Positions 1 through 40,543 of a stretch of 40,543 nucleotides of DNA are shown here, in pieces. Origin of the DNA: Nitrospirae bacterium GWB2_47_37 (GTDB taxonomy: Bacteria > Nitrospirota > Thermodesulfovibrionia > Thermodesulfovibrionales > Dissulfurispiraceae); contig MHDU01000040.1 in NCBI GenBank assembly GCA_001803635.1, positions 1 through 40,543 on the forward strand. Direction: 5' to 3'. A program made the translations under genes and the position numbers. The notes beneath the pieces were generated by a model. That model did no database searches. It was not told where the DNA came from and worked only from the letters and a program-made list of their open reading frames with translations. Numbering within the stretch: position 1 is the stretch's first letter; every line of letters starts with the position of its first letter.

Positions 1-1087
1 GTATGACGAATCCGATAACCGGCGTAAAGATCAGGTTTGTGAGCGGAGATATAACCGAAAAATAATGAAAATAATAAGCAACTAAAGGGGCTGTTCCGAT
101 AGACGCGGCGAGGGATATTTTCAGCGCGGTAGAGCACCGGCGCAATAGATTAGAGGTTAGAGTGTAAAGTTTGGAGTCGGCTCCGGGCTCTATACTGCCG
201 TCCTGACGTTCTTCCGCATCTTCTTCTGTTTTGGCGCTCCGTTGAGCGACAATTCCGATGCACAAGACGGCGATGAACGAAAGCTGAAACGAGAGGTCGA
301 GTATTGAATCGGGCCGGATCAGAATAATAACAACCGCCGCAAAGAGAAGCGTGTTCAACCAGAATCCCTTTCTCTGGATCAGAAGGCCGAAGAGAAACAG
401 GCTTATCATTATAAACGCCCTGATCGAAGGTATGCTCATCCCTGAAATACCTAAATAGGCTATCATGAAAGGAGCGCATAACATCGCGGCGATCTGCGAG
501 GGAGTAAGATATAAAGAAAGCCTGACGAACAGATTATACGGCAGTCTCTTAACCGAAAACCTGAATACCCTGAACAACATGAAAAGCAGCAATCCGAAGT
601 GAGCGCCCGATATGCTCAGGATGTGAGCGAGTCCTGTCGAATTGAACGCGTCCTTCGTTTCTTTTGCCGTCAGGCTTCGCTCCCCTGTTATTATAGACAT
701 GAGAAACGCGGCTGACTCTTCCGAAAAATTATCCCTGATATTCTTATTGATCTTTAACCGCGCTCTTTGAAAAAAGCCCGCGCTGCCGGCGTCTGTTTCG
801 TTAATCGCCATACTGCCCGATAACGGATTCGCACTGCCGCCCGGATTTAGGAAATAAGCATCTCCTCCGATGTCGGGAAAAGGCTGTTCCGGAGCATACG
901 ACGCCTTTGCGTAATAAAAACCTGAAACTGCAATGATAATGAGGACGGCGACAGGCAATACGCGATGTCTTCTCTTAACGACAAATACGGCGAGCAGTAT
1001 TAACGATAGGAAAATGCCTGTAATGGGGAAAAATCTATGAACATAAAAAAGCGAAGAACCGTATATGAAAGATATGAAATATAGCAT
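1..1087 (-). CDS. comEC: ComEC/Rec2 family competence protein (3' part cut by window edge)
   Basis: The reverse strand reads open from an ATG at 1087 to the window edge, 362 codons, with an in-frame TAA three codons upstream of that ATG. The N-terminus has hydrophobic segments. A segment reading AHILSISGAHFGLLL matches the competence-domain signature, and a later GMSIPSIRAFIM matches the other conserved motif (usually PSxxRA). Several further membrane helices follow. In this family the protein forms the inner-membrane channel for single-stranded DNA uptake; a C-terminal metallo-beta-lactamase domain, if present, would lie outside the window. It starts 36 nt after the glmM stop and is probably the last gene seen of the minus-strand block. 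The family call is secure from the two motifs. An active uptake system is not shown here. Confidence 0.85.
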   Translation of the reverse strand, partial: MLYFISFIYGSSLFYVHRFFPITGIFLSLILLAVFVVKRRHRVLPVAVLIIIAVSGFYYAKASYAPEQPFPDIGGDAYFLNPGGSANPLSGSMAINETDAGSAGFFQRARLKINKNIRDNFSEESAAFLMSIITGERSLTAKETKDAFNSTGLAHILSISGAHFGLLLFMLFRVFRFSVKRLPYNLFVRLSLYLTPSQIAAMLCAPFMIAYLGISGMSIPSIRAFIMISLFLFGLLIQRKGFWLNTLLFAAVVIILIRPDSILDLSFQLSFIAVLCIGIVAQRSAKTEEDAEERQDGSIEPGADSKLYTLTSNLLRRCSTALKISLAASIGTAPLVAYYFHYFSVISPLTNLIFTPVIGFVI

Positions 1088-1123
1088 AAGCAGTTAAAAG
1101 GCGGGGCATGGCAACCTGCCTTG

Positions 1124-2497
1124 CTATCCACCAAGCTTTTTCTTTATCACCCCCGCTATGTCTTCAGCAGTTTCATTCGCCGCCTTGCTGTCCTCCGCTT
1201 CGACCATAACCCTTATCTTCGGCTCCGTGCCTGACGGCCTCACAAGCACCCTTCCTTTATTGCCGAGCCTTTTAACGGATTTGTCGATAACCTTTGTTAT
1301 CTCCGGGATTTCCTTCAAATCTTTTTTCTCCGAAACCGTAACGTTCAAAAGGACTTGGGGATAAAGGTCTATATCGGAAGTCAGTTCGGAAATAAGTTTA
1401 TTCTTCTTTCGCATCAAGTATAAAACCTGGAGCGCGGTTATGGGGCCGTCTCCGGTAGTATTGTAATCAAAAAAAATCATATGCCCGGACTGCTCGCCTC
1501 CGAGATTATAACCGCCCTTCTTCATCTCTTCGACCACGTATCTGTCGCCGACCTTTGTCCTGACAAGGCTTATGCCCTTTCCGGTCAGATATTTTTCAAG
1601 CCCGAGATTGGTCATCACAGTCGCTACCACGCCGTTTCCCTTCAGCCTGTCCTCTTTTTTAAGGTCCGACGCCCACATGCCCAATATCATATCCCCGTTC
1701 ACTTCCCTGCCCTTCTCGTCCACAAAAAGCGTCCTGTCCGCGTCCCCGTCATGCGCTATTCCCAAATGGGCGTTATGCTGTTTTACGGCATCGGCAACGC
1801 ATTTAAGATACAACGAGCCGCAATTGTCGTTTATATTGACGCCGTTGGGCTTATCGTTTATCGATACGACCTCCGCTCCGAGTTCCCTTAAAAGCCACTG
1901 AGTAACCTTATAAGCGGCGCCGTTTGCCGCATCCACCACAACCTTCAGGCCTTCGAGATCCGTGCCCTTCGGGATCGTGGACTTTATATATTCAATGTAC
2001 CTGCCCGCGGCGTCATCGAGCCTGTACGCCTTGCCTATCTTATCGTCAGCCGGTCTTTTTGAGGGGAATCCTTCATCGGCCGTCAGCCTCTCTATCTCCC
2101 TCTCCAGTTCGTTCGAAAGCTTAAAGCCGTCCGACGAAAATATCTTTATGCCGTTATCTCCGAACGGATTATGCGACGCCGAAATAACGATGCCCGCGTC
2201 GAGCCTCAACGTCCTTGCCAAAAACGCTACGCCCGGTGTCGGAATAGGCCCCACGAGAGTAACATCCATTCCCATGGAACAGATGCCGGATGTAAGAGCG
2301 CTCTCTATCAGATACCCGGAAAGCCGCGTGTCTTTGCCGATCAGGACGGCATTCCTTCCATGATCTCCTGACTGCCTGTTTTTCAGAATATAGGCGATTG
2401 CCATGCCTACCCGCAAAACCGTCTCCGGAGTCATGGGCGATCTGTTGACCCTTCCCCTTATGCCGTCGGTTCCGAATAATTTCGTCTTGTGGCTCAT
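1124..2497 (-). CDS. glmM: Phosphoglucosamine mutase GlmM
   Basis: Converts glucosamine-6-phosphate to glucosamine-1-phosphate, the committed step toward UDP-GlcNAc for peptidoglycan and LPS. The 457-aa product has all four signatures of the alpha-D-phosphohexomutase family: the catalytic serine loop SASHNP (Ser108), the metal-binding loop DGDADR (250-255), the sugar-binding GEQSGH near residue 335 and the phosphate-binding RPSGTEPKIRVM near 422. The length matches GlmM (about 445) rather than the longer phosphomannomutases. Its ATG overlaps the cdaR stop by 4 nt (ATGA), giving the cdaA-cdaR-glmM order in which CdaA and GlmM are known to interact in Firmicutes. Substrate assignment rests on motifs plus this synteny. 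Confidence 0.95.
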   Translation of the reverse strand: MSHKTKLFGTDGIRGRVNRSPMTPETVLRVGMAIAYILKNRQSGDHGRNAVLIGKDTRLSGYLIESALTSGICSMGMDVTLVGPIPTPGVAFLARTLRLDAGIVISASHNPFGDNGIKIFSSDGFKLSNELEREIERLTADEGFPSKRPADDKIGKAYRLDDAAGRYIEYIKSTIPKGTDLEGLKVVVDAANGAAYKVTQWLLRELGAEVVSINDKPNGVNINDNCGSLYLKCVADAVKQHNAHLGIAHDGDADRTLFVDEKGREVNGDMILGMWASDLKKEDRLKGNGVVATVMTNLGLEKYLTGKGISLVRTKVGDRYVVEEMKKGGYNLGGEQSGHMIFFDYNTTGDGPITALQVLYLMRKKNKLISELTSDIDLYPQVLLNVTVSEKKDLKEIPEITKVIDKSVKRLGNKGRVLVRPSGTEPKIRVMVEAEDSKAANETAEDIAGVIKKKLGG

Positions 2498-3144
2498 CTA
2501 AAGGTCCTTTCCACGGAAATCTTCACCGTAACCTCAGGCGTTTTTGTCCGTATATTTTTGCCGTTCAGGTTAAGCCTTACATCCTGCGTCATGCCGGCAT
2601 CGAGCCCTGTTATGTCTATCTGCTCGGTCCTAAGCAATGAAATCCTGTTAACTTCCGTCCTTGCCCCCTCGACCTCAACCGACGAGGGTTTCACTTCAAT
2701 AGCCTTTATCCTGTATCCGTCTTCCGGCACGCCGGAAATATGCGCCTTAACGGGCACGGTCTTTGACGCGGATTCATCGAGGACGACTTTAACTCCGGCC
2801 GGATCTATCCTCAGCACCTTTATTGTCCGCGGAACGGCAATATTATTTTTATCAAAAAAATATACGGCCTCTCCTTTTTTCGCATCGGCAAGATCTACGA
2901 TCACCCTCACGTCCATAGGCCTCAATGTCTTTAAAATCCTCTCATGCCCGCTGATATTGAGATTGACCCTTTTTACATTGTGTCTCAGCATCTCCAGATT
3001 GTTAGGCATGTTCTTAAATTCGAGGGAGGCATCGACCGCCATTTCGGACTGTCCCCTGTAAGTAACGAAAAACCAGAGCGTCACGGCCAGCGCCGCCGAA
3101 AGTATCTTCAAGCCTATATTGCCGAAAATCTTCTTTCTCATCAT
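2494..3144 (-). CDS. cdaR: YbbR-like domain protein CdaR, regulator of diadenylate cyclase
   Basis: 216-aa protein with one N-terminal membrane anchor (about residues 10-30, ending in LWFFVTY) followed by an extracytoplasmic part that looks like two YbbR-type repeats, recognisable by alternating beta-strand segments such as VKAHISGVPEDGYRI and VEVEGARTEVNRI. Firmicute CdaR usually has four YbbR repeats, so this is a short version. The gene overlaps cdaA upstream and glmM downstream by 4 nt each, so the three are almost certainly translationally coupled. CdaR homologues bind and modulate the membrane cyclase CdaA; that role is inferred from synteny. Confidence 0.85.
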   Translation of the reverse strand: MMRKKIFGNIGLKILSAALAVTLWFFVTYRGQSEMAVDASLEFKNMPNNLEMLRHNVKRVNLNISGHERILKTLRPMDVRVIVDLADAKKGEAVYFFDKNNIAVPRTIKVLRIDPAGVKVVLDESASKTVPVKAHISGVPEDGYRIKAIEVKPSSVEVEGARTEVNRISLLRTEQIDITGLDAGMTQDVRLNLNGKNIRTKTPEVTVKISVERTFR

Positions 3145-3929
3145 GCCTTCTTTTCCTTGAACTCTTTCTCCTTCTTGGCTTCCGTAAAAAGGTCCGTAAG
3201 CATATCTCTCAACGTGCCCATATCTATGTGGGTCTCCAGTTTCCCCTGAGTCGACACTGAAATGGTTCCTGTCTCTTCCGAAACTATGATCGCGACCGCG
3301 TCCGTCTCTTCCGTAACCCCTATGCCCGCCCTGTGGCGCGTTCCGAGAGCCTTGCTTAACTCGGCTCCGAGCGTGATCGGCAGGAAACAGCCTGCCGCGA
3401 CAATCCTGTTTCCCCTTATGACAACCGCTCCGTCATGGATAGGCGAGGTAGGATGAAACAGGCTTAATAAAAGCTCCTTTGAGACCTTCGCGTCGAGGGG
3501 CGTGCCTATCTCCACATAATCCTTAAGGCTAACATCTCTTTCTATGACTATCAACGCGCCTATTTTCCTGTTGGCAAGGGCTACCGACGCCCTGACTATT
3601 TCTTCGAGGGACTTCAACTCTTCAGCGGAGGTAAAGCCCTGAAGGAATGACGATTCGCCCACATGAGCGAGCGCCCTTCGTATCTCGGGCTGAAAAAGTA
3701 CTATCATTGCTATAACGACCTGTGACCAGAAGCTCTGGACGATCCAGTCCAGAGTATAAAGCTGAAGATACTTTGAAAAGAAAGAAGCGATTAACAGGAC
3801 CCCGAGGCCGGCGAGCATCTGGGCGGCCTTCGTGCCCTTGATTATCAGAAGGATGCGGTAAAGGATTATCGAGACGATCGCTATGTCCAACAAGTCCTGC
3901 CATCTGATCTGTCTCAATAATTCGAGCAA
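3141..3929 (-). CDS. cdaA: Membrane diadenylate cyclase CdaA (c-di-AMP synthase)
   Basis: 262 aa. Three N-terminal transmembrane helices (about residues 14-30, 38-54, 65-80) are followed by a DisA_N-type cyclase domain. Both catalytic motifs are intact: DGA (166-168, in HDGAVVIRGNRI) and RHR (198-200, in GTRHRAGIGVTEETD), which bind ATP and metal in the dimeric active site. The enzyme condenses two ATP to c-di-AMP, a messenger that controls osmolyte and potassium transport and wall homeostasis. It begins 37 nt after the metallo-hydrolase gene and heads the overlapping cdaA-cdaR-glmM trio. No folP is seen beside it. Confidence 0.95.
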   Translation of the reverse strand: MLELLRQIRWQDLLDIAIVSIILYRILLIIKGTKAAQMLAGLGVLLIASFFSKYLQLYTLDWIVQSFWSQVVIAMIVLFQPEIRRALAHVGESSFLQGFTSAEELKSLEEIVRASVALANRKIGALIVIERDVSLKDYVEIGTPLDAKVSKELLLSLFHPTSPIHDGAVVIRGNRIVAAGCFLPITLGAELSKALGTRHRAGIGVTEETDAVAIIVSEETGTISVSTQGKLETHIDMGTLRDMLTDLFTEAKKEKEFKEKKA

Positions 3930-3966
3930 GCCGCGGATCCTCCTGAAATATATTAGATTCTAACTA

Positions 3967-4596
3967 TTATAACAGAAATTCTCCAGAGAACATATTCTCC
4001 CTTTTTTCGCGTCCGATTGTAGTCTCCGGGCCGTGTCCGCACAATACCCTCGTGCCTTCGGGCAGAGACATCAGCCGTTTGAAAGATTCCTTGAGCTTAT
4101 TTATATCGCCTCCATGAAAGTCCGTCCTTCCTATGGAGCCGGCGAAAAGAGTATCTCCTGTAATCGCTGTTTCATGACCGTAAAGACACATGCCTCCCGG
4201 ACTGTGGCCCGGCGAATGGAATATCTCAAACCTTAGATCTCCTGCCTCGATAATATCTCCGTCATTTGCCAAAACATCGGGATCGGGCAGGGGATCGAGA
4301 TCGTATCCCCATAAAGCGGCCATGTCCTTTGCCGCATCGTATATCTCCAGTTCGTCCTTATGTATCAAGACCTTTGCTCCGGTCTCTTTTTTGAGGTCGC
4401 TTACAGCTCCCACATGATCGAAGTGCCCGTGAGTGCAGATGATATATTCGACTTTTAATCCGTTTCCATTGATTATATCCATAATCCTGTCCGGCTCGTC
4501 TCCGGGGTCTATTACAAGGGTCTTCTTGGATTTTTCATCGGCGATGATAAAGCAGTTTACTTGAAGCGGCCCGACCGTTACGCTTTTAATCAGCAT
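3967..4596 (-). CDS. Metallo-beta-lactamase-fold hydrolase, glyoxalase II-like
   Basis: 209-aa cytosolic protein with the binuclear metal site THGHFDHVGA (His56, His58, Asp60, His61), a downstream HSPGHSPGG histidine near 130, the conserved Asp in TGDTLFAGSIGRTD and a final GHGPET histidine near 188. This is the YcbL/GloB-like single-domain group; it lacks the C-terminal HAGH domain of classical glyoxalase II, so it may hydrolyse S-lactoylglutathione or another thioester. Its start overlaps the murJ stop region by 11 nt. The fold is certain; the substrate is not. Confidence 0.85.
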   Translation of the reverse strand: MLIKSVTVGPLQVNCFIIADEKSKKTLVIDPGDEPDRIMDIINGNGLKVEYIICTHGHFDHVGAVSDLKKETGAKVLIHKDELEIYDAAKDMAALWGYDLDPLPDPDVLANDGDIIEAGDLRFEIFHSPGHSPGGMCLYGHETAITGDTLFAGSIGRTDFHGGDINKLKESFKRLMSLPEGTRVLCGHGPETTIGREKRENMFSGEFLL

Positions 4597-6175
4597 CTTT
4601 TCTCCTCACCTTCCGCCTTGCCTTATCCATAATATACCCCATCTCCTCGCTTTTAAGTAAATGCGAAATCAGCGCGTATATCCCGGCGCATAATGTCACG
4701 GCAGCGCCGAGATACAGCGCCTTTTCCATATCATGCCCGCTCTCAGCCCACAACCCGCTGCCTATGACAAACCATCCCGCAACCCCCATAACAGCCGATG
4801 CAAGCAGCGTCTTTGCAAAAGAGCCCGCTATCTTCCTCGTCCCTACTCCTCCGAGTTTTTTCCGCAGGAAATAAAACAACACGATAAAATTACAGCCCGA
4901 GGCGATTGCATTGGCAAAGGCGAGACCGCTGTGCTTCATCGGCCCCATCAATAAAAGGCTCATTATAATATTGATTATCATTGCGGCGGCGGCGACTTTC
5001 ACTGGGGTCTTCGTGTCCTGCATCGAATAAAAGGTCGCGGTGATAACCCTCACTCCCACGATAGCCCATATGCCGATGGAATAAAACATAAGGGCGTCCG
5101 CTGTGCCTGTCACAGCAGCGTGCCCGAACTCGCCCCTCTGGAAAAGCGTGCTTACGATAGGCGTTTTCAATGCGATCAGTCCTATCATTGCAGGAACGGT
5201 GATAAAAAATAATAGGCGAAGGGCAAATGAAAAATCTTCTTTCACCTTTTCCATTTCTCCCTTCACGGAATGTTCGGAAAGGGCCGGAAGAACCGCCATG
5301 CCCATCGCGACCCCGAATATGCCTATGGGAAATTGAATAAGCCTCATCGAATAATAAAGGTATGTAATGCTTCCTTCGGCAAGATATGAGGCAAGGATAG
5401 TGCTTACGAATATATTTATCTGCGCGACCGCCATCCCTGCCGTAGCCGGAATAATAAGCATGCCGATCTTTTTAAGTCCGGGGTGACGAAGCTGATTTAG
5501 ATTTGAAATTTGAAATTTGAGATTATATCCCTGCCTGAAAAACGCCGGGATCTGAAATAAAAACTGCATGAGCCCGCCGGCGGTTACTCCGATCGCAACG
5601 GATATTATCGGGTTCGTAAAACGCATGGAGAGGGTCAACACGCTTATTATCGTCACAATATTGAGAAGCGCGGGCGCAAGGGCCGGAATAAAAAATACTC
5701 CCCTCGTATTGAGAGCGCCCATAGTCAGCGCCGCAAGGCTTATGAATAAAAGGAAAGGGAACATTATCCTGGTAAGCAAAACAGTATTTGAAAATTTTTC
5801 CGGATCGTTTAAAAATCCGGGAGCTATCGCCGTTACAATCGCCGGAGCGAATATTATGCCGAGGGCGCAGATTATCCCGACAAAAACGAGTATAAAAATA
5901 AACGTTACACCGACAAGCCTCTTCGCCTCATCTTCTCCTTGCTTTGTCCGGTATTCGGTAAGAACAGGCACGAATGCGGACGACATCGAGCCTTCGGCAA
6001 AAAGCTCCCTCAAGAGATTCGGGATTCTGAAGGCAACGAAAAAGACATCCGCCATGCCGGTCGCGCCGAAATACCGCGCTAAGATCATATCCTTTACATA
6101 TCCGAGGATACGGCTGATAAGGGTGGCAATGGACATCAATCCTGCCGCCCTCGCTATCCTGCCCTTCGCGCTCAT
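4586..6175 (-). CDS. murJ: Lipid II flippase MurJ (MviN)
   Basis: 529-aa polytopic membrane protein of the MOP superfamily. The N-terminal block SRILGYVKDMILARYFG and the following FVAFRIPNLLRELFAEGSMSS stretch are the hallmark of MurJ; about 14 helices follow. It flips lipid-linked peptidoglycan precursor to the periplasm, fitting the nearby glmM. A cytoplasmic-loop segment (GYNLKFQISNLNQ, around residues 217-229) is encoded by a short tandem repeat that resembles intergenic repeat DNA, see findings. Gap to dedA is 1 nt and it overlaps the next gene by 11 nt, so it belongs to the same transcript. Confidence 0.95.
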   Translation of the reverse strand: MSAKGRIARAAGLMSIATLISRILGYVKDMILARYFGATGMADVFFVAFRIPNLLRELFAEGSMSSAFVPVLTEYRTKQGEDEAKRLVGVTFIFILVFVGIICALGIIFAPAIVTAIAPGFLNDPEKFSNTVLLTRIMFPFLLFISLAALTMGALNTRGVFFIPALAPALLNIVTIISVLTLSMRFTNPIISVAIGVTAGGLMQFLFQIPAFFRQGYNLKFQISNLNQLRHPGLKKIGMLIIPATAGMAVAQINIFVSTILASYLAEGSITYLYYSMRLIQFPIGIFGVAMGMAVLPALSEHSVKGEMEKVKEDFSFALRLLFFITVPAMIGLIALKTPIVSTLFQRGEFGHAAVTGTADALMFYSIGIWAIVGVRVITATFYSMQDTKTPVKVAAAAMIINIIMSLLLMGPMKHSGLAFANAIASGCNFIVLFYFLRKKLGGVGTRKIAGSFAKTLLASAVMGVAGWFVIGSGLWAESGHDMEKALYLGAAVTLCAGIYALISHLLKSEEMGYIMDKARRKVRRKDAD

Positions 6176-6176
6176 C

Positions 6177-6818
6177 TTACGAGGTCATGTAGCGCCGGCG
6201 TATGAATTCAACGATACCGGGCATTATCGAGACAAGGATAATAGCAAGAATGACAAAACTGAAGTTTTGCTTCACTATGGGAATATTGCCGAAAAAATAC
6301 CCTGCGAATACGCACGCGCCTACCCATCCTGTGCCGCCGAATATGTCGTAGCTTATAAAACGGGCATAGGTCATCCTGCCGATGCCTGCTACGAACGGAG
6401 CGAATGTGCGGACGATAGGTACAAACCGCGCAATGATAATAGTCTTGCCTCCGTATTTCTCATAAAAATGATGCGTGCGTTCGAGGTGATTTTTATTGAG
6501 GAAACGTACATTCTCTTTATGAAATATTTTAGGGCCTATAAAATAGCCTATCCAGTAGTTAGTAGTGTTACCGAGCATGGCGGCTGCGGCTAAAAGCACG
6601 AAAAGGGAAACGACATCCAATGCCCCGATTGCCGCGAAAGTGCCTGCGGCAAACAGCAGGGAATCTCCGGGAAGAAAGGGCGTAACAACCAGCCCGGTCT
6701 CGCAGAATATTATCAGGAACAGGATCAAATAAGTGAGCGTTCCGTAATTTTGAATAACGAGACTCAGATGTCTGTCGAGGTGTATAAAAATATCGATGAA
6801 ATACGCTATCAGCTCCAT
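6177..6818 (-). CDS. DedA family (SNARE-associated/VTT) membrane protein
   Basis: 213 aa with four to five hydrophobic segments. The family signatures are visible: FLPGDSLLFAAGTFA in the N-terminal half and RFVPIVRTFAPFVAGIGRM in the second half, containing the functionally required arginines. DedA proteins are envelope-homeostasis transporters; some members recycle undecaprenyl phosphate across the membrane, which would fit its place directly upstream of murJ (1-nt gap). The substrate in this organism is inference. It starts 2 nt after the hydrolase stop. Confidence 0.9.
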   Translation of the reverse strand: MELIAYFIDIFIHLDRHLSLVIQNYGTLTYLILFLIIFCETGLVVTPFLPGDSLLFAAGTFAAIGALDVVSLFVLLAAAAMLGNTTNYWIGYFIGPKIFHKENVRFLNKNHLERTHHFYEKYGGKTIIIARFVPIVRTFAPFVAGIGRMTYARFISYDIFGGTGWVGACVFAGYFFGNIPIVKQNFSFVILAIILVSIMPGIVEFIRRRYMTS

Positions 6819-6820
6819 CG

Positions 6821-7603
6821 CTAATCCTTAGTCTTATTGATCTTCAGGTATTTTTTGAGGAATTCGAGAGTCCTTTCCATGCTGTCACTGCTTATCTCCT
6901 CATCCCTCTGCGAGCCGCGTTCATATCGGTGGTCCGCGCCTATATATATCCTTATCTCGTACGGGCTTTTTTTCTCATCCAGCAGCACGGCCATATTAGC
7001 CGCGTGACGCGGGGACACTACGGAATCCTGAGAGCCGTGAAGTATCAGGACAGGCGAACTCGATTTTGTGAAAACGTCGTCGAAACGGTATTTGAGATCG
7101 AGGTTCCGGCCCCCGCCTGTAAAAGCGCCGTAATACGACACCCCTGTTTTTACCTTGCCTTTCGCGGCGAGTATCAGCGACCAATAGCCTCCCATCGAAA
7201 ACCCGACAGCACCGACAGCATCCGATTTCACCTTCGGATGTTTCTTCAAATATTCGATTACTTCGCCGAAGTCGTTATAAATATCTTCCGCGTATTTCGT
7301 AGTAGATAGATGTCTTGTGTTGTGCGAGACGTTATACGCATCGAAATAATAAGGGATAAGGCAGACATATCCGTGGGGTGAAAGCTGCTTGGCGAAATTG
7401 ATGTCGCCGTCCTGCACACCGCCGCTGGTGTGCAATATCAAAACTCCGGGGAACGGTCCTTCGCCCTTCGGGGCAATAACTATAGCCTGCATGTTCTTTT
7501 TGGCGCCCAGACCGTACACCACCGTCTTTTCAACGGCAAAGGCATTAGACGATATGAACAACAACGCAATTAAAATCATTACGGACTTTTTAATCCCCCG
7601 CAT
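6821..7603 (-). CDS. Secreted dienelactone-hydrolase-like alpha/beta hydrolase
   Basis: 260-aa product if started at the ATG at 7603, chosen because GGAGG lies six bases upstream and the result begins with a clean signal peptide (MRGIKKSVMILIALLFISSNAFA). A longer ATG at 7624 overlaps prmC by 4 nt but lacks a better site. The catalytic triad of the DLH family is visible: nucleophile Ser136 in GFSMGG, an Asp in LHGSQDSVV and a His in GADHRYERG. Note that the nucleophile elbow is GxSxG, not the GxCxG of true dienelactone hydrolase, so it is better viewed as a general periplasmic esterase. Substrate unknown. Confidence 0.85.
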   Translation of the reverse strand: MRGIKKSVMILIALLFISSNAFAVEKTVVYGLGAKKNMQAIVIAPKGEGPFPGVLILHTSGGVQDGDINFAKQLSPHGYVCLIPYYFDAYNVSHNTRHLSTTKYAEDIYNDFGEVIEYLKKHPKVKSDAVGAVGFSMGGYWSLILAAKGKVKTGVSYYGAFTGGGRNLDLKYRFDDVFTKSSSPVLILHGSQDSVVSPRHAANMAVLLDEKKSPYEIRIYIGADHRYERGSQRDEEISSDSMERTLEFLKKYLKINKTKD

Positions 7604-7620
7604 ACCGCGCCTCCATGTAA

Positions 7621-8526
7621 TCATATTTCTCCCGAAAATATCCTTCTTATTCCGGCATAATCCTTTATAAAACTTATATTTTTTATCCCGTAACTTACTG
7701 CTATCTCATTTACATCTTCCGCTTGATCGTGCCCTATTTCAAGGATTATAATACCATTTTCCTTGAGGAATTTGGGCGCGTTTTCCGCTATCTTCCTGTA
7801 AAAATCAAGCCCGTCTTCACCGCCGTCGAGTGCTTCCAACGGCTCGTGATCTTTTACCTCACGCTGGAGATTCGGGATGTCGCCTTTTCTGATATACGGA
7901 GGATTGGAGACTATGCAGTCAAAACAGTGAACAGTGAACATGGGGACTGTCCCAGAATTACGGACGCCGATAGGCGTCGTAGATTCGGGACTGTCCCATG
8001 AGATACGAAATAAATCGCCTTTTATGAAACGAACATTCCTTATATCGTTCTCAGCGGCATTTTTTATCGCATACTCCATTGCTATATTCGACGCATCGAT
8101 GCCGTAGACGACAGCATCAGGGAAATGTTTTGCAAGGGCTATGGCAATACATCCGCTTCCCGTGCAGAGATCGAGGATAGTGATGGAGTGATGAAGTAAT
8201 GGAGTAATGAGTTTGATTGTTTCTTCAACGAGCAATTCGGTTTCAGGACGGGGAATAAGAACTCCGGGGCCGACATTGATCTTGAGACCGTAGAATTCGA
8301 CATGGCCGATAATGTATTGAAGCGGCTCGCCCTGAGCGCGCCTTGCTGCAAGAAAATCTATTTGAGTTGATGTCTCCCCGGAAATTGCTGTACTTCCGGT
8401 GTAAAGTTTTGATTTGTTTAAATGAAGAGTTTCTGCTATAAGTATTTCGGCCTCTTTAGCGGCATCGTCTATGCCTTTAGATTCAAAAAAGGCCGAAACC
8501 TCTTTCATTTTCTCAATGGCGGTCAT
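7621..8526 (-). CDS. prmC: Peptide chain release factor N5-glutamine methyltransferase PrmC
   Basis: Methylates the GGQ glutamine of release factors RF1/RF2. The 301-aa protein has the N-terminal helical domain, the RPETELLVEE segment (93-102), an SAM loop DLCTGSGCIAIALA (119-132) and the catalytic NPPY (208-211). It is longer than usual (about 280) because of an extra segment at residues about 176-201 just before FDCIVSNPPYI; the underlying DNA at 7939-8000 is a 62-bp imperfect palindrome bounded by two gggactgtccc units. A second repeat-like patch encodes ITPLLHHSI (108-115) next to the SAM loop. The frame stays open and all catalytic residues survive, so the gene is probably functional. 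First gene of the minus-strand block. Confidence 0.9.
   Translation of the reverse strand: MTAIEKMKEVSAFFESKGIDDAAKEAEILIAETLHLNKSKLYTGSTAISGETSTQIDFLAARRAQGEPLQYIIGHVEFYGLKINVGPGVLIPRPETELLVEETIKLITPLLHHSITILDLCTGSGCIAIALAKHFPDAVVYGIDASNIAMEYAIKNAAENDIRNVRFIKGDLFRISWDSPESTTPIGVRNSGTVPMFTVHCFDCIVSNPPYIRKGDIPNLQREVKDHEPLEALDGGEDGLDFYRKIAENAPKFLKENGIIILEIGHDQAEDVNEIAVSYGIKNISFIKDYAGIRRIFSGEI
7939..8000. repeat. 62-bp REP-like palindrome inside prmC
   Basis: The segment begins catggggactgtccca and ends tcgggactgtcccatg, and its centre is a perfect gacgcc-gata-ggcgtc hairpin. The two ends are inverted copies with few mismatches, and each gggactgtccc unit is itself nearly palindromic. It is preceded by a tandem cagtgaacagtgaac at 7925-7939. 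It lies entirely in the prmC reading frame. REP sequences or a small non-autonomous element are the natural explanations; no transposase is in the window. Confidence 0.75.
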
Positions 8527-8639
8527 TTATTTATCCTACCAAACCGTTTCTAAATATGCTAATATTGTCGTCATAAAAGGAGAAAATGCCAACTTGGCAT
8601 ATTGTTATGTTGGCCTGCAAGAAAGAGGAATATGAGACC

Positions 8640-9176
8640 ATGAATCCAAAAATCGTTATCAGGAACGAGACGCATGACGATGTTTGCGCGATAACTGAGG
8701 TGACTATCGCAGCGTTCAAGACCTTGGAGATCAGCAACCACACGGAGCAGTTCATCATCGAGGCGCTACGTGCCGCCAAAGCTCTTACGGTATCGCTGGT
8801 TGCAGAAATAGATGGCCGAGTGATAGGACATATTGCTTTCTCTCCCGTGACCATTTCCGATGGCACCTCCAACTGGTATGGACTTGGACCTGTTTCGGTG
8901 CTGCCGGCGTACCAGCGGCATGGTATCGGTAAAGCGCTGATACAGGAAGGATTGTCACGTCTGAAAGACATGAATGCTCAAGGATGTTGTCTCGTGGGAC
9001 ATCCGGATTACTACAGGAAATTCGGATTCACAAACATGTCTGGACTTGTGCATGAGGGAGTGCCACAAGAGGTCTTCTTTGCTCTACCTTTCGACGGGCA
9101 TACTCCGCAGGGCAATGTCGCTTTCCATGAAGGGTTCAAAGCGGATGGCCAACAAGAGGGTGCAGGCGACGCTTAA
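8640..9176 (+). CDS. GNAT family N-acetyltransferase (YhbS-like)
   Basis: 178 aa from the ATG at 8640, where the product begins NPKIVIRNETHDD as in the family; an in-frame ATG at 8586 with AAGGAG only 3 nt away would add 18 residues. The acetyl-CoA-binding signature is VLPAYQRHGIGKALIQEGL (RxxGxG/A type), preceded by the usual VIGHIAFSPV strand; the C-terminal GHPDYYRKFGF is typical of COG3153 proteins. Transfers acetyl from CoA to an unknown amine. It is divergent from prmC and isolated, and its last codons run into an attC-like sequence, suggesting it may be a former integron cassette. Confidence 0.85.
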   Translation: MNPKIVIRNETHDDVCAITEVTIAAFKTLEISNHTEQFIIEALRAAKALTVSLVAEIDGRVIGHIAFSPVTISDGTSNWYGLGPVSVLPAYQRHGIGKALIQEGLSRLKDMNAQGCCLVGHPDYYRKFGFTNMSGLVHEGVPQEVFFALPFDGHTPQGNVAFHEGFKADGQQEGAGDA

Positions 9177-9203
9177 CAGCGCGCCTGACCTTTCGCTTTT
9201 AAT
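9147..9203 (+). other. attC-like integron recombination site remnant
   Basis: At the stop codon of the acetyltransferase gene there is a left core ggccaac (9147-9153), then gtgcaggcgacgc (9160-9172) and gcgcgcctgac (9179-9189), which pair as an inverted repeat with a small loop and unpaired bases, as the L boxes of attC sites do. The expected right core GTTRRRY is absent; the corresponding position reads ttttaat. If it is an attC site it is inactivated. Recognition is by pattern only. Confidence 0.35.
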
Positions 9204-9258
9204 CCATATTATCGAAAAAAATCAGGTGGCATATATCAGTTCCTATTGATTTTAATGA

Positions 9259-9308
9259 TTTCACAATGTGAAAATTACCTTTACCTGTTATGGTTGCGCT
9301 GATATAAT
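9259..9308 (+). promoter_or_regulatory. Predicted promoter and palindromic operator upstream of the CHAT gene
   Basis: A -10 hexamer TATAAT (9303-9308) sits 17 nt after TTTACC (9280-9285, four of six matches to the -35 consensus). Just upstream is a perfect 15-base palindrome TTTCACAATGTGAAA (9259-9273), a plausible regulator-binding site. The gene starts about 70 nt after the -10. Confidence 0.5.
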
Positions 9309-9377
9309 TTAAGAGCATGAAAAACCCTATATTTGGCGGCATTACTGACAAACTTCTTAAGAAATGGGGGAATAAGA

Positions 9378-12332
9378 ATGAGACGAATTGCTATAGGTTT
9401 ATGTATTGTTCTGGCAGTCTTATTTTTATGTAATTTTTCTTCCGCAGAGACATCGCAGGAAGAATATAATAGGGCGGCTGCGCTTTTTAATGAGGGACAG
9501 AAGCTATTCAATGTTTCGGATTTCAGAGGGGCGATTCAGAAATGGGAAGCTGCCCTTTCCATCTACCAAAGGCTCAGCAGCAAACAGGGAATCGGAGCCG
9601 CAATCGGCAATCTGGGGCTTGCATACTATTCTTTAGGCGACTACAGAAAGGCCATCACCTATTATGAAAAAGCCCTTGCCATAGATGAAGAGATAGGCGA
9701 TAAAAAGGGCAAGGGAGATAATCTCAGCAATCTGGGGAATGCATACAGAAATTTAGGCGACTACAGAAAGGCAATAAGCTATTATGAAAAGGCACTGGCC
9801 ATAGATGAAGAGATAGGCAATAAACAGGGCAAGGGACAGCGTCTCGGCAATCTGGGGGTTGCGTACAGTAATTTAGGCGATTACCGTAATGCCATCAGTT
9901 TCTATGAAAAGGCGCTTACGCTTAATAAAGAAATCGGTGTGCCCTATGATATCCCTGAAGGCAACCTTGCAGACGCATACCTTGCCTTAGACCGTGACGA
10001 AGAGGCGTTCATTATCTACACAAAGCAGGACCACACGGTTAGGCTCGGCAGATATTATCTAAAGAAAAAGGATTATAAACAGGCAAAAGAGCAATTTGAC
10101 CGCGACAGAGAAAAATACGAAAAGGCAAAACGCGTTGGGATAATAGTTCCTCAATGGATAGGACTTGGGCTTTCCAATGAGGGATTGAAACAGTATGAAG
10201 AGGCATACAAATGGTTCCAAAAGGCAATTGCCTTTATGGAAGAACAGAGGGCGGCGCTCACATCTGCTGAAAGGGAGCATTATTTTGAGGGCAATGAATT
10301 CGGCTTCCCGAGGATAGAGGCATACGAAGGCGCTGTCCGTTGTGCCTTCCTGCTCGGCAAATTTGACGAGGCATTCTACTGGGCGGAAAACACAAGAGGC
10401 AGAATCTTTTCAGAACTCCTCTCCAAAAGACATTCGGGCAAGGGCTACAAGATTCCATCCGGGCTTGCCAAAGAGGAAGAAGACCTGACCGACAGAATAA
10501 GACAGAACAAGAAACAACAGCAGACCGCCTTTGAAAAAAACAACCCTGGACTTTTGAAACAGCTTGAAGCAGAATACCCTCCTCTGAAAACAAAGATGGA
10601 CAATCTTATTGACCGACTCCGCAAGGAATATCCTCAATACGCATCTATTAAATACCCCCAGCCTGTTAAACTCTCCCAGCTTGCCTTAAACAAAGGAGAG
10701 ACCATTATAGAATATGAAGTAACCAGCCCCTACACTATAGGACTTGTAATCCGCGACGGCAAAGTAATAAAGGCATTCAAGGTTGAAAAGACCCGCGCAG
10801 AACTTGAAGGATTGATAAAGAGATTCCGCTCTCCTTTTCAGGAAGGCGCAGATATAAATGCGTTCAGCCTTAACCTCTCAAAAAGCCTTACAGACCTGCT
10901 TATAAAACCAGCGCTTTCTGTTTTAAACAAAGGAGAACGCCTTATCATTATCCCTGATGAATCCTTAAGTCTGCTTCCATTTGAAGCCCTTCTCATCTCT
11001 GCGCCTGCTGAGGCGCTCAAGGAAGAAGAAAATTTGCTTGCACAAGCCGCAAAACAGACAGCGGGCATAGTTGACAAGAACGCCATAATCAGGGGGCTAA
11101 CCAAAGCTCCGGTTACAAGAAGCAGCGGCGTAAATGTAGCTTCACGTGTAACCACCCACATACTTTTTGATACAGGTTCAGCCCAGATAAAGAACGAATC
11201 ACAGAAGCAGATGCAGGAGATAGCCTCTGCCCTTATATCCAAAGAACTCAAGAATACAGTTATAAAGATAGAAGGCCATACAGACAGCATAGGCGATTCA
11301 AAATATAACCTGAAGCTTTCAGCTAAAAGGGCACAGGCCATTTATGACTATCTCGTAAAAAACGGGGTTAAGCCAAGCCTCCTCAGCTATACAGGGAAAG
11401 GAGATACCGAACCTATAGCTGACAACAAAGATGAAAAAGGCAGAAGTCTTAACCGCAGGGTTGATTTTGTCCGTGTTACTGATAAAGATGACATAAAGCA
11501 GAAGGCGTCTTTGCTTAAGGGATTTGTATATGCCACGGATGAATATCCAATCAGCTACTATCAGTCTGCCTCAGTGCTTTCGCTCCATAGAGGATTGCAT
11601 ATAGCCCGCGAAAAGGGGAAAACCTTCTTTGGGTTGGGCGACCCTGTGTTTGAAATAAAAGACACCAGATCCGCAAATCTGAGGTCTGTTAAGATTGTTG
11701 CAAAGGCCGGAATATCGTCCACGGACATCGCAGAGACAGAAGAGACAAAAGACGCAGGATATAAATTTACCCGACTTGTAAACACGGAAAAAGAGGTCAA
11801 AGAAGTGAGCAAGCTTTTTGACAAGGCAAAGATATTCATTGGTTCTGATGCCTCTGAGGAAAAACTGAAGGCAGAGGATTTAAGGACAAGGCGGTATGTG
11901 CTTTTTTCAACACATGGGATACTTGGAAACGAGATTCCATATATCAAACAGCCTGCATTGGTTTTAAACTTGATTGGCAATGACAAGGAAGACGGCTTTC
12001 TGACCGCTTCTGAGATATTTGAAATGGACTTAAACGCGGACATAGTGGGGCTTTCTGCCTGCAAGACAGGACTCGGTGTGCAATCTGCCGGAGAAGGTGT
12101 GGTAGGGCTTTCAAGGGCGTTCATGTATGCAGGCACAGACACAGTGCTTGTGAGCCTCTGGAGCGTTGCGGATGAGTCAACATATAAGCTGATGGCCAAG
12201 TTTTTCGACGGGCTGAAAAACGGCAAGGACAAAATGACCGCTCTAAAAAATGCCAAAGACTATCTGCGTAATAACGGCTATGACAATCCATTCTACTGGG
12301 CGCCGTTTATTCTCATGGGCGAGACGAATTGA
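9378..12332 (+). CDS. Secreted TPR-CHAT peptidase-like protein with nested OmpA domain
   Basis: 984 aa from ATG 9378, chosen over 9333 because a purine-rich GGGGGAATAAG precedes it and the product starts with a signal peptide (MRRIAIGLCIVLAVLFLCNFSSA). Residues about 27-310 are TPRs, three of them (76-195) near-identical 40-aa units. A CHAT (caspase HetF associated with TPRs) domain begins near 443 with IIEYEVTSPYTIGLV and reaches LLPFEALL (about 532), is interrupted by an OmpA-like domain (about 592-699, with GHTDS Asp636 and LSAKRA Arg651, the two residues that hold diaminopimelate in OmpA), then resumes at SASVLSLHR (about 729). The predicted catalytic dyad is His846 (FSTHG) and Cys895 (LSACKTG). 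The C-terminal SLWSVADEST and FYWAPFILMG are typical CHAT. Probably a periplasmic, peptidoglycan-tethered protease or scaffold; its target is unknown. Confidence 0.9.
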   Translation: MRRIAIGLCIVLAVLFLCNFSSAETSQEEYNRAAALFNEGQKLFNVSDFRGAIQKWEAALSIYQRLSSKQGIGAAIGNLGLAYYSLGDYRKAITYYEKALAIDEEIGDKKGKGDNLSNLGNAYRNLGDYRKAISYYEKALAIDEEIGNKQGKGQRLGNLGVAYSNLGDYRNAISFYEKALTLNKEIGVPYDIPEGNLADAYLALDRDEEAFIIYTKQDHTVRLGRYYLKKKDYKQAKEQFDRDREKYEKAKRVGIIVPQWIGLGLSNEGLKQYEEAYKWFQKAIAFMEEQRAALTSAEREHYFEGNEFGFPRIEAYEGAVRCAFLLGKFDEAFYWAENTRGRIFSELLSKRHSGKGYKIPSGLAKEEEDLTDRIRQNKKQQQTAFEKNNPGLLKQLEAEYPPLKTKMDNLIDRLRKEYPQYASIKYPQPVKLSQLALNKGETIIEYEVTSPYTIGLVIRDGKVIKAFKVEKTRAELEGLIKRFRSPFQEGADINAFSLNLSKSLTDLLIKPALSVLNKGERLIIIPDESLSLLPFEALLISAPAEALKEEENLLAQAAKQTAGIVDKNAIIRGLTKAPVTRSSGVNVASRVTTHILFDTGSAQIKNESQKQMQEIASALISKELKNTVIKIEGHTDSIGDSKYNLKLSAKRAQAIYDYLVKNGVKPSLLSYTGKGDTEPIADNKDEKGRSLNRRVDFVRVTDKDDIKQKASLLKGFVYATDEYPISYYQSASVLSLHRGLHIAREKGKTFFGLGDPVFEIKDTRSANLRSVKIVAKAGISSTDIAETEETKDAGYKFTRLVNTEKEVKEVSKLFDKAKIFIGSDASEEKLKAEDLRTRRYVLFSTHGILGNEIPYIKQPALVLNLIGNDKEDGFLTASEIFEMDLNADIVGLSACKTGLGVQSAGEGVVGLSRAFMYAGTDTVLVSLWSVADESTYKLMAKFFDGLKNGKDKMTALKNAKDYLRNNGYDNPFYWAPFILMGETN
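9603..9962 (+). repeat. Three tandem 120-bp TPR-coding repeats
   Basis: Units begin at 9603, 9723 and 9843, each coding for 40 aa of the NLGxAYxxLGDYRxAIxxYEKAL type. The first two units are almost identical at DNA level, including synonymous positions, which points to recent tandem duplication or gene conversion. Confidence 0.85.
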
Positions 12333-12488
12333 GCTTGCTGATTATGTTGATAGTGAGTTTGTTGGGGTCAGGCATGCAGATGTGCATTTAAGCGTTACCC
12401 ATGAATAAAATGTTGCATATCATTGCATTTTGCTATGATAATAGTTAAAATCAAACTAAAATAAAAATAAATTCAGGAGGAATTAAAA

Positions 12489-12707
12489 ATGGCGACTGCC
12501 GTAAGAATATCGGAGAAATTAGTCGATGACGCTAAGAGATACAGCCGTATTGACCATAGATCCGTTACCGGTCAAATAGAGCACTGGGCACAAATCGGCA
12601 AGTGTGCGGAAGAAAATCCGGACTTAACGTACAGTCTTATCAAGGAAATACTTATCGGTCTGCAGGAACTTGAACAGGGAGAGAAATCGGAATATAAGTT
12701 TGAATAA
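12489..12707 (+). CDS. ParD-like type II antitoxin
   Basis: 72-aa protein starting after a strong AGGAGG (spacing about 8). It matches the ParD-like antitoxin family: MATAVRISEKLVDDAKRYSRI, then RSVTGQIEHWAQIGKCAEENP, a ribbon-helix-helix-like N-terminus that would bind its own promoter, and an acidic C-terminal tail (ELEQGEKSEYKFE) suited to wrapping the toxin. It lies 7 nt before the toxin gene. A plausible promoter (TTGCAT 12413-12418, GATAAT 12437-12442, spacer 18) precedes it. Confidence 0.85.
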   Translation: MATAVRISEKLVDDAKRYSRIDHRSVTGQIEHWAQIGKCAEENPDLTYSLIKEILIGLQELEQGEKSEYKFE

Positions 12708-12714
12708 GCACGTA

Positions 12715-12996
12715 ATGAAAATCTATCAATCGAGAACGTTTGAAAATAAAATCAAGAAGTTTTCAAAACAAGAAAAGGCTGCATTAGATGAAGAAATTGG
12801 AAAAATCATTAAAAATCCTCTGACTGGAGAAGAAAAGAAAGGCGACCTCCGAGAGATACACGTCTATAAATTCAAAATTAAATCAATCCGATATCTTCTA
12901 TCATACAGGATGATTAAAAACGGCTTGGAATTAATAATGATTGGCCCACATGAAAATTATTATCGCGAACTGAAAAGCTATTTAAAGCGAAGATAA
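12715..12996 (+). CDS. RelE/ParE family type II toxin
   Basis: 93-aa basic protein started at ATG 12715 (MKIYQSRTFENKIKKF), 7 nt after the antitoxin; an in-frame ATG at 12670 would overlap the antitoxin and adds no conserved residues. The length, the LSYRMIKNGLELIMIGPHENYYRELK C-terminal half and the GDLREIHVYKFK basic strand match the RelE/ParE fold. Members are ribosome-dependent mRNA endonucleases or gyrase poisons; the sequence does not decide which. No good ribosome site of its own, so translation is likely coupled to the antitoxin. Confidence 0.85.
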   Translation: MKIYQSRTFENKIKKFSKQEKAALDEEIGKIIKNPLTGEEKKGDLREIHVYKFKIKSIRYLLSYRMIKNGLELIMIGPHENYYRELKSYLKRR

Positions 12997-13016
12997 AGAA
13001 AAAGTATGATCATTGC

Positions 13017-13499
13017 ATGAGACAAGAGAACTCTTACGAATACATTAACGACTTTTTGTATTTCGTCATAAAGCCTGCCGGAGGCAACAGAGGCGGCAAT
13101 GCGCTGCTTTACTGCTCGGGCGTTAACTTGCAGCGCTTTCTCCCTATTACAAAGGGGCGGCATCGTCTTGGCCTGAATCCCGCTGCGAAGGGTCTCCAAT
13201 CCGTAAACCTGAGAGTAAGGTCTCTGTCTCTGTCGCACGGAGCAACGCCGAAAAGCATTCATGGAAACGATTGCTCCGGAATCGCTCCGGCAAAGGATGA
13301 TTTATGGTATTCGGAACTCTTCCTTATAGAAAACGCCTCCGAGCCGCTGCCCGACGAGATTATTAATTACGCTGTCGTAGATCTCCTGAAAAAGATATTC
13401 CTCGCCTGCATGCTAAAAGAGACAATGCCCGACAAGCTTATCGAGCCCGGTGAACTGAAGACGTTTATCGAGGATATGTGCGTCAAATACGGCCGGTAA
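13017..13499 (+). CDS. Unrecognised ORF, 160 aa
   Basis: Open frame of 160 codons between the toxin gene and the decarboxylase gene. No known family is recognised. The first 90 residues are of low quality for a protein (many Gly, Ser, Arg, no clear secondary structure pattern). The last 70 (WYSELFLIENASEPLPDEIINYAVVDLLKK to FIEDMCVKYGR) look genuinely protein-like, with two amphipathic helices. No convincing ribosome-binding site precedes 13017. It may be a hypothetical protein, or a real short C-terminal piece of a decayed gene joined to non-coding sequence. Confidence 0.35.
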   Translation: MRQENSYEYINDFLYFVIKPAGGNRGGNALLYCSGVNLQRFLPITKGRHRLGLNPAAKGLQSVNLRVRSLSLSHGATPKSIHGNDCSGIAPAKDDLWYSELFLIENASEPLPDEIINYAVVDLLKKIFLACMLKETMPDKLIEPGELKTFIEDMCVKYGR

Positions 13500-13590
13500 T
13501 CGATATCCAAAAAACGCTCTGCATAATCCGCAAAAACTGTTATAATATTTACTCTCAATTAGTAGTTTGAAAATTTTAACGGAGTAAAAC

Positions 13591-14724
13591 ATGGAACTGC
13601 CGTCCGGTTTTATAAGCAAAGAGACATGGAATAAGGTGCTCAACTATATCGCACTGAGCGACGAAGAGCCGCCTTATCTGCTCATGGACAAGAAAATTGT
13701 GCAGGATAAGGTATCTATCATCGGCAAAAATATCAGGAATTCGCGGGTATTCTATGCTGTAAAAGCCAATCCTGACATCGAGGTGATAAAGCTCGTGAAT
13801 CCCCTCGGCGTCGGTTTCGAGATAGCATCCGAGGGCGAACTGCAATTGCTCGCTTCGATTAATGTCGAGCCTGAAAGAATTATCACCAGCAACCCTGTGA
13901 AAACCTTTAAATTTCTCGAACAGGCAGTGGAATACGGCGTGAAATATTACGCATACGATTCCTTTGCCGAAGTTGATAAGCTTGCGCGATATGCCCCGGG
14001 CTCCAATGTCTATGTCAGGCTGACTGTTCCGAATGAGGGCAGTGAATGGCCTTTGAGCAAAAAATTCGGCGTGGAGACGGACGAGGCCCTCGACCTTTTG
14101 GTCTATGCAAAGGACAAGGGATTGAATCCCGTGGGCATAACCTTTCATGTAGGCTCGCAGTGCAATAATGTATACAACTGGAATGCTGCGGTGGACAAAG
14201 CAAGGGAGTTATGGGAGATGGCGGAGCAAAAAGGGATTAAGCTCTCGATGCTCAACATCGGCGGAGGCTATCCGATCCGCTATACAAAAAATGTGCCGGA
14301 TATAGAGACCATCGAGAAAAAGGTGGACAAAGTTATCTTCCAGAAATTTCCGCAGGACATAGAGGTATTCATAGAGCCGGGCAGGGCTATGGTCGGAGAT
14401 GCGGGAGTATTCGTGTCCACTGTCATAGGCAAGACCAAAAGGGGCGACGAGAACTGGCTGCACATTGACGTGGGAGTTTTTAACGGCCTCATGGAGAGCG
14501 TAGGAGGCATCAAATACACGTATGTTGTCGGGAGCAGGAACGATCCCATGGCATGGACGATTGCGGGGCCGAGCTGCGACAGTTTCGATGTGATAGACCG
14601 CGAGGTTGAGCTGCCTGAGCCGGAGGTTGGAAACAGGATATTGATACTTTCGAGCGGGGCGTATACGATTTCATACGCATCGGAATTTAACGGTTTCTCG
14701 ATACCTAAGACTATATTGATATGA
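13591..14724 (+). CDS. Ornithine-type decarboxylase (fold III, PLP-dependent)
   Basis: 377-aa alanine-racemase-fold decarboxylase. PLP lysine Lys58 is in YAVKANP, His186 in HVGSQC stacks on PLP, GGGYP binds the phosphate and GPSCDSFDV near residue 330 supplies the cysteine of the partner subunit, as in eukaryotic-type ornithine decarboxylase. Most likely makes putrescine; lysine or carboxynorspermidine decarboxylases share the fold, so the substrate is not proved. GGAG precedes the ATG. It is 25 nt upstream of speE, which would use the putrescine. No speD lies in the window. Confidence 0.85.
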   Translation: MELPSGFISKETWNKVLNYIALSDEEPPYLLMDKKIVQDKVSIIGKNIRNSRVFYAVKANPDIEVIKLVNPLGVGFEIASEGELQLLASINVEPERIITSNPVKTFKFLEQAVEYGVKYYAYDSFAEVDKLARYAPGSNVYVRLTVPNEGSEWPLSKKFGVETDEALDLLVYAKDKGLNPVGITFHVGSQCNNVYNWNAAVDKARELWEMAEQKGIKLSMLNIGGGYPIRYTKNVPDIETIEKKVDKVIFQKFPQDIEVFIEPGRAMVGDAGVFVSTVIGKTKRGDENWLHIDVGVFNGLMESVGGIKYTYVVGSRNDPMAWTIAGPSCDSFDVIDREVELPEPEVGNRILILSSGAYTISYASEFNGFSIPKTILI

Positions 14725-14749
14725 CAACAAAACTTTTCTGGAGGACGAT

Positions 14750-15586
14750 ATGATCAAGTTTTTTGAGAAAGATCCATATGCGCCGATACAATATGTTTAC
14801 GATGTGGAAAAGGTGCTTCATAAGAGCAAAAGCGAGTTTCAGGAGATAATGGTCATTGAAAATCCGCACTTCGGCAAGATGCTCATCCTTGACGGAGTCG
14901 TTCAGATAACGGAGCGCGACGAACTTTTTTATCATGAGATGCTTGTGCATCCGGTTATGCACGCGCATCCGAATCCCAAAAATGTCATAGTGATAGGCGG
15001 CGGCGACGGCGGAACTGTGAGGGAGGTTTTGAGGCACGATTCCATCGAGAAGGTATATTTCATAGAGATAGACGAAGAGGTCATCAATGTGTCCAGGAAA
15101 TTTTTTCCGACGGTTGCGTGCGGCGTTGACGACAAACGGGTCGAGATAAAATGCATGGACGGAGCCGAATTCGTAAAGGGAAGGGACGGAGATATAGACG
15201 CGGTGATAGTTGATTCCACGGACATAGTCGGCTTTGCAAAGAGCCTTTTTACGGTCGAGTTTTTCAAATCGGTAAAAGACTGCCTCACGGATGACGGGAT
15301 GTTCGTAACCCTCTCGGAATCGCTGCATTTCCACAAGGATATCGTCATAGAGGTTCAAGAGGCTATGAAGCTCATATTCCCGATAGTTGATCTCTATACC
15401 GCCCCTATCGCTACTTATGCCGGAAACTGGTGGACATTCTCAGCCGCATCCAAGAAGCACGATTTAAGGCAGATGAGAAGGGATTTCAAGGTTGACACCA
15501 GATATTACAGCGACGAGATACATCAACAGGCATTTATGCCGCCCAAGATGTACGAGAGGCTTATGCAGAGAAAACTGCAGTGGTAG
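14750..15586 (+). CDS. speE: Spermidine synthase (polyamine aminopropyltransferase) SpeE
   Basis: 278 aa. The decarboxylated-SAM pocket GGGDGGT (83-89), the acidic strand YFIEIDEEVI (about 103-112) and the DSTD loop (155-158, in IVDSTDIVGFAKSLFTVEFF) are all present, as is the N-terminal beta hairpin with LILDGVVQITERDE and the YHEMLVH segment. It transfers an aminopropyl group to putrescine, forming spermidine. Starts after GGAGG at normal spacing. Its stop codon is followed at once by the hrcA promoter -35 hexamer, so the polyamine pair and heat-shock operon are adjacent with no spacer. Confidence 0.93.
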   Translation: MIKFFEKDPYAPIQYVYDVEKVLHKSKSEFQEIMVIENPHFGKMLILDGVVQITERDELFYHEMLVHPVMHAHPNPKNVIVIGGGDGGTVREVLRHDSIEKVYFIEIDEEVINVSRKFFPTVACGVDDKRVEIKCMDGAEFVKGRDGDIDAVIVDSTDIVGFAKSLFTVEFFKSVKDCLTDDGMFVTLSESLHFHKDIVIEVQEAMKLIFPIVDLYTAPIATYAGNWWTFSAASKKHDLRQMRRDFKVDTRYYSDEIHQQAFMPPKMYERLMQRKLQW

Positions 15587-15587
15587 C

Positions 15588-15616
15588 TTGACAGCTTTTA
15601 AGGCTTATTGTTAAAT
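15588..15616 (+). promoter_or_regulatory. Promoter of the hrcA-grpE-dnaK-dnaJ operon
   Basis: A perfect -35 TTGACA (15588-15593) begins 2 nt after the speE stop, followed by a 17-nt spacer and TTAAAT (15611-15616) as -10. The CIRCE operator starts 3 nt downstream, covering the expected transcription start, as in HrcA-repressed operons. Confidence 0.8.
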
Positions 15617-15618
15617 TA

Positions 15619-15645
15619 TTAGCACTCTCATGTCGAGAGTGCTAA
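15619..15645. promoter_or_regulatory. CIRCE operator (HrcA-binding site)
   Basis: Exact consensus inverted repeat TTAGCACTC-N9-GAGTGCTAA. HrcA dimers bind this site and repress the operon until heat stress. Its placement just after the -10 and 25 nt before hrcA indicates autoregulation of the whole chaperone operon. Confidence 0.97.
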
Positions 15646-15669
15646 TCTTGTTTTATTATGGTGGTAAAT

Positions 15670-16722
15670 ATGCTGGATGAGAGGAGTAGACAGGTTCTCC
15701 GCGCCGTTGTCCAGAGCTATATAAATAAGCTTGAACCGGTCGGCTCGCGTTTTGTCACAAAGGAATACGCATTAGGCTGCTCTCCGGCCACCATACGTAA
15801 TATAATGGCCGACCTCGAAGATTTAGGGTTCTTAAGCCAACCGCATACCTCTGCCGGAAGGGTTCCTACGGACAAGGGTTATCGGTTTTACGTGAATTTC
15901 CTCGGGGATGCCGGCGAGTACGGCGAACAGGACGCAGAGCTTAAGGACTGTGTCTGCCGTTTTACGCGGAGGCTCGAAGGCATCGGCAGCGATTTAAACG
16001 GCATGTTCGTAGAGGTGACGAACGCCCTTTCTTCGATGTCGAATTATATAGGCGTCGTTATGCCTCCGAGGCCTGAAAGCACGACGTTCAACAGGATCGA
16101 TTTCATAAGGTACAAAGCGGATAAGGTCGTCGCTGTTTTGCTGACCGACGAAGGCGTGATTAAGAATAAGATGCTCTCCGTGGATGCGGCTTTTACACAG
16201 GAAGACCTCAACAGGATCGCGGCCTATCTCAATTCCGAATACTCGGGACGCACGATCGATGAGATAAAAAGCATGCTCATCAAAAAAATGCGTCAGGAAA
16301 AGGCCGCGTGGGATAAGCTCATAACAAGGGCCATAAAGATATACGAAGAGGCCACATCTTTTGCGGAAGAAGATTTTTTCGTTTCCGGGCTTTACGATGT
16401 GATGGGTCTGCCGGATTTTTCGGACATGTCACGGATAAGGGAGATATCCCGCGCAATAAAGGATAAGCACGCTATATTAAAACTCATCGAGGAGCTTTCC
16501 GGCGTCTCCGGCGTGCAGGTGGTCATAGGGAACGAGAATCCCGTAGAGGAATTGAAGGGGCTGAGCGTGGTGGCATCCACGTATAAAGAGGGAGAAAGGC
16601 CGATGGGTGTTATAGCCCTCATCGGGCCGACAAGAATGGATTATTCCAAGGCCATATACATGGTCGATGCCATTTCAAAGTGCATAAGCAGGACATTCGA
16701 GCAACGGACGGAGGTAGTTTAA
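15670..16722 (+). CDS. hrcA: Heat-inducible transcription repressor HrcA
   Basis: 350 aa from ATG 15670 (MLDERSRQVLRAVVQ), preferred because a GGTGG stands upstream and family members start here; ATG 15658 adds only four residues. An N-terminal winged helix (through ATIRNIMADLEDLGFLSQPHTSAGRVPTDKGYR) is followed by the GAF-like dimerisation region with an inserted segment and the C-terminal IGPTRMDYSKAI signature. It binds the CIRCE element 25 nt upstream and is normally kept folded by GroEL. Its stop overlaps the grpE start (TAATG). Confidence 0.97.
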   Translation: MLDERSRQVLRAVVQSYINKLEPVGSRFVTKEYALGCSPATIRNIMADLEDLGFLSQPHTSAGRVPTDKGYRFYVNFLGDAGEYGEQDAELKDCVCRFTRRLEGIGSDLNGMFVEVTNALSSMSNYIGVVMPPRPESTTFNRIDFIRYKADKVVAVLLTDEGVIKNKMLSVDAAFTQEDLNRIAAYLNSEYSGRTIDEIKSMLIKKMRQEKAAWDKLITRAIKIYEEATSFAEEDFFVSGLYDVMGLPDFSDMSRIREISRAIKDKHAILKLIEELSGVSGVQVVIGNENPVEELKGLSVVASTYKEGERPMGVIALIGPTRMDYSKAIYMVDAISKCISRTFEQRTEVV

Positions 16723-17252
16723 TGGAAGAAAACACGGAAGTAACCGAAAAGCCGGAAGGGCCCGGCGTTTCCATCGAAGTAGAGGACAAACCGGCAGAGA
16801 CGGTCGAATCGATACAGGCGGAACTTGCAGACGCAAAGGATAAATACCTGCGGCTCTATGCGGAATTCGAAAACTATAAAAGAAAGGTTCAGAAGGATAA
16901 GGAAGAGCTTATAAAGTATTCCAACGAGTCCTTGATGTATGAGATATTGCCGGCGCTGGATAATCTCGAAATGGCATTAAGGCACTCGGAGGGTGGAAAT
17001 TCCGAACCTCTGGCAAAAGGCGTTGAAAATACCCTCAGGGAAATGAACAGGATACTCGAAAAATTCGGGCTTACGGCGATAGAGGCAATGGGAAAGCCTT
17101 TTGACCCGGCCTATCACCACGCGATGTCGCAGATAGAAAGGGACGACATGGATAACAATACGGTAGTCGAGGAACTCAGAAAGGGATACATCTATAACGA
17201 AAAAGTTTTAAGGCCCTCGCTCGTGGCCGTTTCGAAAAAGAGTGCGGGTTAA
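16722..17252 (+). CDS. grpE: Nucleotide exchange factor GrpE
   Basis: 176 aa beginning at the ATG that shares one base with the hrcA stop; GGAGG lies just upstream inside hrcA. Acidic, disordered N-terminus, a long coiled coil (about 35-75) containing the signature RLYAEFENYKRKVQKDKEE, and a C-terminal beta domain with NPAYHHAM-like DPAYHHAMSQ. Releases ADP from DnaK. Confidence 0.97.
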   Translation: MEENTEVTEKPEGPGVSIEVEDKPAETVESIQAELADAKDKYLRLYAEFENYKRKVQKDKEELIKYSNESLMYEILPALDNLEMALRHSEGGNSEPLAKGVENTLREMNRILEKFGLTAIEAMGKPFDPAYHHAMSQIERDDMDNNTVVEELRKGYIYNEKVLRPSLVAVSKKSAG

Positions 17253-17314
17253 GTTTTCATGTTATTGATCGGAAATTAAAAACCATAAAATGAGATAAAG
17301 ACAAGGAGGATGAG

Positions 17315-19225
17315 ATGGGAAAAACTATAGGTATAGACCTCGGAACCACGAACTCGGTCGTTGCGGTTGTAATCGGCGGAGAGCCGGTGGTAATACCGAA
17401 TCAGGAAGGAAACAGGACGACGCCGTCCGTTGTCGCCTTTACGGAAAAGGGCGAAAGACTTGTCGGCCAGATAGCAAAGCGGCAGGCAATAACGAACCCC
17501 GAAAACACGATATTCTCGATAAAAAGGCTTATGGGAAGGAAATATAATTCGCCTCAAGTAGACCATGCAAAAAAGCGGCTTCCTTATCACATGGCTGAAG
17601 CGCCGAACGGAGATGCCCATGTGGAGGCGAGGGGCAAGAAGTATTCGCCTCCGGAAATATCGGCAATGATACTCCAGAAACTGAAACAGGCCGCAGAGGA
17701 CTATCTCGGCGAAACCGTCACCGAGGCGGTAATCACGGTGCCGGCTTATTTCGACGACAGCCAGAGGCAGGCTACAAAGGATGCGGGTCAGATCGCGGGA
17801 CTTAATGTGCTGAGGATCATAAACGAGCCCACGGCAGCAGCCCTCGCGTACGGCCTTGAAAAGAAAAAAGAGGAAAAGGTCGTGGTGTACGACCTCGGAG
17901 GAGGAACCTTCGACGTCTCTGTGCTCGAAATCGGCGAAGGCGTAATAGAGGTTAAATCCACTAACGGAGATACATACCTCGGGGGCGACGACTTCGACCT
18001 CAGGATCATGGATTGGATGGTCGAGGAATTCAAAAAGGATCAGGGCGTAGACGTTAAAAATGACAAGATGGCCCTTCAGAGACTGAAAGAGGGCGCAGAG
18101 AGGGCGAAAATAGAACTTTCTACGGCATCCGAGACAGAGATAAACCTTCCGTTCATAACCGCCGACGCTACAGGGCCTAAACATTTATTGATGAAGCTTT
18201 CGAGAGCGAAGTTCGAGCAGCTTACGGACGACTTCATACAGAGGACCATAGACCCCTGCAAAAGGGCGCTTTCCGATGCCGGTTTTTCCACGACCGATAT
18301 GGATGAAGTCATCCTTGTAGGAGGACAAACAAGGACTCCGAAGGTTCAGCAGACAGTACAGGGCTATTTCGGGAAAGAGCCGCACAAGGGCGTCAACCCC
18401 GACGAAGTGGTCGCGGTAGGCGCGGCAATTCAGGCGGCTGTCCTTAAGGGAGAGGTAAAGGAAGTCCTTCTTCTCGATGTGACTCCGCTGTCTCTCGGTA
18501 TCGAGACACTCGGCGGCATATTTACCAAGATGATAGAGAGGAACACGACCATCCCGACAAAGAAGACACAGACATTCTCTACGGCATCGGACAATCAGCC
18601 TGCGGTTACCATTAAGGTGCATCAGGGAGAAAGGGAGATGGCATCGGACAATAAACTGCTCGGGGTTTTCGAACTCGTAGGGATTCCCCCTGCGCCGAGA
18701 GGCCTGCCTCAGGTAGAGGTTACATTCGACATCGACGCGAACGGCATACTTCACGTCTCCGCTAAAGATTTAGGCACAGGCAAGGAACAATCCATAAAGA
18801 TTACCGCGTCGAGCGGTCTTTCTCAGGACGAGATAAAGAATATGATGCGCGACGCGGAATCGCACGCGACGGAGGATCACAAGAGGAAGGAACTCGCGGA
18901 GGCGCGTAATACTGCGGATACCCTCGTATATTCGGTAGAAAAATCGGTGCAGGATTACGGAGACAAACTTACGGAAGACGAGAAAAAAGAGATAGAAGCC
19001 GCCATCGAGAAATGCAAAAAGGTAAAGGATTCGAGCAGCGACCCTGCCGAGATAAAGAACGCGGTCGAAGAACTCACAAAGGCATCGCACAAAATTGCGG
19101 AGCACGTGTATAAAGCGGCGCAGGAGCAGACTGCTGCAAGCGGCGACGGCAAGCCTGAGTCCAAGGCCAAACCTGAAGATGAAGCCATGGAAGCGGAATT
19201 CGAAGATGTGGATAAGAATAAATAA
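17315..19225 (+). CDS. dnaK: Molecular chaperone DnaK (Hsp70)
   Basis: 636 aa preceded by AGGAGG. Nucleotide-binding domain motifs [13 protein letters not shown] (N-terminus), [33 protein letters not shown] and [11 protein letters not shown]; the [15 protein letters not shown] linker and substrate-binding domain follow, and the C-terminus ends [11 protein letters not shown]. All residues usual for an active Hsp70 are present. It starts 62 nt after grpE and its stop overlaps the dnaJ start by one base. Confidence 0.98.
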
Positions 19226-20334
19226 TGAAAGATTATTATAAGCTTCTCGGCGTAGGCCGGGATGCCGGTCAGGAAGACATAAAAAAGGCATTCCGGCAGT
19301 TAGCCTTAAAATACCATCCGGACAGGAATCAGGGGAACAAAGAGTCCGAAGAAAAGTTCAAAGAAATAAACGAGGCATACACATGCCTCGGCGATTCCGA
19401 AAAACGCGCCCATTACGACAGATACGGTACTTCCGAAGGAATGGGCGCCGGCGCCGGATTCGGAGCCGGGGCTGGTTTCGGCGGCTTTACAGACGTATTC
19501 GAAGACATATTCGAAGACTTCTTCGGCTCGTTCGGTGGATACAAAAAGGCAAAATCTACAAAAGGCGCGGATTTAAGATACAACCTCACCATAACCCTTG
19601 AAGAAGCGGCCTTCGGCGTGGAAAGGTCTATAAAAATTCCGAGGTGGCAGACATGCGACACGTGCGGCGGTTCGGGTGCGGAACCGGGGACATCGCCCGT
19701 TACATGCGCTAATTGTAAAGGGACCGGGCACATACGATTTCAGCAGGGGTTCTTCAGCGTTTCGAAGACCTGCGGCAAGTGTCAGGGTTCAGGCAGCATA
19801 ATCACAAGCCCCTGCAAGGGATGTAAAGGGAACGGCAAGGTAAGGGTTCAAAGGGAAATATCCGTGAAGATTCCCGCGGGTGTCGATACCGGCTCGCGTT
19901 TAAGGATGAGCGGGGAAGGCGACTTCGGCAGTTACGGAGGGCCTCCCGGGGATTTATATATTGTGCTTAATGTAGATGAGCATTCCTTCTTTAAACGGGA
20001 CGGCATGGACATATACTGCCAATTCCCGATATCGTTTACAAAGGCGGTTTTCGGAGGCGAAATAGACGTCCCTACCCTCAACGGTCCTGCCAAACTCAAA
20101 ATCCCGGCAGGAACCCAGTCCGGCAAATCGTTTCATCTCAAAGGCAAGGGCATACCGAGGCTCGGGAGCCATCAGAGGGGGGATCAGATAGTAAGCATAT
20201 ATATAGACGTGCCGAAGAAACTGACGCCGAGACAGAAGGAACTCCTCGAGGAATTTGCGGGAATAAGCGAAGAAAACAATGACGAGGCTTCAAAGGGATT
20301 CAAGAACAAGCTCAAAGACCTTTTTTCAGCGTAG
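19225..20334 (+). CDS. dnaJ: Chaperone DnaJ (Hsp40)
   Basis: 369-aa type I J-protein: J domain with HPD in [10 protein letters not shown] (residues about 31-40), a Gly/Phe-rich linker ([15 protein letters not shown]), four zinc-binding repeats ([32 protein letters not shown]) and C-terminal substrate-binding domains. Stimulates DnaK ATPase and delivers unfolded clients. Last gene of the CIRCE-controlled operon; converges on the lipoprotein gene 2 nt downstream with no clear terminator. Confidence 0.97.
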
Positions 20335-20336
20335 CC

Positions 20337-20741
20337 CTATTTGTTGTTTTTCCCGTTCAGGAATTTTTCTATCTGGGCTATTATCTCCGCTGCCGTGGCC
20401 CTGTCTTTTAAAATTAAATTCTTCCGGGCGTCAACGCTTATCTTTGTCGATTTCGATGTAACCCGTTCAAGGTCTATGTAAATATCCAGGCCTTCCGTTA
20501 TTGCGGAAATCCGTATGCCGTCTTCTGTTCTTTCTTTTCCGGTGAATACTATACCCATATTTTTAAGGGCTCTGCGCGTTGCTGATTCGACTTTATCGAT
20601 AGGAAAGCTTTCCGTTTTGTATGCTATGTTCGTTACCGTATAAGCGACTCCTCCGCTTGCGCCTGTTACCAACAGGGTCGCACAGCCGGAAGACAGAAAG
20701 ATGCCGAACAACAGACAGATTACAATGATTTTGTCTTTCAA
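20337..20741 (-). CDS. DUF3568-like lipoprotein
   Basis: 134 aa if translated from the TTG at 20741, chosen because GGAGGG lies 3 nt upstream and the product then starts with a tight lipoprotein signal (KDKIIVICLLFGIFLSSGC) whose lipobox LSSGC fits signal peptidase II. The ATG at 20780 has no ribosome site and would bury the signal. The mature part resembles the DUF3568 family (AYTVTNIAYKTESFPIDKVESATRRALKNMGI, ending in EIIAQIEKFLNG). Function unknown; probably a small outer-membrane-attached protein. Confidence 0.75.
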   Translation of the reverse strand: MKDKIIVICLLFGIFLSSGCATLLVTGASGGVAYTVTNIAYKTESFPIDKVESATRRALKNMGIVFTGKERTEDGIRISAITEGLDIYIDLERVTSKSTKISVDARKNLILKDRATAAEIIAQIEKFLNGKNNK

Positions 20742-20852
20742 TATCCCTCCGGTAATATAATTCGCAAATTGAGGCTTCAATAAATATCTTTGATACTATC
20801 AACTGCGGTTATTGCTGTCAAGTCTTTGCAGGAAAGGAAAGAAAGAAGGAAA

Positions 20853-20935
20853 TGCCGGTGGGGAGACTCGAACTCCCACATGGTCGCCCATAGCGGATTT
20901 TGAGTCCGCCGCGTCTGCCGTTCCACCACACCGGC
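20853..20935 (-). tRNA. tRNA-Leu (anticodon CAA)
   Basis: Acceptor stem GCCGGTG pairs with CACCGGC, discriminator A is at 20853, the anticodon stem-loop GCGGA-CTCAAAA-TCCGC gives CAA (UUG codon), a long variable arm follows as in class II tRNAs, and the T arm is GGGAG-TTCGAGT-CTCCC. The CCA end is not encoded. Confidence 0.96.
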
Positions 20936-21422
20936 GCCGGCAAATAGTATAACACAAAGAACGATGATAGGAAGGGCTAATACATGGAAGGCACGGCTTC
21001 AGAGCCTTCAATAACACAAAGCACAAATCCGCTTCAAGGTATAGAAGATACGGCTTCAAAGCCTTTACAAGTGCATTGTTATGTTCAGAGCATAAATATT
21101 CAGCGAATTACACTATAAGAAAGCACCGATGCGGATGACGGGAAGGCGTATGTTAGTTGAAAATTTCGCCGGTAAAGTCTTCTCCGCCATACCTTCCATA
21201 CCTTCGACACGCCATTTAAACGGGATGTGAGGCGTGCTGAAAAAGCCTTTACTCATACGAAATGTCATAACAGCATTCTCTTTATCGTGAGCTACAACTT
21301 TGCTTTCTTATTCAATGATACGAAGATAATCTACGGATTGCACTTGCAACTGCACTTAGTAAAGGTTTTTGAAGTATGCCTCACATCCTGATAACTATGG
21401 ATATGAAAGGATCATAAATGGT
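20936..21422. other. Gene-free repeat-rich gap
   Basis: 487 bp between tRNA-Leu and the CDF transporter gene. No credible ORF. It holds a 19-base motif catggaaggcacggcttca at 20983-21001 that recurs at 40224-40242, a related fragment near 21043-21070 (agatacggcttcaaagcc), and copy A of the 266-bp repeat at 21121-21386. Confidence 0.8.
21121..21386 (+). repeat. 266-bp dispersed repeat, copy A
   Basis: By hand alignment about 90 percent identical to the reverse complement of 40264-40530. Its 3' part (21225-21386) is a 162-bp unit with roughly 30-bp imperfect terminal inverted repeats, atgtgaggcgtgctgaaaaa at one end and gaagtatgcctcacat at the other, separated by about 100 bp. The 5' 104 bp is equally conserved between copies. 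Non-coding in all frames. Confidence 0.9.
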
Positions 21423-22280
21423 TTATTTTGACGGCTCGATATGAACGACGACGTCCGCTACTTCCGGCAGCCTTTCCTTTATGACCTTTTCCGCCTTCTC
21501 CGCAATGGCGTGCGCCTCCTCCACAGAGAGGGCCGGATTCACGAGCATGTGCAGGTCTACGAATATCTGCCCCTTTGTTCCCCTCGTCCTGATCTTATGG
21601 CATTCGATAACTCCGTCCACGTTGCACGCTATGTCTTTTATAAGGGATATGTCGGTCTGAGAGCTGTCCACGAGCGTTTCGGTGGAGCCTTTTATGATGT
21701 CTATGCCCGCCTTTGCGATAAAAACGCCTACTACCGCTCCCGCGATCGGATCCGCGAGAGGAAAGCCGAGTTTTATAAAGATAAGGCTCGCGATAACGCC
21801 GAGCGACACGTAGATATCGCTTTTCGTATGCTGGGAGTCGGCGATGAGAAATTCGCTGTTAAGCTTCATTCCTTTTCGTTTTTCGTATGTAGATACGAAT
21901 ACGTTTATCGCCATCGTGACTATCATGACTATAAAGCTCGCCCCTGTTACCGTTGTTTCGTGCCTGCCGGCTAAGGATTCATAGACCTTCTTGAATACCT
22001 CGAAGCAGGTCAGGAGCATGAGAAGCCCCACAAAGATAGTAAAGACCGTTTCGTATTTCCTGTGGCCGTAAGGATGTCTTTCATCCGGAGGATGAGAGGA
22101 GATGTATACGCCGATCAGTCCCACGACATTGGATACTCCATCAAAAAGGGAGTGAAAGCCGTCCGAAAATATGGAGATCGAGTTTGTGATGTAGCCGTAA
22201 AAGACCTTTGCCGCCGAAACGAGGATATTCAGCGCGAGCGTTATCAATAAAACCCTTCTTATCTCCGATGTCCTGTCCAT
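21423..22280 (-). CDS. Cation diffusion facilitator family metal exporter
   Basis: 285 aa with six transmembrane helices and a cytoplasmic C-terminal domain. Metal-site motifs are SDGFHSLFDG in TM2 and ADSQHTKSDIYVS in TM5 (HxxxD), the arrangement of the Zn/Fe/Mn-exporting FieF group; HPYGHRKYE is the usual loop after TM2. Exports divalent metal in exchange for protons. Starts 3 nt after the tgt stop, so the two are probably co-transcribed. Exact metal not determined. Confidence 0.9.
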   Translation of the reverse strand: MDRTSEIRRVLLITLALNILVSAAKVFYGYITNSISIFSDGFHSLFDGVSNVVGLIGVYISSHPPDERHPYGHRKYETVFTIFVGLLMLLTCFEVFKKVYESLAGRHETTVTGASFIVMIVTMAINVFVSTYEKRKGMKLNSEFLIADSQHTKSDIYVSLGVIASLIFIKLGFPLADPIAGAVVGVFIAKAGIDIIKGSTETLVDSSQTDISLIKDIACNVDGVIECHKIRTRGTKGQIFVDLHMLVNPALSVEEAHAIAEKAEKVIKERLPEVADVVVHIEPSK

Positions 22281-22283
22281 GCG

Positions 22284-23405
<1,122 letters not shown>

Positions 23406-23424
23406 TTAGTATAACCCATATTGT

Positions 23425-23572
23425 TAATACATTAAAGGCAAAGCATTTCCGCTTCATTCTCGCAAGGCATCCGGCCTTGCTCCGAAGCTGCGACAGCCCG
23501 CTTAAACATCCGTGTTACGCTTAGTCTGTCGAAGTCGCTCCAATACTTTACCTTTAATGCTTAAATGTATTA
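23425..23572. other. Structured intergenic element, copy A (upstream of nrdJ)
   Basis: 148-bp segment that folds as one unit: closing stem TAATACATT (23425-23433) with AATGTATTA (23564-23572), continuing AAAGG with CCTTT; internal hairpin GCAAGGC-ATCCG-GCCTTGC (23462-23480); second hairpin AACA-TCCG-TGTT (23505-23516); and CGACAG/CTGTCG pairing around it. Its core aligns along its length with 26024-26116 on the other side of nrdJ. Could be a structured RNA or a palindromic mobile repeat; strand not known. Confidence 0.7.
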
Positions 23573-23644
23573 ACAAAATTTTCACACCCGTTTCACAGGA
23601 AAAGGATTTATAAATCAGGGGATTGCCGAAAATGCATTTTTTGC

Positions 23645-23673
23645 TTGACATGCACAAGATATTGTGGTTCAAT
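23645..23673 (+). promoter_or_regulatory. nrdJ promoter with NrdR-like box in the spacer
   Basis: A perfect -35 TTGACA (23645-23650), a 17-nt spacer and TTCAAT (23668-23673) as -10. The spacer contains GCACAAGATATTGTGG (23652-23667), matching about 13 of 16 positions of the NrdR box consensus. NrdR bound there would block polymerase. Only one box is evident, whereas NrdR sites are often paired. Confidence 0.65.
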
Positions 23674-23740
23674 AGATGGTGCAATACTAAATAAAGAACT
23701 CGGCAGAAACCTGACCGGGCACAAAACAAGGGGGGATTTT

Positions 23741-25984
23741 ATGGAAAAAGCAGAAAGCGACGTCGATTTGTCGCCCAACGCCGCAACGGTCCTTGAGAAA
23801 AGATATCTCAAAAAAAATGAGGAAGGAAAGGTTATCGAGACTCCCTCCGACCTCTTTCGCAGGGTCGCGCGGCATGTGGCGGCGGCGGACGCCGGTTACG
23901 GCAAGCCCGAAGTATGGGTGCAGCAGATCGAGCAGGAATTTTATGAATTAATGACATCATTCGCATTCCTTCCTAACAGCCCCACTCTTATGAATGCCGG
24001 CAGGAGGCTCGGACAGTTGAGCGCGTGCTTTGTCCTGCCTGTGGACGATTCGATGGAATCCATATTCGACGGTGTAAAATACGCCGCCATAATCCATAAA
24101 TCAGGAGGAGGCACAGGCTTCAGTTTTTCGAGATTGAGGCCGAAAGGCGATGTGGTCGGCTCCACTAAAGGCATTTCATCGGGCCCCATATCGTTTATGA
24201 CCGTGTTCGACACGGCGACAGAGGCGGTGAAGCAGGGCGGCACGAGAAGGGGCGCGAACATGGGCATCCTTCGCGTCGATCATCCCGATATCCTTGATTT
24301 TATAACATGCAAGGACCATAACAGCAGGCTTAATAATTTTAATATTTCCGTGGGTCTCACAGAGGCGTTCATGAAGGCCGTAGAAGATAACGGAGAATAC
24401 GAACTTTTAAATCCGAGGACAAAGAATGTCGCCGGAAAGATCGGGGCAAGGCAGGTCTTCGACAAGATAGTAAATCAGGCATGGAAAAACGGAGAGCCCG
24501 GAATAGTGTTCCTCGACAGGATAAACGCGTCGAATCCCACGCCCGCGCTTGGAGAGATAGAATCCACCAATCCGTGCGGAGAGCAGCCGCTCATGCCTTT
24601 CGAATCATGCAACTTAGGCTCAATCAATCTATCAAAGATGATTCAACGCAATCAGGACGGAAAGGCCGAGGTTGACTGGCAAAGGCTTAAAGACACGGCA
24701 TGGAAGGCGGTTCACTTCCTCGACAATGTCATCGATGTAAATAAATATCCCCTTCAAATGATCGATGAGACGACGAAATCGAACAGGAAGATAGGGCTCG
24801 GAGTCATGGGATGGGCGGATATGCTCATTCAACTGAGGGTCCCATACGGCTCTGAAGATGCCATAAAGCTTGCGGAAAAGCTGATGGGCTTCATTCAGAC
24901 GGAGAGCAGGCTCGCGTCGTGCGTGCTCGCGGAAGAAAGGGGCGTATTCCCGAACTACGAGAACAGCATCTATAACGGCGAAATGGCGGTAAGGAACGCG
25001 ACGGTAACCACCATTGCTCCGACAGGCACCCTTTCCATAATCGCGGGATGCTCGTCGGGCATAGAGCCTCTGTTTGCAGTGTCGTTCGTGAGAAACGTCA
25101 TGGAAGGAACCAAGATGATAGAGGTCAATTCCTATTTCGAGAAAGAGGCGAAGGATGCGGGGTTATGGAGCAGGGAGATTATGGAGAGGGTCGCTGAGAT
25201 AGGCTCCGTAGCGCACTTCAACGAATTCCCGGAAGATATGAGAAATATATTTGTAACGGCGCACGACATTACCCCTACCGATCACATAAAGATGCAGTCC
25301 GCGTTCCAGAAATACATAGATAATGCCGTCTCTAAGACCGTGAACTTTGCCCATGAGGCGACAACAAAGGATGTGGAAGAGGCATACATACTCGCGCATA
25401 AGCTCGGCTGCAAGGGCGTAACCGTTTACCGCGACGGCTCGCGAGAGGAACAGGTGCTTTCCACAAAGAAGGCCGAAGAAAAGCCTCAGCATGACACAAG
25501 GGCGAGAATCGTTCCCAAAAAGAGGCCTGCGGTAATCAAAGGCACTACGAGGCTTATCAAGACAGGCTGCGGGAATCTATATGTGACGATCAACGAGGAT
25601 GAAAACGGCAAGCCCTTTGAGGTGTTCACGAACATAGGAAAGGCCGGAGGCTGCGTTGCAAGCCAGGCAGAGGCAATAGGAAGACTTATATCCCTCGGGC
25701 TGAGGGCTGAGATAGAGCCGGACGAGATAGTTAAACAACTTAAGGGTATCTCCTGCCATCAACCCGAATGGTATGAAGGCGGAAGGGTGCTTTCATGTTC
25801 CGACGCCATTGCGAAGGCCATCGAGAAATATGCCCATCGTCATGAAAAAGGCGACAACGGCAACGGCAAGTCCAAAAACGGAGCGGTTATGCAGATAGGG
25901 GCTTGCCCTGAGTGCGGCGGCACTGTTGAGCATGAAGGCGGGTGCGCGGTGTGCCATAGCTGCGGATTCACCAAATGCGGGTAA
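23741..25984 (+). CDS. nrdJ: Class II (B12-dependent) ribonucleotide reductase NrdJ
   Basis: 747 aa from ATG 23741, preceded by AAGGGGGGA; the open frame extends upstream across the promoter and is not used. Reduces ribonucleoside diphosphates or triphosphates using adenosylcobalamin, independent of oxygen. Seen: PNSPTLMNAG, SACFVLPVDDSME (redox Cys), KQGGTRRGANMGIL, NPCGEQPLMPFESCNLGSINL (Cys and Glu of the radical site, near 279), and APTGTLSIIAGCSSGIEPLFA. The C-terminus carries GCGNLYVTINEDENGKPFEVF and a zinc-ribbon-like end with CPECGG and CHSCGFTKCG, which in this family holds the cysteines that re-reduce the active site. No nrdAB or nrdD is in the window. No cobalamin riboswitch is evident upstream. 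Confidence 0.96.
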   Translation: MEKAESDVDLSPNAATVLEKRYLKKNEEGKVIETPSDLFRRVARHVAAADAGYGKPEVWVQQIEQEFYELMTSFAFLPNSPTLMNAGRRLGQLSACFVLPVDDSMESIFDGVKYAAIIHKSGGGTGFSFSRLRPKGDVVGSTKGISSGPISFMTVFDTATEAVKQGGTRRGANMGILRVDHPDILDFITCKDHNSRLNNFNISVGLTEAFMKAVEDNGEYELLNPRTKNVAGKIGARQVFDKIVNQAWKNGEPGIVFLDRINASNPTPALGEIESTNPCGEQPLMPFESCNLGSINLSKMIQRNQDGKAEVDWQRLKDTAWKAVHFLDNVIDVNKYPLQMIDETTKSNRKIGLGVMGWADMLIQLRVPYGSEDAIKLAEKLMGFIQTESRLASCVLAEERGVFPNYENSIYNGEMAVRNATVTTIAPTGTLSIIAGCSSGIEPLFAVSFVRNVMEGTKMIEVNSYFEKEAKDAGLWSREIMERVAEIGSVAHFNEFPEDMRNIFVTAHDITPTDHIKMQSAFQKYIDNAVSKTVNFAHEATTKDVEEAYILAHKLGCKGVTVYRDGSREEQVLSTKKAEEKPQHDTRARIVPKKRPAVIKGTTRLIKTGCGNLYVTINEDENGKPFEVFTNIGKAGGCVASQAEAIGRLISLGLRAEIEPDEIVKQLKGISCHQPEWYEGGRVLSCSDAIAKAIEKYAHRHEKGDNGNGKSKNGAVMQIGACPECGGTVEHEGGCAVCHSCGFTKCG

Positions 25985-26000
25985 GCCGCTTATAATGACT

Positions 26001-26137
26001 AAAAATGCAGGGTATAATATTTTCGCTCATTCTCGAAAGGCTTCCAAGCCTTTCTCCGAGGCTGAGCCCGCCCGCTTAGACATCCATGTCACGCTTGGGC
26101 TGCCTAAGTCCGCTCAAATACCATATCCTGCATTTTT
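26001..26137. other. Structured intergenic element, copy B (downstream of nrdJ)
   Basis: 137-bp unit closed by AAAAATGCAGGGTAT (26001-26015) pairing with ATATCCTGCATTTTT (26123-26137). Inside are hairpins GAAAGGCT-TCCA-AGCCTTTC (26035-26054) and GACA-TCCA-TGTC (26079-26090). Relative to copy A, one pair in each hairpin changes on both sides (C-G to A-T, A-T to G-C), preserving pairing. The T-rich end means it may also terminate nrdJ transcription. Confidence 0.7.
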
Positions 26138-26161
26138 TTATTTTATGACAAAGGAGAAAAT

Positions 26162-26653
26162 ATGAGCGGTAACGGTAGTCATAAATTTACCCGTCCTGAT
26201 TGGGAGGAATATTTTCTTGAGATCGCGAAGGTTGTGTCCTCGCGCTCCACATGCCTGAGAAGGCGCTACGGCGCTGTAATCGTGAAAGACAATGTCATAG
26301 TCAGCACCGGATACAACGGCGCGCCGCGCGGCTCTATGAATTGCGTTGATAAAGGAAGCTGCAAAAGAAAAGAGCTTAATGTCCCTTCCGGAGAAAGATA
26401 TGAACTCTGCGAGGCGGTGCATGCGGAGCAGAACGCGGTAATAAACGGCCAGCCTGAGCGCATGAAGGGCGCGACCATCTACATAGCGGGCTTCGAAGAA
26501 GACAATTCATTCGCCGAAGGCAAACCGTGTTTGTTATGCCGCCGCATGATACAGAACGCCATGATCAAAGAAGTCGTCTACCTCAAAAAAGACGGCAGTG
26601 TTGCGAGGGTAGGAGATGTGAGGGAGTTGGAGGGGGCGAATATCCAGCGGTGA
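26162..26653 (+). CDS. Deoxycytidylate (dCMP) deaminase, ComEB-like
   Basis: 163 aa after AAGGAG. Zinc-dependent deaminase with HAE (His87, Glu89, in CEAVHAEQNAVI) and PCLLC (Cys123, Cys126), plus the TGYNGAPRG substrate loop of dCMP deaminases. Makes dUMP for thymidylate synthesis, so it fits with nrdJ upstream in a deoxynucleotide supply pair separated by structured element B. An extra Cys cluster (CVDKGSCKRK) is typical of the longer dCMP deaminases. Confidence 0.9.
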   Translation: MSGNGSHKFTRPDWEEYFLEIAKVVSSRSTCLRRRYGAVIVKDNVIVSTGYNGAPRGSMNCVDKGSCKRKELNVPSGERYELCEAVHAEQNAVINGQPERMKGATIYIAGFEEDNSFAEGKPCLLCRRMIQNAMIKEVVYLKKDGSVARVGDVRELEGANIQR

Positions 26654-26745
26654 AGTATAGATGATATGCTGTTTTGTGCCCGATATTTTGGGCTCCGGCA
26701 GAATGGAGGCGATGTTTAGGAAAGACATTTAAGGGGGTGATGCCA

Positions 26746-26922
26746 ATGGCAAAAGTTTTTTCGTTCTCAACATGGATAATAGGGAAAATTTTTGCTTTAA
26801 AGGGATTAGCCCTTGTGGGCATTGTATTTGAATTAGTCTCCAAAGTGTCGGGCAGAGGACAGTACAAAATGCGAGATGTGTTTCTAATTAAACTAAACGG
26901 TTTAGCAATAAATGATAAGTAA
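26746..26922 (+). CDS. Small putative membrane protein, 58 aa
   Basis: Short ORF starting MAKVFSFSTWIIGKIF at ATG 26746, with AAGGGGG about 8 nt upstream. One hydrophobic helix (about residues 9-30) followed by a basic tail. It overlaps the start of the AlbA_2 gene by 11 nt, so the two would be translationally coupled. No family recognised; the AT-rich codon use matches the following gene rather than the chromosome around it. Confidence 0.45.
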   Translation: MAKVFSFSTWIIGKIFALKGLALVGIVFELVSKVSGRGQYKMRDVFLIKLNGLAINDK

Positions 26923-28099
26923 GAAAATTGAAGAGATTGAAGAATCTGACCTGCAATCCTTGATTGACAATAAGGTTCTTGAAAGTAAAACTATCGAGTA
27001 TAAAAGAGAACTACCGAATAATTCTGATTCCTCTAAAAAAGAATTCCTTGCAGATGTAACTTCATTCGCGAATAGTAGCGGCGGCGATTTGATCGTTGGC
27101 ATTGAGCAGAATAATCAGATAGGAAAGCCAAAAGAAATTTGTGGTATAGGGATTGAGAATGCTGACAAAGAAAAAACGAGACTTGATGACATTATAAGAA
27201 CAGGCATTGAACCTCGGATATTATCTGTTTCTATACAAGCAATTCCCTTGGAAAATTCAAATTTTGCTTTCATAATCCGAATTCCAAAAAGCTGGAATGG
27301 GCCGCATAGGGTTATTTTGGGAGGGCATGCTAAATTTTATGCTCGGAATTCATCTGGCAAATATGAGATGGATGTTGATGAACTTAGAGTAGCTTTTAAT
27401 TTAAGTGAAACATTAACGGATAGGATAAGAAATTTCCGGTTAGATAGAATTGCAAAGGTTCAAGCAAATGAAACACCAGTGCCTCTTGGATCACCACACA
27501 GAGTTGTTCTCCATCTTATTCATGGTAACGCCTTTAACCCGTCCGTAAAGTTTGATGTTAATAGCATTTACGCAAGTTGGCATGACAAACTGCCCTTAAT
27601 TTATAGGTCTACTTTAAATGGCAGATACAATCTGGATGGATTATTTACTTACTCTAATGCTGATGATGGTAAGCACAGCGCTTATACGCAGCTTTATAGA
27701 AATGGAATCATTGAGGCTGTCGATACACAAATGCTTGCTCCAAGAGAACAAAATGGTGTTATATTGAAGTACATCTCATCTGTTTTATTTGAAGGAAAAC
27801 TAATTCAAGCGACGACACGCTATCTGAATCTCATGTCTGAATTGGCTGTTGAACCGCCAATATTTATATTTCTGAGCTTGTTAAATGTTAAAGATTATAC
27901 AATTCCTGGTAATATTTATAATGATTTTTCAACATGCCCCGTTGATCGCAACATGCTTTTGCTCCCTGCTGAAATTATTGAGTCGTATGGAGTCGAAACT
28001 ACAACTATATTAAAACCTATATTTGATTTAGTATGGAATGCTTGTGGCGAGCCGAGATCGTTGAACTTTGATGAAAATGGTAACTGGATTGCAAAATGA
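26912..28099 (+). CDS. AlbA_2 (Schlafen-type) domain protein
   Basis: 395 aa. The N-terminal third (about 20-165) has the AlbA_2 signature: ESKTIEYKRELP, then EFLADVTSFANSSGGDLIVGIE (44-65), IEPRI and FYARNSSGKYEMDVDELR. The remaining 230 residues are not assigned to a family. AlbA_2 proteins bind nucleic acid and occur in transcription regulators and in several phage-defence systems. Codon use is clearly AT-richer than both flanks, indicating horizontal acquisition. It overlaps the small membrane protein gene upstream and a methyltransferase fragment downstream, so it looks like the middle of a broken gene cassette. Confidence 0.8.
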   Translation: MISKKIEEIEESDLQSLIDNKVLESKTIEYKRELPNNSDSSKKEFLADVTSFANSSGGDLIVGIEQNNQIGKPKEICGIGIENADKEKTRLDDIIRTGIEPRILSVSIQAIPLENSNFAFIIRIPKSWNGPHRVILGGHAKFYARNSSGKYEMDVDELRVAFNLSETLTDRIRNFRLDRIAKVQANETPVPLGSPHRVVLHLIHGNAFNPSVKFDVNSIYASWHDKLPLIYRSTLNGRYNLDGLFTYSNADDGKHSAYTQLYRNGIIEAVDTQMLAPREQNGVILKYISSVLFEGKLIQATTRYLNLMSELAVEPPIFIFLSLLNVKDYTIPGNIYNDFSTCPVDRNMLLLPAEIIESYGVETTTILKPIFDLVWNACGEPRSLNFDENGNWIAK

Positions 28100-28170
28100 A
28101 TCCTACCCCCACCATAATCCTCGGCGACAGCCGCCGCATGAGCGAGCTTAAGGACGAGGATAACAACCCT
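28096..28170 (+). pseudogene. N-terminal remnant of a site-specific DNA methyltransferase
   Basis: An ATG overlapping the AlbA_2 stop (ATGA) opens MNPTPTIILGDSRRMSELKD, which looks like the start of N4/N6 DNA methyltransferases (IILGDxRxM then a TSPPY motif). The expected TSPPYW never appears; the frame becomes unrelated sequence and runs into the antisense of the DUF3617-like gene before stopping at 28246. Recognition rests on about 20 residues. Confidence 0.4.
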
Positions 28171-28174
28171 ACCC

Positions 28175-28600
28175 TTACTTGCACTCCCCTACTCTCTTGC
28201 CGCTCATATGCTGGGTCATTTTCATCTTGCCCTGCCCCGGCTGGTTGACCGTCATATCGATCGTTCCGTCGAATTTATCTTTTTTGTATGTCACCTTGCC
28301 CGAGCTTTCTGCGGTAGTTCCGTCCTTATCCCTGCATTGTATGGTCCACGATACCGTATTGCCGCTTGTCTTTGAGTTGATAATCTTGCAGTCCTGATTT
28401 TTTTCAGGCTTCTGGGGTATGATGTCTTTCTTTGTTATGCACTGGGTATGGGTCATAGGAGGCATCTGCATCGGCATGCCTGGCATATCCATTTTTACGG
28501 TGATCTCCCATAATCCGTCGCGCATGTCCAACTCCGCAAAAGAGAACGATACGGATAATAAAATAATAAATAATGCCGCAAGCAGTGTCCTGATAAACAT
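28175..28600 (-). CDS. DUF3617 family exported protein
   Basis: 141 aa with a signal peptide (MFIRTLLAALFIILLSVSFSFA) and ribosome site GGGGGG at good spacing. The mature part shows the family opening RDGLWEITVKMDMPGMPMQMPPMTHTQCITKKD, two Cys pairs likely to form disulfides (Cys-53/Cys-66 region and QCRD/ECK), and TAESSGKVTYKKDKFDGTIDM. Function unknown; periplasmic. Its 3' end lies at the right edge of the AT-rich insertion. Confidence 0.8.
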   Translation of the reverse strand: MFIRTLLAALFIILLSVSFSFAELDMRDGLWEITVKMDMPGMPMQMPPMTHTQCITKKDIIPQKPEKNQDCKIINSKTSGNTVSWTIQCRDKDGTTAESSGKVTYKKDKFDGTIDMTVNQPGQGKMKMTQHMSGKRVGECK

Positions 28601-28631
28601 TTTTACCCCCCTTTTCGATAAACGATTTTTC

Positions 28632-28802
28632 TTACTTTATTTCAACAGCTTCTTCAACGAGCATTACAGGTATATCGTCTTTAATCGGATACATGCGCTT
28701 GCATTTGTCGCAGACAAGGCCGCTTTCAGCCTCTTTGTAGATCAGATCACCCTTGCATTTCGGACAAGCAAGAATGTCGAGCAGGTCTTTGCTTATTGCC
28801 AT
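28632..28802 (-). CDS. Trm112 family (UPF0434) small zinc protein
   Basis: 56 aa: MAISKDLLDILACPKCKGDL, then LVCDKCKRMYPIKDDIPVML. Two CxxC pairs form a zinc ribbon; LLDILACPxCKG and YPIxDDIPVML are the YcaR/Trm112 signatures. It starts 1 nt after the gltX stop, after GGGGGAT within gltX, so it is translated from the gltX message. Eukaryotic Trm112 activates methyltransferases; bacterial role is not established. Confidence 0.92.
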   Translation of the reverse strand: MAISKDLLDILACPKCKGDLIYKEAESGLVCDKCKRMYPIKDDIPVMLVEEAVEIK

Positions 28803-28803
28803 T

Positions 28804-30216
28804 TTATCCCCCGATGACTTTTGATAGTCTCTTTATTACTTTATCTTTTCCCACAATCTCCAGAACCTCAAAAAGGCCGGGGCTTGCGGTGCCTCCTGTT
28901 ACGGCAACCCTCACAGGCTGTGCTATTGCGCCGAGCTTTATCTCGCGTTCGTCCGCGAATGCGTGGAAGACCTTCTCCAGTTCCGCTGCCGTAAAATCGG
29001 AGAGTCCTGAAAGGATTACATTCAGTTCCGACAGGTATTTTAAATTCTCCGGCTTTAAAAATTTATCCTTAGCCTTTGGATCTATCTCAACATATTCTAA
29101 GATATAGTACTTCAGCGACGATACAAGCTCGACGAGCGTCCGGCTCCTCTCTTTCAGGGTATTGACCGCTTTTGAAAGCCATTCCATGTCGATATGCCGG
29201 CCTTCGGATATGATGCCTTCTTTGATCAGGAACGGGATTGCCGTTTCCGCAAGGCCCCTCGCCTCCTCTTTCATTATATACTGGCTGTTGAGCCATAAAA
29301 GCTTTTCGGGGTTAAAGACCGCGGCTGATTTCCCGACGTTCTCCATTGAAAAATATTGAATTAATTCCTCCCGCGTGAAAACCTCCTGATCCCCGCAAGA
29401 CCAGCCGAGCCTGACGAGGTAATTGACGAGCGCATCAGGGAGGTAACCCATATCCTTATATGCCATTACTGATGTCGCCCCGTGTCTTTTGCTCAGCCTC
29501 GCCTTGTCGGCTCCCAATATCATGGGCAGGTGCGCGAACTGAGGCGGCTCCCATCCGAATGCCTTGTATATGTGGATTTGTTTGGGGGTATTATTTATAT
29601 GGTCATCGCCCCTGATAATATGGGTTATTTTCATGTCGATGTCATCGACTACTACCACAAAGTTGTAGGTAGGAGCGCCGTCGGAACGGAGGATTATAAG
29701 GTCCTCCAGCACATTATTTTCGAACTCTATCGGCCCCTTAATAAGATCGTTTACAATTGTAGCGCCTTCCTGAGGCATCTTGAATCTTACGGCACACGGC
29801 TTGTCCGGTATGGGCTCCGCTAAATTCCTGCACCTGCCGTCGTATTTGGGGGGCTTACCCTGCGCGAGGGCCTCCTGCCTGCGCTGCTCAAGCTCTTCCG
29901 GAGAGCAATAACACCTGTATGCCTTCCCTTCCAACAACAGCCTTTCCACATAGTTTCTATATATATCAAAGCGGTCTGTCTGCCTGTATGGACCCTCATC
30001 CCAATCGAGCTTCAGCCATCTCATGCCCTCGACTATGGCCTCTATGTATTCTTCCGTTGAGCGGCCGGTATCGGTATCCTCTATCCTGAGGATAAAAGTC
30101 CCGCCGTGATGCCTTGCGAACAGCCAGTTGAACAGCGCGGTCCGCGCCCCTCCGACATGAAGGTGCCCTGTGGGGCTCGGGGCAAATCTGACTCTAACTG
30201 TGTTTTTTGTATCCAT
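28804..30216 (-). CDS. gltX: Glutamyl-tRNA synthetase
   Basis: 470 aa class I synthetase: RFAPSPTGHLHVGGARTALFNW at the N-terminus (the HIGH-type motif), Cys residues in YRCYCSPEELEQRR and YDGRC of the zinc-like insertion, ADKARLSKRHGAT (the KMSKS-type motif) and an anticodon-binding C-terminal domain. Glutamylates tRNA-Glu, and possibly tRNA-Gln if GatCAB is present (not seen). Followed directly by the Trm112-like gene. Confidence 0.97.
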   Translation of the reverse strand: MDTKNTVRVRFAPSPTGHLHVGGARTALFNWLFARHHGGTFILRIEDTDTGRSTEEYIEAIVEGMRWLKLDWDEGPYRQTDRFDIYRNYVERLLLEGKAYRCYCSPEELEQRRQEALAQGKPPKYDGRCRNLAEPIPDKPCAVRFKMPQEGATIVNDLIKGPIEFENNVLEDLIILRSDGAPTYNFVVVVDDIDMKITHIIRGDDHINNTPKQIHIYKAFGWEPPQFAHLPMILGADKARLSKRHGATSVMAYKDMGYLPDALVNYLVRLGWSCGDQEVFTREELIQYFSMENVGKSAAVFNPEKLLWLNSQYIMKEEARGLAETAIPFLIKEGIISEGRHIDMEWLSKAVNTLKERSRTLVELVSSLKYYILEYVEIDPKAKDKFLKPENLKYLSELNVILSGLSDFTAAELEKVFHAFADEREIKLGAIAQPVRVAVTGGTASPGLFEVLEIVGKDKVIKRLSKVIGG

Positions 30217-30392
30217 AAGGGCTCTATTATAACCGATTTATCATATTTGTCCCAAATAATCGATAGATACGTAAGGTATATGGCTCAATTTCTTTGCAAA
30301 AAAATAGAGTCGTATGCCTTAGATCGAGCCTTTACAGACCTGAACCGTATGTGTTAACCTAATTACCTGAAAATAAGCAGAAAGGTGGTGAT

Positions 30393-30665
30393 ATGACAAT
30401 GCTTGATACGGTAAAAAAGAGGGGGATCATCGAATCCTATAAGATCCATGATCACGACACAGGCTCGCCGGAGGTGCAGATTGCCCTGTTGAGCGAAAGG
30501 ATAAGCTATCTTACGGAGCACTTTAAGACCCACAAGAAAGACCATCACTCACGCAGGGGGCTCTTAAAACTCGTTTCACAGAGGAAGAGACTTCTCGGTT
30601 ATCTTAAGACTTCCGACAAAGGCCGCTATAATACTGTTATAGAACGACTTGGAATCAGGAAATAG
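30393..30665 (+). CDS. rpsO: 30S ribosomal protein S15
   Basis: 90 aa, exactly S15 length: [49 protein letters not shown] is the near-universal S15 core. AAAGGTGGTG precedes the ATG. Binds 16S rRNA and usually represses its own mRNA. First gene of the rpsO-pnp-M16 cluster found in many bacteria. Confidence 0.98.
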
Positions 30666-30705
30666 CCCGCGGGAAATACAAATTAAGGAGACGGAAAAAC
30701 AATTG

Positions 30706-32820
30706 ATGACAAATGTAGAACTTGAGATTAAAGGTAAGCGTCTGGTTCTTGAGACCGGTCAAATGGCTAAGCAGTCGGGCGGCGCAGTTGTAGTAAAGTA
30801 CGGAGATACGGTTGTTCTCGCAACGGCAGTTGCGGATAAAAGGGTAAAGGAGGGGCTGGATTTTTTTCCCCTCACCATTGATTATCAGGAGAGAACCTAT
30901 GCCGCGGGCAAAATCCCCGGCGGTTTTTTTAAACGTGAAGGCAGGCCTTCCGAAAAAGAGGTATTGACATCCCGCCTTATTGACAGGCCGCTCAGACCTC
31001 TCTTCCCTAAGGGATTTTATTCTGAGACACAGGGCATAGTCTCGGTGCTCTCATACGGCAGTGAAAATGTCGCGGATATTTTAGGCATTATCGGAATGTC
31101 CGCTGCCGTGCATATATCCGATGTCCCCTTTGACGGGCCTGTCGGAGCGGTAAGGGTGGGGATGATTGACGGCAATTTAGTGATCAATCCCGACAATACC
31201 GAAATCGAAAGGCTTGAGCTTAACCTCGTTGTGGCCGGTACGGCGGATGCCGTCATCATGGTTGAAGGAGGAGGCGCGGAGGTATCCGAATCATCCCTCC
31301 TTGAGGCTATTGATTTTGCCCACGCGGAGATCAAACGCATTACGGTGCTGCAAAGCGAACTCAGGGACAAGGCCGGAAAAGCAAAAAGGCCGCTCAAACC
31401 CGTTGAAGAAAAATTGACGCTCAAACAAGAAGTAAGAGCCTTTGTTGCAGACAGGCTTAAGGAAGCGATCAGCATTCCCGGAAAACATCAGAGGCAGGAA
31501 GCCCTTAACATAATCCTTGAAGATGCAGTTAAACATTTCAACACCACTGAAAACGCGGCGCGGCTTTCAGGCGACACCGGAAAAGATTTGACGAGAGATA
31601 TAGCAAACGCCTTTGACTCTTACGAGAAAGAGATCGTCAGGAATATGATTATCAGTGAGGGAATAAGGTCTGACGGCAGAAAAACCGATGAGATCAGGCC
31701 GATATCCTGTCATCTCGGTTTTCTCCCGCGCGTGCACGGCTCGGCTCTTTTTATCAGGGGCGAGACACAGGCGCTTGCCGTAGCGACACTCGGCACATCG
31801 GATGACGAACAGAAGATCGACTCCCTTGACGGAGAAATGTATAAAACATTCATGCTTCATTACAACTTCCCGCCGTTCAGCGTCGGAGAGGTGAAACCCC
31901 TCCGCTCTCCGGGCAGAAGAGAGATAGGGCACGGAGCGCTCGCGGAGAGGGCATTGAAGTATGTAATCCCTTCAAAAGAGGTATTCCCCTATACTATAAG
32001 GATAGTGTCTGACATCCTCGAATCGAACGGCTCATCCTCTATGGCTACCGTATGCGGGGCAACGCTGTCCATGATGGACGCGGGCGTGCCGCTTTCCGCG
32101 CCTGTCGCGGGCATTGCGATGGGGCTTATTAAGGAAGAAGAAAACGTGGTCGTCCTTACGGATATTTTAGGACTCGAAGACCACCTCGGCGATATGGATT
32201 TCAAGGTTGCCGGCACCGAAAAGGGCATTACAGCCTTCCAGATGGATTGCAAGATCAGCGGCGTGAGCAGGGCAATTATGGGAACGGCGCTTGAACAGGC
32301 TAAAAGCGGGAGGCTCCATATCCTCGGTAAAATGAAAGAAGCGCTGCCTTCCGCGAGAGAGAACCTGTCTCCGCATGCTCCGAGGATATATACCATACAG
32401 ATAAAACAGGACAAAATAAGGGATGTCATAGGCACCGGCGGAAAGGTCATCCGCAGCATCATCGAACAGACCGGCGCGAAGATAAACGTAGAAGACAGCG
32501 GTTTGATCAGCATAGCGTCTTCGGACGAAGAATCGGCAAAAAAGGCCATAGAAATAATAACCGGCATAACAACCGAGGCCGAACTCGGGAAAATATACAT
32601 GGGCAAAGTGGTGAGGATAGCCGACTTCGGAGCCTTTGTGGAAATACTTCCGGGAACCGACGGCCTTTTGCACATATCGCAGATATCGGATAAGCGCATA
32701 GCGAAAGTTACGGACGAAATCAATCTCGGCGACGAGGTAATGGTCAAGGTTATTGAAATAGATCCTCAAGGAAGGATCAGGCTCAGCAGAAAAGAGGCGA
32801 TGCGGCAACAAACATCTTAA
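30706..32820 (+). CDS. pnp: Polyribonucleotide nucleotidyltransferase (PNPase)
   Basis: 704 aa from ATG 30706 (MTNVELEIKGKRLVLETG), where family members begin; AAGGAG lies 15 nt upstream, and a TTG one codon earlier would be slightly better placed. Two RNase PH domains, the second with FLPRVHGSALFIRGETQALAVATLGT and MDFKVAGTEKGITAFQMDCKISG, then a KH domain (IRDVIGTGGKVIRSIIEQTGAKINVED) and an S1 domain (GKVVRIADFGAFVEILPGTDGLLHISQ). Degrades mRNA phosphorolytically. Follows rpsO by 40 nt. Confidence 0.97.
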   Translation: MTNVELEIKGKRLVLETGQMAKQSGGAVVVKYGDTVVLATAVADKRVKEGLDFFPLTIDYQERTYAAGKIPGGFFKREGRPSEKEVLTSRLIDRPLRPLFPKGFYSETQGIVSVLSYGSENVADILGIIGMSAAVHISDVPFDGPVGAVRVGMIDGNLVINPDNTEIERLELNLVVAGTADAVIMVEGGGAEVSESSLLEAIDFAHAEIKRITVLQSELRDKAGKAKRPLKPVEEKLTLKQEVRAFVADRLKEAISIPGKHQRQEALNIILEDAVKHFNTTENAARLSGDTGKDLTRDIANAFDSYEKEIVRNMIISEGIRSDGRKTDEIRPISCHLGFLPRVHGSALFIRGETQALAVATLGTSDDEQKIDSLDGEMYKTFMLHYNFPPFSVGEVKPLRSPGRREIGHGALAERALKYVIPSKEVFPYTIRIVSDILESNGSSSMATVCGATLSMMDAGVPLSAPVAGIAMGLIKEEENVVVLTDILGLEDHLGDMDFKVAGTEKGITAFQMDCKISGVSRAIMGTALEQAKSGRLHILGKMKEALPSARENLSPHAPRIYTIQIKQDKIRDVIGTGGKVIRSIIEQTGAKINVEDSGLISIASSDEESAKKAIEIITGITTEAELGKIYMGKVVRIADFGAFVEILPGTDGLLHISQISDKRIAKVTDEINLGDEVMVKVIEIDPQGRIRLSRKEAMRQQTS

Positions 32821-32822
32821 GA

Positions 32823-32859
32823 GTTGAGGAGTCAAGAGTTATTGGGTTGACTCCTCAAC
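32823..32859. repeat. 13-bp perfect inverted repeat between pnp and the M16 gene
   Basis: GTTGAGGAGTCAA (32823-32835) pairs with TTGACTCCTCAAC (32847-32859) around an 11-nt loop, 3 nt after the pnp stop. No T run follows, so it is more likely a 3'-end stabilising or REP-type hairpin than an intrinsic terminator. Related gagtt/aactc repeats continue to 32882. Confidence 0.7.
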
Positions 32860-32890
32860 GTAAACCCTTAACTCTTTAACTCGTTTAATT

Positions 32891-34135
32891 ATGTTTACAA
32901 AACGCCACCTCGATAACGGCATCCCGGTTGTGATGGAGCAATTAAAGAACTTCCGCTCCGTCATACTGGGCGTATGGGTCAAGGTCGGCTCCCGCAGCGA
33001 AACACCCGATAAGAGCGGTATCTCCCACTTTCTCGAACACATGTTTTTCAAGGGCACGAAAAAACGCACCCCAACGGATATCTCCATAGACATAGACTCC
33101 CTCGGCGGTGACCTCAATGCCTTCACATCGAGAGAGAACACCGCTTTTTATGTAAAGGTGCTTGATGAATATATAGACAAGGGCATCGAACTGCTTTCGG
33201 ACATCTTCATGCATTCCACATTCTCCGGAGAAGAACTCGAAAAAGAAAAGGGCGTTATAAAGGAAGAGATAAAGTTGGTTGAAGATACGCCGGACGACTA
33301 TATCCATGACCTTTTCAGCAAGACGGTATGGGGAGATGTGGGCCTCGGGCAGCCTATTTTGGGCAGGCGCGATACCGTTAAGGCGATGACGCGCGATGAT
33401 CTGACCAATCATGTAAGGAAGTATTACGGCACGGCCGATACGGTTGTTGCGTGCGCGGGCAATTTCGAACCGGACCGTGTGGTAAACCTGCTCAACCATC
33501 ACCTCGGAGGCCTCAGGAGAGGCTCGGAGCCCGAAATGTTCTCACCCCCGGCATTTAAAAGCGAAGTCGCCGTTTATCCGAAAGACCTTTCCGAAACCCA
33601 TATATGTTTCGGCGTGGAGGGGATTTCATATGCGAGCGAGGATCGCTATGTCTTAGCCATTTTGAATTCCATCCTCGGTTCGAGCGTAAGCTCCCGCCTA
33701 TTTCAGGAAATAAGGGAGAAAAAAGGATACGCGTATTCCATATATTCATTCGCGTCGTCTTACAAAGACGCCGGGCTCTGGGCCGTATACGCCGGAACCG
33801 GCAGGAAAAAGGCCGTAACAGTTACCGAACTTATAGTCAAAGAGATGAAGGGGCTTTATGAGACCCTTTCTGATGTGGAATTGAGAAGGGCGAAGGATCA
33901 GCTCAAGGGGAACCTGGTGCTCGGCCTCGAATCGACGAGCAGCAGGATGCAGAGCATAGCCCGTCAGGAAATATATTACGGAAAATATTTTCCGCAGAAA
34001 GAGATAATGAAGGAAATAGAGAGCGTAACGCTCAAGCAGATAAAGGATCTGTCATACCGGCTTATCAATCAGGGCAAGATGTGCCTGACTGTTTTCGGCC
34101 GGGTGAAAGGGGAAGATTTCAAAGGACTGTTTTAA
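32891..34135 (+). CDS. M16 family zinc peptidase (cytosolic)
   Basis: 414 aa with the inverted zinc motif HFLEH (His46, Glu49, His50) and downstream glutamates in KGVIKEEIKLVEDTPDD, so probably active. No signal peptide, in contrast to the two M16 proteins further downstream. It resembles the processing-peptidase-like protein encoded next to pnp in many genomes (YmxG/MlpA). No ribosome site is obvious. Its stop overlaps the recN start by one base. Confidence 0.92.
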   Translation: MFTKRHLDNGIPVVMEQLKNFRSVILGVWVKVGSRSETPDKSGISHFLEHMFFKGTKKRTPTDISIDIDSLGGDLNAFTSRENTAFYVKVLDEYIDKGIELLSDIFMHSTFSGEELEKEKGVIKEEIKLVEDTPDDYIHDLFSKTVWGDVGLGQPILGRRDTVKAMTRDDLTNHVRKYYGTADTVVACAGNFEPDRVVNLLNHHLGGLRRGSEPEMFSPPAFKSEVAVYPKDLSETHICFGVEGISYASEDRYVLAILNSILGSSVSSRLFQEIREKKGYAYSIYSFASSYKDAGLWAVYAGTGRKKAVTVTELIVKEMKGLYETLSDVELRRAKDQLKGNLVLGLESTSSRMQSIARQEIYYGKYFPQKEIMKEIESVTLKQIKDLSYRLINQGKMCLTVFGRVKGEDFKGLF

Positions 34136-35799
34136 TGCTTCGCGAACTGAGAATCAGAAATTTCACCATAATAGACGACCTCTCAATTCATTTCGATTCA
34201 GGCCTGAATGTGCTTACCGGCGAGACAGGCGCCGGAAAATCCATAATAGTTGACGCCATAGGACTCGTCCTCGGAGACAAGGCATCCGCCGACATGATAA
34301 AGGCCGGCAGCAAAGAGGCGGGCATCGAAGCGTACTTCGACAATTCAAACCATCCCTCGCTGAAAGAGCTTTCCATAGAGAGCGATGAAGGCATAACCGT
34401 AAGAAGAAACGTGTCCTCCCAAGGCAAGGGCAGGGCTTACATAAACGATACCTCGATAAGTCTTCAGACCCTTGCCGGCATAGGCGAAAGCCTTATTAAT
34501 ATCCACGGCCAGCACGAACATCAGGGGCTCTTAAAAAAAGAGAGCCATCTCATATTGCTGGACGGCTTCGCGGGACTGACCGGAGAAGCCGCCTCATTGA
34601 AGGCCGTCTACGATGAAGTCTTGGAACTCAGGAATAATGTCAATCGGCTTAAGGAGCGCATCAGGGAGAGGAGCCAAAGGATAGAATTTCTGAGATTCCA
34701 GATAAACGAAATAGATGCCGCAAACCTCAAACCCGGAGAAAAAGAGGCAATAGAAGAGGAGATGAAGATCCTGCTCAACCTTAATAAGCTAAAGGAGTCT
34801 TCAGAGACGGCATATAGCCTTATCTATGAATCTCAAGGCTCGTGCATCGAGCAGATGTCACAGGCATTGTCGAGGATAAGGGATATGGCCGGATTCGACG
34901 CCGGCGCTAAGGAGCTTTTAGATATAATGGAGACGACTATTCCACAGATAGAGGACGCCGCCCTGCTTCTCAGGAAATTTAAGGACAAATACGACATAGA
35001 CCCGCAAAGGCTTACGGAGCTTGACGAAAGGCTCGATCTCATAAAGAGGCTCGAAAAGAAATACGGCGAAGGCGTTGACGCGATACTTAAATACAGGGGA
35101 ACTTCGGAAGAAGAATTGAATGGGCTAGTCACCGCTGAAGAGCGGCAGGAGAGCCTTCAGGCAGGGCTCGACGCGAAGGAAAACGAGATTAAGGCAATGT
35201 CGGACAGACTGTCCGATAAACGGATTGCCGCCGCAAAAAAGATGGAAAAGGCAATATTGGGAGAGCTTCATGACCTCGGATTTCAAAAGGCGGATTTCAA
35301 AGTCGATATAAAAAAGAGGATCGATATTTCAGCGCACGGTATGGATGATGTGGAGTTTTTGTTCAGCGCTAATCCGGGAGAGCCTCCGAGGCCGTTGATT
35401 AAGGTAGCGTCGGGCGGCGAGTTGTCGAGGATAATGCTCGCCTTGAAATGCATGGAAACAAGTCATCAGCCGGCAGTCGAAAGTTCTAAACTCCGGACCC
35501 TTATCTTTGACGAGGTGGATGCCGGCATAGGCGGCGTTACCGCGCAGCATGTGGGGAAGCGGTTGAAGGAAATCGCCGGTAATTATCAGGTGCTCTGCAT
35601 AACCCACCTGCCGCAGATAGCGGCTCTGGCTGACAATCACCTGAAGGTTGAAAAGATCATGGGCAGCGATGCGGTGAAGGTGAATGTCGAACCCTTGACC
35701 GGCGGAAAGAGGCATGATGAGATCGCGCGTATGCTGAGCGGAAAGATTACGGACAGCTCTCTTAAACACGCGCGGGAGTTGCTCGGAGCCCGGATCTGA
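34135..35799 (+). CDS. recN: DNA repair protein RecN
   Basis: 554-aa SMC-like ATPase: N-terminal Walker A GETGAGKS (29-36) in the signature LRELRIRNFTIIDDLSIHF, Q-loop GQHEHQGLL, long coiled coils (about 150-390), then the ABC signature VASGGELSRIMLALK, Walker B TLIFDEVDAGIGG and the switch QVLCITHLPQIAALAD. Gathers double-strand break ends for RecA repair. Start chosen at the family-conserved Met; it shares one base with the M16 stop. Confidence 0.96.
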   Translation: MLRELRIRNFTIIDDLSIHFDSGLNVLTGETGAGKSIIVDAIGLVLGDKASADMIKAGSKEAGIEAYFDNSNHPSLKELSIESDEGITVRRNVSSQGKGRAYINDTSISLQTLAGIGESLINIHGQHEHQGLLKKESHLILLDGFAGLTGEAASLKAVYDEVLELRNNVNRLKERIRERSQRIEFLRFQINEIDAANLKPGEKEAIEEEMKILLNLNKLKESSETAYSLIYESQGSCIEQMSQALSRIRDMAGFDAGAKELLDIMETTIPQIEDAALLLRKFKDKYDIDPQRLTELDERLDLIKRLEKKYGEGVDAILKYRGTSEEELNGLVTAEERQESLQAGLDAKENEIKAMSDRLSDKRIAAAKKMEKAILGELHDLGFQKADFKVDIKKRIDISAHGMDDVEFLFSANPGEPPRPLIKVASGGELSRIMLALKCMETSHQPAVESSKLRTLIFDEVDAGIGGVTAQHVGKRLKEIAGNYQVLCITHLPQIAALADNHLKVEKIMGSDAVKVNVEPLTGGKRHDEIARMLSGKITDSSLKHARELLGARI

Positions 35800-35816
35800 G
35801 GTAAACTATTAAAGAC

Positions 35817-36074
35817 ATGAATAAATGCGCGGCAGGGATGCCGAAGGCTGCAAAAAAGAAGGCTAAAGGCAAGATTGTTATCGACATGGAATTATGCAAG
35901 GGCTGCAAGTATTGCATTATGGCATGCCCTAAAGGATCGATAGCGATAGGCAGGAAGTTCAACGGCATGGGTTATTTCCCGGCGCATTTCGAACATCCCG
36001 AAAAATGCACCGGCTGCGCCATGTGCGCCAATGTGTGTCCTGAAATCGCAATAGAGGTATGGAGAGAAGAATAA
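35817..36074 (+). CDS. 2x[4Fe-4S] ferredoxin, 2-oxoacid oxidoreductase delta-subunit type
   Basis: 85 aa with two cluster motifs, CKGCKYCIMACP and CTGCAMCANVCP, and a basic N-terminal tail. This is the KorD/PorD form, which normally opens a korDABC operon for 2-oxoglutarate or 2-oxoisovalerate:ferredoxin oxidoreductase. No alpha, beta or gamma gene follows; a selenoprotein gene does, 13 nt later. Either an orphan electron carrier or a detached subunit. Confidence 0.85.
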   Translation: MNKCAAGMPKAAKKKAKGKIVIDMELCKGCKYCIMACPKGSIAIGRKFNGMGYFPAHFEHPEKCTGCAMCANVCPEIAIEVWREE

Positions 36075-36087
36075 ATGGAGGTATTTT

Positions 36088-36294
36088 ATGTCGGATAAGG
36101 TCATTATTTACGGAAAGGCAGGCTGACCGTTTACCGAAAAGGCCCTGTCGGTCTATGGAGATAAGGCGGATTATTTCGATGTGAAAGCGGAGACGGCAAA
36201 GCTGGACGAGATGCTCAAGCATTCCGGCGGCGTGCGAAAGGTTCCGGTCATAGTGGAAAAAGGGAACGTAACGATAGGCTATGGAGGCTCTTGA
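36088..36294 (+). CDS. Uxx-star family glutaredoxin-like selenoprotein (in-frame UGA = Sec13)
   Basis: 68 aa when the TGA at 36124-36126 is read as selenocysteine: MSDKVIIYGKAG-Sec-PFTEKALSVYG, continuing in frame to a TGA at 36292. The frame resumes as a good thioredoxin-fold sequence (ADYFDVKAETAKLDEML, VRKVPVIVEKGNVTIGYGGS), with the cis-Pro in KVPV, and Sec sits where glutaredoxins have their first redox Cys. GGAGG is 6-7 nt before the ATG. Directly after the UGA, ACCGA (36133-36137) pairs with TCGGT (36148-36152), a candidate SECIS hairpin in the right position. Likely a redox protein of unknown partner. Ordinary gene callers would miss it. Confidence 0.88.
36133..36152 (+). promoter_or_regulatory. 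Candidate bacterial SECIS hairpin
   Basis: Five-bp stem ACCGA/TCGGT with a 10-nt loop, 9 nt (six codons at most) after the UGA, inside the coding frame as bacterial SECIS elements are. A GU dinucleotide at the top of the 3' side lies 23 nt from the UGA. An alternative outer pairing GACCG (36125-36129) with CGGTC (36149-36153) is possible. SelB would bind it. Confidence 0.5.
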
Positions 36295-36433
36295 GGCGTA
36301 TAACTGTGCCGATAGTTATCGGCTGTATTCATATTCTTAATCTTTAAAACTCTTCGCATGAGCGGCTTTCCCTGTTATTTCCCGCTCCGATGTATTATAA
36401 TTTTATATAAGTCGTTTAAACCCGGGAGGCACT

Positions 36434-36760
36434 ATGAAGATAAGAACCGCATTGTATAGTTTTTCAGCAGCCGCCGTCTTATTGAGCGGTTTGTATGTCT
36501 CTGGAGCGCATTCCGGAGAAGCCCCCAAAAAGTCTGCGCTCGATCAGAATAAAAACCAGATAATAGAAGATATCGAAACGCTGCAGCAGGGCCTGCATAG
36601 GACCAAGGAGTGCGTATCCGAAGCCGTGACATCCGTGGAACTCGATCGGTGCCGGGAGCTTAACAAGATCAAGAAATTCGAAGAAGTTCAGGACAAACTG
36701 TTCGAACTGGGCATGAGCAGGGAAGAGAGAAGACTGAGGAAATCACCGAGGGAGTATTGA
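36434..36760 (+). CDS. Small exported protein, function unknown
   Basis: 108 aa after GGGAGG. Signal peptide to about residue 27 (MKIRTALYSFSAAAVLLSGLYVSGAHS). The mature part is helical and charged, with two cysteines (TKECVSEA and LDRCRELN) that could pair, and a basic C-terminus (REERRLRKSPREY). A TATAAT lies at 36396-36401, about 30 nt upstream. No family recognised. It is 13 nt before an M16 gene, so the two may work together. Confidence 0.65.
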   Translation: MKIRTALYSFSAAAVLLSGLYVSGAHSGEAPKKSALDQNKNQIIEDIETLQQGLHRTKECVSEAVTSVELDRCRELNKIKKFEEVQDKLFELGMSREERRLRKSPREY

Positions 36761-36773
36761 TATAGCCGGATTT

Positions 36774-38081
36774 ATGAGGTTTTTTAAAAATGTTTTAATA
36801 ATTGCGTTTCTTTTCATCCCGCTTGCCTCAGACGCATCGGTAAAAGAATACACGCTTAATAACGGACTTAAGGCTCTCATCATTGAGGACCATAAGGCCC
36901 CTCTTGCTACGTTCCAAATATGGTATAAAGTCGGATCGAGAGATGAGTCTGCCGGCAAAACGGGAATAAGCCACCTTCTTGAACACATGATGTTCAAAGG
37001 GACGCGTAAATACAGTTCAAAAGAATTCTCCGGCATTATCAAGCGAAACGGCGGCTCGGACAACGCATTCACTACAAAGGATTACACCATGTATTTCCAA
37101 ACCCTTTCGTCGGACAGGATAGGCATATCCATCGAACTTGAGGCCGACAGGATGACGAATCTCCTGCTCGATCCGAAGGAAGTAGCGAGCGAGAAGAACG
37201 TAGTCATGGAAGAAAGGCGCATGCGTTATGATGACGATCCGCAGAATTTATTGTACGAAGAGGTAATCGCGTCTGCTTTTAAGGCGCATCCTTATCAATG
37301 GCCCGTTATCGGATGGATGTCGGATATAGAATCCATAGAAAGGGAAGACCTTTTAAAGCACTATAAAACCTATTATTCCCCGGACAATGCGCTTATTATC
37401 ATATCCGGAGACGTAAATCCGGATGAGATCATTGCCGATATAAGGAAACATTTCGAGGGCATCCCTAATATTAAAAAAAATGCCGCGGATAGAAAAACCT
37501 CGGAGCCCGAACAAAAAGGTGAGAGGAGAATATATCTGAAGAAAGAGGCGGAACTGCCTTATATCCTGTTCGCATACCACACCCCGAGCTTTCCCCACCA
37601 TGACAGTTTTGCCCTTGAGGTATTGTCCGCAATACTCTCCGGAGGCAAGAGCTCGATTCTCTACCGCAATATCGTCCGTGAAAAGCAGATAGCCCTTAAT
37701 GCCTTTGCCGATTATAACGCGCTGACCGGAGACCCTTTTCTTTTTGTGCTCGGCGCAACGGCAGCGCCTCAAAAAGAGAGCGGAGATCTGGAGAAAGCCC
37801 TATATGAAGAGATAGAAAAAATAAAGGAAGCGGCTCCGTCTGAAAAGGAAGTGCAGAAGGCGAAAAATCAAATAGAGGCTTCATTCGTTTTCGCTCAGGA
37901 TTCCGGCTATTCGAGGGCGCTTTATACGGGCATGTTCGCGATGCTCGGGGACCGGAGGCTCATGGACAGGTATCTCGAAGGCATAAAGAAAGTAAGTCCC
38001 GAGGATGTTCAGGCCGCTGCAAAAAAATATTTAAGCTCCGACAATAAGACTGTAGGAATATTGGTGCCGGTGAAAAAATGA
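36774..38081 (+). CDS. Secreted M16 zinc peptidase, active-type subunit
   Basis: 435 aa with an N-terminal signal peptide (MRFFKNVLIIAFLFIPLASDAS). The zinc motif HLLEH is intact (His67, Glu70, His71) and NVVMEERRMRYDDDP supplies the third ligand glutamate. Mature protein is periplasmic or outer-membrane associated. Its stop overlaps the start of a second, motif-less M16 gene (ATGA), giving the active/inactive pair seen in heterodimeric M16B peptidases. Substrate unknown. Confidence 0.92.
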   Translation: MRFFKNVLIIAFLFIPLASDASVKEYTLNNGLKALIIEDHKAPLATFQIWYKVGSRDESAGKTGISHLLEHMMFKGTRKYSSKEFSGIIKRNGGSDNAFTTKDYTMYFQTLSSDRIGISIELEADRMTNLLLDPKEVASEKNVVMEERRMRYDDDPQNLLYEEVIASAFKAHPYQWPVIGWMSDIESIEREDLLKHYKTYYSPDNALIIISGDVNPDEIIADIRKHFEGIPNIKKNAADRKTSEPEQKGERRIYLKKEAELPYILFAYHTPSFPHHDSFALEVLSAILSGGKSSILYRNIVREKQIALNAFADYNALTGDPFLFVLGATAAPQKESGDLEKALYEEIEKIKEAAPSEKEVQKAKNQIEASFVFAQDSGYSRALYTGMFAMLGDRRLMDRYLEGIKKVSPEDVQAAAKKYLSSDNKTVGILVPVKK

Positions 38082-39472
38082 AAAAACATAAAACAGAAAT
38101 CAGAAATTACTCAATCACTCCAATTTTTCTATTCTTGCTTACTGCCCTTTGCCTGCTGTTTATTTCTAATAATGCTTCTGCCCTCGAATTTAAAAAGCAG
38201 GTTCTCCCGAACGGCCTGAGGGTTCTACACGCCGAGAGACATGGCCTGCCGGTGGTAATGGTCACCATTTTGATAAAGGCGTCTCCCCTGAACGAGCCGG
38301 AAGACAAGGCAGGGCTCGCGTATCTTACTTCGAATATGCTGATTGAAGGCACCTCTAAAAGAAAGGCGGCGGAGATCAGCGAGGAGATAGAGTTTATAGG
38401 CGCGTCTCTGGGCGCGTCAACAGCGAGCGATTATACGACCATTTCCCTTTCGGTCTTAAAAAAAGACTTAGAAAACGGATTCGAGCTTTTTTCAGACATG
38501 CTCCTGAACCCGTCATTTCCGGCGGACGAGATAAAAAGGAAAAAGGACATGATAAAAGGCTCCTTAAGGCAGAGCGAAGATGATCCGTCTTTTGTCGCCC
38601 GAAGGGCTTTTATAAAAGAGGTATTCGGAAGCCGGCCTTACGGCAGGCTCGTGAACGGAAGCGCCGGGAGCATAGACAATATCGAGAGGAACGACATTGT
38701 AAATTTTTATCGCAATCACTATCTGCCCGGCAACGCGATACTTTCGGTAGTCGGAGACCTCACATCCGCCGAATTGGATGCGCTGACGTCAAAATATCTA
38801 AGCGCATGGAAGATGGAAACAGAAAATAGTAAACGGAAAATAGAACGGGGAACAGAGAAAGTCGATAAAGCAAAGAAAATCGTAATAATAGACAAAGACG
38901 TTACTCAGGCCACTATCATCTTCGGGCATGCCGGACTATCCCGCAGCAATCCGGATTTTTACGCAGCGTCGGTCATGAACTATATCCTCGGCGGCGGCGG
39001 CTTTGCGTCGAGGCTTATGAAGAGCGTGCGCGACGAGATGGGCCTTACTTATTCGATTTACAGCTTTTTTTCGGCCAATAAAGAGCCGGGACAGTTTGAA
39101 GTCTCTGTCCAGACAAAGAACGAGTCGGCAGCGGTCGTGATCAAGGAAATAGAGAGACAGGTCAAAAAGATAAGGACGGAGCCGGTCTCGGATCAGGAGC
39201 TTCAGGACGCAAAGGCATATCTCACCGGCAGTTTTCCGAGGAGGTTTGAAACGAGCAGGGGTATAGCCGATTCCCTTGCCGCCCAGCAGTTCTACGATCT
39301 TGGCGACGATTATATAGAAAAATACGCCTCGTATATAAAGGCGGTAACAAAGGAAGATGTCCTGAGGGTCGCTCAAAAATATCTGAGCGCTGAAAATTAC
39401 GTGCTTGTAACGGTCGGGAATAAAAAGAAGCTGAACCTATCTGATCTTCAGCCTTCTGAAAATATACATTAA
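38078..39472 (+). CDS. Secreted M16 family protein, inactive partner subunit
   Basis: 464 aa with a signal peptide ending near NNASA (residue 35). The position of the zinc motif reads AYLTSNM (81-87) instead of HxxEH, so it cannot bind catalytic zinc; the R/Y pair region (GLTYSIYSFFSANKEPG) used for substrate binding in inactive subunits is kept. Overlaps the active subunit by 4 nt, suggesting an obligate heterodimer. Its last 36 nt overlap the 3' end of aroD on the opposite strand. Confidence 0.92.
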   Translation: MKKHKTEIRNYSITPIFLFLLTALCLLFISNNASALEFKKQVLPNGLRVLHAERHGLPVVMVTILIKASPLNEPEDKAGLAYLTSNMLIEGTSKRKAAEISEEIEFIGASLGASTASDYTTISLSVLKKDLENGFELFSDMLLNPSFPADEIKRKKDMIKGSLRQSEDDPSFVARRAFIKEVFGSRPYGRLVNGSAGSIDNIERNDIVNFYRNHYLPGNAILSVVGDLTSAELDALTSKYLSAWKMETENSKRKIERGTEKVDKAKKIVIIDKDVTQATIIFGHAGLSRSNPDFYAASVMNYILGGGGFASRLMKSVRDEMGLTYSIYSFFSANKEPGQFEVSVQTKNESAAVVIKEIERQVKKIRTEPVSDQELQDAKAYLTGSFPRRFETSRGIADSLAAQQFYDLGDDYIEKYASYIKAVTKEDVLRVAQKYLSAENYVLVTVGNKKKLNLSDLQPSENIH

Positions 39473-40144
39473 CTCGCTTACGGACAACTGTCCGGGCGCG
39501 GACGGCTTGGTAATGTAACCGTATGTTATTAGAGAGCCGAAAAGCGGACTGAATACCCTCGAAGGCAATCCCTTATCTCCCATAGACATCGTAATTAAGC
39601 CCGCGTCCCTGTATTTCAGGGTAAAGGTGAGGAGCCTCGTAAGGTCTTCGGAGTTACGGGCAGTTACCGCTATTTTCACGATATCGACACCGGAATCTTT
39701 TCCCTTTTCTACAATCCCTGAAAGAACTTCATTCGGAGGTGTCGATTCAAAATTATGATAAGAGCCTATCAGGACTTTTTTATAATTACGGCATAAATTT
39801 TTAACCTCATTCAGCAGGTCTCCGGAATTTATCTCCACATCTATGATGTCCGAGAGCGGAGCGATATATCTGTAAATGCTTAATCTGTCTGCAATCTCTC
39901 TCTGCCCGCCTTCCTTAACATCCCTTATGGTAGCGATTATAGGCTTTTTCAGATTTTCCTTAACGCCCTTGAATACCGCCTCGATACGGTCTAATGATAT
40001 GTCCGAGAACATGTCGATCCTGAGTTCTATGATGTCAACGGCATTGAGCGCTTCATTTTTTATTGTAAGCGCGTCGGAGTCCGTGAGCACGCCGGCTATA
40101 AGGGGTTTTTCTCCCAGTTTGAAATTACAGAGAAGTATTTCCAT
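39437..40144 (-). CDS. aroD: Type I 3-dehydroquinate dehydratase AroD
   Basis: 235 aa TIM-barrel enzyme that dehydrates 3-dehydroquinate in the shikimate pathway by a Schiff-base mechanism. Seen: VDIIELRIDMF, IATIRDVKEGGQREIADR, LIGSYHNFESTPP (catalytic His), VDIVKIAVTARN (Schiff-base Lys) and MSMGDKGLPSRVFSPLFGSLITYG. Length is typical. It stands alone, convergent with the M16 gene. No other aro genes in the window. Confidence 0.95.
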   Translation of the reverse strand: MEILLCNFKLGEKPLIAGVLTDSDALTIKNEALNAVDIIELRIDMFSDISLDRIEAVFKGVKENLKKPIIATIRDVKEGGQREIADRLSIYRYIAPLSDIIDVEINSGDLLNEVKNLCRNYKKVLIGSYHNFESTPPNEVLSGIVEKGKDSGVDIVKIAVTARNSEDLTRLLTFTLKYRDAGLITMSMGDKGLPSRVFSPLFGSLITYGYITKPSAPGQLSVSELMYIFRRLKIR

Positions 40145-40223
40145 AGTTTTGTCCCTTGAGACGCTTTATCTTATAATATCCGCTCGCCTAAAAACAATTA
40201 ACCTTCAATCCGTAATGCCATAG

Positions 40224-40242
40224 CATGGAAGGCACGGCTTCA
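40224..40242 (+). repeat. 19-bp dispersed motif, second copy
   Basis: catggaaggcacggcttca, identical to 20983-21001, 22 bp before the 266-bp repeat copy B. In both places it is on the plus strand, although the 266-bp repeats are opposite in orientation. Confidence 0.8.
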
Positions 40243-40263
40243 AATACAAAAAGTATTAACCGA

Positions 40264-40530
40264 ATGTGAGGCATACTTCCAAAGCCTTTACTAAGTGTAG
40301 TTGCCGGTGCAACCCGAAGATTACATTTGTCTCATTAAATAAGAAAGCAATGTTGTAGCTCACGAGAAAGAGAATGTTATTATGACATTTCGTATGAGTA
40401 AAGGGCTTTTTCAGCACGCCTCACATCCCGTTAAAATGATGGGGCGAAAGTATGGAAGGTATGGCGGAAAAGACTTTACCGGCGAAATATTCAACTAACA
40501 TACGCCTTCCCGTCATCCGCATCGGCGCTT
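40264..40530 (-). repeat. 266-bp dispersed repeat, copy B (inverted)
   Basis: Reverse-complement copy of 21121-21386, roughly 26 differences in 267 aligned positions by hand. The subunit with terminal inverted repeats is 40264-40426. This fills most of the gene-free right end (40145-40543); nothing else is seen there apart from the 19-bp motif. Confidence 0.9.
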
Positions 40531-40543
40531 AGTTATTGAGTAA

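Follow-up and report, generated by a model that had tools for sequence, protein, structure and literature searches.

An OmpA-like domain nested within the CHAT module of a predicted exported TPR protein from a Nitrospirae bacterium

The window, by which we mean the whole 40,543-nucleotide stretch analysed from Nitrospirae bacterium GWB2_47_37, carries an intact open reading frame of 984 amino acids, from an ATG at 9378 to a stop codon ending at 12332, whose product combines a putative export signal, TPR repeats, a CHAT module and, inside that module, an OmpA-like domain (Table 1). Pfam matched TPR families at about residues 77-185. The CHAT family (PF12770) was matched at residues 718-982 (1.3e-55; 189 bits against a curated cut-off of 24) over profile positions 50-289, and a whole-genome search recovered the missing piece (profile 3-58) at 10875-11039, upstream of the match and in frame with it. 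For the OmpA family (PF00691), all 98 profile positions were matched, at residues 596-693 with 2.5e-26. The nesting of an OmpA-like domain between two CHAT parts, as proposed in the preliminary description, is thus borne out by Pfam and the same-frame upstream piece. The loop from the PFEAL motif to the YxQSA motif is 188 residues long in the window protein and 15-34 residues long in 17 relatives.

Both residues of the His-Cys catalytic dyad, H846 and C895, are present, and the THG and SAC motifs are conserved among relatives. In the OmpA-like domain, D636 and R651 are separated by 15 residues, which is the spacing of D271 and R286, the diaminopimelate-binding residues of Acinetobacter OmpA (PMC6572160); the preliminary description had drawn this parallel, and the positions it gave for these four residues of the window protein were all exact. 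Its claim of an exported TPR protein agrees with the N-terminal segment, which resembles a signal peptide, and with the Pfam TPR matches. In the hydropathy profile of the 984-residue protein the export signal is the sole strongly hydrophobic stretch. A Zorya ZorB (MotB-like) identity was rejected, since the PADLOC match is to the OmpA-like region and no hydrophobic helix follows the export signal.

Table 1. Features of the TPR-CHAT gene and its upstream region in the window
Feature	Position	Strand	Basis
Promoter-like site TTTACC-17-TATAAT with extended TG	9280..9308	+	
Gene for the 984-aa TPR-CHAT protein with its nested OmpA domain	9378..12332	+	ORF and Pfam
Putative export signal, residues 1-24, MRRIAIGLCIVLAVLFLCNFSSA/E	9378..9449	+	By eye and hydropathy
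TPR repeats, about residues 44-290	9507..10247	+	Pfam
CHAT N-terminal (pseudoprotease-like) half, residues 440-548, contains LLPFEALLIS	10695..11021	+	
Insert linker 1, residues 549-591, conserved IIRGLT motif	11022..11150	+	
OmpA-like domain, predicted to bind peptidoglycan, residues 592-699	11151..11474	+	
D636	11283-11285	+	
R651	11328-11330	+	
Insert linker 2, residues 700-713	11475..11516	+	
CHAT C-terminal part, residues 714-984, including the caspase-like subdomain (about 742-984)	11517..12329	+	
H846	11913-11915	+	
C895	12060-12062	+	

In order to find other proteins of this design, a composite OmpA-CHAT profile was searched across 176 genomes of the order, and one further chimera was recovered in another family (G413, contig C348). 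Its frame of 1152 residues has the same CHAT-OmpA-CHAT order, with a PFEAL-to-YxQSA loop of 192 residues, and runs into the contig end inside CHAT, just before the catalytic Cys. The two chimeras are 69.4% identical in the OmpA domain, 67.9% in the N-terminal CHAT part and 67.8% in the C-terminal CHAT part, while their linkers are 41% (first) and 21% (second) identical. With synonymous sites near saturation, pN and pS were 0.205 and 0.766 for OmpA and 0.195 and 0.747 for the C-terminal CHAT part, values from which the OmpA domain is judged to be under purifying selection equal in strength to that on CHAT. A related search of 345 genomes of the phylum gave no third chimera, a weak negative given the few candidates scored per genome, and no place in the plasmids and phages searched covered at least 80% of the CHAT-OmpA-CHAT stretch. 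On another, short contig of G413 (C391, L082) we observed a second, broken TPR-CHAT-OmpA copy that starts the same insert, together with IS21-like istA/istB genes recognized by eye. Sequence comparison indicates that the CHAT-OmpA-CHAT order is a real inherited design, common to two families.

The closest homolog, from Nitrospirae bacterium FK1.bin72 of the same genus (G001; L030), has no OmpA domain: it aligns to window residues 36-550 (71% identity) and 714-984 (84%), and in it these two segments follow directly on each other. A search of contigs for close relatives gave two loci only, both without OmpA, and all the other CHATs checked besides the two chimeras also lack it. In a tree built from the CHAT parts, the window protein, G001, G413 and G255 fall together with 100/100 support and the window and G001 proteins are sisters (81/98), so that the OmpA-inserted copies do not form one clade. 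Given the homologous linkers and the equal divergence, a single OmpA gain followed by at least one loss appears to fit best, and the OmpA-less G001 protein being nested in the clade, OmpA is dispensable in at least one homolog. The G255 homolog (C82, L088) is split across several frames and adjoins a second CHAT frame. No recent donor was found in the same genome, where the best OmpA elsewhere is just 32% identical, nor among 295 genomes of the phylum (best OmpA 40-44% identical). The OmpA genes at three inspected loci (L062, L063 and L064) have no CHAT or caspase neighbours, and no flanking repeats were found.

Besides the window protein, its homologs without OmpA from G001 (L025) and G255 (L088) and the more distant TPR-CHAT proteins L027 and L028 have export signals recognized by eye. 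From their occurrence in OmpA-less homologs and distant TPR-CHATs, export is older than the OmpA insertion. A further TPR-CHAT (L029; G013, C27) has, by eye, the lipobox FISGC, which suggests a lipid-anchored exported CHAT. The premise of the preliminary description that most CHAT proteins are cytosolic proved to be a poor baseline here, since the OmpA-less homologs of the clade and several distant TPR-CHATs also carry an export signal or lipobox.

The location of the gene is not conserved. Over 13518-20066 the window and G001 are 88-90% identical, but the TPR-CHAT gene is missing from G001 there; the G001 copy adjoins argG, whose counterpart in the window genome adjoins a tyrosine recombinase that looks integron-integrase-like by eye (L113, about 250-1180; G000, C32). 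At the G001 homolog, 81% conservation extends over about 100 bases of 5′ flank. In the window the gene lies between a GNAT acetyltransferase gene (8577-9173) and a ParD/ParE-like pair (12489-12993), of which ParE was assigned by Pfam and ParD by eye; G001 has neither the GNAT gene nor the pair at the corresponding place. The gene content suggests that the surroundings are an accessory region, and the difference in location between G001 and the window, that TPR-CHAT genes appear to move as accessory genes. Two stretches of about 105 bases each, at 23436-23546 and 26018-26122 of the window, both match about 9494-9607 of the G001 locus L111 at about 80% and represent a dispersed repeat.

Residues 390-984 of the window chimera were modelled. 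The OmpA domain (about 590-699) was predicted at pLDDT 87-97, and a Foldseek search matched it to OmpA-like crystal structures including 3td5, a complex with the m-DAP stem peptide; the fold proposed earlier for residues 592-699 thus stands. The chimera model as a whole was poor beyond OmpA, with a mean pLDDT of 56.8 and no usable CHAT fold, and the CHAT fold was judged on the OmpA-less G001 homolog (85% identical) instead. That model (pLDDT 70.9, pTM 0.77) found its best structural match in the Craspase TPR-CHAT 8d9f (Z 26.2, 338 aligned, 4.1 Å), and also matched separase (Z of about 22) and DdvA (8rot, Z 21.3). Caspases, MALT1 and SAVED-CHAT align just to the G001 model from about 187-190 on, that is, to window residues of about 742-984, and both H846 and C895 fall in this one contiguous subdomain resembling the Craspase and separase proteases. 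No solved CHAT structure was reached by sequence searches. The insertion point corresponds to positions 153-165 of the G001 model, between strands 150-152 and 170-173 (window 539-541 and 725-728). The model upholds the placement of OmpA inside the CHAT module, as first described, and refines it: the insert lies in the N-terminal, pseudoprotease-like half, with the catalytic caspase-like subdomain uninterrupted.

Known systems share parts of this design. The TPR-CHAT of Craspase (Csx29, type III-E CRISPR) also has TPRs and a CHAT with a His-Cys dyad, but neither an export signal nor OmpA, and the identity is 14%; it is bound to gRAMP/Cas7-11 in the cytoplasm, where its CHAT is allosterically switched (PMC9729208). 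No gRAMP/Cas7-11 or Csx30 lies beside the window gene, where the neighbours with a match are GNAT, the ParE-like toxin, lysA, speE and prmC. The separase protease domain likewise consists of a pseudoprotease and an active protease half, but is eukaryotic and has no OmpA. DdvA (8rot, 8rw5) is a membrane-linked anti-sigma factor with a CHAT-like fold whose TPR-CHAT region is extracytoplasmic; unlike the window protein it is anchored by a transmembrane helix and serves sigma-factor control, and an OmpA domain is absent from the PDB entry titles. The window OmpA domain resembles those of the OmpA, Pal and YiaD type in being full-length and in having both the D and the R that make up the diaminopimelate site, but such domains are normally terminal, on a barrel, lipid or motor protein, whereas here the domain is nested in a protease.

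We consider it probable that the gene encodes an exported, periplasmic cysteine protease of the TPR-CHAT type with a separase/Craspase fold, tethered to peptidoglycan by the nested OmpA domain; its periplasmic location, peptidoglycan binding and protease activity are what we infer for the 984-residue protein. Counting against this reading, a copy lacking OmpA (G001) lies inside the clade, and the domain was found in two genomes only. The signal peptide would deliver the protein to the periplasm, and the OmpA domain, flanked by linkers of about 43 and 14 residues, would grip diaminopimelate stem peptides via D636 and R651 and so keep the protease at the cell wall. The TPR array may select or regulate a protein partner, which H846 and C895 would then cleave. 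The OmpA insertion thus probably ties the protease to the wall, and the preliminary description's placement of a caspase-fold protease there is likely. It had also suggested that wall state is sensed and coupled to proteolysis; the long variable linkers favour tethering alone, which accounts for the data more simply.

Wall sensing is nevertheless plausible, in that the insert lies within the module and not at its end, and by analogy with the allosterically switched CHAT of Craspase. A wall-gated protease, in which OmpA, on binding peptidoglycan, alters the pseudoprotease half and so switches the active site open or shut, would explain why the insert is in the CHAT half adjoining the catalytic subdomain and not terminal, as a plain anchor could be, and target RNA switches the TPR-CHAT of Craspase in a comparable way (PMC9729208). 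We hold this unlikely, however, since the long, poorly conserved linkers suggest a loosely tethered domain and the active site is unchanged in the homolog that has no OmpA. Alternatively, the loop may simply take extra sequence, with OmpA having no particular function and the protein working as its OmpA-less homologs do. The variable length of the CHAT loop and the lack of OmpA in the closest homolog would agree with such a tolerated insertion, which we find improbable given that OmpA has been selected as strongly as CHAT across 61-68% identity and keeps its full ligand-binding motif.

The match of the model to DdvA also raises the case where CHAT is a non-proteolytic scaffold or regulatory domain and OmpA localises a signalling protein; this is most improbable, H846, C895 and their motifs being intact in all close relatives. 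The nearest relative lacks the gene at this site, which could hint that separate OmpA and CHAT genes were joined in assembly. Junctions and linkers are the same in the independent G413 genome, and the reading frame is intact, so the assembly fusion named as a risk in the preliminary description has next to no likelihood and is rejected.

Both domains are ordinary, and what appears to be new is their nested order, which two families share, as no published description combining 'CHAT domain' and 'OmpA' was found. In a census of prokaryotic metacaspases, OmpA was present in 14 operons (PMC3501461), which likewise associates OmpA with a caspase-fold protease, but there the genes are separate and the protease is a metacaspase and not a CHAT; the window protein would be a fused, single-chain counterpart of that reported, unexplained link. 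One may go further and see in it a wall-state sensor and protease in one chain, with peptidoglycan occupancy of OmpA toggling a periplasmic separase-like protease, which we regard as rather unlikely; if true, such a wall-state switch would serve envelope-stress signalling or self-killing on wall breach, for instance by a phage or a competitor. CHAT proteases are known chiefly from defence and signalling in the cytoplasm. The presence of a CHAT and a peptidoglycan grip in one polypeptide, kept across two families, predicts a periplasmic, wall-bound protease.
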